In this document: positions 1-64,000 of the stretch, in pieces
Layout of the letters: each line of letters starts with the position of its first letter
How positions within the stretch are numbered: position 1 is the first letter of the stretch
Source of the DNA: Haloprofundus halobius
Lineage (GTDB): Archaea; Halobacteriota; Halobacteria; Halobacteriales; Haloferacaceae
Direction: 5' to 3'
NCBI RefSeq assembly: GCF_020097835.1
Contig: NZ_CP083666.1
Span: 682,001-746,000 of the forward strand
DNA length: 64,000 nt
Position numbers and translations under genes: made by a program
The notes under the pieces: model-generated
The model's database searches: none
Told to the model about the DNA's origin: nothing
Seen by the model: only the letters and a program-made list of their open reading frames with translations

Positions 1-500
1 GGGAGTTACTGCGCGAGCAGTTGACCTCGCTCACCGAAGGTCAGTCGGTCGAGATGCCGCAGTACGACTTCGAGATACACAACCGACAGGAGGAGCGCGT
101 GACCGTCGAACCGACGGACGTCATCATCCTCGAAGGAATTCTCTCGCTGTACGACGAGGAGATAAACGAGATGATGGACCTCCGCCTCTACGTCGAGACG
201 GACGCCGACGTGCGGATTCTCCGGCGCATCGAGCGCGACGTGGTCGACCGCGGACGGGACCTGGAGGGCGTCATCGACCAGTACCTCTCGACGGTGAAAC
301 CGATGCACGAGCAGTTCATCGAACCGACGAAGAAGCACGCCGACCTCATCATCCCCGAGGGTGCCAACAGCGTCGCCGTCGACCTCCTAGAGGAGAAAGT
401 GCGCGCCGAAGTCACGGGCGACGCGACGCGCAACTGGGAGCGCGAGTCGTTCGACCGCGAACTCTCCGACACGGTGACGCTGAGCGAGCCCGAACCCTGA
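1..500 (+). CDS. udk: Uridine kinase, 3' part (cut by window edge)
   Basis: This is the carboxy-terminal ~165 residues of uridine kinase, the cytoplasmic salvage enzyme that phosphorylates uridine and cytidine. The frame is open from base 3 to TGA at 498-500, so the amino end with the Walker A loop lies outside the window; TTG at 21 is an internal codon. Family landmarks are visible: 'EGILSLYDEE' in the nucleoside-binding/Walker B stretch, 'VETDADVRILRRIERD' with the R-I-x-R-D lid motif, 'RGRDLEGVIDQY' and 'KKHADLIIPEG'. The visible part is intact. A convergent small gene begins 19 bases beyond the stop. Identification rests on the conserved C-terminal half. Confidence 0.9.
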   Translation, partial: ELLREQLTSLTEGQSVEMPQYDFEIHNRQEERVTVEPTDVIILEGILSLYDEEINEMMDLRLYVETDADVRILRRIERDVVDRGRDLEGVIDQYLSTVKPMHEQFIEPTKKHADLIIPEGANSVAVDLLEEKVRAEVTGDATRNWERESFDRELSDTVTLSEPEP

Positions 501-519
501 AGGAGGCGTTTTCGGCCGC

Positions 520-837
520 CTACGACCGCGTGCGGGTGAAGTTCTCCGCGCCCTCGTAGAACCAGTAGCCGTTCGCGCGCATCGCGCGGCCGACCGCCTT
601 GTGGAAGTCGACGAAATCCGAGAACTCCTCCTGGTCGACGCCCTCGAAGATGTCGCGGAGCGGGACGACGCGCTCGTAGTCGAGGCGAATCGGGTCGTCG
701 CCGAACTCGGAGACGAACTCGTCGCGGTTCAGCGGGAAATCCTCGTCCTCGTTGACCTTCTTTGCGATGACGGCGTGGCCGTACTTTCGGCGTCCTTCGC
801 TACCCTGTTCGCCATCGGGGTCGTGTGGCCAGTCCAT
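520..837 (-). CDS. Conserved haloarchaeal protein, DUF5785 type
   Basis: A 105-residue acidic cytoplasmic protein starting at ATG 837. It opens with 'MDWPHDPDG' and 'GRRKYGHAVIAKK' and contains 'LDYERVVPLRDIFEGV' and 'DFHKAVGRAMRANGYW', the pattern I recall for the haloarchaeal DUF5785 family. No catalytic motif, membrane segment or signal peptide is visible, and the function is unknown. It converges with udk (19-base gap) and lies downstream of a small zinc-ribbon gene on the same strand (51-base gap), so the two may share a transcript. Family assignment is from memory. Confidence 0.75.
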   Translation of the reverse strand: MDWPHDPDGEQGSEGRRKYGHAVIAKKVNEDEDFPLNRDEFVSEFGDDPIRLDYERVVPLRDIFEGVDQEEFSDFVDFHKAVGRAMRANGYWFYEGAENFTRTRS

Positions 838-888
838 ATCCGGCAGTTGGTCGGTGGTCGCAAAACCGTTACCCTTCTCTGCAGGCTC

Positions 889-1065
889 TCATCTGGTGTG
901 CGGATACGCGTCAAGTTCGACGAACGCCGTCGACCCGCAGGCGGCGCACTCGGTCGGCGATTCGTAGTGGTGTTCGTTTTCGTCGCTCCTGACGACTGTC
1001 CCGGCGTAGATGAGGTGACAGTTCTCGCAGACGAACTCATGCGGACGTTCGGGCACGTGTGACAT
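889..1065 (-). CDS. 58-residue zinc-ribbon micro-protein
   Basis: A very small gene, ATG 1065 to TGA 889, encoding 58 residues. Two CxxC pairs (C13/C16 in 'CENCHLIY', C40/C43 in 'CAACGS') separated by 23 residues make a typical zinc ribbon. The remainder is polar and acidic ('VVRSDENEHHYESP'). It could bind nucleic acid or a protein partner; nothing in the sequence says which. It sits directly upstream of the DUF5785-type gene on the same strand. The four well-spaced cysteines and the haloarchaeal composition argue that it is real despite its length. Confidence 0.75.
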   Translation of the reverse strand: MSHVPERPHEFVCENCHLIYAGTVVRSDENEHHYESPTECAACGSTAFVELDAYPHTR

Positions 1066-1208
1066 ACGGTCTCGTCAGCGTCTGGAGATTTGTAACTTCG
1101 TTGTGGTTTTTCTGAGTGTTCGGCGAGTGGATGGGCCCACGGCATCTGTCGGAACGAGTTCCGAAACCGGGGTCTCCAGTCGCTGTACCGCGAACGAGGC
1201 CGTAGTCG

Positions 1209-1229
1209 AGCGAGCGGCTTTTTGGTCCA
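1209..1229 (-). repeat. Dispersed intergenic repeat, copy 1
   Basis: Read on the minus strand this is TGGACCAAAAAGCCGCTCGC followed by T. A copy with one extra G lies on the plus strand at 43336-43357, also just downstream of a gene. Both are flanked by small GC-rich palindromes. They look like a recurrent intergenic element rather than coding sequence. Confidence 0.6.
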
Positions 1230-1388
1230 CCGTCAGAGCAGAGCTCTGACGAGCCGCTGACAAGCGCTTCGCGTTTGTCGCGTCGCGGAAGTCTACGACT
1301 TCCGCAGACTTCACTCACTTCGTTCACGAAGACAGGTTTTTGCGCCGAGTGGTCGCGCGGAGCGCGAACCGAGGCGGAAACAGGTGGA

Positions 1389-1410
1389 GCGGTGGGGCTG
1401 GAATTCGAAC
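1389..1410 (-). repeat. Partial copy of the tRNA-Ser 3' end
   Basis: These 22 bases match 1537-1558 (acceptor 3' strand and T-arm of the tRNA-Ser gene) at 20 positions. The similarity stops abruptly inside the T-stem. Such 3'-end copies are what integration at a tRNA gene leaves behind, but here only about 130 bases separate copy and gene, and no integrase is nearby. Confidence 0.5.
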
Positions 1411-1537
1411 TCGCCGAGACGGTCGCTCCCGCCGGCCGCACTGCGACTCGTCTGCTCGAATCCAGTCGTCTCCGAATCAGATGCTCACGTCGGAGGCGAG
1501 CGGAGACACCGCTCGCCGTAATGTTCGCGCGAAAATG

Positions 1538-1620
1538 CGGTGGGACTGGGATTCGAACCCAGGAGGCCGAAGGCCACCTGCTTTCAAGGCAGGCGCAATA
1601 GTCCACTCTGCCATCCCACC
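1538..1620 (-). tRNA. tRNA-Ser (anticodon TGA)
   Basis: Acceptor stem GGTGGGA/TCCCACC, U8, D-arm starting GGCAGAGTGG, anticodon stem CCTGC/GCAGG around loop CTTGAAA (anticodon TGA), a long class II variable arm (GGCCTTCGGCC) and T-arm CTGGG-TTCGAAT-CCCAG. Discriminator base is G, as usual for serine tRNAs. CCA is not encoded and no intron is visible. Confidence 0.93.
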
Positions 1621-1709
1621 GCACTCACGGGTTGGAAAGCCCGTGGTATAGACGTGACGGTCGACTTGGTTCCGTTAGCAGTTGTCGATAACGAAGGGAA
1701 CGAACAGTT

Positions 1710-2018
1710 CTATCCGCTCTCCATCAAGTGGAATTCCTCTGGGTGGAACGTCGTCGCATCGTTCAAATTGACGTGAAGAGCGTCCGCAAATACATCGTCG
1801 TTGGAGAGACTAAACGTCATCAAATAACAGCCACCCTGACTTCCGTTTAGCTCTAGTTCTTTCCGTTCTCTCCCCGACCGCGACGTGCGTCTGGTCGTAC
1901 GGGAGACCGTGAGCGGTTGTTTTCGTCGGGGTTGTCCGTCGTTCTTGTAGACGACTCTGTCACCCTTCTCGACGCGATCGACGGCGTCCCTTCCGGAAGC
2001 AATCGGGTCGATATCCAT
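1710..2018 (-). CDS. Hypothetical protein, 102 residues
   Basis: An open frame from ATG 2018 to a stop at 1710, coding for 102 residues. It begins 'MDIDPIASGRDAVDRVEKGD' and continues 'RVVYKNDGQPRRKQPLTVS', followed by a basic stretch and a C-terminal part with 'HVNLNDATTFHPEEFHL'. I do not recognise a family. The amino half has credible haloarchaeal composition (acidic, helix then beta 'GDRVVYKN'), which makes it more believable than a chance frame. An internal ATG at about 1821 could give a 36-residue product. It lies between tRNA-Ser and a DUF2064-like gene on the same strand. Confidence 0.45.
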   Translation of the reverse strand: MDIDPIASGRDAVDRVEKGDRVVYKNDGQPRRKQPLTVSRTTRRTSRSGRERKELELNGSQGGCYLMTFSLSNDDVFADALHVNLNDATTFHPEEFHLMESG

Positions 2019-2067
2019 GTTCGTGATGTCTCGTTTGTGGTTATCTTTCTTCGTGATTCGTCGGTCC

Positions 2068-2823
2068 TCAGGCGCGGACGACTCGCTTCTCTCCGTCCTC
2101 AGCGACGACGCGAAGACCCAACTCGGCGACGAACTCGGCGGTGTGTTTCGGCACGATGCGTCCCGCCTCCCGCCGGGCGTGCAGCATCGGCAAGACAGTG
2201 AGGAGGTCCTCGCCCGTCTCGATAGTCGGTTGCATCGGGACGAAATCCACGTCGAGGCCCGCGTCGTGGCCACGAGCGGCGAGCGTCTCTATCTCGGAGG
2301 CGGTGAACGCCTCGGCGAAATCTATCGTGTCGGTGAACGCCGCGTAGTAGCACCGACCGTCCGTCGAGGGGCCGAGCACGACGGGCGTCGAGCGGAGCTT
2401 CATCGCCGCCGAGTCGACGAGCGTCCGCGTGAGAAGCGGGGCGTTCCCGCGGACGACAGCGACGGACTGCTCGCCCTCCGTGTTCAGGAGGTGCGAGACG
2501 GTGTTACCCGCGCGGGCGTCGAATGTCGAACCGACCTGTTTCTCGACGCGGACGTCGGAGAGGTCACCGAGCGCGTCGGCGGCGACGGCGCGAACCGCCG
2601 CGGCCGCCGGTTCGTCGGTGACGAACTCGTCGGGAAGGAGGTCGTCGGGCCGGTAGTTGACGAGCAGTTCGCCGCCCGAGCGAACGGCGGCGAGGAACGT
2701 GTCTCTCAGCATCGCGGCGTAGAGGTCGGCGGCTTCGGATTCGGTGAGCGGACTCGTCTCGGCGAGGTTCGGGAGGACGAGGCCCGGTCGCGGCGGGTCG
2801 GCGAGAACGGCGACGACGGTCAT
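2068..2823 (-). CDS. DUF2064-like nucleotide-diphospho-sugar-transferase-fold protein
   Basis: A 251-residue protein from ATG 2823 ('MTVVAVLADPPRPG'); an upstream ATG at 2844 would add seven residues that look non-coding. The order of motifs fits the glycosyltransferase-A-like DUF2064 family: an N-terminal strand-turn ('VVAVLADPPRPG'), a helix before 'MLRDTFLAAV', central 'SVAVVRGNAPLLTRTLVD', and 'VVLGPSTDGRCYYAAF', which corresponds to the family's G-P-x-D-G-G-Y signature. The substrate is unknown. The N-terminus lacks the lysine/arginine-rich loop of true nucleotidyltransferases, so transferase activity is not assured. It is a stand-alone gene. Confidence 0.65.
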   Translation of the reverse strand: MTVVAVLADPPRPGLVLPNLAETSPLTESEAADLYAAMLRDTFLAAVRSGGELLVNYRPDDLLPDEFVTDEPAAAAVRAVAADALGDLSDVRVEKQVGSTFDARAGNTVSHLLNTEGEQSVAVVRGNAPLLTRTLVDSAAMKLRSTPVVLGPSTDGRCYYAAFTDTIDFAEAFTASEIETLAARGHDAGLDVDFVPMQPTIETGEDLLTVLPMLHARREAGRIVPKHTAEFVAELGLRVVAEDGEKRVVRA

Positions 2824-2947
2824 GCTCGTCCCTCGTAGCGGCATCTCCTTGAACTCGCTGGTGTGTCGCCGCGGAGGCGGTCATCGAATTCAGGAGAGAC
2901 GGAGAGAAAACGGCGGTCGCGCGCTCCCGTCGCGACCGACGAGAACG

Positions 2948-3358
2948 TTATCGCTGCTGGGGTAGTTCGTACACGTCCACTTCGCCGGTGCTGAAGACGA
3001 CGACTTCGTACGTTCCGTAGGTGAATCCGACGTACCGCATCGGCGTCGCCTCCGGCGCGGCGTTGCTCGACAACACCGCCTCGGCAAAGCCGAGGTCGAT
3101 GACGTTACCGATGGGGGGTTGCAGTTGGAGGGGGTCGGTGTCTTTCGCCCTCGCGAGCGCCTTCGCGACGGCGAGCGTCAGCGAGTCCGGATCGTCGGGG
3201 TCGTACGTCGCACTCGCCACTTCGGTCCGACGCGCTGTGACGAAGTCGTTCACCGACGCGCTCGCATCCGAAGAATCCGAATCGGCGGAATGCTCGGCTG
3301 TCGACGCTCGACTCGTATCATTCGTTGAATCTCCCTTCGAATTGCCCGGTCTATCCAT
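2948..3358 (-). CDS. HalOD1 output-domain protein
   Basis: A 136-residue protein. The first ~60 residues are a serine/aspartate-rich linker; the rest ('SLTLAVAKALARAKDTDPLQ', 'GNVIDLGFAEAVL', 'FTYGTYEVVVFSTGEVDV') matches the haloarchaeal output domain HalOD1, found alone or after response-regulator receivers and presumed to act in signal output. No receiver domain is attached here. I chose ATG 3358 rather than ATG 3379 because the TTTAAA at 3385-3390 is then at the right distance for a leaderless transcript. DNA binding has not been shown for this domain, so the role is inferred. Confidence 0.72.
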   Translation of the reverse strand: MDRPGNSKGDSTNDTSRASTAEHSADSDSSDASASVNDFVTARRTEVASATYDPDDPDSLTLAVAKALARAKDTDPLQLQPPIGNVIDLGFAEAVLSSNAAPEATPMRYVGFTYGTYEVVVFSTGEVDVYELPQQR

Positions 3359-3384
3359 ATCCGTCAGTTGTGCCGGCATACCGA

Positions 3385-3390
3385 TTTAAA
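3385..3390 (-). promoter_or_regulatory. TATA box for the HalOD1 gene
   Basis: TTTAAA inside an AT-rich island (about 3378-3420). Minus-strand transcription would start near 3360, two bases from ATG 3358, so the mRNA is probably leaderless. Confidence 0.55.
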
Positions 3391-3551
3391 TGCTTTATGG
3401 ATTATTTCCTAAATGCCGAAACGACAATTTTACTAGCAACGTTCGTTCTCTGAAACGACGTATCCAGTTCGTTGATACTGATACGAGTGTATCGAAATAG
3501 ATGAGTGACAGGGGAGCAATACTCTTTGCCGTCGATTCCGACGCGTGAGGT

Positions 3552-3749
3552 ATGGACGTCCTCAAGCAGGTCACGCGAGTCGTCGTCGTCGTCATCGGAG
3601 CGGCGGGGTTCGGGGCGGCACTCACGTTCTTCGCCGTCGGCCTGTCGGCTGCGACGGTCGTCGCCTCAACACTGGTTGCGGTCTGTGTCACGGTGATGGT
3701 CCGATTTGCGATACGTCGGGCCGTGAGGACGGAGACGCCGTACTGGTAG
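3552..3749 (+). CDS. Small two-helix membrane protein, 65 residues
   Basis: Starts at ATG 3552. After a short N-terminus ('MDVLKQVTR') there are two hydrophobic segments, roughly residues 9-30 and 33-52, then a basic tail ('RFAIRRAVRTETPYW'), giving a helical hairpin with the positive end probably cytoplasmic. No family recognised. It lies alone between the HalOD1 gene and the uracil-DNA glycosylase gene, transcribed towards the latter; the 170 bases upstream are AT-rich and could hold its promoter. Confidence 0.6.
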   Translation: MDVLKQVTRVVVVVIGAAGFGAALTFFAVGLSAATVVASTLVAVCVTVMVRFAIRRAVRTETPYW

Positions 3750-3772
3750 CTGAGCGGTCGAACCCTCGTACG

Positions 3773-4408
3773 CTACCGTCCGCGTCGGCCCTTCGTCTGC
3801 CGGTAGTCGCGGCCGAAGACGTTCTCGGTGACGTGTTCGACGAACGCCTCGGTCTGGTCGTCGGTCTGTCTGTCGAGTTCGACCATCGGCACGAGTTCGA
3901 AGCCGCGGCCGCGAATCGTCGTCGCGTGTTCCGCGTCGACGTCGAAGCTCTCGACGCGGCGGGTGGTGTAGTCGAACGCCAGCGCTTCGAGCGCCCGCTG
4001 GCCGACGGGGACGATGATTTGCGGGTTTATCATCCGAATCTCGGCGTTGAGATACGGTTCGCACGTCTCTATCTCCTCGTCGGTCGGCGCACGCTCGGGG
4101 TGGCGACAGCGCGTCAGGTTCGTGAGAAAGACGTTCTGGAGGTCGGGGTCGGTCGACTCCGGCGGCGACCGTGAGAAGCCGAGTTCGCCGAGAACGTACT
4201 GGAGGCGTTCGCCCGCCGCGTCGCCGACGAACGGAATCCCTGCCTCGTCGGCCCCGGCGCTCGGCATCTCGCCGACGAAGAGGAACTCCGCGCCCACGTC
4301 GCCGTAGCCGTGGACGATGTGCTCGCGCGTCTCGCAGAGCGCCGGGCAGTTCGTGCAGTTCTCGTCCATGCTGAAGGGGTTCTCCAGCCTGTGCTGGTGG
4401 GCGTCCAC
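3773..4408 (-). CDS. Type-4 (iron-sulfur) uracil-DNA glycosylase
   Basis: Removes uracil from DNA to start base-excision repair. The 211-residue product carries the four cysteines expected for the 4Fe-4S cluster of family-4 UDGs (C18 and C21 in 'CTNC', C101 in 'LTRCRHPE', C116 in 'ETCEPYL'), the catalytic/uracil-binding loop 'GEMPSAGADEAGIPFVGDAA' at ~46-65 and 'FLTNLTRC'. GTG at 4408 is used because TTTTAT at 4431-4436 sits at leaderless distance and the residues before the next start (ATG 4369, 'MDENCTNC') look conserved; the shorter start cannot be excluded. The C-terminal basic tail is typical. It converges with the small membrane-protein gene. Confidence 0.9.
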   Translation of the reverse strand: MDAHQHRLENPFSMDENCTNCPALCETREHIVHGYGDVGAEFLFVGEMPSAGADEAGIPFVGDAAGERLQYVLGELGFSRSPPESTDPDLQNVFLTNLTRCRHPERAPTDEEIETCEPYLNAEIRMINPQIIVPVGQRALEALAFDYTTRRVESFDVDAEHATTIRGRGFELVPMVELDRQTDDQTEAFVEHVTENVFGRDYRQTKGRRGR

Positions 4409-4471
4409 GGGGTGGCTTGGAGGAGGCGAGATAAAACGCTGCGGGAGGGCGGCGGTACGAACGATCCGCGA

Positions 4472-4765
4472 CTACCGCCGCAACCCGCCCTGCTCTTTGA
4501 TGTTCATGATGTGGCGGACGTTCAGGTAGATCTCCTCGGGCGACGTCTCCCCCTCCTCGTCGTAGAGGTCGCTCACGCGGTACAGGATCGCCGACAACTG
4601 ACGGCTCTCGGAGCTCTCGCCGTAGACGTCCTCCGCTATCTCGCGGAGCACTCGGACGCGCTCGTCGTTCGCCGGAAACTCCACGTCCGAGTCGGGGGCC
4701 ATCTGCCAGTCGGGGTCGTCTCCGCTCTCACCGCCGCTGTCCGGCTCCACGGCCTCCTCCGTCAT
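4472..4765 (-). CDS. Conserved haloarchaeal protein downstream of mrp, 97 residues
   Basis: Starts at ATG 4765, whose bases overlap the TGA of mrp (4762-4764), so translation is probably coupled. The acidic N-terminus ('MTEEAVEPDSGGESGDDPDW') is followed by a helical domain ('NDERVRVLREIAEDVYGES', 'SRQLSAILYRVSDLYDEE', 'SPEEIYLNVRHIMNIKEQGG'). No enzyme motif or cysteine is visible. The regular helices and coupling to the Fe-S carrier suggest a partner or regulator, but that is inference only. I know of no named family. Confidence 0.7.
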   Translation of the reverse strand: MTEEAVEPDSGGESGDDPDWQMAPDSDVEFPANDERVRVLREIAEDVYGESSESRQLSAILYRVSDLYDEEGETSPEEIYLNVRHIMNIKEQGGLRR

Positions 4766-5805
4766 CGCTGCGACCGGAGCTTCATCCGGTTGACGACGCC
4801 GACGTTGTTGGCGACGTTCTCGGTCAGCACGCGGAAGGCGTCGGCCGTCTCGTCGTCTTCCTCCAACACGATGGGTTCGCCGCCGTCGCCGCCGGTTCGG
4901 ACGTCTGGATCGAGCGGAATCCCGCCGAGGTACGGGAGGTCCGTCTCCTCGGCCAGGGCCTTCCCGCCACCGGAGCCGAAGATCTCGTGGCTGCTGCCGC
5001 AGTCGGGGCAGACGAAACTCGACATGTTCTCGACGACTCCCAGCACATTCGTGCCGTGGGTGCCGAACATCCGAAGCCCCTTCCGGGCGTCGTCGAGCGC
5101 CACGTCCTGCGGCGTCGTGACGATGACCGCACCGGTGAGGGGAAGCGTCTGCAGGACGGTCAGTTGCGTGTCGCCCGTTCCTGGTGGTAAGTCGAGCACG
5201 AGGTAGTCGAGTTCGCCCCACTCCACGTCCTCGACCAACTGCGTCAGAATCTTGTGGACCATCGGGCCGCGCCAGATGACGGGGTCGTCCTCGCCGACGA
5301 GAAACGCCATCGACATCAGTTTCATCCCGTATTTTTCGGGCGGGATGATGGTCTCCTCGGCAGTCGCCTGCGGGTGGTCGTCGGCGGCGACCATCCGCGG
5401 GACGTTTGGCCCGTAGACGTCGGCGTCGAACAGACCGACGCGCGCGCCGAGTTGCGACAGTCCGGCGGCGAGGTTGACGGCGACGGTCGATTTGCCGACG
5501 CCGCCCTTCCCGGAGGCGACGGCGATGACGTTCTTGACGCCGGGCAGCACCTGCTCGCTCTGTGAGAGCGACGACGGCAGCTTCGCCGAGAGGTCGACGT
5601 CGAGGCCCGCCTCCGAGAGCACCTCGCGGACGCGACTCGCAATCTGAGTCTCGTTCGGGGCGTAGGGTGCGCCGAGCGCGAGCGATACGCGAGCGACGCT
5701 GTCGTCGACCTCGACGGCGTTGACCAGACCGAGCGAGACGATGTCTTCGCCGAGGTCCGGGTCCTCGACCTCCCGGAGGAGATCTCGTACGTCGGCTTCG
5801 TTCAT
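4762..5805 (-). CDS. mrp: Mrp/NBP35-type iron-sulfur cluster carrier ATPase
   Basis: A 347-residue cytoplasmic P-loop ATPase that binds and transfers 4Fe-4S clusters to apoproteins. Residues 1-80 are a MIP18/DUF59 domain ('LREVEDPDLGEDIVSLGLV'). The deviant Walker A 'GKGGVGKS' is at 99-106, followed by 'LFDADVYGPNVPRM', 'LDLPPGTGDTQLT' and the cluster-binding pair C266/C269 ('CPDC'). Length and domain order are normal for the archaeal ApbC/Mrp group. It starts at ATG 5805 and is followed without a gap by the 97-residue gene at 4472. The nearby Fe-S enzymes (type-4 UDG, MoaA) are plausible clients, but proximity is weak evidence. Confidence 0.93.
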   Translation of the reverse strand: MNEADVRDLLREVEDPDLGEDIVSLGLVNAVEVDDSVARVSLALGAPYAPNETQIASRVREVLSEAGLDVDLSAKLPSSLSQSEQVLPGVKNVIAVASGKGGVGKSTVAVNLAAGLSQLGARVGLFDADVYGPNVPRMVAADDHPQATAEETIIPPEKYGMKLMSMAFLVGEDDPVIWRGPMVHKILTQLVEDVEWGELDYLVLDLPPGTGDTQLTVLQTLPLTGAVIVTTPQDVALDDARKGLRMFGTHGTNVLGVVENMSSFVCPDCGSSHEIFGSGGGKALAEETDLPYLGGIPLDPDVRTGGDGGEPIVLEEDDETADAFRVLTENVANNVGVVNRMKLRSQR

Positions 5806-5919
5806 GCCCTCATGGTGGGTTCGTCGGTCGAATAAGGGTTATGTAAGCGGTGAGGCGAAGACGACCCCAAACCCTCGCCATCGCATACAACTATTACCCG
5901 CTCCGCGTGTGCGTACCTC

Positions 5920-7054
5920 ATGCGATTCGCACTCACGGACGCGCAGCGAGCAGTTCGGGACGACGCTCGGGAGTTCGCGGAGTCGAACGTCGTTCCGCGC
6001 GCGGACGAACTCGACCGGAACGAAGCGTACCCCGAAGCGATTCTCGGGGACCTCGCCGACCGTGGGTACGCCGGACTGACAGTCGCCGAAGAGTACGGCG
6101 GCCGCGGCGAGGGGATGGTGGAACTCGCGCTCGTCACCGAGGAACTGTCGGCGGGACTCATGGCCGTCGCGAGCGCAGTCGCGCTCCACCTCGGCGTCGC
6201 CGAAATCGTCGAGCGGTTCGGCACCGACGCCCAGAAGGAGCGCTTCCTGCCGGCGATGGCGGGCTACGACCGCGTCGGCGCGCTCGGACTCAGCGAGGAG
6301 CACGCCGGTAGCGACAAACGGGGTATCGAGACGACGGCGACGCGGGAGGGCGACGAGTGGGTGCTCGACGGCCACAAGCGCTGGGTGACGAACTACGACG
6401 ACGCCGACGAGGTACTCGTCTACGCGAGGACCGGACCGGCCGAGGACGCTCCGCGGAACGTCACCGCGTTCCTCGTCCCCGCCGACGAGTTCGAGATCGA
6501 CACCGTCTGGGAGACCCTCGGCGTGCGGAGCGTGAAGTCGCCGAAGGTGACGCTCTCCGACGTTCGCGTCCCCGACGACCGGCGGATCGGCGAGGTGGAC
6601 GAAGGGCTCGTCGAGCGCGGGAACGCGACCACTGGCGTGAACGTCCCCGCGCGCCGTGGGCCTCGCCCGCGCCGCGCTCGAAGACACCGTCGCCTACACG
6701 AGCGAGCGCGAGCAGTACGGCGGCCGTATCGGCGACTACCAGGGCGTCCGCTGGCGCGTCGGCGAGATGGCTCGCCGCGTCGACACCGCGCGACTGCTCA
6801 CGCTTCGGGCGGCCGACTACGCCGATCGCGGCCGCGACGCGAGCCGCGAGTTCGCCATGGCGAAAGTGTACGCCACCGAGGCCGCCGTCGACGTGACGAA
6901 CGACGCGCTCCAGCTCCACGGCGGCGTCGGCTACACGACCGAGCGGCGGATCGAACGCTACCTGCGCGACGCGCGTCTCCTGACCATCGCCGGCGGACCG
7001 AACGAGGGCCACCGCGACAGCGTCGCCGACGCGGTTTACGACCGCGGCGCGTGA
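5920..7054 (+). pseudogene. Acyl-CoA dehydrogenase, frameshifted
   Basis: Reads as a full-length (~378-residue) FAD-dependent acyl-CoA dehydrogenase in two frames. The first runs from ATG 5920 to about 6654 ('MRFALTDAQRAVRDDAREFA', 'GLSEEHAGSD', 'HKRWVTNYDDAD', 'ETLGVRSVKSPKVTLSDVRV'). It continues in the next frame from about 6653 ('GLARAALEDTVAYTSEREQY', 'YATEAAVDVTNDALQLHGGV', 'IERYLRDARLLTIAGGPNE'). The break is in a GC-dinucleotide run at 6649-6654, where one more GC would restore the frame. The usual 'YEGT' catalytic-glutamate motif is 'AGGP' here, so the base may sit elsewhere, as in isovaleryl-CoA dehydrogenases. It could be a true pseudogene or a sequencing error. Confidence 0.85.
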
Positions 7055-7169
7055 GACGGAGGCCGTTCTGAGGCGTCGAGCCGTCGCTCGGCGACGGTGA
7101 CCGCCGGACGCGGTCGTCGGGACGTTCGAAACCGAATCCGGTTACGTGTGTCTCGAAAGCGCCCACTCA

Positions 7170-7175
7170 TTTAAG
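7170..7175 (+). promoter_or_regulatory. TATA box for moaA
   Basis: TTTAAG lies 27-32 bases before ATG 7202, the spacing of a leaderless haloarchaeal promoter. Confidence 0.55.
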
Positions 7176-7201
7176 AACGTCCCCACGAATTTTCACGACA
7201 T

Positions 7202-8161
7202 ATGTTGACGGACGACTTCGGCAGGGACGTCACCGGCGTCCGTATCTCGCTGACGGACCGGTGTAACTTCGACTGCGTCTACTGCCACAACGAAGGGCTG
7301 GGCGACACCCGCGGGCCGATGGACCCGCAGGACGACGAGATGAGCGCCGACGACGTCGTTCGCTTCCTCGAAGTCGTCGAGGAGTTCGGCGTCCGGAAGG
7401 TGAAGTTCACCGGCGGCGAACCCATGTTACGGGGGGACCTCGAAGAGATCATCGAGCGGACGCCCGACTCGATGGAGACGTCGCTGACGACCAATGGGAC
7501 GTTCCTCCCCGGCCGCGCGGCGGACCTGAAGGCGGCGGGACTCGAACGGGTGAACGTCTCGCAGGACGCGCTCGACCCGGAGGCGTTCGCCGAAATCACG
7601 AAATCCGGCGCGTACGACCGCGTGATGGAAGGCGTCGACGCCGCGCTCGATGCCGGTCTCGACCCGGTGAAGCTGAACATGGTCGTCTTCGAGCACACCG
7701 CGGGCTACGTCGAGGGGATGGTCGACCACGTCGCCGAGAACGACGGCCTCCAGTTGCAGCTCATCGAGTACATGCCCGAACTGACGGGGAAACCCGAGTG
7801 GAGCATCGATATCCAGCGCGTCCACGACTGGCTCGCCGACATCGCCGACCGCGTCGAACACCGCGAGATGCACGACCGGAAGCGCTACTTCGTCGGAGGT
7901 GGGATGGTCGAAATCGTCGACCCCGTCGGCAACGAGAACTTCTGTGCGAACTGCCACCGCGTCCGCGTCACCCACGAGGGCTACCTGAAGGGCTGTCTCA
8001 ACCGCAACGACGACCTGCGCCCGATGGGCGACATGACCCGCGCGGAGATTCGCGAGACGTTCCACGAAGTCGTCGAAAAGCGGGTGCCGTACTACGGCGA
8101 GTATCTCGTCCGCGACGAACAAAACGAGTGGGTGCTCAACGAGAAGTACCTTCACGCCTGA
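7202..8161 (+). CDS. moaA: GTP 3',8-cyclase (molybdenum cofactor biosynthesis)
   Basis: Radical-SAM enzyme for the first step of molybdopterin synthesis, converting GTP to 3',8-cyclo-dihydro-GTP. The 319-residue protein has the SAM-binding cluster motif at C21, C25 and C28 ('CNFDCVYC'), '[10 protein letters not shown]', and the second GTP-binding cluster at C248, C251 and C265 ('CANCH', 'LKGCL'). The usual 'NVSLD' strand reads 'NVSQD'. The chain ends '...LNEKYLHA' without the C-terminal Gly-Gly seen in bacterial MoaA. No other moa gene is adjacent, but Mop at 52685 shows molybdenum use in this genome. Confidence 0.92.
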
Positions 8162-8341
8162 GCGAACGGTCTCGTTTCGCCCGCGACTCGTCTGGGCCAG
8201 CCTCTCTCGCACCGACCGTCTTCTCTGGCTCTGGTAGCGTTCGCCGCGATTGGTTCGACAATATGATTCGTAATTTTATCTGGGCTGAGTGATCACCCGG
8301 ACGGAAACGGCTAAGTCTTGTGTGTAGGATAGTACAATATC

Positions 8342-9535
8342 GTGAAATTCCTCACCGGTTCGACGGCGAGCGTCGTCGTCGCCGCCCTCCTGACGAGCGT
8401 CGTCGCGGGACCGTTTCTCGCCGCGCCCGTGGTCGCGGACGAGACGTTCGTCTCCGTGGCCGTCGACAGTTCGACGAGCCAACCGGTCCCCGAGAGCGAG
8501 TTCACTGTCACACCGACGCTCCGGAACGCGAACGACAGCGACGAACCGTACGTCGTCGACAGCGTTCGGGTGCGAAAGTCGGCCGACCGAACGAGCAAGC
8601 AGTACGCCGGGCGCTCCTCGCTCGGCCGACTCGACCCCGGTGACACCCTGCGCCCGGAACTGAACGTCACGCTGAACGAGACGGGCCAGCAGACGCTGTA
8701 CGTCCACGTCGAACTCCGCGGGTTCGACGGGGACACGCGCCGAATCGTCCAGCCGCTCGACGTCACCGTCCGGCAACCGCACCCGCAGTTGGAGGTGAGC
8801 ACCGAGGAAGCGGTCGTCGGTGCCGAGCGTCGGATGAACGTCACCGTCGCAAACGGGCTGAACGACAGCGTTCGACAGGTCCAACTCTCGCTCGCGAGCG
8901 ACGACATCGAGTTCCGTGAACCCGACCGCGTCGCCGCGGCGCTCGACGCTGGCGAGACTCGGACGTTCTCCTTCGACGCCACCGCCGAGGTGGGCGAGCG
9001 GATCCCGATGCGAGCGGTGCTTACCTACGTCGACTCCGACGGCGAACGCCGCCGCAGCGTCGAGACGTTCGACGCCGACTTCCGGCCACCGGAGAACCCC
9101 GGTAGCATCGACCTCACTGGTGTGAGCGTCGACTCCGACGGCACCGACGACGCCGGCGACCGCGTCTCCATCTCCGGGAGCGCGGCCAACCTCGGCAACG
9201 AGCGCGTCGACAGCGTCGTCGTCAGCGTCGTCGGCGAAGAAGACGTCTCGCCCGCGCAACCCCAACCCGAGTACTTCGTCGGCACCGTCGAGTCGAGCGA
9301 CTTCGTCTCCTTCGACCTCGATGCCCGACTCGCGAACAACCGGACGGCGATTCCGATACGGGTGCGCTACAGCGTCGACGGCGTGACCCAGGAGACGGTG
9401 ACGACGGTGAACTACGAAGCCGAGACGAGCGACGACGCCGACCAATCGAATCAGAACGAACTGTCGCTGCCGCTACTCGGGGGTCTCTTGGTCGCGCTCG
9501 TCTTCGTCGTGACGGTCCTCTTGCGGCGGGAGTAG
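8342..9535 (+). CDS. Secreted/membrane-anchored CARDB-like protein of an ABC exporter
   Basis: A 397-residue exported protein. GTG 8342 starts a Sec-type signal (hydrophobic residues ~9-32, cleavage probably near 'APVVADE'), then several beta-rich domains resembling CARDB/COG1361 repeats ('FTVTPTLRNANDSDEPYVVD', 'VNVTVANGLNDS', 'ISGSAANLGNERVDSVVV'), and a C-terminal membrane helix (~373-393) followed by 'LRRE'. It sits on the outer surface, anchored by the last helix. Six bases separate it from an ABC ATPase and permease, so it probably takes the place of a MacA-like adaptor or substrate receptor. The start is supported by the signal peptide. Confidence 0.75.
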   Translation: MKFLTGSTASVVVAALLTSVVAGPFLAAPVVADETFVSVAVDSSTSQPVPESEFTVTPTLRNANDSDEPYVVDSVRVRKSADRTSKQYAGRSSLGRLDPGDTLRPELNVTLNETGQQTLYVHVELRGFDGDTRRIVQPLDVTVRQPHPQLEVSTEEAVVGAERRMNVTVANGLNDSVRQVQLSLASDDIEFREPDRVAAALDAGETRTFSFDATAEVGERIPMRAVLTYVDSDGERRRSVETFDADFRPPENPGSIDLTGVSVDSDGTDDAGDRVSISGSAANLGNERVDSVVVSVVGEEDVSPAQPQPEYFVGTVESSDFVSFDLDARLANNRTAIPIRVRYSVDGVTQETVTTVNYEAETSDDADQSNQNELSLPLLGGLLVALVFVVTVLLRRE

Positions 9536-9541
9536 TCGACG

Positions 9542-10252
9542 ATGCACGTAGATTCGCCGACGGACGCGCAGACGGATGCGGACGCGCGGATTATCGACGG
9601 CACCGGCGTGGTCAAAGAGTACCGGACGGGCGCGGAGACGGTTCGCGCCCTGAAGGGGATCGACTTCCACATCGACCGCGGCGAGTTCGTCTCCATCGTC
9701 GGCCCCAGCGGAAGCGGCAAATCCACGCTTTTGAACGTCCTCGGCCTACTCGACGTGCCCACCTCGGGAACCGTCACCGTCGAGGGGTACGACGTGTCTG
9801 CGCTCTCGGGAACGGCCGCGACCCGCCTGCGAAAGCGCGTCATCGGCTTCGTCTTCCAGAGTTTCTACCTCATCCCGACGCTCACCGCGCTGGAGAACGT
9901 CGAGGTGCCGCGGCTGTTGGACCGAAAGCCCACGGAGACGACCGCGCGGGCGACGGACCTCCTCGAACGAGTGGGTCTCGGCGAGCGACTCGACCACTAT
10001 CCGAACGAACTGTCGGGGGGACAGAAACAGCGCGTCGCCATCGCGCGGTCGCTCGTCAACAGCCCCCAGATCGTGCTCGCGGACGAACCCACCGGGAACC
10101 TCGACAGGGAGACCGGCGACCGGATTCTCGACGAGTTCGACCGCATCACCGACGAAGGAGTCGCCGTCGTCACCGTCACCCACGACGACTACGTCAGCGA
10201 GTTCGCCGACCGGACGGTCGAACTCGTCGACGGGAGGCTCTCGGATGTTTGA
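9542..10252 (+). CDS. ABC transporter ATPase, MacB/LolD type
   Basis: A 236-residue nucleotide-binding subunit. Walker A 'GPSGSGKST' is at 54-62, the Q-loop at 'FVFQSFYLIPTLTALENV', signature 'LSGGQ' at 157-161, Walker B 'QIVLADEPTGNLD' at ~176-188 and the H-loop at 'VTHDDY'. 'EYRTGAETVRALKGIDFHI' before Walker A is typical of the LolD/MacB group, which works with FtsX-fold permeases for export or mechanotransmission. It starts at ATG 9542 and overlaps the permease gene by 8 bases. Confidence 0.92.
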   Translation: MHVDSPTDAQTDADARIIDGTGVVKEYRTGAETVRALKGIDFHIDRGEFVSIVGPSGSGKSTLLNVLGLLDVPTSGTVTVEGYDVSALSGTAATRLRKRVIGFVFQSFYLIPTLTALENVEVPRLLDRKPTETTARATDLLERVGLGERLDHYPNELSGGQKQRVAIARSLVNSPQIVLADEPTGNLDRETGDRILDEFDRITDEGVAVVTVTHDDYVSEFADRTVELVDGRLSDV

Positions 10253-11381
10253 GTCGCTGTGGCGGCGGTTCCCGGTCGTCCTCATGGCGCGACGGAACCT
10301 GACGCGGGCGCGGACCCGGTCGGCGTTGGCCATCGCGGCCATCGTCATCGGCGTCGTCGCCATCGCCACGCTGGGCATCGCGGGCGTCGCGTTCAAGGAC
10401 GCGCAGTTCGAGACGCTCGGCTCCATCGGCACCGACCTGCAGGTGTCCCCCGGCGAGGACAACGACGACGGTCAACTGACCGACGCCGACCTCCGCGAGA
10501 TGGAGCGCGCGACCGGCGACGCCGAACTGGTCCCGCTGAACCAGCGGAACGCGGAGCTGGTCGTCGGACGCGAGGACGGCTCCGTCACGGTGTACGGCGT
10601 CGAAGACCCGGACGAGTTGTACACGGTTCGCGACGGGACGATTCCGGGCAACTGGCGGCGCGGCGCGCTCGTCGGCGCGACGCTCGCCGACCGCTACGAC
10701 CTCGAACCGGGGAACAAACTCGAACTCGACGGCGAGACGTACCGCGTCGCCGCAGTACTCGAAGACGAGGGGCAGGCAGCGGTCGCAAGTCCGAACGAGG
10801 CGGTGATTCTGCCACAGAGCGCCTTCGACTCGGAGGGGTACGCGCAGGTCGTCGTCCGCTCGGACGACGCCGAGGCGGCCAACGAGTCGGCGGTGGCTAT
10901 CCGCGACGCGCTCAACGGTCGCGAGCAACGGGTCAGCGTCTTCGAGCGCGGCGAGGTCTCCGACCAGATAGACGAGGCGTTCGCCCAGGTCAACCTGTTT
11001 CTGGTCGGGTTGGGCGCGATTTCGCTCGTCGTCGCCGGCGTGAGTATCGCCAACGTGATGCTGATGAGCGCCATCGAGCGCCGCGAGGAGATCGGCGTGC
11101 TCCGCGCCGTCGGCTACGAACGAAGCGACGTGCTCCGAATCATGCTCACCGAGGCGACGCTGCTCGGCGTCGTCGGAGCGTTCCTGGGGGTTCTCGTCAG
11201 CCTCGGGCTGGGGCTCGTCATCAACGACGCGCTGCTGGGCAACCCGCTGGCGTTCACCGTAGAAGGACTTCGCTACGCGCTCCTCGGTTTCGTCTTCGGC
11301 GTCGCGGCGAGCGCACTCGGCGGCCTGTATCCCGCGTGGAAAGCATCGCGGCAGCGACCGGTCGATGCGCTGCGCGGATGA
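10245..11381 (+). CDS. ABC transporter permease, MacB/FtsX type
   Basis: A 378-residue integral membrane protein: one N-terminal helix (~24-46, 'ALAIAAIVIGVVAIATLGIA'), a large extracellular MacB-like domain (~50-245), then three C-terminal helices (about 248-270, 300-325 and 338-362). The coupling region 'MSAIERREEIGVLRAVGYER' between helices 2 and 3 is the FtsX-family signature, and the C-terminus 'LGGLYPAWKASRQRPVDALR' is also standard. It overlaps the ATPase gene, so stoichiometric expression is expected. Together with the CARDB-like protein it probably forms an exporter or mechanotransducer; the substrate is not indicated. Confidence 0.92.
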   Translation: MFESLWRRFPVVLMARRNLTRARTRSALAIAAIVIGVVAIATLGIAGVAFKDAQFETLGSIGTDLQVSPGEDNDDGQLTDADLREMERATGDAELVPLNQRNAELVVGREDGSVTVYGVEDPDELYTVRDGTIPGNWRRGALVGATLADRYDLEPGNKLELDGETYRVAAVLEDEGQAAVASPNEAVILPQSAFDSEGYAQVVVRSDDAEAANESAVAIRDALNGREQRVSVFERGEVSDQIDEAFAQVNLFLVGLGAISLVVAGVSIANVMLMSAIERREEIGVLRAVGYERSDVLRIMLTEATLLGVVGAFLGVLVSLGLGLVINDALLGNPLAFTVEGLRYALLGFVFGVAASALGGLYPAWKASRQRPVDALRG

Positions 11382-11450
11382 CGCGTACGCAGCGACTGTG
11401 ACGGACGGTCGCCCCCGGTAGTTCGCGCTGGTGTCCGCTCGTGCGGGCGG

Positions 11451-12131
11451 TTATCGGTTCTCGACGAGCGTCTGAATCGAGCCCTCGGGGACCGCACCCT
11501 GGGCCGTTCGATCCTGGTAGACGAACGACGGGATGCCGGTGATCTCTTCGCGCTCGGGGTCGTCGAGCGCCTCCGTGAGTCGCTGTTCGTGTCGCTGATC
11601 GCTCAGAGCCGACCGAACCGAAGCCGGGTCGATACCGGCGGCACCGGCGATGTCGACGAGCGTCTCGTCGGAACCGATGTCCTCGCCGTCGCGCCACAGC
11701 GCCGAAAAGAGCCAGTTGTGAACGGTCTCGAAGCGGTCGGGGTGCTCGTCTTGGATGTACAACGAGAGCTGCTGGGCCTTCCGCGAGTCCACGGTCCGAT
11801 ACGTCGGCGAGGAGAGGTTCATCTCGACGCCGTAACGACTCGCCAACTCCTCGACGGCCGACCACGGCGCGCCGAGCGACTCCTCGACGTCTATCTCTCG
11901 GCGTATCGTCCCGTCGCTGTCACGGTACGGTTCGCGGAGGTCGAACGGTCGCCACTCCACCGACAGCGACGAGAGCCCTCTGCTCTCACGGTTGGTCAGA
12001 TAGTTAGACAGAACCTCGGTACCGAGATAGCTGAACGGACAGACGTAGTCGGCGTAGACGACAAGTGAATCGGTCGTTTGAACGCTCGTTGGGGGACCTA
12101 CACCGTTCTCACTACCCTCGATATCTCGCAT
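11451..12131 (-). CDS. DsbA-family protein, FrnE-like
   Basis: A 226-residue thioredoxin-fold protein of the DsbA/FrnE group. The active-site position is 'YADYVCPFSYLG' with a single cysteine (C31) where DsbA has CxxC, and the cis-proline loop is 'ITGIPSFVY' (P201). The helical insert ('KAQQLSLYIQDEHPDRFETV') fits FrnE-like oxidoreductases and 2-hydroxychromene isomerase relatives. No signal peptide is visible, so it is probably cytoplasmic. A monothiol site suggests isomerase, reductase or glutathione-S-transferase-like chemistry rather than disulfide formation. It stands alone, convergent with the exporter operon. Confidence 0.85.
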   Translation of the reverse strand: MRDIEGSENGVGPPTSVQTTDSLVVYADYVCPFSYLGTEVLSNYLTNRESRGLSSLSVEWRPFDLREPYRDSDGTIRREIDVEESLGAPWSAVEELASRYGVEMNLSSPTYRTVDSRKAQQLSLYIQDEHPDRFETVHNWLFSALWRDGEDIGSDETLVDIAGAAGIDPASVRSALSDQRHEQRLTEALDDPEREEITGIPSFVYQDRTAQGAVPEGSIQTLVENR

Positions 12132-12496
12132 ACGGTTACCTACGTACTACCCTCGTAAGTAGCCACGCCCCAATCATCGACACAATCGTGGGCGACAGCC
12201 TCCTCGAACCCGCCAGTTGCGGGAACCGACACCACACTTCCGGTGAGCCATCACGCGACAACTGGACTCTCCAGAAAGATGGTCGAACGGCGGTCTCCGA
12301 ACCGATAGGTATCACAGAGAACTGATGTGTCCGAAATCTGAGTACAGTACCGAACCCGAGAACGTCAGAGAACCGGAGTGACGAAGCGGTCAGCGCAGGG
12401 GACCGAAGTCGTGATGTCGGGATAAATAGGCGATAGATTAATAAGGTGGCCGGGGGGTTACCGGGGGTTGATGTCAGACGTGAGGCAACGAGTGGT
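12132..12496. other. 365-base intergenic region with promoter and a 9-codon micro-ORF
   Basis: The left 300 bases hold no credible gene. Near the right end TTAATAA (12438-12444) is a good TATA box. ATG 12471, 27 bases after it, opens a nine-codon frame (MSDVRQRVV) whose TGA at 12498-12500 overlaps the ATG (12497) of the next gene. Confidence 0.55.
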
Positions 12497-12748
12497 ATGA
12501 CCGACCGTTGTCCGTACCTCGACTACCGCCGGAAGGCGGGTGGGCAGTCGTTCGACGCGGCGCGCCCGTACTGCACAGCCGCCGAGGAGTTCGTCCAACC
12601 GATGCGCGCGGATATCTGCGCCGGACGGTACGGACTCGACCACGCGACCGACTGCGAAATCTACCTCGCGCACACGGACGACACGACTGTCGACGTGGCT
12701 GGCGCGACGCCCGACGGCAACGAGTCGCGCGAGGTCGACGACGAATGA
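12497..12748 (+). CDS. Four-cysteine protein coupled to a BKACE gene, 83 residues
   Basis: A small acidic protein from ATG 12497 with four cysteines (C5, C26, C41, C53) set in 'CPYLDYRR', 'RPYCTAAE', 'ADICAGRYGL' and 'ATDCEIYLA'. The spacing is not a zinc ribbon but would suit a metal or Fe-S site. The C-terminal 25 residues are an acidic tail. Its TGA (12746-12748) overlaps the ATG of the next gene (12745), so the two are translationally coupled, suggesting a partner role for the beta-keto-acid cleavage enzyme. I do not know its function. Confidence 0.75.
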   Translation: MTDRCPYLDYRRKAGGQSFDAARPYCTAAEEFVQPMRADICAGRYGLDHATDCEIYLAHTDDTTVDVAGATPDGNESREVDDE

Positions 12749-13581
12749 GCTACGACGACTACCTCGCCGGGAAACCGGTCATCGTCACCGCGGCGCTGAC
12801 CGGCGGCGTCCAAGGGAAGGAAGCCCACCCGAACCTGCCGGAGACGCCCGGCGAAATCGCCGCGGCGGCCGCCGCCTGTGAGGAGGCGGGTGCGAGCATC
12901 GTCCACCTCCACGCGCGCCGCGACAGCGGCGAACGGGCCTTTTCGACTGAGCGGTTTCAGGAAGTGACCGACGCAGTCCGTAATGCGACCGACGACGTCG
13001 TGATACAGCACTCGACCGGCGGGACGGGTGCGCCGGACGCGTTGCGAGCGGAACCGCTGCGGACCGACCCCGCACCGGAGATGGCGTCGCTCGACATGGG
13101 GCCGCTGAACCGCTACGACCGCCTCACGAGCGAGAACACGCGCGCGACCGTCCGGATGCTCCACGAGGAGATGCGCGAACGCGGAATCAAACCCGAGTTG
13201 GAGGTGTTCAACGACGGCCACCTCAACGAGTCGCTGGCTATCGTCGACGAGCTCGACGCGCCGCCGTACGTCAACCTCATCTTCGGGCCGGGGACGCTCT
13301 CGGTCCCCCATCCGCGGAGCCTCCTGACGATGGTGTCGCACCTGCCCGAGAACGCGGAGTTCAACGTGCTCGGCTTCAGCCGTCACCAACTACCGCTGAC
13401 GACGATGAGCATGGTGTTGGGCGGCCACGTCCGCGTCGGACTGGAGGACAACATCTACTACCGGAAGGGCGAGTTGGCCGAGAGCAACGCGCAGTTCGTC
13501 GAGCGGGCGGTCCGCATCGCCGACGAGCTGGGGCGACCGGTGGCGACGCCCGCGCGGGCGCGGGAGATTTTGAGCCTCTGA
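12745..13581 (+). CDS. Beta-keto acid cleavage enzyme (BKACE/DUF849 family)
   Basis: A 278-residue TIM-barrel enzyme of the BKACE family: zinc-dependent enzymes that condense a beta-keto acid with acetyl-CoA and split it into a CoA ester and acetoacetate. Seen here are 'VIVTAALTGGVQGKEAHPNL', the metal-binding 'IVHLHARR', 'VIQHSTGG', 'LEVFNDGHL', 'FGPGTLSVPHPRSLLTMVSH', 'NVLGFSRHQLP' and 'GGHVRVGLEDNIYY', in the family's order. The substrate cannot be read from the sequence. It starts at ATG 12745 by overlap with the upstream four-cysteine gene. The acetoacetate-decarboxylase-like gene at 20572 could act downstream of its product, which is speculation. Confidence 0.9.
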   Translation: MSYDDYLAGKPVIVTAALTGGVQGKEAHPNLPETPGEIAAAAAACEEAGASIVHLHARRDSGERAFSTERFQEVTDAVRNATDDVVIQHSTGGTGAPDALRAEPLRTDPAPEMASLDMGPLNRYDRLTSENTRATVRMLHEEMRERGIKPELEVFNDGHLNESLAIVDELDAPPYVNLIFGPGTLSVPHPRSLLTMVSHLPENAEFNVLGFSRHQLPLTTMSMVLGGHVRVGLEDNIYYRKGELAESNAQFVERAVRIADELGRPVATPARAREILSL

Positions 13582-13757
13582 GTGGCCGGTTCCGGGACCC
13601 ACCGCGAGCGGCGCGTTCACGCGACGCGGTATGTCACCGAAAGCCACGTTCTCCGCCCTTTCGTGACGTTTAAGTACCGTCCACGGATTACTCAGAATGC
13701 AGTCACTGTAGGGGCGCGACGTCCCGAGTCCAGACGGGCGAAGATACGACAACCAGG

Positions 13758-13840
13758 GTTGCGGTAGCCAAGTGGCCCAAGGCGCTGGGTTGCTAACTCA
13801 GTGGCGTCATGCCTCCGGGGTTCGAATCCCCGCCGCAACG
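13758..13840 (+). tRNA. tRNA-Ser (anticodon GCT)
   Basis: Acceptor GTTGCGG/CCGCAAC, U8, D-arm GCCAAGTGGCC, anticodon stem CTGGG/CTCAG with loop TTGCTAA (anticodon GCT), class II variable arm, T-loop TTCGAAT and discriminator G. It ends 17 bases before the rps13 start. A TATA-like TTTAAG about 90 bases upstream may drive the tRNA and the ribosomal operon together. Confidence 0.93.
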
Positions 13841-13857
13841 CTCACCCACTTTCCACC

Positions 13858-14382
13858 ATGAGTGCAGAAGAACCACAGGACGGCTCGACCGAAGAGGAGG
13901 AGAACCTCCGATACTTCGTCCGCATCGGGCAGACGGACCTCGACGGGACGAAGACGGTCGAGCGGAGCCTGACAGACATGAACGGTATCGGCAAGCGCAC
14001 CGCGCGCATCGTCGCCGAGAACGCGGGGGTCGACCGAACCGCGACGTTCGGTCGCCTCGACGAGGAGGACATCGACGCCGTCGTTTCGGCCGTCGAGAAC
14101 CTCGCAGACGAGGTGCCCCCGTGGCTCACCAACCGGCAGAACGATTTCTACACCGGTGAGACGACGCACCAGATCGGCAACGACCTGCAGCAGAAACGCC
14201 GCCACGACATCAACCGGATGCAGATGATCAACTCCTACAAAGGTATCCGGCACCAGCGCGGCCAGAAGGTCCGCGGCCAGCGGACGAAGTCCACCGGCCG
14301 TACCGAGGGTACCATCGGCGTCAACGTCGAGGCTATCCGCGAGGAGGCCGAGGAAGCTGCCGAAGGCGGTGACGAAGAATGA
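13858..14382 (+). CDS. rps13: Small-subunit ribosomal protein uS13
   Basis: A 174-residue protein of the 30S head contacting the P-site tRNA and the central intersubunit bridge. It has an acidic haloarchaeal N-terminal extension, the helix-hairpin-helix 'MNGIGKRTARIVAENAGV', and C-terminal 'YKGIRHQRGQKVRGQRTKST', diagnostic for S13. It starts at ATG 13858, 17 bases after tRNA-Ser, and overlaps rps4 by four bases. First gene of the rps13-rps4-rps11-rpoD operon. The acidic tail after the arginine-rich stretch is typical of halophiles. Confidence 0.97.
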   Translation: MSAEEPQDGSTEEEENLRYFVRIGQTDLDGTKTVERSLTDMNGIGKRTARIVAENAGVDRTATFGRLDEEDIDAVVSAVENLADEVPPWLTNRQNDFYTGETTHQIGNDLQQKRRHDINRMQMINSYKGIRHQRGQKVRGQRTKSTGRTEGTIGVNVEAIREEAEEAAEGGDEE

Positions 14383-14906
14383 CGACCGGCAAGAACACCA
14401 AATCCTACGAGACGCCGAATCATCCGTACCAGGGCGAGCGAATCGCCCGCGAGGGCGACCTGCTCGGTCGCTACGGACTGAAGAACAAGGAAGAGCTGTG
14501 GCGCGCGCAGTCGGAACTGCGCTCGTTCCGCCGCGAGGCGCGACGCCTCCTCGGCGACGCGCAGGGCGACATCGACGAGGCCGGCGTCGAGGGCGCAGCG
14601 TTCCTCGACCGCCTGCGCCGACTCGGCATCCTGAGCGACTCCGACGACATCAGCGAGATCCTCTCGCTGGACGTCACGGACCTGCTCGAACGCCGTCTCC
14701 AGACGGTCGCCTACCGCAAAGGCCTCGGCAACACGCCGAAGCAGGCGCGACAGTTCATCACCCACGGCCACGTCACCATCGAGGGCGCACGCGTTACTGT
14801 CCCCTCGAAGAAGGTCGAGGTCGGCGAAGAGTCCACCGTGAGCTTCGAGGATAACTCGCCGCTCGCGGACGAACTGCACCCTGAGCGCGCGGAGGCCCAA
14901 GAATGA
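14379..14906 (+). CDS. rps4: Small-subunit ribosomal protein uS4
   Basis: A 175-residue primary 16S-binding protein. '[20 protein letters not shown]' at the start is the archaeal form, and the S4 RNA-binding domain lies at ~103-165 ('[20 protein letters not shown]', '[14 protein letters not shown]'). It lacks the bacterial zinc-finger N-terminus, as archaeal S4 does. ATG 14379 overlaps the rps13 stop, and its own stop overlaps the rps11 ATG. Confidence 0.97.
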
Positions 14907-15292
14907 GCGAGACCAGCGAAGAGACGTGGGGCATCGCCCACGTGTACGCGTCGTTCAACAACACGCTCATCACCATCACCGACCAGACCGGTGCCGAGAC
15001 CATCGCCAAATCCAGCGGTGGGACCGTGGTGAAGCAGAACCGAGACGAGGCGTCGCCGTACGCGGCGATGCAGATGGCCGAAGTCGTGGCCGAGGAGGTC
15101 AAGGCGGCGGGCATCGACGGCGTCCACGTCCGCGTTCGCGGCCCCGGCGGGAACCTCAACAAGTCCCCCGGTCCCGGCGCACAGGCGACTATCCGAGCGC
15201 TGGCCCGTGCCGGCCTCGAAATCGGCCGCATCGAAGACGTGACGCCGATTCCGCACGACGGCACGCGCGCTCCCAAAAACCGTAGGTTCTGA
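14903..15292 (+). CDS. rps11: Small-subunit ribosomal protein uS11
   Basis: A 129-residue platform protein. '[20 protein letters not shown]', '[20 protein letters not shown]', 'VRGPGGN' and the C-terminal '[20 protein letters not shown]' define the archaeal/eukaryotic S11 family. Length is normal. It begins at ATG 14903, overlapping rps4 by four bases, and is followed by rpoD after five bases. Confidence 0.97.
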
Positions 15293-15297
15293 AAACG

Positions 15298-16047
15298 ATG
15301 GCAAACGAGTACGAGGTCGAGTTCATCGAACGCGAAGAACGGTCGGCGCGGTTCGTCGTCCGAGGGCTGACGCCCGCAATAGCCAACGGCATCCGCCGCG
15401 CGATGATCACCGACGTTCCGACGCTGTCCATCGACACCGTCCGGTTCGTCGAGAACTCCTCGGTGATGTTCGACGAGATGATCGGCCTCCGACTGGGCCT
15501 CGTGCCGCTGACGACGCCTCTCGACGACTTCGAGGTCGGCGACGAGGTGACGCTTGCGCTCGACGTCGAAGGACCGGCGACGGCGTACTCCGGCGATATT
15601 GAGACCAGCGACGAACTGGTCCAGCCCGCCGACGAGAACATCCCGATAATCGAACTGAAAGAGGGCCAGCGCCTCGAATTCGAGGCCGACGCGGTCCTCG
15701 AAACCGGCAAGAGCCACGCCAAACACCAGGGCGGCGTGGCCGTCGGCTACCGACACCTGCAGCGGGTGGCGGTCGTCGGCGACGCCGGCGAGTTCGACGA
15801 GGCGGAACCGAACATCCTCCGGGGCGTCGTCGAGACGGAAGAGGGCGAACTCGTCGCCACCGACGAGTTCGACAACGACCTCACCGAACGGTACCCCGGC
15901 AAGGAAGTCGAGGTCACCGACGTCCCCGGCGCGTTCGTCTTCCACGTGGAGACGGACGGTTCGTTCAGCGCCGACGAACTGCTGCTTCGCGCCATCGACA
16001 CCATCGATGCGCGCGCGGCGGAACTCGAAGACGCAGTCGCAGTCTAA
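15298..16047 (+). CDS. rpoD: DNA-directed RNA polymerase subunit D (Rpo3)
   Basis: The 249-residue alpha-like subunit that assembles with Rpo11, Rpo10 and Rpo12 as the polymerase platform. '[20 protein letters not shown]' is the alpha-motif dimerisation helix and '[15 protein letters not shown]' follows it. The ferredoxin-like insert has no Fe-S cysteines here, as in other haloarchaea. C-terminal '[20 protein letters not shown]' completes the dimerisation domain. Last gene before a 190-base gap and tRNA-Leu. Confidence 0.96.
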
Positions 16048-16239
16048 TACAGTACAGATGACCCCCTCAACCACGCACCGACGTTCGCTTCGGCCGCTTC
16101 GGCGGCGCCACTGCTCCGGTGGCGTCCCGGAGGCCCGACGAGCGACGGTGCTGTCGGCCGACGCGGCGGCGACCTCCGGGTCGCCGGCGTGTCGGACCGA
16201 AAGTGGTTTGAAGGGGCGGAGAGAACACCAAATCGCGTG

Positions 16240-16323
16240 CAGGGATAGCCAAGTTTGGCCAACGGCGCAGCGTTCAGGGCGCTGTCTCATAGGAGTCCGC
16301 AGGTTCAAATCCTGCTCCCTGCA
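16240..16323 (+). tRNA. tRNA-Leu (anticodon CAG)
   Basis: Acceptor GCAGGGA/TCCCTGC, U8, D-arm GCCAAGTTTGGCC, anticodon stem CAGCG/CGCTG around loop TTCAGGG (anticodon CAG), a class II variable arm, T-loop TTCAAAT and discriminator A. It lies 27 bases upstream of rpl18e and may be co-transcribed with it. No intron is visible. Confidence 0.93.
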
Positions 16324-16350
16324 CTCCCCTTCTCAGGAGGTTACTTCATC

Positions 16351-16704
16351 ATGAGTAGCAAGACGAACCCGAGACTCACGAGTCTCATCGCCGAGCTAAA
16401 GGCGGTTTCGCGAGACGCAGACGCCGCAGTCTGGCGTGACGTCGCAGACCGCCTCGAAAAGCCCCGGCGCACCCACGCGGAAGTCAACCTCGGCCGCATC
16501 GAGCGGTACGCGCAGGAAGACGAAACCGTAGTCGTCCCCGGCAAGGTGCTGGGGAGTGGTGTGCTGCAGAAGAACGTCACCGTCGCAGCCGTCGACTTCT
16601 CGGGCACCGCCCGCAAGAAGATCGAACAGGTCGGTGACGTGCTGACGCTCGAACAGGTCGCAGAACAGAACCCCGAAGGGTCCAACGTCCGGGTGATTCG
16701 ATGA
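16351..16704 (+). CDS. rpl18e: Large-subunit ribosomal protein eL18
   Basis: A 117-residue member of the L18e/L15 family. '[20 protein letters not shown]', '[10 protein letters not shown]', '[20 protein letters not shown]' and 'IRKIEQ'-like '[16 protein letters not shown]' fit archaeal L18e. ATG 16351 follows a clear Shine-Dalgarno (AGGAGG at 16335-16340), one of few in this leaderless-rich region and consistent with a processed tRNA-mRNA transcript. It overlaps rpl13 by four bases. Confidence 0.96.
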
Positions 16705-17138
16705 GCTACGCCGAATTCGAAGCCGACGTCGTCGTCGACGCACGCGACTGCATCATGGGTCGCGTCGCCAGCGAAGTGGCCCAGCACGCGCTCGACGGCG
16801 AGCGCGTCGCGGTCATCAACGCCGAGCGCGCGGTCATCACCGGCCGCGACGAGGACGTGATGGGCGTCTACCGGAAGCGCACGGAGGTCGGCTCCGACCG
16901 CGGTCCGTACTACCCGAAGCGCCCCGACCGCATCTTCAAGCGCGCCATCCGCGGCATGGTCCCGTACAAGACCCCGCGCGGCCGCGAGGCGTTCGAGAAC
17001 GTCCGCGTCTACGTCGGCAACCCGTACGACGACGACGGCGAAGTGCTCGACGGCGCGTCGCTGGACCGACTCTCGAACATCAAGTTCATCTCCCTCGGAG
17101 AGGTCTCCGAGAAACTGGGTGCTAACGTCACATGGTAA
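16701..17138 (+). CDS. rpl13: Large-subunit ribosomal protein uL13
   Basis: A 145-residue 50S protein. '[20 protein letters not shown]', '[13 protein letters not shown]', '[20 protein letters not shown]' and '[19 protein letters not shown]' are the archaeal L13 signatures. It starts at ATG 16701 over the rpl18e stop and overlaps rps9 by seven bases (17132-17138). Confidence 0.97.
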
Positions 17139-17530
17139 CCAACACGAGCGGTAAGAAGAAGACGGCCGTCGCCCGCGCCACCGTGCGCGAGGGCGAGGGT
17201 CGCGTACGAATCAACTCCCGACCCGTCGAACTGGTCGACCCGGAGATTGCCCGCCTGAAGATGCTGGAACCGTTCCGCATCGCCGGCGACGAACTCCGCG
17301 ACGACGTCGACATCGACGTGCGCGTCAACGGCGGCGGCTTCAGCGGGCAGGCGGACGCCACCCGCACCGCCATCGCCCGCGGGCTGGTGCAGTACTTCAA
17401 CGACGCCGAACTCCGCGACGCGTACATGGAGTTCGACCGGTCGCTGCTGGTCAACGACGTTCGCCAGTCCGAGTCGAAGAAGTGGGGCGGCCCCGGCGCT
17501 CGTGCCCGCTACCAGAAGTCCTACCGCTAA
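17132..17530 (+). CDS. rps9: Small-subunit ribosomal protein uS9
   Basis: A 132-residue 30S head protein. '[20 protein letters not shown]' is the N-terminal strand, '[20 protein letters not shown]' the GG-loop, and the C-terminal tail ends 'RARYQKSYR', the conserved K-x-x-R end that reaches the P-site tRNA. It starts at ATG 17132 within rpl13 and is followed by rpoN after 12 bases. Confidence 0.97.
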
Positions 17531-17542
17531 GGTGACCCAACC

Positions 17543-17737
17543 ATGATGATACCAGTCCGGTGTTTCACGTGCGGCAACGTCGTCGCCGAGCACTGGGAAG
17601 AGTTCAAAGCGCGCGCCCGCGAGGGTGACGAAGACCCCGCCGAGGTCCTCGACGAACTCGGCGTCGAGCGGGCGTGCTGTCGGCGGATGATGGTTTCGCA
17701 CAAAGACCTCGTCGACGTGGTGGCTCCGTACCAATGA
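17543..17737 (+). CDS. rpoN: DNA-directed RNA polymerase subunit N (Rpo10)
   Basis: A 64-residue zinc-bundle subunit. '[20 protein letters not shown]' carries the first zinc pair (CFTC) and '[17 protein letters not shown]' the second (CC), exactly the Rpb10/RpoN pattern. It docks against Rpo3 and the large subunit. Start is ATG 17543 or the next ATG at 17546. Its TGA overlaps the rpoK ATG. Confidence 0.96.
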
Positions 17738-17910
17738 TGCAACAGTACAATCGGTACGAGAAGGCTCGCATCCTCGGCGCACGAGCGCTGCAGATTTCGT
17801 ACGGCGCACCCGTGCTCGTCGAATCGCAGCAGACCGAACCGATCCTCATCGCGGCCGAGGAGTACGACGCCGGTGTGCTCCCGTTCACCGTCCGGCGGGG
17901 AGAGACGTAG
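17734..17910 (+). CDS. rpoK: DNA-directed RNA polymerase subunit K (Rpo6)
   Basis: A 58-residue omega/Rpb6-like subunit that clamps the largest subunit. '[20 protein letters not shown]' is the invariant Rpb6/omega core, followed by '[20 protein letters not shown]' and '[10 protein letters not shown]'. It starts at ATG 17734 (or 17737) overlapping rpoN and is immediately followed by eno with no spacer. Confidence 0.96.
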
Positions 17911-19116
17911 ATGACGCTCGTCACCGACGTTCGACTCCGCCGCGTCCTCGACTCGCGGGGCAACCCGACCGTCGAAGCCGACGTGTTGACCGAGTCCGGC
18001 GGTTTCGGCCGTGCGGCCGCGCCCAGCGGCGCGTCGACCGGCGAGTACGAAGCCATCGAACTGCCGCCGAGCGAGTCCATCGCGGCGGCGCGCGACCGCG
18101 CCGTGCCGCGCCTCGTCGGCGAGGTGTACGCAGGCAACCAGCGCGAAGTCGACAACGCGCTTCGCGCCGCCGACGGCACCGAGAACTTCTCGGAGCTCGG
18201 CGCGAACAGTGCCGTCGCCATCTCGATGGCGGCCGCGAAAGCCGGTGCCGACGTGCTCGGCGCCCCGCTGTACCAGCATCTCGGCGGTGCGTTCCGCGGC
18301 GAGGAGTTCCCGACGCCGCTCGGCAACGTCGTCGGCGGCGGCGAACACGCCGCGAAGGCGACACACATCCAGGAGTTCCTCTCCGCGCCCGTCGGCGCAC
18401 CGAGCATCGACGAGGCCGTCTTCGCCAACGCCGCGGTCCACGCGCGCGTCGCCGAGATCCTCGACGACCGCGACATCGCCGCCGCGAAAGGCGACGAAGG
18501 TGCGTGGGCACCAGCCGTCGACGACAGCGAGGCGTTCGAGATCGTCGAGGAAGCCGTCTCCGACGTCGAAGACGACCTCGGCTTCGAGATCCGTTTCGGC
18601 CTCGACGTCGCCGCCGCGGAGTTGTACGACGAGGACGCCGACGCCTACCGCTACGGCGACAGGGAGCGCTCGACCGACGAGCAGATAGCGTACATCGCCG
18701 ACCTCGTCGACGAGTACGACCTCGTCTACGTCGAGGACCCCCTCGACGAGAACGACTACGAGGGCTTCGCAGACCTCACCGACCGCGTCGGCGACCGGAC
18801 GCTCATCTGCGGCGACGACCTGTTCGTCACCAACGTCGAGCGACTGCAGACGGGTATCGACGAGGGCGCGGCCAACAGCATCCTCATCAAGCCGAACCAG
18901 ATCGGAACGCTGTCGGACGCCTTCGACGCCATCGAACTGGCGACGAAGCACGGCTACGACTCCGTCATCTCGCACCGCTCCGGTGAGACGGAAGACACGA
19001 CCATCGCACACCTCGCCGTGGCGACCGCCGCACCGTTCATCAAGACGGGCGCGGTCGGCGGCGAGCGAACCGCCAAACTCAACGAACTCATCCGCATCGC
19101 GGACGACGCAGTATGA
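17911..19116 (+). CDS. eno: Enolase (2-phosphoglycerate dehydratase)
   Basis: A 401-residue glycolytic/gluconeogenic enzyme interconverting 2-phosphoglycerate and phosphoenolpyruvate. '[20 protein letters not shown]' and '[15 protein letters not shown]' form the N-terminal domain and catalytic loop; 'KGDEGAWAP' resembles the family's K-G-x-E-G; metal ligands are in '[13 protein letters not shown]' and '[10 protein letters not shown]'; the catalytic lysine is in '[11 protein letters not shown]', and '[18 protein letters not shown]' closes the site. Enolase in a ribosomal operon between rpoK and rps2 is the usual archaeal arrangement. The start is fixed by the TAG of rpoK one base upstream. Confidence 0.97.
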
Positions 19117-19898
19117 CCGAAAACGACAACGAAGCACTCGAGACCGCCGAGGAGGAGATCGAGGAGGAGGCCACCGGCGAGGCCGGTGCCAATCCCGAGG
19201 TCGACCCCGACATCGAGGCGGACGACGACCTGCCCGCCGAGGGAGCCGACGAGGCCCCCGAGGCCGAAGAAACCGACGACAGTCCGATGTTCGACGAGGA
19301 CGTCATGCCCGACGACGAGGCGGACCTCCTCATCCCCGTCGAGGACTACCTGCAGGCTGGTGTCCACATCGGGACCCAGCAGAAGACCAAGGACATGGAG
19401 CGGTTCATCCACCGCGTCCGCGACGACGGTCTCTACGTCCTCGACGTCAGCCAGACCGACAAACGCATCCGCACGGCCGCGGACTTCCTCGGGAACTACG
19501 ACCCCGAGCAGGTGCTCGTCACCTCCTCGCGTCAGTACGGTCGGTTCCCCGCCGAGAAGTTCGCCGACGCCATCGGCGCGCGCGCCCGCACGGGCCGCTT
19601 CATCCCCGGGACGCTGACGAACCCCGACTACCGCGGCTACATCGAGCCGGACGTCGTGGTCGTCACCGACCCCATCGGCGACGCGCAGGCCGTCAAGGAG
19701 GCCATCACGGTCGGCATCCCGGTCATCGCGATGTGCGACTCGAACAACCAGCTGTCGAACGTCGACCTCGTCATCCCGACGAACAACAAAGGTCGTCGCG
19801 CGCTGTCGGTCGTCTACTGGCTGCTCGCCAACGAGACGCTCGACCGCCGCGGCACCGACACCGTCTACGCCCTCGAAGACTTCGAGGAAGGCATCTGA
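19113..19898 (+). CDS. rps2: Small-subunit ribosomal protein uS2
   Basis: A 261-residue 30S protein. The first ~65 residues are an acidic haloarchaeal extension; the S2 core then reads '[20 protein letters not shown]', '[20 protein letters not shown]', '[12 protein letters not shown]', '[16 protein letters not shown]' and '[20 protein letters not shown]'. The start overlaps the eno stop by four bases. It is the last gene of the rpl18e-to-rps2 operon. Confidence 0.97.
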
Positions 19899-19971
19899 GC
19901 GGCCGATTTCGACGACGACGCTTACTTCATTTTCCGACGATTTGAAGCCGATAGTGACTCCTATCAGACGT

Positions 19972-20487
19972 ATGAGTGACCCGCCGCCGGGCCGGGCGAC
20001 CAAAACAGCCGAGAGCCGACAGCGATGGGGCTGGTCGGGTCACGGCGTTGGGGCGAGGGTAGAGAAAGACGCAGTCGGCCTCTTTCTCGACGACATCGCC
20101 TACGCGTTCGCGGACATCTCGGTGTCGGCGCTCCCGGTGATACTCGCCGTCTACCTCGGGGGAGACATCCGATTCTTCGGCGCGAGAACCGCCACGCTCG
20201 TCGCGTGGCTGACGATGGTCGTCGTCGCGGCGGTCGTCCGCGGCGGCTGGGTGACGCCGCTCGGCTCCGACGTTCCCGGCTGGGTGACGCTCGCGCCGTC
20301 GCTCCTCGTCCTCCGACTCGTGTACTTCAACGCCGCGCTCGCGCTGGCGGGGTACGGCGGCGCGGCGATAGCCGGCGACCTCGCGCTGCCGCTCGAATCC
20401 GTCGTCTTCGCGGTTGTCGTCGGCGCGCTCTCGGTGGCTCTCTTCCCGCGTCTCGCCGAGGAACTCTCGCGGCGACTCGCCGACTGA
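19972..20487 (+). CDS. Multi-pass membrane protein, unknown
   Basis: A 171-residue protein from ATG 19972 with a polar ~45-residue N-terminus ('MSDPPPGRATKTAESRQRWG'), then about four hydrophobic segments (roughly 50-66, 76-96, 105-130 and 137-158). 'LFPRLAEELSRRLAD' forms the cytoplasmic tail. An upstream ATG at 19942 would extend it by ten residues lying in an AT-rich promoter-like stretch. No transporter signature is recognised. It may have its own promoter in the 70 bases after rps2. Confidence 0.65.
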   Translation: MSDPPPGRATKTAESRQRWGWSGHGVGARVEKDAVGLFLDDIAYAFADISVSALPVILAVYLGGDIRFFGARTATLVAWLTMVVVAAVVRGGWVTPLGSDVPGWVTLAPSLLVLRLVYFNAALALAGYGGAAIAGDLALPLESVVFAVVVGALSVALFPRLAEELSRRLAD

Positions 20488-20571
20488 CAGAACGGGCGAC
20501 GGTTAGTGGGCTGACGAAACGAGCTCGAGGTCGATGCGGGATTTAAGCCGCCGGTAGGCGTTCTCGAACGT

Positions 20572-21315
20572 ATGACCGGCACGGACGAAGTGACCACGCT
20601 CTCGACCGGACACACCGTCTCGCTGCCGCTTCGGTGCGAGGCCGACGCCGCGGGCGCGACGTTCACCGCGCGGTGGGGGCGACTCCGTGCCGCGGTTCCC
20701 GAGGGACTGACCCCGATTCGCGTCGCGCCGCGGTCGGGGCTCGTCACCCTCGCGGGCGTTCGCTACCGCTCGGTAGGGGGGTTCGACCCCTACGAGGAGT
20801 TCGCGGTCATCATTCCCGTCGCGCGGCGGACGGTCGGCGGGCGAGGGGTGCCGCGTCTCGGAACTAGTGCTGAAGTCGGCGGCTACGTCCTCGCGCTCCC
20901 GGTGACGACCGAGGCGTCGACGGCGCTTGGAAGAGAGATCTGGGGCTACCCGAAGACGGTCGCCGATATCTCGGTCGTCGACAGCGACGACGGGATGCGG
21001 GTGAGCGTCGGCGCAGGAGGAACCGCACCGACGACGCTGGCGGTGCAAGACGGGGGGACGCTTCCGCTCTCGCTCGACGTCCGGACGACGAGTTACAGCG
21101 TCAGCGACGGCGTCCTCTCGCGAGCACCGATAGACCTGCTCGGGGAGGTACGCGTCGGCGTCGGCAGTGCTCGTCTCGACGTCGGTGGCGGAGCGGTGGG
21201 GGCGACGCTCCGCGAGTTGCGCCCCGGTCGAGCAGTCGGGCGGTTCGTCGCGCGGCGGCTTCGAGCGCACGTCCACGCGCCGGTGGCGGTGGACGGCGAG
21301 ACCCCGCGAGGGTAG
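20572..21315 (+). CDS. Acetoacetate decarboxylase family protein
   Basis: A 247-residue protein of the acetoacetate-decarboxylase-like fold. The signature 'TTEASTALGREIWGYPKTVA' holds the lysine aligned with the Schiff-base lysine of true decarboxylases, with the usual G-R-E-x-W-G-x-P-K context. The N-terminal part has 'LVTLAGVRYRSVGGFDPYEE' and 'FAVIIPVARR', the C-terminal part a lipocalin-like barrel. The family includes decarboxylases and aldolase-dehydratases, so activity is uncertain. It is separated from mvk by 61 bases. The start is ATG 20572, preceded by a TTTAA at leaderless distance. Confidence 0.8.
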   Translation: MTGTDEVTTLSTGHTVSLPLRCEADAAGATFTARWGRLRAAVPEGLTPIRVAPRSGLVTLAGVRYRSVGGFDPYEEFAVIIPVARRTVGGRGVPRLGTSAEVGGYVLALPVTTEASTALGREIWGYPKTVADISVVDSDDGMRVSVGAGGTAPTTLAVQDGGTLPLSLDVRTTSYSVSDGVLSRAPIDLLGEVRVGVGSARLDVGGGAVGATLRELRPGRAVGRFVARRLRAHVHAPVAVDGETPRG

Positions 21316-21376
21316 CGAGAGGGTCGCGGGACTCGATTCGCATACCCTTAAGCGGCCGCTGTCTCTCTGTTCGACC

Positions 21377-22429
21377 ATGACCGTTTCGAGCGCCCCGGGT
21401 AAGGTGTACCTCTTCGGGGAGCACGCCGTCGTCTACGGCGAACCCGCGGTGCCCTGCGCCATCGAGCGCCGCGCGACCGTCAGCGTCGAACCGCGAGCAG
21501 ACGACCACATCCGCGTCACGGCGCGGGACCTGAGCCTCGACGGCTTCACCGTCGAGTACTCGGGGTCGACCGGCGACCACCCCGACGTGAACGTCCCGAC
21601 GCCGCTGGTCGAGGCGGCGATGGGCTACATCGACGCGGCGGTCGAACAGGCGCTCGACGCCGCCAGTCGCGAGAACGTCGGCTTCGACATCACCGTCGAG
21701 AGCGAGATCCCGCTCGGCGCGGGCCTCGGCTCCTCAGCCGCCGTCGTCGTCGCCGGTATCGACGCGGCGACGCGCGCACTCGGCGTCGAACTCGACCCGC
21801 GAGAGATCGCCGAGCGCGCCTACCGGGCCGAGTACGAGGTCCAGGACGGGCAGGCATCGCGCGCCGACACGTTCTGCTCGGCGATGGGCGGCGCGGTCCG
21901 CGTCGAAGCCGACGACTGCCGGACGCTTGACGCACCGAATCTCCCGTTCGTCGTCGGCTTCGACGGCGGCGCGGGCGATACCGGCGCGCTCGTTGCCGGG
22001 GTCCGCGACCTCCGCGAGCGTTACGAGTTCGCCGCCGACACCGTCGAGACCGTCGGTGATATCGTCCGCAACGGAGAGCAACTGCTCGCCGACGCCGACC
22101 CGGAGGAGCCCCCGACCGACGAGTTGCTGGCGGAGCTCGGCAACCTGATGGACTTCAACCACGGCCTGCTGGAGGCGCTGGGCGTCTCCTCGCGCTCGCT
22201 CGACAACATGGTGTGGGCCGCGCGGATGGCGGGCGCACACGGCGCGAAACTGACCGGCGCGGGCGGCGGCGGCTGTATCGTCGCGCTCGACCCGACGCCG
22301 GAGACGGAGACCGGCCTCCGCTTTACGCCCGGTTGTGAGGACGTGTTCCGCGCGGAGTTGGCGACCGAGGGCGTCCGCGTCGAGGCCGGGCACGCAGGCG
22401 ACACGCCCACCGAGGGGACGGCCGAATGA
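21377..22429 (+). CDS. mvk: Mevalonate kinase
   Basis: A 350-residue GHMP-family kinase that phosphorylates mevalonate at O5. 'SSAPGKVYLFGEHAVVYGEP' is the mevalonate-kinase N-terminus, the ATP loop 'IPLGAGLGSSAA' is at 111-122, 'ADTFCSAMGG' contains the substrate region, and 'MAGAHGAKLTGAGGGGCIVA' is the third GHMP motif. ATG 21377 is chosen because homology begins there; the frame is open further upstream. The stop overlaps the ipk ATG by four bases, so the two kinases are coupled. Confidence 0.96.
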   Translation: MTVSSAPGKVYLFGEHAVVYGEPAVPCAIERRATVSVEPRADDHIRVTARDLSLDGFTVEYSGSTGDHPDVNVPTPLVEAAMGYIDAAVEQALDAASRENVGFDITVESEIPLGAGLGSSAAVVVAGIDAATRALGVELDPREIAERAYRAEYEVQDGQASRADTFCSAMGGAVRVEADDCRTLDAPNLPFVVGFDGGAGDTGALVAGVRDLRERYEFAADTVETVGDIVRNGEQLLADADPEEPPTDELLAELGNLMDFNHGLLEALGVSSRSLDNMVWAARMAGAHGAKLTGAGGGGCIVALDPTPETETGLRFTPGCEDVFRAELATEGVRVEAGHAGDTPTEGTAE

Positions 22430-23187
22430 CGACTGTTCTCAAACTCGGCGGGAGTGTCGTCACCGACAAGGACACGCCCGAAACCGTCGACGACGAGGCG
22501 CTCGACGCCGCCGTCGACGCCATCGCGGAGTCGGGCGTCGAAGACCTCGTCGTCGTCCACGGCGGCGGGAGTTTCGGCCACCACCACGCCGCCAACTACG
22601 GCGTCAGCACTACCGAGGGAACGACCGACGCGGCGGGCGCGCTCGCCATCCACGCGGCGATGAAGCGGTTGAACGACGCCGTCGTTTCCCGTCTCCAGTC
22701 GCGAGACGTTCCGGCGCTGCCGGTTCACCCCCTATCGGTAGCGGCGCGGCGAGACACCGGCGAAGCTAGTGAGAACGACACGTCGCTCTCGCTGCCGCTG
22801 GACTCGACAGAGACGCTGTTGGGCGAGGGGTTCGTCCCGGTGCTCCACGGCGACATCGTCGCGCACGCGGGCCGCGGCATCACCGTCGTCTCCGGAGACG
22901 AACTCGTCGTCAGACTCGCCGACGGACTCGAAGCGGAGAGGGTCGGCCTCTGCTCGACGGTTCCGGGCGTGTACGACGAGGACGACGTCGTCGTCGACGA
23001 GATCCGGTCGTTCGAGGACGTCGCCGCGGCGCTCGGCGAGAGCGAATCGACCGACGTCACGGGCGGGATGGCCGCCAAAGTCCGGGCACTACTGGCGATG
23101 GACGCGCCCGCGCACGTGTTCGGCCCCGACGGCGTCGGGCCGTTTCTCGCTGGCGGGTCACCGGGGACGCACATCGACGGTCGGTGA
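22426..23187 (+). CDS. ipk: Isopentenyl phosphate kinase
   Basis: A 253-residue amino-acid-kinase-fold enzyme converting isopentenyl phosphate to the diphosphate, the last step of the archaeal mevalonate pathway variant. 'VLKLGGSVVTDK' binds ATP phosphates, 'VHGGGSFGHHHAANYGV' (~44-60) carries the histidine used to position the substrate phosphate, and 'VTGGMAAKVRALLAM' lies near the nucleotide site. It is translationally coupled to mvk; the phosphomevalonate decarboxylase is not in the window. Confidence 0.95.
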   Translation: MTTVLKLGGSVVTDKDTPETVDDEALDAAVDAIAESGVEDLVVVHGGGSFGHHHAANYGVSTTEGTTDAAGALAIHAAMKRLNDAVVSRLQSRDVPALPVHPLSVAARRDTGEASENDTSLSLPLDSTETLLGEGFVPVLHGDIVAHAGRGITVVSGDELVVRLADGLEAERVGLCSTVPGVYDEDDVVVDEIRSFEDVAAALGESESTDVTGGMAAKVRALLAMDAPAHVFGPDGVGPFLAGGSPGTHIDGR

Positions 23188-23220
23188 GCAGTTCAGAATC
23201 GAACGGCCGCGACGCTGCGG

Positions 23221-23270
23221 GTGAGTACGAGTGAGTACGGGTGAGTACTACTGAGCACGGGCGAGTACGA
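23221..23270 (+). repeat. Five tandem 10-bp repeats (GTGAGTACGR)
   Basis: Units GTGAGTACGA, GTGAGTACGG, GTGAGTACTA, CTGAGCACGG and GCGAGTACGA follow each other exactly, 34 bases after the ipk stop. A 10-bp period equals about one DNA turn. There are no spacers, so it is not a CRISPR array. It may be slippage-derived or a cluster of protein sites in the 3' region between convergent genes. Confidence 0.85.
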
Positions 23271-23311
23271 GCGAAAAATCAGGGTTTTCGAGCGCCCCCA
23301 CGTCTCTCCGT

Positions 23312-23446
23312 TCAGGCTTCGAGGCCGAGTTTCACCAACTCTTCGTCGGTGTGTTCCTCGCGGAGTTCGTCTTCGTCGTGTTCTGCGAGCAACTCGCGGC
23401 GCTCGCTCTCGCTCAGTTCGTCGATAGATGTTGTATGGTGGCACAT
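23312..23446 (-). CDS. 44-residue conserved haloarchaeal micro-protein
   Basis: A tiny gene, ATG 23446 to TGA 23312. 'MCHHTTSIDELSESERRELL' is followed by 'AEHDEDELREEHTDEELVKL' and 'GLEA', forming acidic amphipathic helices after an N-terminal Cys-His-His. I recall near-identical 'MCHH...' proteins as annotated orphans in other haloarchaea, which supports it being real. The Cys-His-His could bind a metal. It is convergent with ipk and upstream of nothing on its strand except the repeat array. Function unknown. Confidence 0.7.
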   Translation of the reverse strand: MCHHTTSIDELSESERRELLAEHDEDELREEHTDEELVKLGLEA

Positions 23447-23556
23447 AGCACGAGACGGTTAGCCGCTGACCCGTAAGTGGGTTTCGGCGTCTCACCTGTC
23501 GTCCGACTCGGTGCTCTGCGTCGCGTTTCCGTACTCGTACCGAGCGACGTCGGTCG

Positions 23557-24351
23557 CTACTCAGGGATTTCGAATCGCAGGCCGTCGCGGGCGATTCGCA
23601 CGTCGCCGTCGAAGTTGGCCTCCACGCTGTCGAGCATCTCGCGGTGTTTGCCCTCGGTGTGGGGATAGAGGTGGGTGAGATACAGTCGGTCGATATCGCA
23701 CCCGGCCAGCGCCTCGCCCAACTGCGTCGGCGTCGGGTGGTTCGACACGTCGATTTCGTCGGGAAAGGAGCAGTCGTGCGCGAGCACTCGGGAGCCGTCC
23801 GCGAAGTTCGCGAGTCCCTCGAACGCCTCCGAGTCGCCCGAGAACGTGAACCCGTCGTCGAAGCGGTAGGCGAGACAGGAAATCGAGTGATGCGTCTCGT
23901 GGGCTTCGACCGAGTAGCCAGCGACCTCGAACGGTTCGCCCTCGGTGACTTCGCGGACCGCAAGTTCGACTCTGTCCTGCAGGTAGTCGTGGACAGACAG
24001 CAGGTCGTCGAGAAGCGACTTCGTCCCCGCGGGGCCGACGAGTTCGAGGTGGTCCTCTCCGGCGAGCCAGCGCGCTTTCAGGAGCGCGAGGAGGTCCGAG
24101 ACGTGGTCGAGGTGGTGGTGCGTGAGGAGGACGCTGGCGACGCCCTCGTAGCCCACGTCGGTCTGGCTGAGGCGGTGGAGGACGCCCGCGCCGCAGTCGA
24201 CGAGCAGAGGGCGTCTGTCGGCGGTGTCGGTGCCGACTCCGCCGTTCTCGTCCCCGCTTTCGTCGTCCGCGCTTGGTTCGAGCAGGAGCCCGGTCTGGAC
24301 GCGGTCTGGGAGGGGCATCGCGCTCCCGGTGCCGAGAAACGTGACGTGCAT
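23557..24351 (-). CDS. Metallo-beta-lactamase-fold hydrolase, RNase Z-like
   Basis: A 264-residue MBL-fold enzyme. 'MHVTFLGTGSAMPLPDRVQT' is the RNase Z/ElaC start, the zinc motif 'THHHLDH' is at 77-83, 'FTFSGDSEAFEGLANF' and 'RVLAHDCSF' bring the bridging aspartate, and 'LYLTHLYPHTEGK' supplies the last histidine. An acidic insert at ~27-46 ('DDESGDENGG') interrupts the N-terminal sheet. It is shorter than tRNase Z (~310) and no glycine-rich exosite arm is obvious, so tRNA 3'-processing is uncertain; another COG1234 hydrolase role is possible. Confidence 0.82.
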   Translation of the reverse strand: MHVTFLGTGSAMPLPDRVQTGLLLEPSADDESGDENGGVGTDTADRRPLLVDCGAGVLHRLSQTDVGYEGVASVLLTHHHLDHVSDLLALLKARWLAGEDHLELVGPAGTKSLLDDLLSVHDYLQDRVELAVREVTEGEPFEVAGYSVEAHETHHSISCLAYRFDDGFTFSGDSEAFEGLANFADGSRVLAHDCSFPDEIDVSNHPTPTQLGEALAGCDIDRLYLTHLYPHTEGKHREMLDSVEANFDGDVRIARDGLRFEIPE

Positions 24352-24447
24352 ACCGGAAGAGTCGCGCTACACCCCGAAAGTGGTTCGGCCGTTCGCGCGG
24401 CGTTGCCGACGACGGCGGATGTCGACTCCGCTACCTCTCGAGACCGT

Positions 24448-25506
24448 TCAGTTCTCGGGCTTCAGATCGTCGAGGGTCGTCCGTGGGTTCCGGTAGCGAC
24501 CGAGCACTTTCCCGTGGAGCGGTCCGTTCGTGGCGAGGACGTTCCCGCGGAGGATGGTCTCGACATCGTCGTCGCCGCGGAAGTCGCTGACGCGGCCGCC
24601 CGCCTCCTGGACGATGAGCGTCCCGGCGGCGACGTCGACCGGTTTGAGCGCCCAGCAGGAGAACGTGTCGAACGCGCCCTCCGCCAGCAGGACCATGTCG
24701 ACCGCGGCGGCACCGAGCTGCCGGATACCGAGCGACTCCGCGACGAACTCCCTGAACAGCAGGAAGTAGCGCGGGTTGACGGCGCTCGCGCCGCTGTAGA
24801 AGCCGACGGAGTTGAACGACTCCTCGATGGTGGAGACGTCCGTCACCGACAGCGGTACCACCGACTCGACCTCCGTCGGGTCGCCGCCGGTGTCCTCGAA
24901 CTTTATCGCGCCCTCGCCGGCGACGGCGGCGTACACCTCGTCGCGCGGCGAGTAGTAGACGAGGCCCGCGTGGAGCTCGCCCTCCCTGACGACGGCGATG
25001 GAGACGCAGAAATGCGGGATGCCGCGCACGTAGTTGGTCGTCCCGTCGAGCGGGTCGATTATCCAGACGAAGTCGCCCGAGCGCGTCCCGCCCTGCTCCT
25101 CGCCGAACAGCGTGTGGCCGTCCTCCTCGAACTCGTCGCCGAGCTCGTCGCGAATCGTGTCCCGGATGGCCTGCTCTGCCTCCGTGTCGACCTCCGTCAC
25201 GAGCTGCTGGGGCGCCTTCGTCTCGGCGGTCTTTATCTCGCCGAACTGCTCGTCGTGAATCGCCGCCGCCTCGCGGGCGGCCAACAGCGCGATTTGGAGG
25301 TAGCGGTCCTCCAGTACCGCGCCGTCGGTCTGCTGTCGGGGGACCGCCGACTGGTCTCTGCGGCGACCGAGCGCGCTCGCGACGTCGCTCCACCCCGCCG
25401 CGCCGCCGACGCCGGCGGTCGCCCCGACCGCGCCGAGCGCCTTCAGCGTCCGGCGGCGGCCGTCGTCAAGTCTCTCGTTCTCCTCCGGTGGATTCTGCCC
25501 GTGCAT
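24448..25506 (-). CDS. Inositol-monophosphatase-family protein with a Tat signal
   Basis: A 352-residue member of the IMPase/FIG superfamily, whose members are Mg-dependent phosphatases for inositol phosphate, fructose-bisphosphate or PAP. Catalytic motifs are intact: 'LFGEEQGG' (metal glutamate), 'WIIDPLDGTTNYVRGIPHF' and 'CWALKPVDVAAGTLIVQEAG'. Unusually, residues ~16-40 form a twin-arginine signal ('GRRRTLKALGAVGATAGV'), implying folded export. ATG 25506 is preferred; an upstream ATG at 25551 would precede the signal with extra residues overlapping a likely promoter. A lipobox is not present. The native substrate outside the cell is unknown. Confidence 0.85.
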   Translation of the reverse strand: MHGQNPPEENERLDDGRRRTLKALGAVGATAGVGGAAGWSDVASALGRRRDQSAVPRQQTDGAVLEDRYLQIALLAAREAAAIHDEQFGEIKTAETKAPQQLVTEVDTEAEQAIRDTIRDELGDEFEEDGHTLFGEEQGGTRSGDFVWIIDPLDGTTNYVRGIPHFCVSIAVVREGELHAGLVYYSPRDEVYAAVAGEGAIKFEDTGGDPTEVESVVPLSVTDVSTIEESFNSVGFYSGASAVNPRYFLLFREFVAESLGIRQLGAAAVDMVLLAEGAFDTFSCWALKPVDVAAGTLIVQEAGGRVSDFRGDDDVETILRGNVLATNGPLHGKVLGRYRNPRTTLDDLKPEN

Positions 25507-25701
25507 GATACACGAGGTGGTGCCGTCGCAAAGTATATAATAATCGACCATGATATAACTTGCCGTCTGGCGGCCGACGCCGACAGTCCAGCGGTCGCTC
25601 CCGACGACACAGCGGTCGTCTCTGACAATACGGCGTTCAACGTCGACGAGACCGAACGCACCAACACAACCGACTTACCGCCTCGGTTCCCAGAGAGGAC
25701 A

Positions 25702-28458
25702 ATGAGTGGCCGGGGGCTGTTGGCGGCGTCGGGTGTCGATTTCGACGCCGAGACGGTGACCATCGAGGACGAGTCGGTGCTCGAACTGTTGGAACCGGCG
25801 GTCCGCGAGTGGTGGATCGACCAGTTCGGCGCGTACGTCCCCGGAAACGGCGGCTTCTTCACGCCGCCGCAGCGCGAGGCAGTGCCGCTCATCCACGAGC
25901 GGCGGAACGCGCTCATCTGCGCGCCGACGGGGTCGGGAAAGACCCTCGCATCGTTCACCGCCATCATCAACGAACTGTTTCGCCGCGACAGAGAGCGCGA
26001 AGCGGGGCTAGAGAACTCGGTGTACTGCCTCTACATCTCGCCGCTGAAGTCGCTCGCCAACGACATCCACCGCAACTTGGAGGTTCCGCTCGACGGCATC
26101 TCCGAGCGGATGGCCGAGCGCGGCGTCGACACCGAGATTCGCCACGCCATCCGTCACGGCGACACCGAGTCGGCGGCGCGCCAGCGGATGCTGGAGGAGA
26201 CGCCGCACATCCTCAACACCACGCCCGAGACGCTCGCCATCCTGCTCAACTCGCCGAAGTTCAAGGAGAAGCTCCGGACGGTGGAGTACGTCGTCGTCGA
26301 CGAGATTCACAGCCTCGCCGAGAACAAGCGGGGAACCCACCTGTCGGTGTCGCTGGAGCGCCTCGAAAATCTGACCGAGTCGTCGCCGACGCGCATCGGC
26401 TGTTCGGCCACCGTCGAACCGCTGTCGACGATGGCCGAGTTCCTCGTCGCCGAGGAGGACGGCGAGACCCGCGAGTACGAGATCGTCGACACCCGGTTCG
26501 TCCGCGACTTCGACATCCGACTGGAGTGTCCGACCGACGACCTCATCGACACGCCGCGACAGGTCGTTCAAGCGCGCTTCTACGACCGCCTGCACGACCT
26601 CGTCACCTCGCACACGAACACGCTCGTCTTCACGAACACCCGGTCGGGCGCAGAGCGCGTGTTGCAGAACCTCCGGGAGACGTTCCCCGACTCGTTCGAC
26701 GAGTCGAACTCGGGCTGTCACCACGGGTCGCTCTCGAAGGACCGCCGCCACGAGATAGAGCGGCAGTTGAAGGCGGGCGAGTTGGACGTGGTCACCACCT
26801 CGACCAGCCTCGAACTCGGCATCGACATGCCGCACATCGACCTCGTCGTGCAGGTCGGGTCGCCGAAGTCCGTCGCCTCGCTACTGCAGCGAATCGGCCG
26901 CGCGGGCCACCGCCTCGGCGAGACGGTGCAGGGCCGCGTCGTCGCCCTCGACCGCGACGAACTCGTCGAGTGTGCGGTGATGCTCAAGAAGGCCGAAGAG
27001 GGGTTCGTCGACCGGGTGTTCGTCCCCGAGAACGCCTACGACGTGGCGAGCCAACAGGTGTACGGGATGGCGATAAACGGCGTGAAGCGCGAGGCCGAGG
27101 TGAAGGCGACGCTCCGGCGGGCCTACCCGTACCGCAACTTCTCTGACGGGGAGTGGGAGCGTCTGATGGCGTATCTCACGGCTGATTACGCGGGACTAGA
27201 GGAGAAGAACGTCTACGCGAAGATCTGGCGCGACACGAACGACGCGCCCGACGGCGAGCACCACTACGAGGAGTTCGACGTGGGCGAACCGCTCATCGGC
27301 AAGCGCGGGCGGTTGGCGCGCGTCATCTACATGACGAACATCGGCACGATCCCCGACTCGTTCACGTGTGACGTGTACGTTCGCGGGTCGAACGAGTGGG
27401 TCGGCAACTTGGACGAGAACTACCTCGACACCTTGGAGAAGGGCGACGTGTTCGTCCTCGGCGGGTCGAACTTCGAGTTCAGCTACCGCCGCGGGTCGAA
27501 AGTGTACGTCGATAGGACGAGTTCGCGGCCGACGGTCCCCTCGTGGTTCTCCGAGCGCCTGCCGCTGTCGTACGACCTCGGCCGCGAGATTCTCGACTTT
27601 CAGGGCGAACTGCTCTCGCGCTTGGCGAGCGGCGGCCGACCGGGCGTCCGCACGTGGCTCCGCGAGTTCCCGATGGACGAAAACAGCGTCCGCGCCGTGG
27701 CCCGGACGTTCGACGAACAGGTGCGCTACGCCGGGCCGGGCGCGGTGAGCACCGACACGTGCATCACCGTTGAGGAGGTGCTCGACAGAGACGAGTACCG
27801 GCGCAACTTCTACGTCCACTCGAACTACGGCCGGCGGTTCAACGACGGCCTCTCGCGACTCGTCGCCGCCCGCTGCGCGCGACGCTCGAACACGAACGTC
27901 AAAGTCGCCGTCGCCGACAACGGCTTCACTATCTCGATGCCGCTGAACCGAAAAGTCGACGTGGCGGACGTGATTCGGGCGTTAGACCCCGGAAGCGTCC
28001 GCGAGGAACTCCGACGAGCGCTCGCCGGGACCGACCTCCTCAAGCGCTACTTCCGCATCAACGCGACGCGCTCGCTGATGATTCTGAAGCGGTACAAGGG
28101 GTACGAGAAGACCGCCGCCCAGCAGCAGGTCTCCTCGGAGATGCTGCTGTCGTTCGCCCAGGAACTCGACTCGTTCGCCGTGATGGAGGAGACGTATCGA
28201 GAGATAATCGAGGACAAACTCAACGTCGCGGGGATAACCGAAGTGCTGCGCGACGTACGGGCGGGCGACGTCGACGTCACGCACCGCGAGCTCGACTCGC
28301 CGTCGCCGCGGGCGTTCGGCCTCGCGACGCTGATGGCCAGCGACGTGGTGCTCGCCGAAGACGAGTCGGCGGTGCTCAGGGAGTTCCACGCGCGCGTCCT
28401 CGACGAACTGAACGACGACGAGAGAGCGCGGGCCGACCTCACGGGAGTCGACGACTGA
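25702..28458 (+). CDS. Lhr-type superfamily 2 ATP-dependent helicase
   Basis: A 918-residue DEAD/DEAH helicase of the archaeal Lhr/ASH-Ski2 group, linked to DNA repair and recombination. Walker A 'APTGSGKT' is at 74-81, motif II 'DEIH' at 200-203, motif III 'CSAT', motif V 'TTSTSLELGIDMPHIDLVVQ', motif VI 'QRIGRAGHRLGE', then winged-helix and Lhr-specific domains ('NIGTIPDSFTCDVYV', 'GDVFVLGGSNFEFSYRRGSK'). ATG 25702 is chosen because family similarity begins just after it. The same frame is open upstream for another 2 kb opposite two minus-strand genes, which I regard as non-coding. Confidence 0.93.
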   Translation: MSGRGLLAASGVDFDAETVTIEDESVLELLEPAVREWWIDQFGAYVPGNGGFFTPPQREAVPLIHERRNALICAPTGSGKTLASFTAIINELFRRDREREAGLENSVYCLYISPLKSLANDIHRNLEVPLDGISERMAERGVDTEIRHAIRHGDTESAARQRMLEETPHILNTTPETLAILLNSPKFKEKLRTVEYVVVDEIHSLAENKRGTHLSVSLERLENLTESSPTRIGCSATVEPLSTMAEFLVAEEDGETREYEIVDTRFVRDFDIRLECPTDDLIDTPRQVVQARFYDRLHDLVTSHTNTLVFTNTRSGAERVLQNLRETFPDSFDESNSGCHHGSLSKDRRHEIERQLKAGELDVVTTSTSLELGIDMPHIDLVVQVGSPKSVASLLQRIGRAGHRLGETVQGRVVALDRDELVECAVMLKKAEEGFVDRVFVPENAYDVASQQVYGMAINGVKREAEVKATLRRAYPYRNFSDGEWERLMAYLTADYAGLEEKNVYAKIWRDTNDAPDGEHHYEEFDVGEPLIGKRGRLARVIYMTNIGTIPDSFTCDVYVRGSNEWVGNLDENYLDTLEKGDVFVLGGSNFEFSYRRGSKVYVDRTSSRPTVPSWFSERLPLSYDLGREILDFQGELLSRLASGGRPGVRTWLREFPMDENSVRAVARTFDEQVRYAGPGAVSTDTCITVEEVLDRDEYRRNFYVHSNYGRRFNDGLSRLVAARCARRSNTNVKVAVADNGFTISMPLNRKVDVADVIRALDPGSVREELRRALAGTDLLKRYFRINATRSLMILKRYKGYEKTAAQQQVSSEMLLSFAQELDSFAVMEETYREIIEDKLNVAGITEVLRDVRAGDVDVTHRELDSPSPRAFGLATLMASDVVLAEDESAVLREFHARVLDELNDDERARADLTGVDD

Positions 28459-28491
28459 AACGCGAGAGACGATGGGCCGACGGGTACGCGC

Positions 28492-28541
28492 TTACACTTC
28501 GTACTGCGGAATCGCACTCAAACCTCGTACTGCGGAATCGC
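28492..28541. repeat. Duplicated gene end (two copies, 26-base offset)
   Basis: 28492-28515 and 28518-28541 share TCGTACTGCGGAATCGC. On the minus strand each copy reads IPQYEV followed by a stop (TGA in the gene, TAA in the outer copy). The last codons of the membrane-protein gene were therefore duplicated in tandem past its stop. Confidence 0.75.
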
Positions 28542-29024
28542 CGCGTAGCGGTCGTACAGTAGGCCGAGGACGTAGCCGTACACCCAGTGGGCGACGAGCG
28601 TGAGGGCGAGGTAGCCCGCCAGCGTCGCGCCCGTCTGCTCGGTGTAGAACGCGATGATAAAGCCCGTCCAGACGATGGTCGCGTACGAGACGCCGCGGCG
28701 CGCGAGCGTCTTTCCGGGGAGGAACACCGCCAGCGAGACGAAGAGCAACGGCAACGAGGTCATCCCGCCGGCGACGAAGATGAACATCCCGATGGGAAAG
28801 CTCTCGCCGAGCATCACGATCTCGGCCAACCCCGCGAACGCCGACGGTTCGATCACGCCCAAGAGGAGACCGACGGCGAGTATCGGCGTCATCGCGACCA
28901 TCCCGCCGAACCCGGCCCCAGCGGCGACGGTGACCATGTCGAGGCTCAGCCCCGCCTCCTGGTCTGGCGTCTCCTGCGTCACACCGGTGTCTGTCATCGC
29001 CGGGTTGTCCGGGCCGTTCGACAT
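28518..29024 (-). CDS. Four-to-five-helix membrane protein (DUF6789-like)
   Basis: A 168-residue protein from ATG 29024. After a polar N-terminus (~30 residues) come hydrophobic segments near 30-58, 66-84, 87-108, 117-133 and 139-158. 'VAAGAGFGGMVAMTPILAVG' and 'LALTLVAHWVYGYVLGLLYD' resemble haloarchaeal DUF6789 membrane proteins found near respiratory genes; this link is from memory and uncertain. A second ATG at 28997 ('MTDTGVTQ') is possible. It converges with the helicase gene, and its 3' end is duplicated. Confidence 0.65.
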   Translation of the reverse strand: MSNGPDNPAMTDTGVTQETPDQEAGLSLDMVTVAAGAGFGGMVAMTPILAVGLLLGVIEPSAFAGLAEIVMLGESFPIGMFIFVAGGMTSLPLLFVSLAVFLPGKTLARRGVSYATIVWTGFIIAFYTEQTGATLAGYLALTLVAHWVYGYVLGLLYDRYAAIPQYEV

Positions 29025-29110
29025 AGTTCGGTAGTAGGATGGAGAGTCCAAAAGCGTTCGCGCGGGTTCAGAATCGCCGGAGAGTCTGCAACGGTGAGTA
29101 CTCCCGCGGG

Positions 29111-31828
29111 TCACCGCGCCCAGTCGAGCATCCGCGCGTAGAACTCGTCCGACTCCAGAGCCTCCGCGTCGCCGACGAGCACGAGCGACTTCTTCGCCCG
29201 TGTGAGCGCGACGTTCACTCTCCGATAGTCCTCGAACAGCGGGCCGTCCAACTCGCCGGTGGCGACGAAGGAGACGACGATGACCTCCTTGCTCGACCCC
29301 TGAAACCGGTCGACGGTGTCGACGGTCACATCGAGGCGCTTCGTGAGTTCGGCGACCTGCGCGCGGAACGGCGCGATGACGCCGACGTCGTCGGGGTCGA
29401 CGCCCGCCGCGAGGAACGACTCGACCACCTCGGCGACCCGATTCGCTTCGACGGGGTTGGCGTTGCCCTCTCTCCGCCCATCTGGGTCGACGAACGAGAC
29501 GCCGCCGCGCAGCGCCTCGGGCAGCGTCGACTCGTCGACGCCCGGCAGGTCCGAGAGTCGTTGAGCGGCGACTTCGCCCGTCGCCGGACGCAACTGGCCG
29601 TCGTAGAACTCGGCCGAGGAGAACGCCTGAATCCGCTGGGCCATCCGGTACTGGCGGTCGAGCATCACCGACGCCTCGGGATAGGCATCGATGAGTCGCT
29701 CGAACAGCGATTGCTGGAGGTCGTTCTCGGCGCGGACCACGGGCGGCAGTTGCTCGTGGTCGCCGACGAGGACGAACCGCTCGGCGAGATTGAGCGCCGC
29801 GAGCGTGCCGGGTTCGGTGAGTTGCGACGCCTCGTCGACGAGCGCCACGTCGAACGCCTGCTCACGGAGGATACGAGAGCCGCAGGAGGCCGTCGTCGCG
29901 GCGACGACGGAGGCCTGAGTGAGTTCCGCCGCGCGCTCGTTCGGGTCGCCGCTGCGGACGAGACGGAGGTCCTGCATGTCGTCGCGGACGCCGTTCTCCG
30001 TGCCGACCCGAACTATATCCTCGAAGCCCTGGTCGCGGAGCGCTTCGAGCGCGTTGTCGACGGCGCGGTTCGTGAACGCGGTGAGAAGCACCCGGTCGCC
30101 CCGCTCGACCAGCGCGCGAATCGTCCGAGCGATGGTGTACGTCTTCCCCGTGCCGGGCGGGCCGTGGACGAGCGCGCAGTCTTCGGCGTTGACCGCGAGG
30201 TTCACCGCCGCGTTCTGCGCCTCGTTGTTGTCGATGAATTCGATGCTTTCGTCTCGGAACTCGGGTGCTCGACGGCCGAACAGCACGTCTTTGCGGTCCG
30301 TATCCCCCTTCAGCAGCGCGTCGTGCAACGCCGTCAGCATCCGGTCCACGGAGAGGTCGGAGGGATACACGTCGAGGCGGCAGAGGTCGACGGGTTCGTC
30401 GGTGGTGACGACGACTTCCTCACCTAGTTTTTCGATACGGCACAACTCCGCGTGCCCTGCCACCGGGTCGCCGTCGGAGGCGAGCGCCACGTCGCCCTCG
30501 CGGAGTTTCGAGACGGCGTCGTCCGACTTCTTCGCGCGGAGTTCCCACCGACCGCCGGGTAGTTCGCGGCGGCCGAGCGGTTCGAGACCGATGACCGCTC
30601 TGTCGTCGTCGGCGCGTTCTTCGGCCGTCTGCTCCCAGAGCTTCCGGTACTCCTTGTGCGTCTCGCGGCGCTCCTCTTCGATGGCCGCGTACAGTCGCTC
30701 GAAGTAGTCGAGTTCGTCGTCGGGGAGCGGCCTGCCGATCTGTCCGGCTTTCGAGCGCTGGTTCAGGCGGCCGGAGACGACCATACAGGTGTCCTGCTCG
30801 AAGCAGTACTGGCACTTCGCGTCGGCTTCGAACCCCGTCGGCACGTCGCCGTGGTACTCCATCGCCGCGATCTCGTTTCGGGTGCGGACGACGAAGTCGA
30901 GGAGTCCTTTGCCGATGGAGAAGTCCTTGGCCGGCGAGAGGTCGCCGGTCTCCTCCGAGCGGTCGAGCGCCGTGTTCTTCGTGTAGAGGAGGGTCCCGGT
31001 ATCGACGGGGACGCCGCGTTCTTCGAGCAGCAGGGCGTAGCAGGCCGCCTGAATCTTGTCCTGGAATCTGGGGTCGCGCCTGAGGTTCTTCCCCGTCTTG
31101 AGTTCGACGGGCGACCCGCGGCGGAGCGCGTCGGCGCGCCCTTTCACGCCGAAGGTGGGGCTGATGAGGGTGTACTCCGAGCGCCACTCGTCCTCCGTGG
31201 GACTACCGTCCCACTCCGGTGAGACGTCTGCCGACATCTCGCTGTCGGTGAGCGCCCCCTGCGCCAACCAACCCTCGATGGCGGCGGCGTTTCTCCTGAC
31301 TTCGTCTTCGACCTCTCTGCGCTCGCGGCCGAGCAACCCGAGTTGGAGGCCCGCCTCCGCGACGCGGTCGGAGATGGCGTCGTCGAGGTCACAGCCCCGC
31401 AGGAGGTCGCCGAACACCTCGTGGACGATGGTCCCCTTCACCACTGGGTAGTTCAGGGGGATGCCCGAGAGCTTGTTCAGGTAGTACATCCGCGGGCACT
31501 GCACCCACGAGCGGATGTCGGTCACGTTGACGAGGAAGCCCGGTTCGAGCACGACGTAGGAGTCGGAGCCGGTCGTGTAGCTCACCTCGCCCTGATACTC
31601 GTTCGGCTCCGCTTCGGTCAGGAGTAGTTCCATCCCCTCGTCGGCGTGTTCGGCGGTGTGGGTCCACTTGCCCCACAACGTCACCGTCACCGAGTCGTCG
31701 CCGTCGAGCAGCGCTTCGGCGTTCTCACCAGTCGGTCGGACCGCGACGTCGGCGACGTTGCGCTCGCCGTACTTCGTCTCGACCGTCCGAGGACCGTCGA
31801 CAGCGACGATCTGACCGCGTACGTTCAC
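29111..31828 (-). CDS. dna2: Dna2-like nuclease-helicase
   Basis: A 905-residue fusion of an N-terminal OB-like domain (~1-80), a Cas4/RecB-type nuclease and an SF1 (Upf1/Dna2) helicase. Nuclease landmarks: C111 ('WVQCPRMYY'), H136 ('GTIVHEVF'), D232 and ExK ('VELKTGKN', ~242-244), and C339, C342, C348 ('CQYCFEQDTC'), giving the four Fe-S cysteines. Helicase landmarks: Walker A 'GPPGTGKT' at 556-563, 'LVDEASQLTEP' (motif II), 'VGDHEQLPPVV' (III), 'DRQYRM' (IV), 'DTVDRFQGSSKEVIVVSF' (V) and 'NVALTRAK' (VI). All sites look intact. Expected roles are Okazaki-flap processing and end resection. Confidence 0.93.
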   Translation of the reverse strand: MNVRGQIVAVDGPRTVETKYGERNVADVAVRPTGENAEALLDGDDSVTVTLWGKWTHTAEHADEGMELLLTEAEPNEYQGEVSYTTGSDSYVVLEPGFLVNVTDIRSWVQCPRMYYLNKLSGIPLNYPVVKGTIVHEVFGDLLRGCDLDDAISDRVAEAGLQLGLLGRERREVEDEVRRNAAAIEGWLAQGALTDSEMSADVSPEWDGSPTEDEWRSEYTLISPTFGVKGRADALRRGSPVELKTGKNLRRDPRFQDKIQAACYALLLEERGVPVDTGTLLYTKNTALDRSEETGDLSPAKDFSIGKGLLDFVVRTRNEIAAMEYHGDVPTGFEADAKCQYCFEQDTCMVVSGRLNQRSKAGQIGRPLPDDELDYFERLYAAIEEERRETHKEYRKLWEQTAEERADDDRAVIGLEPLGRRELPGGRWELRAKKSDDAVSKLREGDVALASDGDPVAGHAELCRIEKLGEEVVVTTDEPVDLCRLDVYPSDLSVDRMLTALHDALLKGDTDRKDVLFGRRAPEFRDESIEFIDNNEAQNAAVNLAVNAEDCALVHGPPGTGKTYTIARTIRALVERGDRVLLTAFTNRAVDNALEALRDQGFEDIVRVGTENGVRDDMQDLRLVRSGDPNERAAELTQASVVAATTASCGSRILREQAFDVALVDEASQLTEPGTLAALNLAERFVLVGDHEQLPPVVRAENDLQQSLFERLIDAYPEASVMLDRQYRMAQRIQAFSSAEFYDGQLRPATGEVAAQRLSDLPGVDESTLPEALRGGVSFVDPDGRREGNANPVEANRVAEVVESFLAAGVDPDDVGVIAPFRAQVAELTKRLDVTVDTVDRFQGSSKEVIVVSFVATGELDGPLFEDYRRVNVALTRAKKSLVLVGDAEALESDEFYARMLDWAR

Positions 31829-31968
31829 TACGAGGCCCTGCGCCCCGTGTCTGAAAAACCCTGTCGGTCGGTCGAGCGAAATCGGAGTACGGAAGGAGTC
31901 GCCGCTCCGAGAGGCCGATATGTGCGACGGGAGCGACAGACCGGACGGCCACGAGACGAGCGAGAGCG

Positions 31969-32385
31969 ATGAGTGAGCGAGCGAACACCGACGAGAGTGC
32001 GGACGCGACTGACGCTGCCGAGACGGCCGAAAACTCGGAGCCGGCCGACGAAGGCGATTCGACCCAGCAGTTCGGCCGGAAGTGGCGACTGCTGCTCCTC
32101 GGACTCCTCGGCTTCGTGGCCGTGACGACGGTGCTCCAGTACCAAGTCGAAGGCGTGAGTGCGCTCCCCGAGATCGCCGTGAGCCTCTACGTGGTCGCCG
32201 TCGTCGCTTACGGCGTCGTCGCCGACGCGATGCGAACGCGCCGGTTCCGCATCGCGCTCTACGCCGGGGCCGTCGCGTGGGGCGGCGTCAGACTCGCGGG
32301 CGGCGACACGACGCTCGTCACCTATGCGCTCTTGGGAATCGGTGCGTTCCTCCTGACGAGGGAACTGACGTTCACGGACCGTTAG
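31969..32385 (+). CDS. Four-helix membrane protein, 138 residues
   Basis: Divergent from dna2, starting at ATG 31969. The N-terminal ~40 residues are acidic and repetitive ('SADATDAAETAENSEP'); four hydrophobic segments follow at about 43-62, 67-86, 94-110 and 114-130. 'ADAMRTRRFR' forms a basic cytoplasmic loop. The fold looks like small haloarchaeal integral proteins of unknown role. It is followed 54 bases later by a soluble protein gene on the same strand. Confidence 0.65.
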   Translation: MSERANTDESADATDAAETAENSEPADEGDSTQQFGRKWRLLLLGLLGFVAVTTVLQYQVEGVSALPEIAVSLYVVAVVAYGVVADAMRTRRFRIALYAGAVAWGGVRLAGGDTTLVTYALLGIGAFLLTRELTFTDR

Positions 32386-32439
32386 CGGCCGAGACTGTCC
32401 GACCGACACACTCATTCGAGGGGCACGCCAACGCGGACC

Positions 32440-32991
32440 ATGCGCGTGAGAGCGTGGCGAGACATCCTCGAAGACGTGACCGAGGACGGCACCGACGCCG
32501 AGGAGTGGCGAGCGGTCGCCGGTCACCGACGCGACGGTGTCGGCGAGGACCTCGTGCTCGGCCACCCGAGTCGCGGCGTCTACTTCCTGAAGACGTACGC
32601 GAAGAACCCCTACGAACTCCGCGGCGTTGGCGCACAGGTCGCCCGCCGCGTCGACGACGGCATCGGCCCGCTACTACCGAACCGCGAGAGCGACGGTCGA
32701 TTCGCCGTCCAAAATCCTCCAGAAGACGAAACACACGCGAAGACGATGGCCAAACGGCTACGGGAGACAGTTCGCGTTCACGGCGACGCCCCGACGACGC
32801 CCGACGACTTCTTCACCGACCTGATGGAGGCGCTCGACAGCCCCGCGTTCGGCCCGATGGAGTTCGACGCCGACGAACGACCCGACTCGCTCGACGCGTT
32901 CGCCGACGAGTTCGAGGAGGCCGAACGACTGCTCGACGCCGAACTCGACGACCTGGTCGAGGAGGACGAGGTCGGCCGCGGCTTCCAGTGA
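32440..32991 (+). CDS. Conserved haloarchaeal soluble protein, 183 residues
   Basis: Starts at ATG 32440. It is acidic with a C-terminal glutamate/aspartate helix ('AERLLDAELDDLVEEDEVGR'). 'VLGHPSRGVYFLKTYAKNPY' and 'GVGAQVARRVDDGIGPLLP' form its most structured part, and 'ETHAKTMAKRLRETVRVHGD' a helical middle. I recognise no enzyme motif. The composition and absence of membrane segments indicate a cytoplasmic protein, probably conserved among haloarchaea. Function unknown. Confidence 0.65.
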   Translation: MRVRAWRDILEDVTEDGTDAEEWRAVAGHRRDGVGEDLVLGHPSRGVYFLKTYAKNPYELRGVGAQVARRVDDGIGPLLPNRESDGRFAVQNPPEDETHAKTMAKRLRETVRVHGDAPTTPDDFFTDLMEALDSPAFGPMEFDADERPDSLDAFADEFEEAERLLDAELDDLVEEDEVGRGFQ

Positions 32992-33122
32992 TCGGTGACC
33001 GCGACCGAGTGCAGCCGCATCTACTCGGGTACAGCTGGGCTATCGCCGAACGCAGTCGAGTCCCATCGACAGCGTGGAGACGGTTCGACAGCGTTGAAAT
33101 GCCCCCGAACCGTGGATTGCAT

Positions 33123-33176
33123 ATGAACGTCTTCGACGCGACGCTGCCCGACGGCCGAGGAGGGAGCTCCGACTGA
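33123..33176 (+). CDS. 17-codon micro-ORF coupled to the next gene
   Basis: ATG 33123 opens MNVFDATLPDGRGGSSD and stops at TGA 33174-33176, whose last base is the A of the next gene's ATG (TGATG). A GGAGGG (33159-33164) inside the micro-ORF would serve that next gene. It may be a leader peptide or a translational coupling device. Only the sequence arrangement supports it. Confidence 0.4.
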   Translation: MNVFDATLPDGRGGSSD

Positions 33177-33391
33177 TGGTCGGGCCGAGTCTCTCGGACG
33201 ACGAGCGCGACGCCGCCTCGTTTCGACTGAAACTGTTCTTCGTCGTGCTCGTCGGCGCGTCCGGCGGTCTCATCGCCCTCCAGGTCGATCCGACGCCGCT
33301 GGAACTCGCGCTCTCGGTGCTCGGTGGACTGCTTGTCGGCTGGCTGCTGCTGGTGTTTCTCGTCCGCTCGTTCCGGCAGGAACCGCGGTAG
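33176..33391 (+). CDS. Two-helix membrane protein, 71 residues
   Basis: Starts at ATG 33176, with a Shine-Dalgarno-like GGAGGG 11 bases upstream. Residues ~20-40 ('FFVVLVGASGGLIALQV') and ~45-66 ('LALSVLGGLLVGWLLLVFLV') are membrane helices, flanked by an acidic N-terminus and a basic end ('RSFRQEPR'). No family recognised. It converges with the GH3 gene. Confidence 0.6.
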   Translation: MVGPSLSDDERDAASFRLKLFFVVLVGASGGLIALQVDPTPLELALSVLGGLLVGWLLLVFLVRSFRQEPR

Positions 33392-33444
33392 TCCAGACAC
33401 GCGAAATCCGGTCGTCTTTCGGCGTTACTTGGCCTTACTCGACG

Positions 33445-35664
33445 TCACTCGACGACATCGAACGACGCCTCCGCGCCGCCGACGAGCACTCGGTACTCGC
33501 CGGATTCGACGACGTGGCCCTCGCGGGGTTTGTAGAAGTCGAACTCGCTCGCCGGAATCGAAATCGTGAGCGACTCCGACTCGCCGGGGTCGACCGACAC
33601 CTGGTCGAAGCCGACCAACCAGCGTTCGGGGCGGACGCGCGAACTCACCTCCTGGTGGGCGTAGACGTGGACCGTCTCGGTCCCCGGTCGGTCACCCGTG
33701 TTCGAGACGGTCACGGTCACGTCGAGTTCGCCCTCCTCCCCGAGCTCGGCGTTCTCGACCCCGAGATCGTCGTACTCGAACGTCGTGTAGCTCAGCCCGT
33801 GGCCGAACTCGTACAGCGGGGCGTACGACGGCGGGTGTTCGTCGTCGCCGATGGGCCGCGGGTGCGCGAGGTGGTCGTGATTTTGGGGCAGGTCGCCCGT
33901 CGATCGCGGCACCGAGATGGGGAGCCGTCCGCTGGGGTCGTTCTCGCCGAACAGCGTCTCGGCGACGGCGTGGCCGCCCTCGGTGCCGGGGAAGTACGCC
34001 ATCAGGAGGCCCGCGGCGTTGCGGTCGAGCCAGTCGACGATGAGCGGGCGGCCTGTCACGAGGACGCCGACGACGGGCGTTCCGGTCTCGTGAACGCGGC
34101 GGGCGAGTTCGCGCTGCGCTTCCGACAACTGGAGTTCCGAGCGCGTAGGCCACTCGCCAGTCCGGACGCCCGCCTGCGCGGCGGGGCCGAACTCGTGGAG
34201 GTACCAGCCCTCACCGAGCGCCAACACGGCCACGTCGGCCTCGGCGGCTTTTTCGACGGCGGCGTCCACGTCGAGTGTCTCGCTGAGCGTCGCACCCTGT
34301 TCGTAGGAGACGCTCGTGCCGTGGTCTTCACTCTTCGCGCGAAGCGCCTCCAGAATCGTCTCGCCTGCGGCGTCGTCGGCGTCGAGTACACTCCACCCGC
34401 CGAGTTGATGGATTATATCGTCGGCGTTCGGACCACCGACGAACACGTCCTCGTCGCCCGACAGCGGGAGGACGCCGTCGTTCCTCAACAGCGTCATGCT
34501 GGCACGGGCGGCGTCGCGCGCCACCTCGCGGTGGTCGTCGCAGCCGACTGTCTCGCTCACCATCTCGGCGTTGACGTACGGGTCCTCGAAGAGCCCAAGC
34601 GCGAACTTGCGTTCGAGCACGCGGCGGACGCTCGCGTCGAGTACCTCCTCGTCGAGGTCGCCGCTCTCCACGAGGTCGACGAGATTCTCGGCGTGTTCGA
34701 CGTTGCCGACAGAGGCCACGTCGAGTCCGGCAGCGTGGGCCTGCTGGACGGAATCACGCTGGTCTTCTGCTGTTTTGTGGTCGTCCGCGAGGTGGCGGAC
34801 GCCGTTCCAGTCGGAGACGACGTGACCGTCGAACGCCATCTCCTCGCGGAGGAGTTCGGTGAGCACGGTCCGGGAACCGTGGGAAGGCTCGCCGTTGACC
34901 GAGTTGTAGCTCGGCATCACGGAGTCGACGCCCGCCGCGATTGCGTCCTCGAACGGTCGGACGAACGTGTTTCGGAGCTTGTACTCCGACACGTCGACGG
35001 GCGAGGCGTCCTCGCCGCGCTCGGGTTCGCTGTAGGCAGGGAAGTGTTTCGCCGTCGCGAGAACGGGGTCGTCGCTCTCCTGGTAGCCGCGCACCTTCGC
35101 CGCGGCCATCTTTGCGCAGAGCAGCGGACTCTCGCCGAACGTCTCGAAGGTGCGCCCCCAGCGCGGGTCGCGCGCTACGTCACACGTCGGCGAGTAGTTC
35201 TGGTGCACGCCGGTGGTTCTCATCTCCCTCGCGGTGATTTTCGCGCCCGCCTCGATCAACTCGGGGTCCCACGTCGCCGCCGCGCCGAGACCGTTCGGGA
35301 AGACGGTGGTGTCGGCGACGTAGGCGTGGCCGTGGACGGCGTCGACGTTGAACAGGAGGGGAATCCCGAGTTGGGTCTCCTCGCGGGCGACGCGCTGGAG
35401 GTCGTTGGCGATCTCGGCGACCTCGGCGGGGTCCGTCGCGAGCGGCGCGGCCCAGCCGAACGGCGCGGCGACGCCGAGGTGGTGCTCGCGAACCGCGTCG
35501 GCGACGTCCTCGAAATCGTGCCCCTCGCGGAGATGGCCGCCCCAGGTCCCGACGAGCTGTCCGGCCTTCTCCTCGACGGTCATCCGGTCGAGGAGGTCCG
35601 AAACGCGCTCGTCGGTGTCGATGTCCGGTCGGCGATACGGCGGCGTCGTTTCGTCGTCACTCAT
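33445..35664 (-). CDS. bglX: Glycoside hydrolase family 3 beta-glucosidase
   Basis: A 739-residue GH3 enzyme releasing terminal beta-linked glucose or xylose from oligosaccharides. The TIM barrel carries 'KHF' (206-208) and the catalytic nucleophile D285 in 'VVSDWNGVRHL'. The alpha/beta sandwich follows ('VGVLVTGRPLIVDWL', 'MAYFPGTEGGHAVAETLFGE', 'PSGRLPISVP') and a fibronectin-III-like domain ends it ('TVTVSNTGDRPGTETVHVYA'). There is no signal peptide, so it probably acts in the cytoplasm on imported sugars. It is a single gene with no sugar transporter nearby. The start is ATG 35664. Confidence 0.93.
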   Translation of the reverse strand: MSDDETTPPYRRPDIDTDERVSDLLDRMTVEEKAGQLVGTWGGHLREGHDFEDVADAVREHHLGVAAPFGWAAPLATDPAEVAEIANDLQRVAREETQLGIPLLFNVDAVHGHAYVADTTVFPNGLGAAATWDPELIEAGAKITAREMRTTGVHQNYSPTCDVARDPRWGRTFETFGESPLLCAKMAAAKVRGYQESDDPVLATAKHFPAYSEPERGEDASPVDVSEYKLRNTFVRPFEDAIAAGVDSVMPSYNSVNGEPSHGSRTVLTELLREEMAFDGHVVSDWNGVRHLADDHKTAEDQRDSVQQAHAAGLDVASVGNVEHAENLVDLVESGDLDEEVLDASVRRVLERKFALGLFEDPYVNAEMVSETVGCDDHREVARDAARASMTLLRNDGVLPLSGDEDVFVGGPNADDIIHQLGGWSVLDADDAAGETILEALRAKSEDHGTSVSYEQGATLSETLDVDAAVEKAAEADVAVLALGEGWYLHEFGPAAQAGVRTGEWPTRSELQLSEAQRELARRVHETGTPVVGVLVTGRPLIVDWLDRNAAGLLMAYFPGTEGGHAVAETLFGENDPSGRLPISVPRSTGDLPQNHDHLAHPRPIGDDEHPPSYAPLYEFGHGLSYTTFEYDDLGVENAELGEEGELDVTVTVSNTGDRPGTETVHVYAHQEVSSRVRPERWLVGFDQVSVDPGESESLTISIPASEFDFYKPREGHVVESGEYRVLVGGAEASFDVVE

Positions 35665-35756
35665 GGCTGATAGTAACGGAAATAGCGTGAAGAAGGTTCA
35701 GGCGTCGGCGACCCGAATCGAGCGGCCGGTCGGTCGAGTGTCGGGTTGTCGAGGTC

Positions 35757-36713
35757 TCAGGGGTCGACGCGCGCCAGCCAGAGGCCGGGGTCGTCGAGTT
35801 CTTTGTTGGTCGGCAGGTTCTCGGGTTTCTCCCACACCTTGCTGGCGGCGGCGACGCCGCGGACCTCGGCGACGGACTCGAAGAAGCGTGCGCCGCGTTC
35901 GTACTGGCGGCGCTTGAGGCCCAATCCAAGAAGACGGCGGGCGAGTTGCGCCAGCGGGCCGCCGCCGCGGCGGCGCGCGTCAAGTTTCCGCCGGAGGTCC
36001 TCGTAGTCGTCGTCGAACGCGCGGTCCATCAGCAGTTCCGCGTAGCCCTCGACGGCCGTCATCGCGGTGTCGAGTTCGCGGAACGCCTCGCGGTCGATGC
36101 TTCCTTCGGTGAGCGCGTCGACGCCGCGCTCCATCCGCGATTCGAGGTGGCCCGAGAGCCACGGGGCCGCGCCGAACTCCGCGGCGTGCGAGACTTCGTG
36201 GAACGCGATCCAGCGGCGGAAGCGCGGGTAGTCGACGTTCAACTGGTCGGCGACCTTCCGGATGTTGGGGTGGACGAAGTAGAGGCCGTGGTCGTCGTCA
36301 CCCTCCGCGAGGAGGAGGGGGTCGTACTGTCCGAGGACGTTGCTACCGAGAAACGAGAGCATGAACGCCATCGACCCGGTGTTGAGCGTGCGGGCGACGC
36401 CGGGGAACACGCCGTCGGCGCGCTCTTCGAGCGGACGCATCACGCGCTCGAACGTGCGGATGTTGGCGTCGATCCAGTGGTGGCGGTTCTGCACCTCGAT
36501 GGCGTCCGGAAGCTCGAACTCGACGTCGCCGACCGTTCGGAGGCGGGCGCGAGCGTCGCGCACGTCGGCGGCGTAACCCGCGCGCTCGTCCGTCGAGAGG
36601 TTGAGACTGCCGGGTTCGGTGGCGGATTTGGCGGCCTCCGCGACGGCGCCCCAGTCGATGACGCCGGTGCCCGACGCGCCCGCGACGGCACGGACACTAC
36701 GGTAGAGGTTCAT
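35757..36713 (-). CDS. Zincin-like metallopeptidase, DUF2342 family
   Basis: A 318-residue protein of the DUF2342 group (sometimes labelled 'coenzyme F420 biosynthesis associated'). The zinc motif HExxH is present as 'FHEVSHAAEF' (H172, E173, H176), preceded by 'YFVHPNIRKVADQLNVDYPR' and followed by helices with 'AVEGYAELLMDRAFDDDYED' that may supply the third ligand. N-terminal 'DWGAVAEAAKSATEPGSLNL' is typical. No signal peptide or membrane helix is seen. The motif suggests peptidase activity, but I know of no demonstrated substrate and the F420 link is by family context only. Confidence 0.88.
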   Translation of the reverse strand: MNLYRSVRAVAGASGTGVIDWGAVAEAAKSATEPGSLNLSTDERAGYAADVRDARARLRTVGDVEFELPDAIEVQNRHHWIDANIRTFERVMRPLEERADGVFPGVARTLNTGSMAFMLSFLGSNVLGQYDPLLLAEGDDDHGLYFVHPNIRKVADQLNVDYPRFRRWIAFHEVSHAAEFGAAPWLSGHLESRMERGVDALTEGSIDREAFRELDTAMTAVEGYAELLMDRAFDDDYEDLRRKLDARRRGGGPLAQLARRLLGLGLKRRQYERGARFFESVAEVRGVAAASKVWEKPENLPTNKELDDPGLWLARVDP

Positions 36714-36803
36714 ACACGCTCTCCGTGCGCACGACAGAAAACGCTTCGCGTAGAGACGGGTAGTGAGAGACGGCGCAGGCGGGAGCGAAACGCCCGAACG
36801 GCG

Positions 36804-37175
36804 TTAGGCCTCTTCGCTCAGTTCGTCCAGTTCTTCGAGTTCGTCGAACCCGGCGTCGTCGCCCATCAAGGTCTTGGCAGCCGCCGCGACGACGACAACC
36901 AACACGAGCGCGAGCAGGAGTTTCCCGCCGTTGCCGCCGGACTCCGTCTCGTCGGCCTCCGTCGACTCGTCTGCGTCGACCGCCGTCTCTATCTGGTCGA
37001 CGTCGCCGCCGTCGCTCGTCGCTCCTCTCCCGAGCAGTTTCGAGACGCGACCCTTGGCCGACTCGACCGCCTCGCGCTGTTGGTCGTCCTCGCCGCCGAA
37101 CATCGGCGCGGTGTTCGTCGGACTGAAACTGAATCCATCGTGCAGGTGCACCTCGAATATCGTGAAGTCTGCCAT
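36804..37175 (-). CDS. Single-pass membrane protein with acidic tail
   Basis: A 123-residue protein from ATG 37175. The amino half ('MADFTIFEVHLHDGFSFSPT') is soluble, then 'AVESAKGRVSKLLGRG', an acidic linker, one hydrophobic segment (~85-103, 'LLLALVLVVVVAAAA') and a short acidic tail ('DELEELDELSEEA'). This suggests a tail-anchored protein with most of the chain on one side. No family recognised. It is separated from the DUF2342 gene by 90 bases on the same strand. Confidence 0.65.
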   Translation of the reverse strand: MADFTIFEVHLHDGFSFSPTNTAPMFGGEDDQQREAVESAKGRVSKLLGRGATSDGGDVDQIETAVDADESTEADETESGGNGGKLLLALVLVVVVAAAAKTLMGDDAGFDELEELDELSEEA

Positions 37176-37361
37176 GGCAGTAGATAATCCGGCGAGGACG
37201 GACTTAGACGTTGTGGCGGGAGAGACGCCGCCGTGGTGGTGAACGCTCGATACTCGCACTCACACTCACTCGACTCCATCGGCGTGTTTTCCGCCGACAG
37301 TTCGCCGCCGCGTGAACCGCGCGACGTGGGCGTCTCTTCGTTTTTTACAGAAAACTTATTA

Positions 37362-37391
37362 TGCGAATCGCCAATTATCAGGCGTTACGCA
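37362..37391. repeat. Inverted repeat upstream of rpl11
   Basis: Arms TGCGAATCGCC and GGCGTTACGCA match at 9 of 11 positions around an 8-base AT-rich loop. It lies directly after an AT-rich TATA-like patch, so it could be an operator, or the 5' hairpin of a small RNA. Confidence 0.5.
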
Positions 37392-37525
37392 CCTCGGTGC
37401 TGACTGTCGGCCCTCCACGTCGGAACCTTTTGATTGATCTTCCGTCGACGAGCGAAGCGTCTCGGAGACGTTTGCCCCTGTCCGGCCGAACGTCGTCGTG
37501 TGTGACCGCCTCACACCGCCTGCGG

Positions 37526-37556
37526 CTGAAAGACAATCGTTAAAAGTCGTCGCCGG
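37526..37556 (+). promoter_or_regulatory. rpl11 promoter, near copy of 42787-42817
   Basis: CTGAAAGACAA, three variable bases, then TTAAAAGTCGTCGCCGG. The TATA hexamer TTAAAA (37540-37545) is 29 bases before ATG 37569, so the mRNA is probably leaderless. The same 31 bases with three differences, at the same distance, precede the zinc micro-protein gene. Confidence 0.75.
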
Positions 37557-37568
37557 AATATTCGGGAT

Positions 37569-38063
37569 ATGGCTGGAACTATCGAAGTGCTCGTCCCCGG
37601 CGGGCAGGCCAACCCCGGGCCGCCGCTCGGCCCGGAACTCGGCCCGACGCCGGTGGACGTGCAGGCCGTCGTACAGGAGATCAACGAACAGACCGACGCG
37701 TTCGACGGCATGGAGGTCCCCGTCACCGTCGAGTACGAGGACGACGGCTCGTTCGAGATTTCCGTCGGTGTGCCGCCGACGACGGCGCTCATCAAAGACG
37801 AGGCCGGTTTCGACTCCGGCAGCGGGACGCCGCAGTCGGAGTTCGTCGCTGACCTCTCCGTCGAGCAGGTCAAGAAGATCGCCGAGCAGAAGAGTTCGGA
37901 CCTCTTGGCGTACGACGTGAAGAACGCCGCCAAGGAAGTCGGCGGCACCTGCGTCACCCTCGGCGTCACCATCGAGGGCGAGGACGCTCGCACGTTCAAG
38001 CAGCGCGTCGACGACGGCGAGTACGACGACGTGCTCGCTGAGCAGAGCGAAGCGAGCGCTTGA
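37569..38063 (+). CDS. rpl11: Large-subunit ribosomal protein uL11
   Basis: A 164-residue protein of the GTPase-associated centre. 'VPGGQANPGPPLGPELGPTP' is the N-terminal flexible proline-rich loop, and the C-terminal RNA-binding domain has 'EQVKKIAEQKSSDLLAYDVK' and 'GTCVTLGVTIEGEDARTFKQ'. Length is normal for archaea. Here it is not adjacent to rpl1: about 1.2 kb with a minus-strand membrane-protein gene separates them, so it is expressed from its own promoter. Confidence 0.97.
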   Translation: MAGTIEVLVPGGQANPGPPLGPELGPTPVDVQAVVQEINEQTDAFDGMEVPVTVEYEDDGSFEISVGVPPTTALIKDEAGFDSGSGTPQSEFVADLSVEQVKKIAEQKSSDLLAYDVKNAAKEVGGTCVTLGVTIEGEDARTFKQRVDDGEYDDVLAEQSEASA

Positions 38064-38151
38064 GGCGTGAGCGGAGCGAACGCCTGAGTGTTCTCGCAGA
38101 AGAGCAGACAGCGTAGACGGCGTAGTTCCACTTCACGCCCTTTTCACGCAG

Positions 38152-38871
38152 TCAGAGGAGGAGCAACAGCGTCGCGTACCCCGTCGCCCCGACGACGAAC
38201 GCGACGAACTTGCTCTGCTGGCGGTCGGGTAGCTCCTCCTTGACGACGTTGAGGACGATGCTTCCGGCGAGGAAGGCGAAAAGCACCGCGAGGTTCACCT
38301 CCGAGAGGTCGACGAGTTGTCCGAGGACCCACCCACCGAGTACCGCACCCGCGAGAATCCAGCGTCCGAGTCGGTGGTACGGTCGGGGGTGGTGACGGCG
38401 GAACCCGGCGTCGGTCACGAAGAAGTGAAGCGCCATCGCGACGCCGAACGTCGTGCGGGTCCAGAGACCGGGGTCGAGCGTGTGGACGAGCAGATAGCCG
38501 ATGATGACGTTGTAGGACGCGAAGGAGAGGACGTGTATCCAAAACACGCTGTCGGGTTCCTCGGTGTCGGCTTCTCGATTCGGGGTTTTCGCCGCCGTTT
38601 CGAGGCCGTAACAGAGGGTGAAACCGCCGAGTGCGACGAGATAGACGTGGTGATCGACGAAGGCGAGTGCGATGTTCGCCTCGCGTATCGCCGCCTGTCC
38701 GGCGTTCAGTTCCGGAAAGACGTGGACGAACACGTACGCCAGCGACGTGCCACCGGCGAACGAGACCCAGACGCGACGGGAGACGAACACGGCGGCGCGG
38801 AGACGCTCCGCTTCGAGGTGGACGGCCGCGAGTCCGACCGCGAGGACGAGGGTCCATGGAGACGAGAACAT
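38152..38871 (-). CDS. Polytopic membrane protein, possibly ZIP-like
   Basis: A 239-residue protein with about seven or eight hydrophobic segments from ATG 38871. Charged or histidine-containing helices such as 'LAYVFVHVFPELNAG', 'VDHHVYLVALGGFTLCYGLE', 'ASYNVIIGYLLVH' and 'FAFLAGSIVLNVVKEELPDR' are reminiscent of ZIP metal transporters (the last resembles the A-G-x-x-L-Y-x-x-x-E-x-L-P helix), but the canonical ZIP metal site is not intact. Metal transport is therefore only a suggestion. It is transcribed against rpl11. The frame is open further upstream, but that extension lacks membrane-protein character. Confidence 0.65.
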   Translation of the reverse strand: MFSSPWTLVLAVGLAAVHLEAERLRAAVFVSRRVWVSFAGGTSLAYVFVHVFPELNAGQAAIREANIALAFVDHHVYLVALGGFTLCYGLETAAKTPNREADTEEPDSVFWIHVLSFASYNVIIGYLLVHTLDPGLWTRTTFGVAMALHFFVTDAGFRRHHPRPYHRLGRWILAGAVLGGWVLGQLVDLSEVNLAVLFAFLAGSIVLNVVKEELPDRQQSKFVAFVVGATGYATLLLLL

Positions 38872-39265
38872 CGTGTCGAAACTGTGTGGCCCGCCGGTAA
38901 AGCGACGGTGTTCGTCCGTACGTGACGACCAGTCGTCCGGCAACCCGACGGGTCGGTGGTGCGCCGACTCGCCCGTGGCTAACCCGCCAAGCGCCCGAGC
39001 GATCTGGTCGAAGAGAACGAACGGACGCAGAACGATCGAAACGTCCACATTCCCCGCTTTCACGCAGATGTCGTCTCCGGGCGACGGCCTTCGAGAGGCG
39101 ACGTCGAGGCCGTCCGAACGGCCGTTATCGACTGCGAACACCTCACACACGGCGGCTCTCGCTTCGACGCTTTTAAGTCCGCGATGACCCACCTTCGGAT
39201 GAGACAGGCAGACGCCTGTTTCACTGACCCGTAGGAGCAGTTCCTGCGCACTACGGAGGTGAATA
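38872..39265. other. 394-base region upstream of rpl1
   Basis: The left ~290 bases show no convincing gene on either strand. The right end holds the rpl1 promoter (TTTTAAG, 39171-39177) and a structured leader (39197-39230). The start of the minus-strand membrane-protein gene may also be regulated here. Confidence 0.5.
39171..39230 (+). promoter_or_regulatory. rpl1 promoter and hairpin leader (candidate L1 autoregulation site)
   Basis: TATA box TTTTAAG at 39171-39177 puts the transcript start near 39200. The leader then holds ACAGGC/GCCTGT (39204-39209 with 39214-39219), closed by a 4-base loop and flanked by GGATGAG and TTCACTGAC, purine-rich asymmetric strands like the L1-binding helix of 23S rRNA. 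L1 is known to repress its own mRNA in methanogens and bacteria. A GGAGGT (39255-39260) precedes ATG 39266. Confidence 0.5.
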
Positions 39266-39907
39266 ATGGCAGACGACTCTATCGTACAAGCGGTCTCTCG
39301 CGCGCTCGACGAGGCACCGGCTCGCAACTTCAGCGAGACGGTCGACCTCGCCGTTAACCTGCGCGACCTAGACCTCAACGACCCATCGAATCGTGTCGAC
39401 GAGAGTATCGTCCTTCCGTCCGGAACCGGCCAGGACACCCAGATTGTGGTGTTCGCCACGGGCGAGACGGCACTCCGCGCCGAGGACGTCGCAGACGACG
39501 TCCTCGACGGAAACGACCTCGAAGAGCTCGGTGACGACTCCGACGCCGCCAAGGACCTGGCGGACGAGACGGATTTCTTCGTCGCCGAAGCCAACATGAT
39601 GCAGGACATCGGCCGTTACCTCGGTACCGTACTCGGTCCCCGGGGGAAGATGCCGACGCCGCTGCAGCCCGACGACGACGTCGTCGAGGTCGTCAACCGA
39701 ATGAAGAACACGGTCCAGCTTCGAAGCCGCGACCGCCGCACGTTCCACACGCGCGTCGGCGCGGACTCCATGTCCGCCGACGAGATCGCGGACAACATCG
39801 ACGTCATCGTGCGTCGTCTCGAAGCCGACCTCGAGAAAGGCCCCCTCAACATCGACAGCATCTACGTGAAGACCACCATGGGCCCCTCCGTGGAGGTGGC
39901 CGGATGA
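39266..39907 (+). CDS. rpl1: Large-subunit ribosomal protein uL1
   Basis: A 213-residue protein of the L1 stalk at the ribosomal E site. '[20 protein letters not shown]', '[20 protein letters not shown]', '[20 protein letters not shown]' (the L1 signature) and '[12 protein letters not shown]' at the end match archaeal L1. Unlike most genes here it has a long leader and a strong Shine-Dalgarno. Its TGA overlaps the rpl10 ATG (39904). Confidence 0.97.
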
Positions 39908-40944
39908 GCCAGAGCGAATCCGTCCGCAAGACGGAGACTATCCCGCAGTGGAAGCAAGAGGAGGTCGACGAACTCGTCGACTTCGTCGAGAACTTCGCGT
40001 CGGTCGGTGTCGTCGGCGTCACCGGCATTCCCAGCCGCCAGCTACAGAACATGCGGCGGGAGTTGCACGGTAGCGCCACCGTCCGGATGAGCCGCAACAC
40101 GCTGCTCGTCCGCGCGCTCGAGGAGGTCGACAGCGGCTACGAGGAACTCGTCGAACACATCGACGGACAGGTCGCGCTCGTCGGGACGAACGACAACCCA
40201 TTCGGACTGTACCGACAGCTCGAAGCGTCGAAGACGCCCGCCCCCATCAACGCGGGCGAAATCGCGCCCAACGACATCGTCATCCCCGAGGGTGACACCG
40301 GTGTCGACCCGGGTCCGTTCGTCGGCGAACTCCAGCAGGTGGGCGCGCAAGCGCGCATCATGGACGGCTCCATCAAGGTGACCGAGGACTCGACGGTCCT
40401 CGAAGCCGGCGAGGAGGTCAGCACCGACCTCGCGAACGTCCTGAGCGAACTCGGCATCGAGCCGAAAGAGGTGGGACTCGACCTGCGTGCCGTCTACTCC
40501 GAGGGCACGCTGTTCGACCCCGAGGACCTCGACATCGACGTCGACGAGTACCGCGCGGACATCCAGTCCGCCGTCTCGGCGGCGACGAACCTCTCGGTCA
40601 ACGCCGTTTACCCGACGACGCAGACCGCGCCGCTGCTCATCGCGAAGGCGACGAGCGAGGCGAAGGCCGTCGGTATCAGCGCCGCCATCGCCGAACCGGA
40701 CCTCGTGCCGGACCTCGTGGCGAAGGCGGACGCGCAGCTCCGCTCGCTCGCGGCGCAGATCGACGACGAGGAGGCGCTCCCGGAGGAACTGCGCGGCGTG
40801 GAAGCGCCCGCGGCGCCCGCCGAGGAGCCCGAGGAATCGACTGACGAAGAAGACGCAGACGCCGAACAGGCGGCCGAGGAAGACGCCGACGACGACGACG
40901 AAGACGACGACGGCGGCGACGCGCTCGGCGCGATGTTCGGATAA
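39904..40944 (+). CDS. rpl10: Large-subunit ribosomal protein uL10 (P0)
   Basis: A 346-residue stalk base protein that anchors L12 dimers. The N-terminal rRNA-binding domain ('[20 protein letters not shown]', '[15 protein letters not shown]') is followed by the archaeal insertion domain and a C-terminal spine of helices that bind L12 ('VTAPLL'-like '[20 protein letters not shown]'), ending in a very acidic linker and the conserved peptide '[10 protein letters not shown]'. Start overlaps rpl1 and the rpl12 gene follows after 24 bases. Confidence 0.97.
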
Positions 40945-40968
40945 TCACCACTAACGGAGACAACAACA

Positions 40969-41304
40969 ATGGAATACGTTTACGCAGCTCTCATCCTGAA
41001 CGAAACGGACGAAGAAATCAACGAGGACAACGTCACCGCGGTGCTCGAAGCCGCTGGTGTCGACGTCGAGGAATCCCGCGTCAAGGCGCTCGTCGCCGCG
41101 CTGGAGGACGTCGACATCGAGGACGCCATCGAGACGGCCGCTGCGGCACCCGCCGCCGCACCCGCCGGTGGTTCCGCCGATAGCGAAGAGCTCGACACCG
41201 TCGACGAGGACGAGGCCGAGGAAGCCGAAGGCGAAGCCGAAGCCGAAGAAGACGAGGAAGACGAAGAGGCCTCCGGCGAGGGTCTCGGCAACCTGTTCGG
41301 TTAA
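40969..41304 (+). CDS. rpl12: Large-subunit ribosomal protein P1 (archaeal L12)
   Basis: A 111-residue acidic stalk protein that recruits translational GTPases. '[20 protein letters not shown]' is the dimerisation N-terminus, '[20 protein letters not shown]' the helical part, then an alanine/proline hinge, a long glutamate-rich segment and the factor-binding end 'GEGLGNLFG'. The end resembles that of rpl10, as expected for P proteins. Last gene of the rpl1-rpl10-rpl12 operon. Confidence 0.97.
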
Positions 41305-41356
41305 ACCGGACGCGTCAGCCGACTTCGCCGCCTCGTTTCGACGACTACATCCCGCG

Positions 41357-41362
41357 TTTTTT
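41357..41362 (+). terminator. Oligo-T terminator after rpl12
   Basis: TTTTTT about 50 bases after the rpl12 stop, preceded by GC-rich sequence. Short T tracts terminate archaeal transcription without a required hairpin. Confidence 0.5.
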
Positions 41363-41462
41363 GAACCCGACCGGCGAGCGACCGCACCGTCGCGCACACT
41401 CCGTATTCACCGCCCGATACGGTGCGACAGTTTAACTCCGAAGACGCGCCCAACTCGCCGGG

Positions 41463-42737
41463 ATGGACCCGCTCGCGTTCGGACTCACGCTCTCGGTTCG
41501 GCCGACGTTCGCGCTCGCGCCGACGGCGGAGCTACTGCTGTTCGTCGCCTGTGGCGTCTGCCTCGGCACCGTGAGCGGACTCGTGCCGGGTATCCACGCC
41601 AACAATTTCGCCTTGCTTCTCGCCGCCCTCGGTCCGTCGCTTCCGGGGTCGCAGACCGCCGTCGGTGCCGCGATTCTCGCCGCGGGCGTCGTCCACACGT
41701 TTCTCGACGTGGTGCCGGCGCTCGCACTCGGCGTTCCGGACCCGGCGATGGCGGCGACGGCGTTACCCGGGCATCGACTCGTCGTCGCCGGACGGGGCCG
41801 GGAGGCGCTCAGACTCTCCGCGCTCGGGAGTGTGTTAGCCGTCGCGCTGGCGGTTCCGCTTGCGTTACCGGTGACGTGGCTGATGACCGAAGCGTATCCG
41901 ACGGTCCGAACACACCTCCCGGTCGTTCTCGTGGTCGTCGTACTGTTGCTGCTCGTCACCGAGTCGTCGCGGCGCTCGGCGCTCGCGGGGGCGCTTTGCT
42001 TCGCACTCTCCACTCTCCTCGGCGTCTCGACGCTCGATTTGGACCCCGACGCACCGTTGGCGCTCGGCGGCATGCTCGCGCCGCTGTTCTCGGGGCTGTT
42101 CGGCGCGCCGGTGCTGCTCGACGCGTTCGACGGTGCGGGCGTCCCGCCGCAGGACGACGCGACGCTCGCGCTCACTGGCCGCGAAGTCGGCTGGAGCGCC
42201 GGAGCCGGGTCGCTCGCTGGCGCGTTCGTCGGTTACCTGCCGGGAGTCTCCGCGGCCGTCGCGTCGGTGCTCTCGCTGCCGCTCGTTCCGGATATCGACG
42301 GGGAGGGGACCCGCGAATTTCTGGTCGCGTCGAGCGGAGCCAACACGTCTAACACCGTCTTCGCCTTGTTCGCGCTCGTCACGCTCGGGACGCCGCGGAC
42401 CGGCGTGATGGTCGCGCTCGAAGACGGCGGCGGTGGTGCCGGTGTGGGTGCGCTGCCCGCGTTGCTGGCGACGACCACCGTCGCCGCGTTCGTCGGATTC
42501 GTCCTCGTGGTCGTGGTCGGCGACGAGTATCTCCGCGTGGTCGGACGGGCGAACTACGCAGTCGTCTCGGCGACGATACTCGCTCTCTTGGTCGTCCTCT
42601 CGTGGCTGTTCGCGGGTTTCGTCGGCGTCGGCGTCTTCCTCGTCGCGTCGCTCGTGGGACTCGTTCCGGTGCGCCTGCGAACTCGGCGCGTCCACCTGAT
42701 GGGAGTGTTGGTCGGACCGTTGATTCTGGGCGTCTGA
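41463..42737 (+). CDS. TctA-like permease (tripartite tricarboxylate transporter family)
   Basis: A 424-residue polytopic protein with about ten hydrophobic segments. 'GVCLGTVSGLVPGIHANNFA' corresponds to the TctA N-terminal loop (G-x-x-x-G-x-x-P-G), and 'LAGAFVGYLPGVSAAVASVL' with 'VASSGANTSNTVFALFALVT' to the second, inverted copy, so the internal duplication is visible. Partner subunits TctB and TctC are absent, as is common for archaeal members of this family (formerly DUF112). The substrate is unknown. TATA-like TTTAAC about 30 bases before ATG 41463 suggests a leaderless transcript. Confidence 0.85.
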   Translation: MDPLAFGLTLSVRPTFALAPTAELLLFVACGVCLGTVSGLVPGIHANNFALLLAALGPSLPGSQTAVGAAILAAGVVHTFLDVVPALALGVPDPAMAATALPGHRLVVAGRGREALRLSALGSVLAVALAVPLALPVTWLMTEAYPTVRTHLPVVLVVVVLLLLVTESSRRSALAGALCFALSTLLGVSTLDLDPDAPLALGGMLAPLFSGLFGAPVLLDAFDGAGVPPQDDATLALTGREVGWSAGAGSLAGAFVGYLPGVSAAVASVLSLPLVPDIDGEGTREFLVASSGANTSNTVFALFALVTLGTPRTGVMVALEDGGGGAGVGALPALLATTTVAAFVGFVLVVVVGDEYLRVVGRANYAVVSATILALLVVLSWLFAGFVGVGVFLVASLVGLVPVRLRTRRVHLMGVLVGPLILGV

Positions 42738-42786
42738 GTCGCGTTCACACGCCGTCCGGCGGCCTCCGTCGAGCGACGAGACGGGA

Positions 42787-42817
42787 CTGAAAGACAACGA
42801 TTAAAAGTCGTCGCCGG
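42787..42817 (+). promoter_or_regulatory. Promoter of the zinc micro-protein/eef1b pair, near copy of the rpl11 promoter
   Basis: Same 31-base element as at 37526-37556 with three differences. TTAAAA (42801-42806) is 29 bases before ATG 42830, the identical spacing. The conserved CTGAAAGACAA upstream of the TATA box would be the BRE or activator region, and GTCGTCGCCGG lies between TATA and start. Confidence 0.75.
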
Positions 42818-42829
42818 GTTTGTCTGGGT

Positions 42830-43009
42830 ATGAGCCAGTCGGAACAGCGGCAGGAGCGACAGTGCGTCTCCTGCGGCATCAACATCGCCGGGATGAGCGC
42901 GGCGTCGTTCAAATGCCCGGACTGCGGGCTGACCATCTACCGGTGTGCGAAGTGCCGCAAACAGAGCAACCTCTACGAGTGCCCGGACTGCGGGTTCATG
43001 GGGCCGTAA
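42830..43009 (+). CDS. 59-residue double zinc-finger micro-protein (HVO_2753-like)
   Basis: ATG 42830 to TAA 43009, with four CxxC pairs (C12/C15, C29/C32, C39/C42, C51/C54) in 'CVSCGI', 'CPDCGLTIY', 'CAKCRK' and 'CPDCGFMGP'. This matches the 59-residue Haloferax volcanii protein HVO_2753, reported to bind zinc and to be needed for swarming and biofilm formation. Two bases separate it from eef1b, and it uses a promoter nearly identical to that of rpl11, so its expression follows the translation machinery. The biochemical function is still unclear. Confidence 0.9.
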
Positions 43010-43011
43010 TC

Positions 43012-43278
43012 ATGGGGAAAGTAGCCGCCAAGATGAAGGTGATGCCGCAGAGCCCCGAGATCGATCTCGACGAACTGCAGGAGCGTCTCGAAGACGCGCT
43101 GCCCGAGGGCGGGAAGATCAACGGCTTCGAGCGCGACGAGGTCGCGTTCGGTCTCGTCGCCCTCCTGCCGACGGTCATCGTCCCCGATGACGCCGGCGGC
43201 ACTGAGGCCATCGAGGAGGCGTTCACGAACGTCGACGGCGTCGAGAGCGTCGCCGTCGAGAACGTCGGTCGCATCTAA
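43012..43278 (+). CDS. eef1b: Elongation factor 1-beta
   Basis: An 88-residue guanine-nucleotide exchange factor for elongation factor 1-alpha. '[20 protein letters not shown]' and '[20 protein letters not shown]' and the C-terminal '[11 protein letters not shown]' are the archaeal aEF-1beta signature, a single alpha-beta sandwich domain. It starts at ATG 43012, two bases after the zinc protein's stop, and ends before a T7 tract. Confidence 0.95.
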
Positions 43279-43285
43279 GACCCAC

Positions 43286-43323
43286 TTTTTTTACTGCGGG
43301 GGGTGCGCGGAGCGCATCCCCGC
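43286..43323 (+). terminator. Terminator after eef1b (T7 tract plus hairpin)
   Basis: TTTTTTT at 43286-43292 is followed by a GC-rich hairpin (43296-43323; GGGGTGCGC pairing with GCGCATCCCC, one bulged A). The T tract is the likely stop signal; the hairpin would only form if transcription passed it. Confidence 0.55.
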
Positions 43324-43335
43324 TTGCAAAAAATC

Positions 43336-43357
43336 TGGACCAAAAAGGCCGCTCGCT
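43336..43357 (+). repeat. Dispersed intergenic repeat, copy 2
   Basis: TGGACCAAAAAGGCCGCTCG followed by CT; identical to the copy at 1209-1229 (opposite strand) except for one extra G. Like that copy, it lies in a gene-free stretch rich in palindromes. Confidence 0.6.
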
Positions 43358-43654
43358 CGGCCTGACGGCCTCGCTCGCGGTACGACTCCTTGTCCGCCAA
43401 CAGTACCGCTACGAGCGACCGCTACCGTTACCGCGACGAGTGTTTATCAGCGAAGACGGGACCAGATTCCCGTATGCGTTGACGAGTCGTCACGGAGTCG
43501 GTTGAGCGGGTGTACGGCGCGCCGCTCCGTGAGTCGTGGGAATCGCTGTGCCGTCTGTTCGCCAACGAGAGTTTGGGTTTCGCTTAGGCCGAAAAGTAGT
43601 GTTTGCCCGGGAGTCGTCCACTACTAATGGATGTCGGCAGCGAGCGTCGAGTGA

Positions 43655-43966
43655 CTACGTCCCCCCAGTCGCATCGCGTTCGCCGTACTCCTTCAGCGCG
43701 GTTCCAACGAGGACGCCGAAGCCCCCTCCGACGCCGATACCGAAAATCAGCGACTGTCCGCCGAATGCCGGGAACAACGTCGCCAAGGCGAGACCGAGCA
43801 TCGAACCGAGGAGCAGCCCGATGACGACGCCGAACCCGAACATCTCGGCTTTGACGCTCGAATCCCACCTGGCGTGGGCGCCGCCTGTAGTGGCTACCGT
43901 CAGTTCCGCTCGTACCTCGATGTCAGTCGTCAGCGAGTCCGTGAGTGATGTCGTCCCTTGTGCCAT
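43655..43966 (-). CDS. Glycine-rich two-helix membrane protein, 103 residues
   Basis: ATG 43966 start. A polar N-terminus (~40 residues, 'LTDSLTTDIEVRAELTV') is followed by two hydrophobic segments (~47-66 and ~70-88) rich in spaced glycines ('GFGVVIGLLLGSMLGLALAT', 'FGIGVGGGFGVLVGT'), a glycine-zipper type hairpin that could oligomerise. The tail 'LKEYGERDATGGT' is polar. No family recognised. It is 141 bases downstream of the PLP-enzyme gene on the same strand. Confidence 0.6.
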   Translation of the reverse strand: MAQGTTSLTDSLTTDIEVRAELTVATTGGAHARWDSSVKAEMFGFGVVIGLLLGSMLGLALATLFPAFGGQSLIFGIGVGGGFGVLVGTALKEYGERDATGGT

Positions 43967-44107
43967 AGAGGAGAGTACGAGCCGCGTGGCATAAGTTAAC
44001 ACGGAACATATCGCATCGGAATACGTACTCACAGTACAGAACGATATCGACGGTGAAGGGGCGTCTCTCGACGTTTCGGACCCTCTCACAGCCGTCAGCG
44101 GATTGCG

Positions 44108-45274
44108 TCAGTCGAGCGCCGCGTCGAACGCCTGCTGGAGGTCCGCCTTCTGATCGTCGACGTGTTCGATGCCGACGCTGACGCGGATGAGGCTGTCCGT
44201 GAGGCCAGCAGCGACACGTTGCTCGCGCGGAATCGCGGCGTGGGTCATCGGCGCTGGCTGTTCGATGAGGCTCTCGACGCCGCCGAGGCTCTCGGCGAGC
44301 GTGAACACCTCGGTGTTCGAGACGACGGCGCTGGCTTGGTCGAGCGTGCCGTCGAACTCGAAGCTGAGCATCCCGCCGAAATCGTCCATCTGCGCGGCAG
44401 CGACGTCGTGCTGCGGGTGCGAGTCGAGTCCAGGGTAGTAGACGCCGTCGACCGCCTCGTGGTCGTCGAGCCACCGCGCGAGCTCGCGGGCGTTGTCGCA
44501 GTGGCGGTCCATCCGGACGGGCAGCGTCTTCGTCCCGCGGAGGACGAGGAAGCAGTCGAACGGACCCGGCGTCGCGCCGACGCTGTTCTGGTAGAAGCCG
44601 AACTGTTCGTCTAACTCCTCGTCGTCGGTGACGAGCGCACCGCCAACCACGTCTGAGTGGCCGCCGAGATACTTCGTCAGCGAGTGGCTGACGATATCTG
44701 CGCCGTGCTCGAGCGGGCGCTGAAGATACGGCGTCGCGAAGGTGTTGTCGACGGCGCAGAGCGCGTCGTTGTCGTGAGCGATGTCGGCGAGCGCTGCGAT
44801 GTCGTTGACACGCATGAGCGGGTTCGTCGGCGTCTCGACCCACAGCAGCGTCGTCTCCGGGCGCATCGCGTCGGCGACGGCGTCGTGGTCGGTGGTGTCG
44901 ACGAAGTCGAACTCGACGTCGTACTGCTCGTACACCTGCGTGAAGAGGCGGTGGGTGCCGCCGTAAACGTCGTCGCCGGTGACGACGTGGTCGCCGGATT
45001 CGAGCAGGTTCATCACGGTGTTTATCGAGCCCATCCCCGAGGAGAAGCAACGTCCGTACGCGCCGCCTTCGAGGCTGGCGAGGTTCTCTTCTACGGCCGT
45101 CCGGGTCGGGTTCCCCGTCCGCGAGTACTCGTAGCCGCGGTGCTCGCCCGGCGCGTCCTGTTCGTAGGTGGAGTTGGCGTAGATCGGCGTCATCAACGCC
45201 CCTGTCTCGGGGTCCGGCTCCTGTCCGTCGTGGATGGCGCGCGTCTCGATTCGTGGGTCCGAACGGTCGTCCAT
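44108..45274 (-). CDS. Cystathionine gamma-synthase/lyase-family PLP enzyme
   Basis: A 388-residue fold-type I PLP enzyme of trans-sulfuration. '[20 protein letters not shown]' (phosphate-binding arginine), '[10 protein letters not shown]', 'VETPTNPLM', '[20 protein letters not shown]' (D176) and the PLP lysine K201 in '[13 protein letters not shown]' are all present. Members make cystathionine, split it, or use sulfide for homocysteine; the sequence cannot distinguish metB, mccB or metY roles. The methionine synthase pair at 49.5 kb makes a role in methionine supply plausible. ATG 45274 is chosen; the frame extends upstream over the divergent promoter. Confidence 0.92.
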
Positions 45275-45331
45275 AGGGAGTCCTGTTCGCACGAGCGTGT
45301 TACTCTTACTCTTCCGCGGCGCGGGAACGTG

Positions 45332-45342
45332 TCTTTTATAAT
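45332..45342 (+). promoter_or_regulatory. TATA box for rpl21e-rpoF
   Basis: TCTTTTATAAT lies about 30-40 bases before ATG 45371, implying a short leader of roughly 5-10 bases. Confidence 0.5.
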
Positions 45343-45370
45343 CCGACCGTGAGTAACCCACTTCACGACC

Positions 45371-45664
45371 ATGCCGAGTTCGAACGGTCCACTCAAGGGC
45401 AGCACGAGAGGCAAACTGACGAATCACCCGCGAGAGCGCGGCACCTCCCCGCCGCAGCGCGCGATTCAGGAGTTCGAGGCCGGACAGAAAGTCCACCTCA
45501 ACATCGATCCGAGCGTCCGCAAAGGTCGCTTCCACCCGCGCTTTAACGGCCACACGGGCGAGGTCCTGGGTAAACAGGGCCGCGCCTTCAAGGTCGAAAT
45601 CAACGACGGTGGCAAGGCCAAGACGGTCATCACGCGTCCGGCGCATCTCCGCGCGCAGAAGTAG
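45371..45664 (+). CDS. rpl21e: Large-subunit ribosomal protein eL21
   Basis: A 97-residue protein. '[20 protein letters not shown]', '[20 protein letters not shown]', '[20 protein letters not shown]' and '[14 protein letters not shown]' are the archaeal L21e signature. It starts at ATG 45371 and ends one base before the rpoF start. The order rpl21e-rpoF-DUF655-ksgA is a conserved archaeal block. Confidence 0.97.
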
Positions 45665-45665
45665 G

Positions 45666-46022
45666 ATGACGATATTCAAAGAGAAGCTCGACGAGGAGTA
45701 CCTCACCATCTCGGAGGTAAAGCCACTACTCCAAGAGGTCGAAGCCGAGCGCGCGGCCGACGAAGAGCGCGAGCTTCGCTACGAGTTGGCGCGCTCCATC
45801 GAGCACGTCAATCGCTTTGCGGTTCTCGACCCGGAGGAGTCGCGCGAACTCGTCGAAGAGCTACTCGAACTGGAGAAGGTCGACGAACAGACCGCGTACA
45901 AGATCGCCGACCTCCTCCCGCAGGACCGCAACGAACTCCGCGCCGTCTACGCACAGCAGCGCTACGCGCTCTCCGGCGACGAACTCGACGGGATTCTCGA
46001 CGTCGTCGCCAAGTACGCGTAG
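45666..46022 (+). CDS. rpoF: DNA-directed RNA polymerase subunit F (Rpo4)
   Basis: A 118-residue Rpb4-like stalk subunit that pairs with Rpo7. 'MTIFKEKLDEEYLTISEVKP' and the HRDC-like C-terminal helices ('ELLELEKVDEQTAYKIADLL', 'LDGILDVVAKYA') fit the family. It starts at ATG 45666, one base after the rpl21e stop. The Rpo7 gene is not in the window. Confidence 0.94.
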   Translation: MTIFKEKLDEEYLTISEVKPLLQEVEAERAADEERELRYELARSIEHVNRFAVLDPEESRELVEELLELEKVDEQTAYKIADLLPQDRNELRAVYAQQRYALSGDELDGILDVVAKYA

Positions 46023-46031
46023 TCCGGCCTA

Positions 46032-46041
46032 TTTTTAAATA
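46032..46041 (+). promoter_or_regulatory. TATA box for the DUF655 gene (or T tract ending rpoF)
   Basis: TTTTTAAATA begins 10 bases after the rpoF stop. TTTAAA (46034-46039) fits a leaderless start near 46064, next to ATG 46065. The T5 could also help terminate rpl21e-rpoF. Confidence 0.5.
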
Positions 46042-46064
46042 CCCCGTCGCCGTACACGATGGTT

Positions 46065-46661
46065 ATGGCTGGTTCAGAACGCGGTGACGACGAGGCGGAG
46101 AGTCAACCGCAGTACGCAGCCGTCCTCGACTATCTCCCATACGGGAGGTCGGACGACGACCGGCCCCGATACCAGAAACAGCCGATAGCTTACGCGCTCG
46201 GCGAGGGGCGGTTCCGGCTCGTCGAACTGACGTTCGACGACGGTGCCGACGTGAGTATCGGCGACCGCATCGCAATCGAACCGAACTCGGCGCGAGAACA
46301 CATCCAGCGCATCCGAACGGTCGACTACGGAGACCTCTCGAACAGCGCGGTCAACGAACTGAAGTACGCCGTCGCCGACATCATCGACGCCGACGAGGAG
46401 CGCTTCGTCGCGTTCTACAACGACGCTCAACCCATCACGATCCGTCTCCATCAGTTGGACCTGTTGCCCGGCATCGGCAAGACGCTCCGAAACAACATCC
46501 TCGAACAGCGAAAACGGGAACCGTTCGAGAGCTTCGAGGACCTCGAAGAGCGCGTCTCCGGGCTCCACAGGCCCAAAGAGGTGCTCACAGAACGCATCAT
46601 CGAGGAACTCCGCGACGAGGACCTCAAGTACAAGGCGTTCGTCCAGCGCTCGGCCGACTGA
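46065..46661 (+). CDS. DUF655 family protein (predicted RNA-binding)
   Basis: A 198-residue protein of the archaeal DUF655/COG1491 family. 'YAAVLDYLPYGRSDDDRPRY' and 'EGRFRLVELTFDDGADVSIG' form an OB-like N-terminal domain, and 'LHQLDLLPGIGKTLRNNILE' with 'PFESFEDLEERVSGLHRPKE' are helix-hairpin-helix segments, so nucleic-acid binding is likely. ATG 46065 agrees with the TATA spacing; ATG 46059 would add two residues. Its constant position between rpoF and ksgA in archaea suggests a role in ribosome maturation, which is inference. Confidence 0.9.
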   Translation: MAGSERGDDEAESQPQYAAVLDYLPYGRSDDDRPRYQKQPIAYALGEGRFRLVELTFDDGADVSIGDRIAIEPNSAREHIQRIRTVDYGDLSNSAVNELKYAVADIIDADEERFVAFYNDAQPITIRLHQLDLLPGIGKTLRNNILEQRKREPFESFEDLEERVSGLHRPKEVLTERIIEELRDEDLKYKAFVQRSAD

Positions 46662-46760
46662 CGGGAGTCGCGCCGCGTTCCCACCATCTCGGCGACGGTG
46701 CCTGCTCCGACGACGACCGCGAACGGGAACTTTACCCACGTCCGGCGTGAAACCTGTTCA

Positions 46761-47633
46761 ATGACTGGGTCGGACGGAGAGTCCCACAGTTCGCAGCGAC
46801 GCAACCCGGACGCGCTGATTCGGCGGGCGGGCGTCCGCGGCGACCCCGACCACGACCAACACTTTCTGGTCGACGACCGCGTGCTCGACCGCATCCCCGG
46901 CTACCTCCCCGACGGAACCGACACGAGCCACGTCCTCGAAATCGGCGGCGGCCCCGGCGCGCTGACCGACCGACTGCTGGGCGTCGCCGACCGCGTGACC
47001 GTCGTCGAGCGCGACCCGACGTTCGCGGCCTTTCTCGAACGGGAGTTCCGCGAAGCGATCGAAGCGGGCGAGCTTACTGTCGTCGAGGGCGACGCTCTGG
47101 AGGTCGAACTGCCCGAGTTCACCGCCTGTGTAGCGAACCTCCCGTACGGGGTGTCGAGCGAGATCGCGTTCCGGCTTCTCCCGAGAAAACGGCCGATGGT
47201 GCTGATGTTTCAGAAGGAGTTCGCCGACCGGATGGTCGCCGAACCCGGCGCCTCCGAGTACGGCCGCCTCTCGGTGAGCACCCAACACTACGCCGACGCG
47301 GAGTTAGTCGAACCCGTCCCACCGACGGCCTTCTCGCCGCCGCCGGCCGTCGACAGCGCCGTCGTCCGCCTGACTCCGCGCGACCCCGACTACGAGGTCG
47401 ACGACGAGCGGTTCTTCCTCGACTTCGTGAAGGCCATCTTCACCCAACGTCGGAAAACGGTCAGAAACGGCATTCGGAACACGGCCCACATCTCGGGACT
47501 GGCCGACCCAGACGCCGTCGTCGACGCCGCGCCCGAGGAGTTACTGCGAAAACGCGCCGGGAAAGTAACCCCGAAAGAGTTCGCCGAACTCGCCGCCATC
47601 GCGACAGAGCACGGCGGAGGTGGCGATGGATAG
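46761..47633 (+). CDS. ksgA: 16S rRNA dimethyladenosine transferase (KsgA/Dim1)
   Basis: A 290-residue SAM methyltransferase that dimethylates two adjacent adenosines near the 3' end of 16S rRNA during 30S maturation. 'HDQHFLVDDRVLDRI' resembles the family's Q-N-F-L start, motif I is 'VLEIGGGPGALTDRLL' (~58-73), motif IV 'CVANLPYGVSSEIAFRLL', followed by 'MLMFQKEFADRMVAEPGASE' and the C-terminal helical domain ('IFTQRRKTVRNGIRN'). ATG 46761 is chosen at the start of homology. Its end overlaps the start of the MscS gene by 8 bases. Confidence 0.95.
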   Translation: MTGSDGESHSSQRRNPDALIRRAGVRGDPDHDQHFLVDDRVLDRIPGYLPDGTDTSHVLEIGGGPGALTDRLLGVADRVTVVERDPTFAAFLEREFREAIEAGELTVVEGDALEVELPEFTACVANLPYGVSSEIAFRLLPRKRPMVLMFQKEFADRMVAEPGASEYGRLSVSTQHYADAELVEPVPPTAFSPPPAVDSAVVRLTPRDPDYEVDDERFFLDFVKAIFTQRRKTVRNGIRNTAHISGLADPDAVVDAAPEELLRKRAGKVTPKEFAELAAIATEHGGGGDG

Positions 47634-48810
47634 CGCCTGGGCCCTGCAGGCGAGCGAACCCGGTTGGCAGGGGCTCATTCCGTGGTTGACGAACGCCGAA
47701 CCGTTCCCGGAGGCGCAGATACTCGTCACCGTCGTCATCTCCGCGGCGCTGCTCGCGTTCAGACGCGGTGCCCACCAGTGGGCCGCCAACCGCGGATGGG
47801 ACGTCTCCGAGTTGTTGGTTTCGGGTGTCATCGCCTTCGTCTCGACAGTTGGCATCGTCATCCTCATCGGGACGTGGGGACTGACGAATGAGTTGAACAA
47901 CGCGTACGGCGACCTCGACCTCACCACCCAGATTCCGAAAGTCGCGCTCGCGTTCATCCTCATCGGCGCGGCGTACGCGCTCACCGGATTCATCGGTCGC
48001 CTCATCCAACGGTTCGCGGGGTCGAGTGATATCAGCGAACACCAGCGCGAGATCCTCTATCGACTGACACAAGTCAGTATCTACTCGCTCGTGGGACTCG
48101 TCGTCATCGGGCTGCTCACCGAGAACGTCGGCAACCTGCTTGTCGGTGCCGGGTTCCTCGGGATCGTCGTCGGTATGGCGGCCCGGCAGACGCTCGGATC
48201 GGTGCTCGCCGGGTTCGTCCTGATGTTCTCGCGGCCGTTCGAGATCGGCGACTGGGTCGAAATCGGCGACAACGAGGGCGTCGTCACGGACATCTCCATC
48301 GTCACGACGCGCCTGCAGACGTTCGAAGGCGAGTACGTGATGATTCCCAACGACGAGGTCAGCGCGAAACCCATCGTCAACCGCACCCGGAAGGGACGAC
48401 TCCGCATCGAAGTCGACGTCGGTGTCGACTACGACGCCGACGCCGACTACGCTGCCGAGGTGGCGCACGACGCCGTCAGCGACCTCGACGAGATTCTGTC
48501 GGTGCCGTCGCCGCAGGTCGTTCTCAAGGAGTTGGGCGACTCGGCGGTCGTTCTCGGCGTCCGCGTCTGGATAGACAACCCTAGCGCGCGTCGCAAGTGG
48601 CGCGCCCGAACGGCGGTCATCTCGGCGGTGAAATCCGCGTACGAACACGAAGACATCAACATCCCGTTCCCGGTACGTGAACTGATGGGACGGGGACCGG
48701 TAGGCGGCTTCGAACTCGCCGGCGAGTCGCAGTCGGTGCGAGCGAACGCCAGCACGGACGGGGGCGAGAGCGGTGGACAACGGGAGAACGGCCAGGGAGA
48801 GAGCCGATGA
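47626..48810 (+). CDS. MscS-family mechanosensitive ion channel
   Basis: A 394-residue channel opened by membrane tension, relevant to osmotic downshock in a halophile. Hydrophobic segments lie at about 30-46, 61-83, 101-118 and 146-160; the pore helix region 'LVGAGFLGIVVGMAARQTLG' is followed by 'FSRPFEIGDWVEIGDNEGVV' (beta domain) and 'GEYVMIPNDEVSAKPIVNRT', the MscS signature. The C-terminal ~45 residues are a disordered polar tail. ATG 47626 is preferred to GTG 47620 because the GGAGGT (47616-47621) then precedes it. Confidence 0.92.
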   Translation: MDSAWALQASEPGWQGLIPWLTNAEPFPEAQILVTVVISAALLAFRRGAHQWAANRGWDVSELLVSGVIAFVSTVGIVILIGTWGLTNELNNAYGDLDLTTQIPKVALAFILIGAAYALTGFIGRLIQRFAGSSDISEHQREILYRLTQVSIYSLVGLVVIGLLTENVGNLLVGAGFLGIVVGMAARQTLGSVLAGFVLMFSRPFEIGDWVEIGDNEGVVTDISIVTTRLQTFEGEYVMIPNDEVSAKPIVNRTRKGRLRIEVDVGVDYDADADYAAEVAHDAVSDLDEILSVPSPQVVLKELGDSAVVLGVRVWIDNPSARRKWRARTAVISAVKSAYEHEDINIPFPVRELMGRGPVGGFELAGESQSVRANASTDGGESGGQRENGQGESR

Positions 48811-49457
48811 GCGACCACGAGACGGGCGACCCGGAGACGGCGACCCGCGACTCGCTGGCCGACCGACGCGGCGTCGAGACGCACGTCTACCAACCGGCCG
48901 AGGACTCCGGTCTCCTCGCGAAAGCCGCGGTCGAACACGCCCGCGGGCGGACGCTCGAAGTCGGTACTGGTTCGGGATGGGTCGCCGCGAAAGTCGCCGA
49001 AGAGACCGACGCCGACGTCGTCGCCTCCGACCTCAACCCCCACGCGTGCCGACAGGCGAGGAAGCGAGCGGCGGGCGAGACGGGGTTCGACGTCGTCCGC
49101 GCGGACCTCTTCTCGCCGTTCGCCGACGGCGCGTTCGACACAGTACTGTTCAATCCCCCCTACCTCCCCACGGACCCCGACAACGAGTGGGGCGACTGGA
49201 TGGAGGTGGCGCTGTCGGGCGGCGAGTCCGGTCGAAAGCTCATCGACCCCTTCGTCGACGGTGTCGGTCGGATACTCGCGTCGGGCGGGCAGGCGCTTCT
49301 CCTGGTCAGTAGTCTGTCGGGCTACGACGAGGTCGTCCGGCGGGCGGAGGACCGCGGGTTCGAGGTCGACGTCGTCGCCGAGGAGTCGTACCCGTTCGAG
49401 ACGCTGTCGATTCTTCGCCTCGCCGACGGATCCGTCTCCGACCCCCCGAAGGAATAA
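48807..49457 (+). CDS. HemK2/Mtq2-like class I methyltransferase
   Basis: A 216-residue SAM methyltransferase: motif I 'TLEVGTGSGWVAAKVAEETD' (~49-68), 'VVASDLNPHACRQARKRA' and the N-P-P-Y motif ('FNPPYLPTDP', 116-119) that binds a glutamine or adenine side chain. 'YQPAEDSGLLAKAA' near residue 28 is typical of the archaeal/eukaryotic HemK2 branch that methylates the GGQ glutamine of release factor 1. The start overlaps the MscS stop by four bases. The release-factor role is inferred from family; the DNA/RNA methyltransferase alternative is less likely. Confidence 0.88.
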   Translation: MSDHETGDPETATRDSLADRRGVETHVYQPAEDSGLLAKAAVEHARGRTLEVGTGSGWVAAKVAEETDADVVASDLNPHACRQARKRAAGETGFDVVRADLFSPFADGAFDTVLFNPPYLPTDPDNEWGDWMEVALSGGESGRKLIDPFVDGVGRILASGGQALLLVSSLSGYDEVVRRAEDRGFEVDVVAEESYPFETLSILRLADGSVSDPPKE

Positions 49458-49482
49458 CTAGCAGACATTTTCTTCATTAGCA

Positions 49483-49490
49483 AATATTAA
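49483..49490 (+). promoter_or_regulatory. TATA box for the methionine synthase pair
   Basis: AATATTAA in an AT-rich patch (49462-49490) lies 27-34 bases before ATG 49517, fitting a leaderless transcript. Confidence 0.5.
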
Positions 49491-49516
49491 GCGTCGGCAT
49501 TTCTTAGCCACGAGTG

Positions 49517-50539
49517 ATGACCGAACTCGTAGCCACGACGCCGGGGCTGTATCCGTTGCCCGACTGGGCGAAACAGCGGCTCTCGGAGTTGAAAGGCCAC
49601 CAGAAAGGCGACCTCGTCAGCGGCGACGAGGGTCCCGACATCGTCGACGCGTACGACCAGGCGCGCGAAGAGGTCGTCGCCGACCAGCAGGGGGCGAATC
49701 TCGATCGAATCGTCGAGGGACAGCTCCGCTGGGACGACAACCTCGCGCACCCGCTGACAGTCCACGACAACGTCGACACCGGCGGTATCGTCCGCTACTA
49801 CGACAACAACAACTTCTACCGCGACCCGCAGGTCGTCGGCGAACTCGGCTTCTCCGGCGACGTGGCGGCGGAGTTAGAGACGACGAAGGAACTGCTCGGC
49901 GGCGACGACTCGCTGCAGGCCGTGTTGCCCGGGCCGTACTCGCTTTCCGACCTCGCTTCGGACGAGTACTACGGCGACGAGGGCGAATTTTTGGACGCCG
50001 TGGGCGAGTTCCTCGCCGGTGAGGTCGAGGCGTTCCCCGAGCACGAGACGCTGTTCCTCCTCGAACCGTCACTCGTCGAGAACGCACCCGGCGACGACCT
50101 CGACGCGCGGGCGAGCGAGGCAATCGACACCGTCGCCGCGGCGACCGACGCCGACGTGGTCGTCCACAGCTACTGGGGCGCGCTCGAAGAGAAGGTGTAC
50201 GCCCACCTGATGGACGCCGACGTGGAGGCTATCGGTTTCGACGTAGTGGCGGGCGACCGCTCGCAGACGCTGTACAACGTCAACGAGTACGGCACGAAGA
50301 ACAGCGTCGCGTTGGGCCTCGTCGACGGGCAGAACACGCTCGTCGAGTCGCCCGAAACCGTCCGCGACCGAATCGAGTGGGTACAGGAGCAGATTCCCGC
50401 ACAGGAGTTCGACACCGTCTACGCGACGAGCAACACCGAACTGTTCTACCTGCCCGTGAACAAGTATCGAGAGAAACTCGCCGCCGTGGCCGAGGGCGTC
50501 GCCCTCGCTCGCGGCGAGGAGACGGAGGTGCAAGCATGA
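49517..50539 (+). CDS. Methionine synthase N-terminal-like protein (MetE/UROD fold)
   Basis: A 340-residue protein of the cobalamin-independent methionine synthase superfamily, adjacent to and translationally coupled with a second family member. 'TTPGLYPLPDWAKQRLSELK' and 'VLPGPYSLSDLASDEYYGDE' mirror the neighbour's 'VVGSYPKPKWLNRAKEL' and 'ITGPYTLANWSFNEAYDSEE'. The zinc ligands are lost: the neighbour's H-x-C ('HVCYGD') is 'HSYWGA' and its 'PDCGLKLLP' is 'TSNTELFYLP'. This resembles the non-catalytic N-terminal half of bacterial MetE, whose fold is a duplication. It may bind folate or stabilise the partner. GTG 49514 is an alternative start. Confidence 0.85.
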   Translation: MTELVATTPGLYPLPDWAKQRLSELKGHQKGDLVSGDEGPDIVDAYDQAREEVVADQQGANLDRIVEGQLRWDDNLAHPLTVHDNVDTGGIVRYYDNNNFYRDPQVVGELGFSGDVAAELETTKELLGGDDSLQAVLPGPYSLSDLASDEYYGDEGEFLDAVGEFLAGEVEAFPEHETLFLLEPSLVENAPGDDLDARASEAIDTVAAATDADVVVHSYWGALEEKVYAHLMDADVEAIGFDVVAGDRSQTLYNVNEYGTKNSVALGLVDGQNTLVESPETVRDRIEWVQEQIPAQEFDTVYATSNTELFYLPVNKYREKLAAVAEGVALARGEETEVQA

Positions 50540-51609
50540 GCCGAGACGCCGACAACAGAGCGCAGTTCCGCCCGGAGAATCACGAGAACGACCACTTCCT
50601 CCTGACGACGGTGGTCGGCAGCTACCCCAAGCCGAAGTGGCTCAACCGCGCGAAGGAACTCGCCGAGGACGGGGAGGCGCGCTTCGACGCCGACAACCTC
50701 GCGGAGGCGTACGACGACGCCTCGGAGGTCATCACCCACGAACACGAGCGCGCCGGACTCGACACCGTCGTCGACGGCGAGATGCGCAGAAACGAGATGG
50801 TCGAGTTCTTCGCGCACCGCATCGACGGCTACGAGTTCAACGGCCCCGTGAAGGTGTGGGGACACAACTACTTCGACAAACCGAGCGTCGCAGACGAGGT
50901 CGAGTACGACGAACCGTGGCTGGTCGACGAGTTCGAGTTCACCCGCGACGTCGCCTCCCGGCCGGTCAAAGTCCCCATCACGGGGCCGTACACGCTGGCG
51001 AACTGGTCGTTCAACGAGGCGTACGACAGCGAGGAGGAACTCGCCTACGACCTCGCTGACCTCGTGAATCTCGAAATCGAGAAACTGGTCGAGGCGGGCG
51101 CGCGCTACGTCCAGATCGACGAACCCGCGCTGGCGACGACGCCCGACGACCACGCCATCGTCGGCGAGTGTCTCGAACGCATCGCCGACGGCATCCCCGA
51201 GGAGGTCCGCATCGGCCTGCACGTCTGCTACGGCGACTACTCGCGTATCTACCCCGAACTCAACGAGTTCCCCATCGACGAGTTCGACGTCGAACTCTGC
51301 AACGGCGGTTACGAGCAGATAGAGGTGTTCACCGAACCCGACTTCGAACCGGACCTCGCACTCGGCGTCGTCGACGCTCACACCGCCGACGTCGAACCGG
51401 TCGAAGAGATCAAGGAGAACATCAAGCAGGGGCTGAAGGTCGTCCCGCCGGAGAAGCTCACTATCTCGCCGGACTGCGGTCTCAAACTCCTGCCACGGGA
51501 AGTCGCCTACGGCAAGATGGAGAACATGGTCACGGCCGCCCGCGAGGTCGAAGCGGAACTTGACGCGGGCGAAATCGACCTCGACGCGCCGGTGCCGACG
51601 GCGGACTAA
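50536..51609 (+). CDS. metE: Methionine synthase, catalytic half (MetE type)
   Basis: A 357-residue TIM-barrel enzyme methylating homocysteine to methionine. The zinc site is complete: H-x-C in 'IGLHVCYGDY', a glutamate near 'DVELCNGGYE' and the last cysteine in 'SPDCGLKLLP'. 'TTVVGSYPKPKWLNRA', 'VVDGEMRRNEMVEFFAHRID' and 'YVQIDEPALATTPDD' are conserved. Archaeal MetE proteins of this size can take the methyl group from methylcobalamin rather than a polyglutamyl folate; which donor is used here is not visible. ATG 50536 overlaps the stop of the N-terminal-like gene by four bases. Confidence 0.92.
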   Translation: MSRDADNRAQFRPENHENDHFLLTTVVGSYPKPKWLNRAKELAEDGEARFDADNLAEAYDDASEVITHEHERAGLDTVVDGEMRRNEMVEFFAHRIDGYEFNGPVKVWGHNYFDKPSVADEVEYDEPWLVDEFEFTRDVASRPVKVPITGPYTLANWSFNEAYDSEEELAYDLADLVNLEIEKLVEAGARYVQIDEPALATTPDDHAIVGECLERIADGIPEEVRIGLHVCYGDYSRIYPELNEFPIDEFDVELCNGGYEQIEVFTEPDFEPDLALGVVDAHTADVEPVEEIKENIKQGLKVVPPEKLTISPDCGLKLLPREVAYGKMENMVTAAREVEAELDAGEIDLDAPVPTAD

Positions 51610-51738
51610 TCTACTGTGGGCGGCGCAGTCGAGAGCGAGCCTCCCCCAAATATTTCGACGAAATACAGAAAGAATAACGTATATTATTCATCGCCTCTAA
51701 CGCTAGTATTAACCGTCGTCGAACCGAGAGTGTTCGAC

Positions 51739-52662
51739 ATGCTCCCTTACGCTAGCCCCAAGGAGACGGTGGCCGAACTCGTGACCGCACGAGCGGGCGG
51801 CGTCTTCGTCGCAGCCGTCGGCGCCGCGCTCGGTCTCGCAGGCGTCGCCTATCTTCTCGTCGACCAGCAGCCGCTGGTGAATCTGGTCGTCGAACTCGGC
51901 TTCGTCACGGTCTTCCCGGTAGTGCAGGTGTACGCGGGATACCGACTCGCCGTCGGCGAGTACGACAGCGACGAGCTCTGGCGCGTCGCCCGGTGGTGTT
52001 TCGTCGGGGTCGTCCTCTTCACGGCGGTCACGGCGTGGGTCCTCCTCCACGAGTTTCTGGAGGGTGACCGAGCGATGGAGCCGCTGTTCCTGCTCACGAG
52101 CGTCGCGGCCGTCGGTGCGGTCGCCGGACTCGTACTCGGTGTCCACGACGTGCGACTTAACCGACCGTGGGAGATGTTCCGGACGGACGTCGAGGCAGAA
52201 CCGGAGCGGATCGACACGGAGACGGCCTCGGCGTCCGCCGATGCCGAAGCAGTCTCGAACACGACCGGCGCGGAGACGACGAACACCACAGAAGCGTCGT
52301 CACACGACTGGGAGCGAGAATCGGCGGAACGACCTCGTCGACTCGCCGCCGAAGACACGACCGTGGGGCCGGACGGCCGAGCCTCCGATCGGTCCACGTC
52401 CGGCCGACGGTGGCTCGTCGTCGAGTGCCTCGTCACGTTCGACGCCGAGCGGGTCGGACTGGAGGCGCTCGCGGCGGCGGTCTGCCGCCGAGAGGCGGAC
52501 GAGGCCCTCGTCGTGTCCAACGACCCCGAGCGCCGAAAGCAGGTCGCCATCTCGCTGCACCACGTTCACCTCCCGGCGCTCTCCGACGCGGGGATTCTGG
52601 AGTACGACTGGGAGAACCGTCTCGTGCTTCGCGGCCGCCACGCCGGCGCGACACGTCAGTAG
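51739..52662 (+). CDS. Membrane protein with DUF7344-type winged-helix domain
   Basis: A 307-residue protein. Residues ~20-150 hold about four hydrophobic segments ('AGGVFVAAVGAALGLAGVAY', 'LVNLVVELGFVTVFPVVQVY', 'WCFVGVVLFTAVTAWVLLHE', 'LLTSVAAVGAVAGLVLGVHD'); ~160-235 is a low-complexity serine/threonine linker; ~240-300 is a domain like the haloarchaeal DUF7344 ('LEALAAAVCRREADEALVVS', 'QVAISLHHVHLPALSDAGIL'), which looks like a DNA-binding winged helix. This would be a membrane-tethered regulator. TATA-like GTATTAA about 28 bases upstream supports ATG 51739. Confidence 0.75.
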   Translation: MLPYASPKETVAELVTARAGGVFVAAVGAALGLAGVAYLLVDQQPLVNLVVELGFVTVFPVVQVYAGYRLAVGEYDSDELWRVARWCFVGVVLFTAVTAWVLLHEFLEGDRAMEPLFLLTSVAAVGAVAGLVLGVHDVRLNRPWEMFRTDVEAEPERIDTETASASADAEAVSNTTGAETTNTTEASSHDWERESAERPRRLAAEDTTVGPDGRASDRSTSGRRWLVVECLVTFDAERVGLEALAAAVCRREADEALVVSNDPERRKQVAISLHHVHLPALSDAGILEYDWENRLVLRGRHAGATRQ

Positions 52663-52684
52663 CCCCGACGGCCTCGGACCGCCG

Positions 52685-52891
52685 CTAACCGTCTACCATC
52701 ACGTCCGTCGCCTTCACGACGGCGTCGACGGCGTCACCCTCCGAGAGGTCGAGGCGTTCCGCCGAGTTCGCGGTGATGACCGACGTCACAGTCTGTCCGT
52801 CCTCGAGTTCGAGTTCTACTTCCGCGGTGTTCTCGCCGATTTCGAGATACTCGATCGTCCCCGAGAGTCGGGTGCGTGCGCTGAGTGTCAT
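52685..52891 (-). CDS. Molbindin-type TOBE-domain protein (Mop)
   Basis: A 68-residue single TOBE/Mop domain: 'TRLSGTIEYLEIGENTAEVE' with the G-x-I start, 'VTSVITANSAERLDLSEGDA' (the S-V-I-T-x-x-S-x-x-x-L core that binds oxyanions) and 'VDAVVKATDVMV'. Molbindins oligomerise and store molybdate or tungstate; the cell has moaA at 7.2 kb. It starts at ATG 52891 and is convergent with the DUF7344 gene. No modABC transporter is nearby. Confidence 0.9.
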   Translation of the reverse strand: MTLSARTRLSGTIEYLEIGENTAEVELELEDGQTVTSVITANSAERLDLSEGDAVDAVVKATDVMVDG

Positions 52892-52954
52892 GCAGGATGG
52901 GTGCCACGAGCAGCGGCAAAAACGTTCGTCGTGGCGACGGGAGCCACCTGTCGC

Positions 52955-53800
52955 CTACGTCGGTTTCGTCGCCAGCACCGAGAACGTCAACGGTACGTCG
53001 GGGGCGCCGTCTTCGAACCGCCACCAGCCGTCGTCGCCTTCGACCATCGAGGGGTACTGCTGATAGCAGGCTCTCTCGAACTCGTGGAGATACTCGATCC
53101 GAAGTCCGACTTCGGAGAGCGCGGTGACGATGCCGCCGAGTCCGTGCGACCACTCGTTGACCGTCTCGACGTTAGTGTCGATGTCGCCGGCGTACGAACC
53201 CTCCTCGACGGGGACCGACAGCGCCCCGTCGCTATCGTAGGGCCACGCGAACGTGCCCGCGTACTCGGCGGGGTCGCCGTCCGCCTCGCCGACCTCGGCG
53301 CGAACCACGTCGCCGAACACCGCGCCGAAGGGGTGAATCTCGGCGACGTAGAACCGCCCGCCCGGTCTCAGGTGACGGTCGATCACCGACGCCCAACCGT
53401 CGAGATCCGACAACCACGCGAGTACGCCGTAGGAAGTAAACACGGTGTCGAACCGCTCGTCGAGGTCCAACTCGTACACGTCGCTCTCGACGAACCGAGC
53501 GCGTTCGGGGTCGATGCCGACCTCGTCGCGCAGTTCGCGGGCGGTCTCGACCGCCGTCTGCGAGAAGTCGACGCCGGTTGCCTGCGCACCTTCGCGCGCC
53601 CACGAGAGCGTGTCGAGTCCGAAATGACACTGGAGGTGGAGCAGACGCTCGCCGCGCACGTCGCCGAGTTCGTCGCGTTCGAGGTCCATGAGCGTCGACT
53701 CACCGCCGAGAAAGTTCTGCACGTCGTAGAACTCCGTTTTCGGGTGGAGGGCGGCCAGTTCGTCCCAGTAGTCGCGGTTGGCGGCGAGGCGGTCGTCCAT
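52955..53800 (-). CDS. Class I SAM-dependent methyltransferase
   Basis: A 281-residue protein from ATG 53800. 'RDYWDELAALHPKTEFYDVQ' opens the fold, 'RLLHLQCHFGLDTLSWAREG' is motif I (C-H-F-G-x-D instead of the usual G-x-G-x-G), 'GVDFSQTAVETARELRDEVG' motif II, 'FDTVFTSYGVLAWLSDLDGW' motif IV. The 'QCHFGLDTL' variant marks a family of small-molecule methyltransferases of unknown substrate. An upstream ATG at 53890 would add 30 unlikely residues. It has no operon partner; the divergent neighbour is the symporter pair. Confidence 0.88.
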   Translation of the reverse strand: MDDRLAANRDYWDELAALHPKTEFYDVQNFLGGESTLMDLERDELGDVRGERLLHLQCHFGLDTLSWAREGAQATGVDFSQTAVETARELRDEVGIDPERARFVESDVYELDLDERFDTVFTSYGVLAWLSDLDGWASVIDRHLRPGGRFYVAEIHPFGAVFGDVVRAEVGEADGDPAEYAGTFAWPYDSDGALSVPVEEGSYAGDIDTNVETVNEWSHGLGGIVTALSEVGLRIEYLHEFERACYQQYPSMVEGDDGWWRFEDGAPDVPLTFSVLATKPT

Positions 53801-53926
53801 GTCGAGTCGGCGTCCGGCCGTCGCAAGAGCGTGTCGGAGTGAGGCGGACGCGGCGGGTCGGCCCCCTGACGGCGACGGCACGACCGACACGTAAATTTTT
53901 GACCCTCGTCGGACAACACACCACGT

Positions 53927-54076
53927 ATGTCAGCAATGAGCACACTCGACTGGATTGGATTGGTCGGGCCGTTCGTCGTGTTCTTCGTGATGTTGATCGG
54001 TTACTACGTCCTCGAAGGGCGTCGCGAGCGACGGCTCCGCGAACGGTACGAGTCGGAGGGCAACCGTGCAAGCTGA
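53927..54076 (+). CDS. Small subunit of a sodium:solute symporter, 49 residues
   Basis: ATG 53927 to TGA 54074-54076. One membrane helix (~9-28, 'WIGLVGPFVVFFVMLIGYYV') is followed by a basic tail ('LEGRRERRLRERYESEG'). It overlaps the symporter gene by 11 bases. Such short partners precede SSS-family genes in many prokaryotes and are thought to help assembly or activity. The TATA-like AAATTTTT (53893-53900) places the transcript start at or next to this ATG. Confidence 0.75.
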   Translation: MSAMSTLDWIGLVGPFVVFFVMLIGYYVLEGRRERRLRERYESEGNRAS

Positions 54077-55829
54077 TGTCCTCGCGGCGGCGCTCCCGAA
54101 CCCCGACGGCGTCACGGCCGTCCTGCAGGCCGACGGTATCGCCGGAACGGCGGGCACGTGGGTGCTCGTCACCTTCGCGGCGTACCTGCTGATACTGATC
54201 GGCATCGGCCTCTACACCTCCCGATTCATGGACACCGTCGGCGACTACGTCATCGGCGGCCGCCGCATCGGCCCCGTCGTCACGGGCTTTTCCGAGCGTG
54301 CCTCCGAGATGAGCGGGTGGCTCACGCTCGGCGTCCCCGGCGACGCGTACTCGACCGGTATCATGGCGTTTCTCAACGGGCTGGGGATGATTCCGGCCGA
54401 CCTGTTCGCGTGGGCCGGCATCGCGAAGCGACTCCGCAAGTACACCGAAATCGTCCGGGCGGTCACGCTACCGACGTTCTTCGAGTATCGGCTCGGCGAC
54501 GACACCGGGATGGTCAAGGGCGTCTCCTCGGTCGTCCTCATGCTGTTCGAGGGCGGCTACGTCGGCGCGCAGATCGTCGCCGCCGGGACGCTTCTGGAGG
54601 TGCTCACCGGCGTCGACACCGTCGTCGGCATCCTCGTCGGCGGCGTCATCGTCATCGGCTACACGTTCCTCGGCGGCTACTTCGCCGTCGCGTGGTCCGA
54701 CTACTTCCAGGGGGCTATCATCCTCATCGCGTTCATCATCCTCCCGGTCGTCGCGTTCGCCAACTACGGACTCCCGTTCGAGGAGGTTGCCGCGACCGCG
54801 GGCTCGTCGTTCACGAGTATCACCGCCGGGATGACCGGCTGGGCGGCGCTGTTCGGCATCATCAGCTACGCCGCCATCGGGCTGGGCGTCCCCGGGAACC
54901 CGCACATTATGGTGCGGTTCATGGGCATCGACCGCGTGAAGAACATCCGAACCGCGGCGCTCGTCGCGCAGCTGTTCATGTTCGTCGCGTACATCGGCGC
55001 GGCGCTGGTCGGTCTCTACGCGCTCGCCGTCTTCGGACAGGGCGGCGTCACCGACATCGACAACGCGATGCCGCGGCTGACGCTCGAACTGCTGCCGGGC
55101 GTCGTCGCCGGCATCGTCCTCGCGGCCGCGCTCGCGGCGATGATGTCGAGCGCCGACTCTCAGTTGCTCGTCGCGACCAGCGCCGTCGTCGAGGACGTCT
55201 ACCACGGCTTCTTCAACGAGGACGCCACCGAGGAGCAGCTCGTTCGGTACTCCCGCATCGTCACGTTCGTCCTCGGCGGCGCGAGCGTCGCCTTCGCGTT
55301 CGCCGCCTCCGGCACGCCCATCTACACGCTCGTGCTCGACTACGCGTGGGGCGGGTTGGGCGCGGCAATCGGACCGACGGTCATCGCCGCGCTCTGGTGG
55401 AAGCGCGTCACCGCCGAGGGCTCCGTCGCCAGCATGGTCGTCGGCGCGGTGACGATGATCGGCTGGACGCAACTGGAGACCATCCTCGGGATGATGAACG
55501 CGATGCCGTCCGCCGAGGCGTCGCCGTTCCTCTCGGGACTCGTCGGCGTCTACGGACTGTTCCCGGCGTTCGTCCTCTCGGTGCTCACGCTGATCGTCGT
55601 CTCGCTTCTCACCCGGCCGCCCGAGGGCGTCGACGACGACTTCGACGTGTTCGAGAAGCCGCTGTCGGCGGTCGTCTCCGACCGCCAGCGCGGCGGGACG
55701 CCCGACTACGTGACCGACGGCGGTCGCGACCGGCCGAAAGCCGTCACCGAGGCCGACAACATCCGCGCGCACGTCGCCGCCTCGGGCTACTGGCGCGACG
55801 GCGCGGCGGACGAGCGGACGGGGGAGTGA
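54066..55829 (+). CDS. Sodium:solute symporter (SSS family, PutP/PanF-like)
   Basis: A 587-residue transporter with about 13 hydrophobic segments. 'GDYVIGGRRIGPVVTGFSER' and 'ASEMSGWLTLGVPGDAYSTG' (sodium and substrate helix 1), 'TLPTFFEYRLGD', 'IVIGYTFLGGYFAVAWSDYF', 'MMSSADSQLLVATSAVVEDV' (helix 8) match the SSS family, closest in feel to proline or pantothenate carriers. The last ~65 residues are a hydrophilic cytoplasmic tail. The start GTG 54066 lies inside the small-subunit gene, so synthesis is coupled. Substrate unproven. Confidence 0.92.
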   Translation: MQADVLAAALPNPDGVTAVLQADGIAGTAGTWVLVTFAAYLLILIGIGLYTSRFMDTVGDYVIGGRRIGPVVTGFSERASEMSGWLTLGVPGDAYSTGIMAFLNGLGMIPADLFAWAGIAKRLRKYTEIVRAVTLPTFFEYRLGDDTGMVKGVSSVVLMLFEGGYVGAQIVAAGTLLEVLTGVDTVVGILVGGVIVIGYTFLGGYFAVAWSDYFQGAIILIAFIILPVVAFANYGLPFEEVAATAGSSFTSITAGMTGWAALFGIISYAAIGLGVPGNPHIMVRFMGIDRVKNIRTAALVAQLFMFVAYIGAALVGLYALAVFGQGGVTDIDNAMPRLTLELLPGVVAGIVLAAALAAMMSSADSQLLVATSAVVEDVYHGFFNEDATEEQLVRYSRIVTFVLGGASVAFAFAASGTPIYTLVLDYAWGGLGAAIGPTVIAALWWKRVTAEGSVASMVVGAVTMIGWTQLETILGMMNAMPSAEASPFLSGLVGVYGLFPAFVLSVLTLIVVSLLTRPPEGVDDDFDVFEKPLSAVVSDRQRGGTPDYVTDGGRDRPKAVTEADNIRAHVAASGYWRDGAADERTGE

Positions 55830-55830
55830 G

Positions 55831-56376
55831 ATGGTCGACGCCGCGCCCGCTCCGGACGACGCCGTCGATGGAGGAGACGGAGCTGTGAGACGACGTGACG
55901 AGCGCATCGACGGTCGACACGAACGCGTCGAGCTGCCGGTCGTCGCACCGGCGGTCGCACGGGAATCGGTCGAGTCCGAGGGCCGCGTCGGCGTCGTCGC
56001 GTACCCCTACCGCGTCTACGAGGCGCGCGTCACGATGACGCGTCCGTTCCTCGGTGACCGAATCGCGACGGTGACCGCAAGCGTCGACCGGTCGCGTCGC
56101 GTGGCGCTACGCGCCGACGAGTTCCCCGAGGTGGAGACGCGGACGGTGGCCGACGTTCTCGTGCTCCCTTCGGAGCTCTCTCCGGACGACTGCGACGAGA
56201 AGGCGCGCGAGGCCGCGTTCAAGTGGACGCTCCGGAAGTTCTCGCTCAGCCGCGCGCCCGACATCGAGTTCGACCGCGTCGACGACGCCTACAAACTGTT
56301 CTGGCTCGCCGAGCGCGAGGACGGCGACGTCGTCGTCGACAGCGTCCGGGGCACCGAGCGACCGCTGGAGTCGTAG
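55831..56376 (+). CDS. Conserved haloarchaeal protein, 181 residues
   Basis: Begins at ATG 55831, two bases after the symporter stop, so it belongs to the same operon. The first ~40 residues are acidic and disordered; the rest has 'RVGVVAYPYRVYEARVTMTR', 'VALRADEFPEVETRTVADVL' and 'AREAAFKWTLRKFSLSRAPD', a compact alpha/beta region with no catalytic motif I recognise. No membrane segment. It may be an accessory to transport or simply co-transcribed. Confidence 0.65.
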   Translation: MVDAAPAPDDAVDGGDGAVRRRDERIDGRHERVELPVVAPAVARESVESEGRVGVVAYPYRVYEARVTMTRPFLGDRIATVTASVDRSRRVALRADEFPEVETRTVADVLVLPSELSPDDCDEKAREAAFKWTLRKFSLSRAPDIEFDRVDDAYKLFWLAEREDGDVVVDSVRGTERPLES

Positions 56377-56433
56377 TCGTCGCCGTCGTCCACGCGGAGC
56401 GGCGTCAGAGCCCGGTCGTCCGGTTACTGACGC

Positions 56434-57036
56434 TCAGCGGTTCGATTCTCGCTGGCGTCGACGTTTACGTCGGATGACGGCCCAACGGACGCCGTCGCGG
56501 ATGAGCGCCCGCGCGACGACTTCCGAGGGCGTCGGCCCCCAGTCGACGACCCACTCGCCGCTCGTCGCCCTTCGGACCGGCACCTCCGTGCCGAGCAGTT
56601 CCGAGAGGTTCCCCGGCGGAACGTCGTACCGCCGAAGGACGGCTTCGAGGCGCGAACGTCCGTCGAGTCGCTCCGGGAGCGGGAACCACTCGCTGACGAC
56701 AGGGTGGGCGGGCGTCGGAATCGCCACGTCGACGCGAACGCCGTCGACGGGATCTCTGGCGTACGCCGCCGGGCCGCGTCCGGGTCGGCGTCGTTCGGGG
56801 TCGACGGCGCGGACGACGCCGGTGTCGACGTGACGTTCGAGCGCGAGCGCTTCGAGGTGTCGTTCGACGTCGACGAGGCTTCGGTCGTCGGGGAACACCG
56901 TCGCCGTTTTCGCGGTGAGCGCGCTCGCGATTCGGGCGAGAAGCAATGCCCCTGTCAGTGCGACGAAGACGTATCCGACGACGACGACGGTCAGCAGTAT
57001 CGCGAAGAGGACGAACAGTTGTGAGATATCGACCAT
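56434..57036 (-). CDS. Membrane-anchored protein, 200 residues
   Basis: ATG 57036 start. One or two N-terminal hydrophobic segments (~5-45, 'LFVLFAILLTVVVVGYVFVA' and 'LTGALLLARIASALTA') are followed by a soluble domain containing 'PVVSEWFPLPERLDGRSRLE', 'VLRRYDVPPGNLSELLGTEV' and a basic tail ('RRKRRRQRESNR'). The frame stays open upstream, but the extension is serine/threonine- and arginine-rich noise over a likely promoter. No family recognised. Confidence 0.65.
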   Translation of the reverse strand: MVDISQLFVLFAILLTVVVVGYVFVALTGALLLARIASALTAKTATVFPDDRSLVDVERHLEALALERHVDTGVVRAVDPERRRPGRGPAAYARDPVDGVRVDVAIPTPAHPVVSEWFPLPERLDGRSRLEAVLRRYDVPPGNLSELLGTEVPVRRATSGEWVVDWGPTPSEVVARALIRDGVRWAVIRRKRRRQRESNR

Positions 57037-57241
57037 GGTGACCTTCCGGCGACGGAGCGGGGCCGCCGCGTACTCGTACCGAGAGACGACGGCCGGGCGC
57101 ATATCGCTTTGCGCGCCGCGATTGAACTCTCTCGGATTCGCGAGCGTTCCACGAATGCGACGGAAGAGGAGCGGAGAGCGAACAGCGGTCGCTCGGCGAC
57201 TGGAGAGCGAGAAAACGCGAGAAAACGCGAGAGTTAGCGGC

Positions 57242-57721
57242 CTAGTGATCTTCGTCTTCGTAGAGCCACTGTTCGTCGACGCGCTCGTAGTCGAGCAGTT
57301 CGTCGTCGTCGAAGAACAGGCCGATTTCGCGTTCGTTCGCGCCCTCGTCCTCGTGGTCGGAGCCGTGGATGACGTTCCGGCCGAGGTCGAGGCCGAAGTC
57401 ACCGCGGATGGTGCCCGGCGTGGAGTCGGCGGGGTCGGTCTCGCCCATCATGCGGCGGACCTGACGGGTCGCGTCCGCGCCCTGCCAGACCATCGCGAAG
57501 ACGGGGCCAGAGGTGATGAAGTCGACGAGACCGTCGAAGAACGGCTTGCCCTCGTGTTCGCCGTAGTGTTCGTGGGCGAGGTCTTCGTCGATCTGCATGA
57601 ACTTCGCGCCGACAAGCTTCAGACCGCGGTCTTCGAATCGGGAGACGATGTCGCCGATGAGGCCGCGCTGGACGCCGTCGGGCTTGACCATCACGAACGT
57701 GCGCTCGTCGTGGTGGCTCAC
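57242..57721 (-). CDS. ndk: Nucleoside diphosphate kinase
   Basis: A 159-residue kinase balancing NTP pools. '[20 protein letters not shown]' starts the fold, '[20 protein letters not shown]', '[20 protein letters not shown]' and the active-site histidine in '[20 protein letters not shown]' are all present. GTG 57721 overlaps the rpl24e stop (GTGA), making it the fourth gene of the rpl7ae-rps28e-rpl24e-ndk operon, a constant arrangement in Halobacteria. A short acidic C-terminal extension ('LYEDEDH') is typical of halophiles. Confidence 0.96.
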
Positions 57722-57912
57722 TGGTTGGAGCCTCCGCCCGCGCCGCCCGCTTCGGTCCACTCGAGGTCGCGAGATTCACGGCCGAGGTCGGCGTTCTTCT
57801 CGCACTTCGAGGAGCAGTAGTGGATGACGGTGCCGTCGGTGCGGACGAACATCGTGCCCGTGCCGGGTTCGATGTCGGCGCCGCAGTAGTCGCAGTCTCG
57901 ATTCTGTGGCAT
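57718..57912 (-). CDS. rpl24e: Large-subunit ribosomal protein eL24
   Basis: A 64-residue zinc protein. The C4 finger is C7/C10 ('CDYC') and C33/C37 ('YCSSKC'), with '[20 protein letters not shown]' between, the L24e/TRASH-like pattern. It starts at ATG 57912, a few bases after rps28e, and its TGA overlaps the ndk GTG. Confidence 0.95.
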
Positions 57913-57916
57913 TGGC

Positions 57917-58141
57917 TTACTGACCTCCGATGGAGTCCGCGTCACGCTGGGTCTCGCGGAGTTGGAGCACGTCGCCCTCCCGGACGGGACCCAACACGTT
58001 TCGCGTGATGATGCGGCCCTGGTTAGAGCCTTCGCGGATGCGGCATTTGACCTGCATGGCCTCGCCGTGCATCCCGGTCTTGCCAACGATCTCGATGACC
58101 TCAGCCGAGGTAGAGTCGTTGGTACTCTCTTCTGCGCTCAT
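57917..58141 (-). CDS. rps28e: Small-subunit ribosomal protein eS28
   Basis: A 74-residue OB-fold protein. '[20 protein letters not shown]' and '[20 protein letters not shown]' with '[16 protein letters not shown]' are the S28e signature. An acidic N-terminal extension ('[12 protein letters not shown]') is added. ATG 58141 lies six bases after the rpl7ae stop. Confidence 0.96.
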
Positions 58142-58147
58142 GGTCGC

Positions 58148-58510
58148 TTACTGCAGGTCCTCGACCTTCGAGGCGATGTCTTCGACGTCCTCGTCGGCCT
58201 CGCCGGCGTCGACGATGGCGGCGGCGGCGCTGCCGACTTCGAGGCCGGCGGCGTGGCCGATGTCGTCCTGCGTCCCGACGAAGATGTACGCGATGCCCTT
58301 CTCGTCCGCGAGTTCGGGCAGGTGCATGACGATCTCCTCGGGGGAGACGTCTTCGGCGACGTAGACGAGGTCGGCGTTGCCGCGCTCGATGGCTTTGGTC
58401 GTCTCGTTGGTTCCCTTCTTTACCGTACCGGTGTCTCGGGCGACCTCGAGCGCTTCGAGAGCGCGCTCGGCGAGGTCGGCCGGAACTTCGTAATCAACGT
58501 AAACTGGCAT
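58148..58510 (-). CDS. rpl7ae: Ribosomal protein eL8 (L7Ae), K-turn binder
   Basis: A 120-residue RNA-binding protein of the large subunit, box C/D and H/ACA guide RNPs, and RNase P in archaea. '[20 protein letters not shown]' carries the K-turn recognition loop (K-K-G-x-N-E-x-T-K), '[20 protein letters not shown]' and '[20 protein letters not shown]' follow. It starts at ATG 58510 behind a strong GGAGGTGA (58518-58525) at the foot of a leader that can fold back on itself. L7Ae is known to repress its own mRNA in another archaeon, so feedback here is plausible. Confidence 0.96.
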
Positions 58511-58517
58511 TGGTTGT

Positions 58518-58630
58518 TCACCTCCCTGTTCGTAGGCTCGCGCCCCACACCAGATGGTCGGTCCCTGATGGAGTGGAGCTTCATCAACCTCGAACAGGTT
58601 GTACACTCCTGTAACGTAGCACCCCATAAA
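58518..58630 (-). promoter_or_regulatory. rpl7ae promoter and self-pairing leader
   Basis: TATA box TTTATG (58625-58630, minus strand) puts the transcript start near 58600. CCTGTTCG at 58598-58591 pairs perfectly with CGAACAGG at 58532-58525, closing the whole ~74-base leader; the last base of that stem is the first G of the Shine-Dalgarno GGAGGTGA (58525-58518). Inside lie a TGATGA with possible K-turn character and TGATG/CATCA pairing. This is a candidate L7Ae feedback switch. Confidence 0.5.
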
Positions 58631-58789
58631 AGCGCTTTCAAAGCGTACAGTGCGTGGTACGCCTGCGCATGGCGGTTTTCAGAAATGAGTGAGCAAACTG
58701 TTTGACACGAATCGAGAGGGTGGCGAACGGGTCTAAACTACCGCCGTTCAGACGAAATCGCCATTACCCACAAGCGACCAGTACGGACG

Positions 58790-61045
58790 ATGGACGTGGC
58801 CGCCCTCGCCGACCGCCTCCGCGCCGAGGCCGAGCGCGCGAACGAACGCCGACTGCTCGTGTTCGCTGGCGACCGCGACGCCGGCATCGACGCCGCCTAC
58901 ACCGCGCTCGACGCCGCTAATGTGGCCGACGACGACGTGACCATCGTCACCTCGCGCGAAGGCTTCCGGTTCGAGCGTTACGCGCCGAACCACGCCGCGA
59001 ACCTCCTCGGGCGAACCCGCAAAGCCGTCGTCTTCGACGCCCACGAGAAGTTCTCGCCGAACGCGCTCGGACAGGTCGTCGGTGCCGTCGACGGCGGCGG
59101 TCTCCTTCTCCTCCTGACGCCGCCGCTCTCGGAGTGGCCCGACCGACGCGAGTGGTTCGACGACCACCTCGCCGTGCCGCCGTTCGGCCTCGACGACGTG
59201 GGGACGCGATTCCGAACGCGACTCGTCGAGACGCTCCACGAGCATCCGGGGGTCGCAATCGTCGACGTCGATTCGGGGAGCATCGAACGCGATGGCCTCA
59301 CCGACCCGTGGCCCGCGCGGCCGCACGACCCGCCGACGCGCCCCGAGACTGCAAGGCTCCCTGAAGCGGCGTACGACGCCTGTCTCACCGCGGACCAAGC
59401 CGACGCCGTCCACACGCTCGAAGCGCTCGGCGACCCCGGCCACGCCGTCGTCGTCGAAGCCGACAGAGGTCGAGGAAAGTCCAGCGCCGCGGGTATCGCC
59501 GCAGGTGCGCTCGCCGCAGAAGGAAAGCACGTGCTCGTCACCGCTCCGGCGTTCCGGAGCGCCCGCGAGGTGTTCGTCCGCGCCGCCGCCGTCGTCGAAT
59601 CGATGGAATGCCGAGTCGACGACGGCGGGGACGAGCGCCGAATCGAGACGACGGCCGGCGGGCGAGTTCGGTTCGTCCCTCCCGTCGACGCCGTCGAACG
59701 CCTCGGAGCCTCCGACGAGGGCGACAGCCCCGACGTCGTGCTCGTCGACGAGGCGGCGGCGTTCCCCGTTCGCCGTCTCTCGGCGTTCCTCAACGCACCC
59801 GCCGTCGGCTTCTTCACGACCGTTCGCGGCTACGAGGGCGCGGGCCGCGGTTTCTCGGTCCGCTTTCGCGACCGACTCGACGAGAGCGAGTTCGAGGTTT
59901 CGGACGTGACCCTCACCGACCCAATTCGCTACGCTGCGGGTGACCTACTCGAAATATGGGCCTTCCGGGTACTGTTGCTCGACGCCCGCCCGCCGGTCGA
60001 CCAACTCGTCGAAGACGCGACGCCCGAATCGGTCGAGTACCACGGGTTCGACGCCGACGACCTGCTCGCCGACGAGCACCTGCTTCGGCAGGTGTTCGGC
60101 CTCCTCGTGCTCGCGCACTACCGAACAGAGCCGAACGACCTCGCGCGGTTGCTCGACGCGCCGAACCTCTCCGTCCGGGCGTTGCTTCACGACGGCCACG
60201 TCGTCTCCGTCGCGCTGCTGGCTCGCGAGGGCGGGCTCTCGGAGTCGACACGGCGCGAGATGTACGAAGGCCAGCGCGTCGCCGGGAACATGATTCCAGA
60301 CGTGTTGACGAGCCAGCTTCGGGACGAGACCGCTGCATCGCCAGTCGGCTATCGGGTACTCCGCATCGCGACGCACCACGCCGTCCGGTCGCGCGGCCTC
60401 GGCTCTCGACTGCTCACCGAGGTTCGAGAAGAGGTCTCCAGCGAAGTCGATTGGCTCGGCGTCGGCTACGGGGCGACGCCCGAACTGCTCTCCTTCTGGC
60501 GCGAGAACGGGTACGGGACCGTTCACCTCTCGACGACGCGCAACGACACCAGCGGCGAGTACTCCGCGGTGATGCTGAACCCGCTCTCGGAGTCGGGGAG
60601 CGCACTCGCCGACCGGCACTCGCGGTGGTTCCGAGACAGGGCAATCGGCGTCCTCTCGGACCCGCTTCGGGATGCGGACCCGGACGTGGTTCGCGCGACG
60701 CTCCGTGCGACCGATGCCCCAGTCGACCCGACGCTCTCCGAGCACGAGTGGCGTGTCGTCGTCGGGGCGTCGTACGGCCCCGGCCTCTACGTCGCTGCAC
60801 CCGAAGCGTTTCGGCGTCTCGCACTAGCGCACCTCATCGACGGCGGGGCGGACCTCTCCGCTCGCGAGGAACGACTCCTTGTCCGCAAAGTGCTCCAGGC
60901 TCGTCCGTGGCCCGAAGCGGCCGAAGTGCTCGATTACGTGTCGACCGGACAGTGCATGCGGGCACTCGGCGCGGCGTACCGGCCGCTCGTCGATCGGTAC
61001 GGTGACGCGGTGGCTCTCGAAGAGCGCGAACGGTACGAAGATTAA
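58790..61045 (+). CDS. tmcA: tRNA(Met) cytidine acetyltransferase TmcA
   Basis: A 751-residue enzyme forming N4-acetylcytidine at the wobble position of elongator tRNA-Met with ATP and acetyl-CoA; archaeal relatives also modify other RNAs. Domains in order: an N-terminal DUF1726-like region ('LLVFAGDRDAG', 'FDAHEKFSPNALGQVVGAVD'), the helicase-like domain with Walker A 'EADRGRGKSS' (~223-232), 'VLVDEAAAFPVRRLSAFL' and 'TTVRGYEGAGRGFSVRF', then the GNAT domain ('IATHHAVRSRGLGSRLLTEV', 'GVGYGATPELLSFWRENGY') and a C-terminal tail. All key motifs look intact. It is divergent from the rpl7ae operon. Confidence 0.95.
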   Translation: MDVAALADRLRAEAERANERRLLVFAGDRDAGIDAAYTALDAANVADDDVTIVTSREGFRFERYAPNHAANLLGRTRKAVVFDAHEKFSPNALGQVVGAVDGGGLLLLLTPPLSEWPDRREWFDDHLAVPPFGLDDVGTRFRTRLVETLHEHPGVAIVDVDSGSIERDGLTDPWPARPHDPPTRPETARLPEAAYDACLTADQADAVHTLEALGDPGHAVVVEADRGRGKSSAAGIAAGALAAEGKHVLVTAPAFRSAREVFVRAAAVVESMECRVDDGGDERRIETTAGGRVRFVPPVDAVERLGASDEGDSPDVVLVDEAAAFPVRRLSAFLNAPAVGFFTTVRGYEGAGRGFSVRFRDRLDESEFEVSDVTLTDPIRYAAGDLLEIWAFRVLLLDARPPVDQLVEDATPESVEYHGFDADDLLADEHLLRQVFGLLVLAHYRTEPNDLARLLDAPNLSVRALLHDGHVVSVALLAREGGLSESTRREMYEGQRVAGNMIPDVLTSQLRDETAASPVGYRVLRIATHHAVRSRGLGSRLLTEVREEVSSEVDWLGVGYGATPELLSFWRENGYGTVHLSTTRNDTSGEYSAVMLNPLSESGSALADRHSRWFRDRAIGVLSDPLRDADPDVVRATLRATDAPVDPTLSEHEWRVVVGASYGPGLYVAAPEAFRRLALAHLIDGGADLSAREERLLVRKVLQARPWPEAAEVLDYVSTGQCMRALGAAYRPLVDRYGDAVALEERERYED

Positions 61046-61067
61046 TCCTCGCGTGGTATCACTACGC

Positions 61068-61232
61068 ATGGACCCGTGCGCCGAGGAAGGGTGTGAGCGA
61101 CCGGCGGCCGTTCGCCTGTTCATCCCGTGGACCGACGATAGAGACGTCTGTACGGCGCACGCCCGAGTGCAGGTTCAAGCGGACGGCGTCGTCGCGGAGC
61201 CGCTCGAGGGAGCCGAGGAGAACTGGCGATGA
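61068..61232 (+). CDS. 54-residue cysteine/histidine micro-protein
   Basis: ATG 61068 to TGA 61232. 'MDPCAEEGCERPAAVRLFIP' carries C4 and C9, and 'DRDVCTAHARVQVQADGVVA' carries C28 and H31, a C-x4-C...C-x2-H arrangement suited to one zinc ion. It follows tmcA by 22 bases on the same strand, so it may be co-transcribed. No named family recognised, but such 'EGCERPA...CxxH' proteins recur in haloarchaea. Function unknown. Confidence 0.7.
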   Translation: MDPCAEEGCERPAAVRLFIPWTDDRDVCTAHARVQVQADGVVAEPLEGAEENWR

Positions 61233-61260
61233 GAACAGGTACGGGGCCTACGCCATCGAC

Positions 61261-62010
61261 TCATCGGAGGTCGACGGCCATCATCACCTCGTCGACGTAC
61301 TCGCCCTCGATCAGGTAGTGATCGCGCCGGACCGCCTCCGTCGCCCAGCCGTGTGCCTCGAGGAACTCGATGGCGTTCTCGTTCGTCGCCGGCACGCTGT
61401 TGTACAGCTTCTCGAATCCGCGCTTACGGGCCCACTCGACGCCCCGATCCAACAGCGTGCTACCGATGCCGTGGCCTCGGTACTCGGGGATGAGTCCGAC
61501 GGTCAGTACTGCGGTGTGACTCAGTTTCTCCGCCTCCGGGAGATCGAGGTGGACCCAGCCGATCACGTCGTCGTTCACGGTGGCGACGAAGAACATCCGC
61601 GAGCGGACCTCGTTGTGTCGGAGCACTACCTCCTCGTGGTTGATCATGGCCGCGACCGTCTCGGCTTCGATGTACGACCCCTCCTTGGCGACGGTGCGAA
61701 TCACCCCGATGAGCCCCGAGAGGTCCTTCTGACTCGCCGTCCTGATGGTGAAGTCGATATCGTCGACCTCGTGTTGCTCGGCGTCCGCCTCCTGATAGGC
61801 GATTTCGAGCGTATCGCCCTCCTTCCGGACGTAGCCGTCGCGGCGAAGCACCGCCACGTGGTGGCCGAGCGCGGTGGGGTCGAGGTTCAGCGCCCGTCGA
61901 ACCTCGTCCTCGCGGACCGTTCCGTGCCGCTCGACGTAGTTGTAGATGTCTCGGCGGTCCTTGTGATTGAACGTCAACGACTCCGTGAGCTCCATGACTT
62001 GTGGTACCAT
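61261..62010 (-). CDS. GNAT acetyltransferase with N-terminal winged helix
   Basis: A 249-residue fusion. Residues ~10-72 are an HTH domain ('FNHKDRRDIYNYVERHGTVR', 'LDPTALGHHVAVLRRDGYVR'), residues ~85-249 a GNAT fold with the acetyl-CoA loop 'RGHGIG' (178-183) in 'LIPEYRGHGIGSTLLDRGVE', and 'NSVPATNENAIEFLEAHGWA' near the end. The combination suggests a regulator that either acetylates a protein on DNA or senses acetyl-CoA. AT-rich sequence with AATTAAG about 28 bases upstream supports ATG 62010. Convergent with the 54-residue gene. Confidence 0.88.
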   Translation of the reverse strand: MVPQVMELTESLTFNHKDRRDIYNYVERHGTVREDEVRRALNLDPTALGHHVAVLRRDGYVRKEGDTLEIAYQEADAEQHEVDDIDFTIRTASQKDLSGLIGVIRTVAKEGSYIEAETVAAMINHEEVVLRHNEVRSRMFFVATVNDDVIGWVHLDLPEAEKLSHTAVLTVGLIPEYRGHGIGSTLLDRGVEWARKRGFEKLYNSVPATNENAIEFLEAHGWATEAVRRDHYLIEGEYVDEVMMAVDLR

Positions 62011-62104
62011 GCGTCACTACTTAATTGTTTTTTATGATGGATTCTGTGCGACGGAGCGTACTGTCCTCTCCGGTCAGTTCGACGGACTGTGCGGCCCGCG
62101 TCGG

Positions 62105-62485
62105 TCAGCGCGGGGGAACGCACGTCAGGAGCTGCACGGAGTCGCGGAGGTTGTGGGTCTGGACGAGAAGTTCGGCGGTCTCGCGGACGGTGAACGCCGC
62201 GTCGAAGTCGACGCCGTAGCACTCCGCGTACAGCGACAGCCAGTCGTTCAGCGCCCGCTCGAGCAGGCGGTGTTCCTCGGCGGACAACGCAACGTCGCGG
62301 TCGGCAGTCCGCGCCTCCACGTACGTCGCGACGACTGGGCCGACGCCGGACCGGACGTACGACGCGGCCCGCTCCTCGTCAGGAGGATCGGTCGGCGGGT
62401 CGAACACCTCCCGCTCGCGCCGCGCTTCGGCGGCGAGTTCGCGGATCCGCGGCCAGTACGTCGAGCGAGCCATCTCGGCGCTCAC
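62105..62485 (-). CDS. Haloarchaeal protein coupled to the FixC-like gene, 126 residues
   Basis: Probably starts at GTG 62485, which overlaps the TGA of the flavoprotein gene (GTGA); ATG 62473 is the alternative and would remove four residues. The acidic, helical protein contains 'YWPRIRELAAEARREREVFD', 'EHRLLERALNDWLSLYAECY' and 'FDAAFTVRETAELLVQTHNL', with two cysteines. There is no membrane segment or known motif. Coupling to an electron-transfer flavoprotein-quinone oxidoreductase suggests an accessory role, which is inference. Confidence 0.68.
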   Translation of the reverse strand: MSAEMARSTYWPRIRELAAEARREREVFDPPTDPPDEERAASYVRSGVGPVVATYVEARTADRDVALSAEEHRLLERALNDWLSLYAECYGVDFDAAFTVRETAELLVQTHNLRDSVQLLTCVPPR

Positions 62486-64000
62486 CCTTGCTTGAACTCC
62501 ACCCCCTTCCCCCCGCGGGGGTGCTGCCACTCCGTGTCGGCGACGATAGCGCACGTCCCACACTCGACGCACGGCTGCGTGTCGAGGCTCACGACGCGCT
62601 CTTCGTCGCCGTTGGTGCGGATCGTCTCCTCGCGGTAGCAGCCGCCGCCGAAGCCGCGGGCGCTGACCGGACAGGCCGTCACCGCCGCACCGCTGGCCTC
62701 GTAGGAACTGTCGACGAGCGCGATGTGCGGGTTGCCGACGTCCGTATCGTACGTCAGCGCCCCGATGCGCTCCTCGAGACTCGGTGGCTCGACCGCGCCC
62801 TCGCCGTCGTCGACGCGGTCTCCGAGCTCCTCTGCGATGACTGTCGGGAGCGTGACGTACGGCGTCCGCGTGTCAGGTACCGCCATCGCGAGAAACGGCG
62901 AGCCGTACAGCCGGCCGAGTCGGTCGCCGACTGCGCGAAGCCCGGCCCGACCGACAGCCGACTGCAGCACCGAGTCGACTACCCCCGTCACGGCGTCACG
63001 CTCGCCGAGCGCGCTAACGGCCCGGTACCGGGCCGGGCGGAGTTTCTTCATCACGCCCTCGCCGCGCAGTTTTTCGGCGTATCGCTCGCCCGCCCGCTCT
63101 GTCGACCCGCGCGCCTTCGACTGGGCGTACGCCTCCGCCGCGAGCGCACCCGCTGTCACCGCGTGGTTCATCCCCTTGATGATCGGACCCTGCGCCTGCA
63201 TCTGTCCGGCCGCGTCGCCGACGAGCAGGAGTCGTCCTCGGTGCGGCGACGGGATGGCTGCCTTCTTCGAGTCCGGGACGAGTTTCGCCGCGTACTCGCG
63301 CTCGTGGTACTCGTCGCCGAGCCACTCTGCGAGGAACGGGTGCGTCAACAGGGCGTCGAGCAGTTCGTGGGGCTCGGCGCGCTCTGCAACGAGGCTGTCG
63401 AGGTGGAAGACGGTCCCGATCGACAGCGAGTCCTCGTTGGTGTAGAGGAAGCCGCCGCCGCGGACCCCCTCGAACAGGTCGCCCGAGAACAGATGCGCTG
63501 CTCCTTCGTCGTCGTCGACGCCGAACCGATCGGCGATGGCATCTGCGGGCACGTCCACCACGGCCTTGACGCCCTGGAACCACTCATCCGGGCGCTCCCA
63601 GTCCATCAGCCTCGCGTCGCGGGCGAGTTCGCTGTTGACTCCGTCGGCGGCGATGATCACGTCCGCGGTGATGGGGTCGAGTTCGTCGCAGGTGACGCCG
63701 ACGATCTCGCCGTCGTCTCTGAGTAGTCCGTTGACCCGCACGTCCGTCAGGAGGCCGCCACCCACCTCGCTCGTCTTCTCGTGGACCCGTTCGGCGAGCC
63801 ACGAGTCCATCTTCCGACGCAGCACCGCGTCGGACCACGCCGTGTCGTGTTCGTGGAGCCGGGTGACGTCGAACGTCTTGACCTGATTTCCGGCCACGTT
63901 GTGGAGGTAGTACTCCGTGATCGGCCGCTCCGAGGCCTCCTCGCGGAAGCCTTCGAAGAGCTGGTCGACGGTGTACGGCGCGGACTCCTCCGCGTAGATC
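62482..64000 (-). CDS. fixC: FixC-like electron-transfer flavoprotein:quinone oxidoreductase, C-terminal part fused to FixX-like ferredoxin
   Basis: About 506 residues visible; the frame is open to the window edge, so the N-terminal FAD-binding dinucleotide fold lies outside. The family passes electrons from electron-transfer flavoprotein to quinone. Seen are 'VIIAADGVNSELARDARLMD', 'LLLVGDAAGQMQAQGPIIKG' (the second FAD motif G-D-A-A-G) and 'GMNHAVTAGALAAEAYAQSK'. The last ~45 residues are FixX-like: 'QPCVECGTCAIVADTEWQHP' and 'RGGKGVEFKQG', with another cysteine upstream in 'GGGCYREE', giving the Fe-S ligands. GTG 63897 is an internal codon. The stop overlaps the following gene. Confidence 0.92.
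   Translation of the reverse strand, partial: IYAEESAPYTVDQLFEGFREEASERPITEYYLHNVAGNQVKTFDVTRLHEHDTAWSDAVLRRKMDSWLAERVHEKTSEVGGGLLTDVRVNGLLRDDGEIVGVTCDELDPITADVIIAADGVNSELARDARLMDWERPDEWFQGVKAVVDVPADAIADRFGVDDDEGAAHLFSGDLFEGVRGGGFLYTNEDSLSIGTVFHLDSLVAERAEPHELLDALLTHPFLAEWLGDEYHEREYAAKLVPDSKKAAIPSPHRGRLLLVGDAAGQMQAQGPIIKGMNHAVTAGALAAEAYAQSKARGSTERAGERYAEKLRGEGVMKKLRPARYRAVSALGERDAVTGVVDSVLQSAVGRAGLRAVGDRLGRLYGSPFLAMAVPDTRTPYVTLPTVIAEELGDRVDDGEGAVEPPSLEERIGALTYDTDVGNPHIALVDSSYEASGAAVTACPVSARGFGGGCYREETIRTNGDEERVVSLDTQPCVECGTCAIVADTEWQHPRGGKGVEFKQG

Follow-up and report, generated by a model that had tools for sequence, protein, structure and literature searches.

A small protein with four invariant cysteines is encoded beside a beta-keto acid cleavage enzyme (BKACE), or beside the remnant of one, at every place where we confidently detected it in 292 haloarchaeal genomes; the link between the two genes is real and very strong. 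We infer, at a probability of roughly 60%, that in one haloarchaeal BKACE clade the four-cysteine protein serves the enzyme as a dedicated accessory subunit that binds metal. The analysis started from a window of 64,000 nucleotides of Haloprofundus halobius (NZ_CP083666.1, positions 682,001 to 746,000), in which the pair and its surroundings are laid out as follows.

11451-12131, minus strand: DsbA-family gene (PF01323), divergent, upstream of the pair.
12438-12444, plus strand: TTAATAA, TATA-like, probably serving the pair as promoter element (TTAAT in locus L003 and CTAACG in locus L002, from two congeners that carry the pair).
12446-12496, plus strand: putative in-frame N-terminal extension of the four-cysteine gene from a GTG, 17 codons, VAGGLPGVDVRREATSG.
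12453-12473, plus strand: block GGGGGTTACCGGGGGTTGATG, common to the three pair-bearing Haloprofundus species; candidate leader or operator element, or codons of the N-terminal extension.
12471-12500, plus strand: micro-ORF of nine codons, MSDVRQRVV, judged fortuitous from comparison with L002, L003 and 133 loci.
12497-12748, plus strand: four-cysteine gene, 83 aa, of an undescribed haloarchaeal family with the pattern C-x20-C-x14-C-x11-C (homology search and alignment).
12745-13581, plus strand: BKACE gene, 278 aa, joined to the four-cysteine gene by an ATGA overlap (PF05853 and motif alignment).
13758-13841: tRNA-Ser, downstream of the pair.

The letters and coordinates given in the preliminary description, namely TTAATAA at 12438-12444, ATG at 12471 and ATGA overlaps at 12497 and 12745, are all correct.

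Searching the 292 genomes of the class with the four-cysteine protein, at an E threshold of 0.01, turned up 138 places spread over 125 genomes. Four weak places (E 1.2e-4 to 0.008) were set aside, leaving 134 solid places in 124 of the 292 genomes, these genome counts being counts of related species. BKACEs were collected in parallel with PF05853 (162 of 292 genomes positive) and with the window BKACE (145 of 292 positive, the best 150 rows classified). Of the solid places, 132 adjoin a BKACE and the other two adjoin a BKACE remnant. The four-cysteine gene lies upstream on the same strand in 113 cases, downstream in 13 (one of them 2.7 kb from the BKACE and two fused to it), convergent in five and divergent in one. 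At the two remaining places, either a 35-aa BKACE stretch follows the four-cysteine gene (genome G193) or the four-cysteine frame runs into a truncated BKACE (G262); neither genome has a BKACE among the matches listed, and because of the remnants both look like broken pairs. It had been proposed that the cysteine protein is a BKACE partner, and we looked for the pattern that would speak against this, a cysteine protein found mostly away from BKACE genes. The co-occurrence search of the 292 genomes gave the opposite, with all 134 solid places beside a BKACE or its remnant.

The reverse question, how many BKACEs have the partner, was answered by taking BKACE rows by similarity rank alone and not by the presence of a four-cysteine neighbour. 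This count replaced a genome-level Fisher test, which was dropped because defining "linked" by the neighbour makes the zero in the class "BKACE alone" partly a matter of construction. The 127 rows most similar to the window BKACE all have a four-cysteine neighbour, in 121 of 121 genomes, and among the 23 weaker rows in the matches listed five have it and 18 do not. Ten genomes encode two four-cysteine proteins, each beside its own BKACE. No four-cysteine homologue was found at any of the 18 unlinked BKACE loci listed (HMMER with --max, best E 0.9), and unlinked BKACEs occur in 16 genomes, seven of which carry a four-cysteine gene elsewhere. A cruder scan for ORFs of 45-130 aa with at least four cysteines within 600 bp did not discriminate, since it was positive at 14 of 14 unlinked loci and at 131 of 132 linked control loci.

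In 392 genomes of the phylum, the share of this sample outside the class not being given, 30 four-cysteine matches were found, all in the same taxonomic order and none outside Halobacteria. A collection covering 84,980 species, scanned for the motif, yielded 111 stretches, of which 105 are relatives; 78 of the 80 relatives listed bear names of halophilic archaea and the others are labelled "uncultured archaeon" and, for a metagenome-assembled genome, "Euryarchaeota archaeon". Bacterial proteins with a CPYLG-type four-cysteine segment exist. Nine plasmid records, all from haloarchaeal genera, encode the four-cysteine protein; its gene is labelled "hypothetical protein" in six of them, and the other three have no gene or annotation there.

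The two genes are also tightly joined. Among the 112 upstream loci measured, the overlap is exactly 4 nt in 96 (ATGA in 56, GTGA in 40) and 11 nt in four; the 4-nt overlap is more frequent than expected by chance. In two loci, BKACE and four-cysteine protein form a natural fusion within a single ORF, BKACE first (L070:2501-3646, 382 aa; L093:2471-3589, 373 aa). The two fusions come from two species of one genus and share a long branch with support of 100, and probably represent one event. A third locus, L117, has the reverse order as one ORF through an apparent indel in a run of T, and was not counted as a fusion because the indel may be a sequencing error.

Two other Haloprofundus genomes have no pair and retain both flanks, the DsbA side at 81-85% identity and tRNA-Ser/rpsM at 95%. 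One of them (G022) preserves a frame-broken C-terminal BKACE piece, residues 253-278, as two tblastn pieces at E 0.001 each. The other (G019) has no BKACE match and shows a short stretch similar to the beginning of the four-cysteine gene (local score 41, the best of 300 single-base shuffles scoring 27). Both genes are lost in each of the two congeners, with the scars lying between the DsbA gene and tRNA-Ser (L240, L241).

By sequence, the enzyme of the pair belongs to the BKACE family. The window protein matches PF05853 at 294.4 bits against a cut-off of 24.8, over positions 1-274 of 274, and its nearest relative in the PDB is the BKACE/DUF849 protein Kce (2y7d, phmmer E 2.1e-56). Alignment to 2y7d shows that the window BKACE and the linked clade keep H-x-H (residues 54 and 56) and G-x-EDN (GLEDN), which, following the Kce literature, we take to be the zinc-site and catalytic motifs; the partner therefore does not replace the catalytic zinc site. 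Unlike Kce, the linked BKACEs have a dedicated four-cysteine partner and an invariant arginine at residue 123 (window 13111-13113), found in 130 of 130 linked rows, whereas 13 of 14 unlinked rows and 2y7d have phenylalanine there. By analogy with Kce, the surrounding SLDMGPLNR is presumably part of a substrate-facing loop. The window BKACE also stays below the cut-offs of the NCBIfam equivalogs for Kce (Lys_ferment_KCE, NF052387, 270.9 versus 382 bits) and for 3-oxoadipate:acetyl-CoA acetyltransferase (NF053568, 202.9 versus 350 bits).

In the mechanism that we propose, the four-cysteine protein and the BKACE would be co-translated from the overlapping genes. The small protein would consist of a beta-hairpin and helices arranged about a single metal site (zinc or iron-sulfur) held by the four cysteines, and would dock on the BKACE in a complex needed for assembly, stability or catalysis of the enzyme. 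One possible role would be to shape the acyl-CoA or substrate entrance. In the accessible text of PMC11961710, a characterized BKACE is a tetramer in which each active site holds one zinc and acetyl-CoA occupies a single entry channel. In favour of the subunit reading are the linkage as counted from both genes, the 4-nt overlap, the fusions, the joint loss in two congeners, the grouping of the linked BKACEs in one clade, the invariant cysteines and the confidently modelled part of the small protein. Several observations count against it: other BKACEs do without such a partner, the genes are not co-translated in the convergent, divergent and most downstream loci, the model of a fused protein leaves the four-cysteine part unplaced, and the four-cysteine tree does not divide fully by BKACE clade.

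The alternative that survives best is that the four-cysteine protein is a dedicated chaperone or assembly factor that delivers zinc or another metal to the active site of the BKACE and does not stay bound. The single zinc per active site (accessible part of PMC11961710) suits such a factor, as do the small size of the protein, its four invariant cysteines and the 4-nt overlap in 96 of 112 upstream loci. We consider it unlikely, however, since all 18 unlinked BKACE loci listed lack the gene and seven of the 16 genomes concerned carry it elsewhere, and since, as far as the accessible text of PMC11961710 goes, a different BKACE was purified and then assayed with zinc added, which speaks against a general zinc chaperone. 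In-frame fusion, too, fits a permanent partner better: the fusions make a subunit likelier than a delivery factor.

The four-cysteine protein itself belongs to a family with a median length of about 70 aa. Nine columns are invariant across the 132 sequences aligned, C5, L8, R23, C26, A38, D39, C41, R44 and C53, so that all four cysteines, at residues 5, 26, 41 and 53 of the window copy, are present in 132 of 132; 113 of 133 sequences share the spacing x20-x14-x11, and all 133 share its middle element, x14. The protein has no match in Pfam or NCBIfam and no significant match among PDB sequences, the best being copper amine oxidases at E 0.85, which is noise. Two candidate families were also treated as noise: DUF7140, touched by nine of 132 members with a best E of 0.0034, and CARF-assoc_HTH, touched by 11 of 132 with a best E of 0.013.

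The AlphaFold2 model of the window protein has a mean pLDDT of 82 and a pTM of 0.62; pLDDT is at least 90 for 51 of its 83 residues, and residues 11-60 have block means of 90-95. It consists of two strands (8-14 and 17-26) and three helices (35-42, 49-52 and 54-67). C5 and C26 are predicted where the hairpin opens, C41 near the close of one helix and C53 near the beginning of another, positions that would let the four cysteines meet at one site. In our reading they would hold a single putative metal site, zinc or iron-sulfur; the accessible portion of PMC11241148 describes AlphaFold2 as a poor judge of metal sites in small haloarchaeal four-cysteine proteins. Fold searches with the model against the PDB and BFVD gave nothing significant: Foldseek gave no PDB match with an E as low as 0.001 (highest probability 0.06), and VIA-align returned one row, 7onb_M (Z 3.2, 46 aligned, rmsd 2.8). 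In a model of the fused protein (pTM 0.72), built from an alignment in which only two of 48 rows cover the four-cysteine part, that part was not folded or docked with confidence (block means 38-62 from residue 321 on).

The four dispersed cysteines, with no CXXC knuckle and the spacing x20, x14, x11 in 113 of 133 members, could also belong to a redox or iron-sulfur sensor that switches the BKACE through cysteine oxidation or cluster loss, and such dispersed cysteines are unusual for a structural zinc finger. This is distinctly unlikely, given that the survey of genes near the pair-bearing loci found no recurrent redox gene, and that the divergent DsbA-family gene matched only Haloprofundus loci among them.

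For the subunit reading, the closest analogy in working mode is DUF35, a small zinc protein that acts as a scaffold in the archaeal acetoacetyl-CoA thiolase/HMG-CoA synthase complex and in a steroid aldolase (accessible text of PMC6996347). In both cases a small subunit with a four-cysteine metal site, putative in our family, would serve a CoA-dependent enzyme that acts on C-C bonds. It is an analogy only, as the defining features of DUF35 are not present. DUF35 has a rubredoxin-like zinc site with two CXXC pairs, an OB-fold and a thiolase partner, whereas the four-cysteine consensus contains no CXXC, the predicted fold is a hairpin followed by helices, and the partner is a BKACE. Among the ten Pfam families touched by the 132 four-cysteine members at E up to 1, DUF35 is absent. 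The C(P)XCG zinc-finger micro-proteins of Haloferax volcanii are likewise small haloarchaeal proteins with four cysteines, but carry two C(P)XCG motifs, as far as the accessible part of PMC11241148 goes, and the consensus of the present family has none.

A BKACE tree of 144 haloarchaeal sequences and 2y7d was built by a quick method, with L117, L088, L127 and L076 omitted as fused, broken or without a BKACE, and was repeated with all 18 unlinked rows (149 rows). Both trees place the 130 linked BKACEs on one side of a branch with SH-aLRT 95 and the unlinked ones on the other. The linked BKACEs divide into clade I (108 members), with the four-cysteine gene upstream in all, and clade II (22 members), in which it is downstream in 13, convergent in five, upstream in three and divergent in one. 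The four-cysteine tree, which has only 59 columns, separates clades I and II almost fully (two label changes instead of one, against a shuffled mean of 20.8). Across 130 loci, pairwise distances in one protein track those in the other (r 0.72; 0.65 within clade I), although shared ancestry alone raises such values.

Since the 108 rows of clade I share one arrangement that could descend from a single event, the adjacency might be no more than inherited operon structure, with both proteins acting in one pathway and never touching. Clade II, however, keeps the two genes adjacent through several changes of order and a fusion, and the pair was lost jointly in two congeners, which makes this explanation very unlikely. 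Weakest of all is the notion that the small protein binds DNA or RNA and regulates the BKACE gene. The upstream position in 113 of 134 places speaks for it, as does a haloarchaeal precedent, the small zinc-finger regulator Brz, likewise a small cysteine protein, whose gene sits immediately upstream of the target, bop (accessible text of PMC2253796). We regard it as highly improbable because, unlike Brz, the four-cysteine gene varies in its position relative to the BKACE gene and is in places fused to it, and a cis regulator has no need of downstream, convergent or C-terminally fused arrangements.

A bolder form of the subunit reading, which we hold to be rather unlikely, would make the halobacterial enzyme a two-component BKACE, in which a new metal- or iron-sulfur-binding fold is an obligate subunit that changes function (a new substrate, redox control, or channelling of acetoacetate or acyl-CoA), the replacement of the loop phenylalanine by an invariant arginine included. 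We found no report of a BKACE partner protein in the open-access literature, and the accessible text of the BKACE papers found there treats the enzyme as a single-component zinc enzyme. If true, an obligate partnership would give the first testable role to a family present in 124 of 292 haloarchaeal genomes, and the sister BKACE group without the partner, present in some of the same organisms, is a built-in control.

The region ahead of the pair had been described as a leaderless micro-ORF chained to the four-cysteine gene, with TTAATAA fitting a start at ATG 12471. Its letters, ATG TCA GAC GTG AGG CAA CGA GTG GTA TGA, end in a TGA (12498-12500) that overlaps ATG 12497. The ATG is kept in both pair-bearing congeners, and the frame continues for 361 codons in L002 and for 94 in L003, so that, of the three pair-bearing Haloprofundus species, the window alone has it ending in the ATGA overlap. 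Nor are such ORFs rare at these starts: a TGA overlaps the four-cysteine start codon in 65 of 133 loci, and an ATG-started ORF of at most 40 codons closes there in 13 of 133, the window being included in both counts. As two congeners do not keep the frame and similar ORFs are not rare, we rejected the micro-ORF as a gene; it is probably accidental and would have no part in the proposed system. With the TATA-like box 33 nt before ATG 12471 as well, a functional leaderless micro-ORF is unsupported.

What is conserved ahead of the four-cysteine gene, on comparison of the three species, is the DNA, as a candidate leader, operator or in-frame extension from GTG 12446, and not the peptide. The block GGGGGTTACCGGGGGTTGATG (12453-12473) is identical at 19 of 21 positions in all three, ends in the micro-ORF ATG and in each case stands 26 nt before the four-cysteine start codon; the stretch between the block and that start codon is much more diverged. 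A genome scan allowing up to three mismatches found a single forward copy of the block, a control pattern giving one reverse match. The block region contains two copies of GGGGGTT, 10 bp apart. The frame from GTG 12446 is open and of equal length in the three species, making it a further possible start that would give a 100-aa version of the four-cysteine protein.

TATA-like motifs, scored by a short list of patterns in 133 loci including the window, occur within 60 nt upstream of the four-cysteine start in 48 loci and are absent from 85. They begin 27-29 nt before the start in 46 loci, and the four-cysteine gene therefore looks like a leaderless first gene in many lineages. The other two loci, the window and L003, have the motif at 59 nt, and the Haloprofundus promoter thus seems to lie about 31 nt further upstream than in other lineages. 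The window TTAATAA begins 33 nt before ATG 12471 and 59 nt before ATG 12497; a transcript may start exactly at 12471, but the 33-nt spacing is off the 27-29 nt of the 46 loci with a motif near the gene. In the intergenic regions of the downstream arrangements L118, L085, L112, L133 and L136, an AT-rich motif (TAACATA or ATAACAA) precedes the four-cysteine start and is perhaps the gene's own promoter.

Two other genes occur beside the pair, too patchily to assign a substrate; the counts are lower bounds, and for loci L001-L030 the survey covered 1.5 kb to either side. Upstream of the pair, at least 22 of 111 loci outside clade II have a gene for an iron-containing alcohol dehydrogenase, divergent in at least 21 (for instance L057:196-1395, minus strand); the assignment of this enzyme as a maleylacetate reductase is unsupported by family scans. 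A GNAT acetyltransferase gene is found near the pair in at least 15 of the 22 clade II loci (for instance L134:3580-4716, minus strand, 379 aa).
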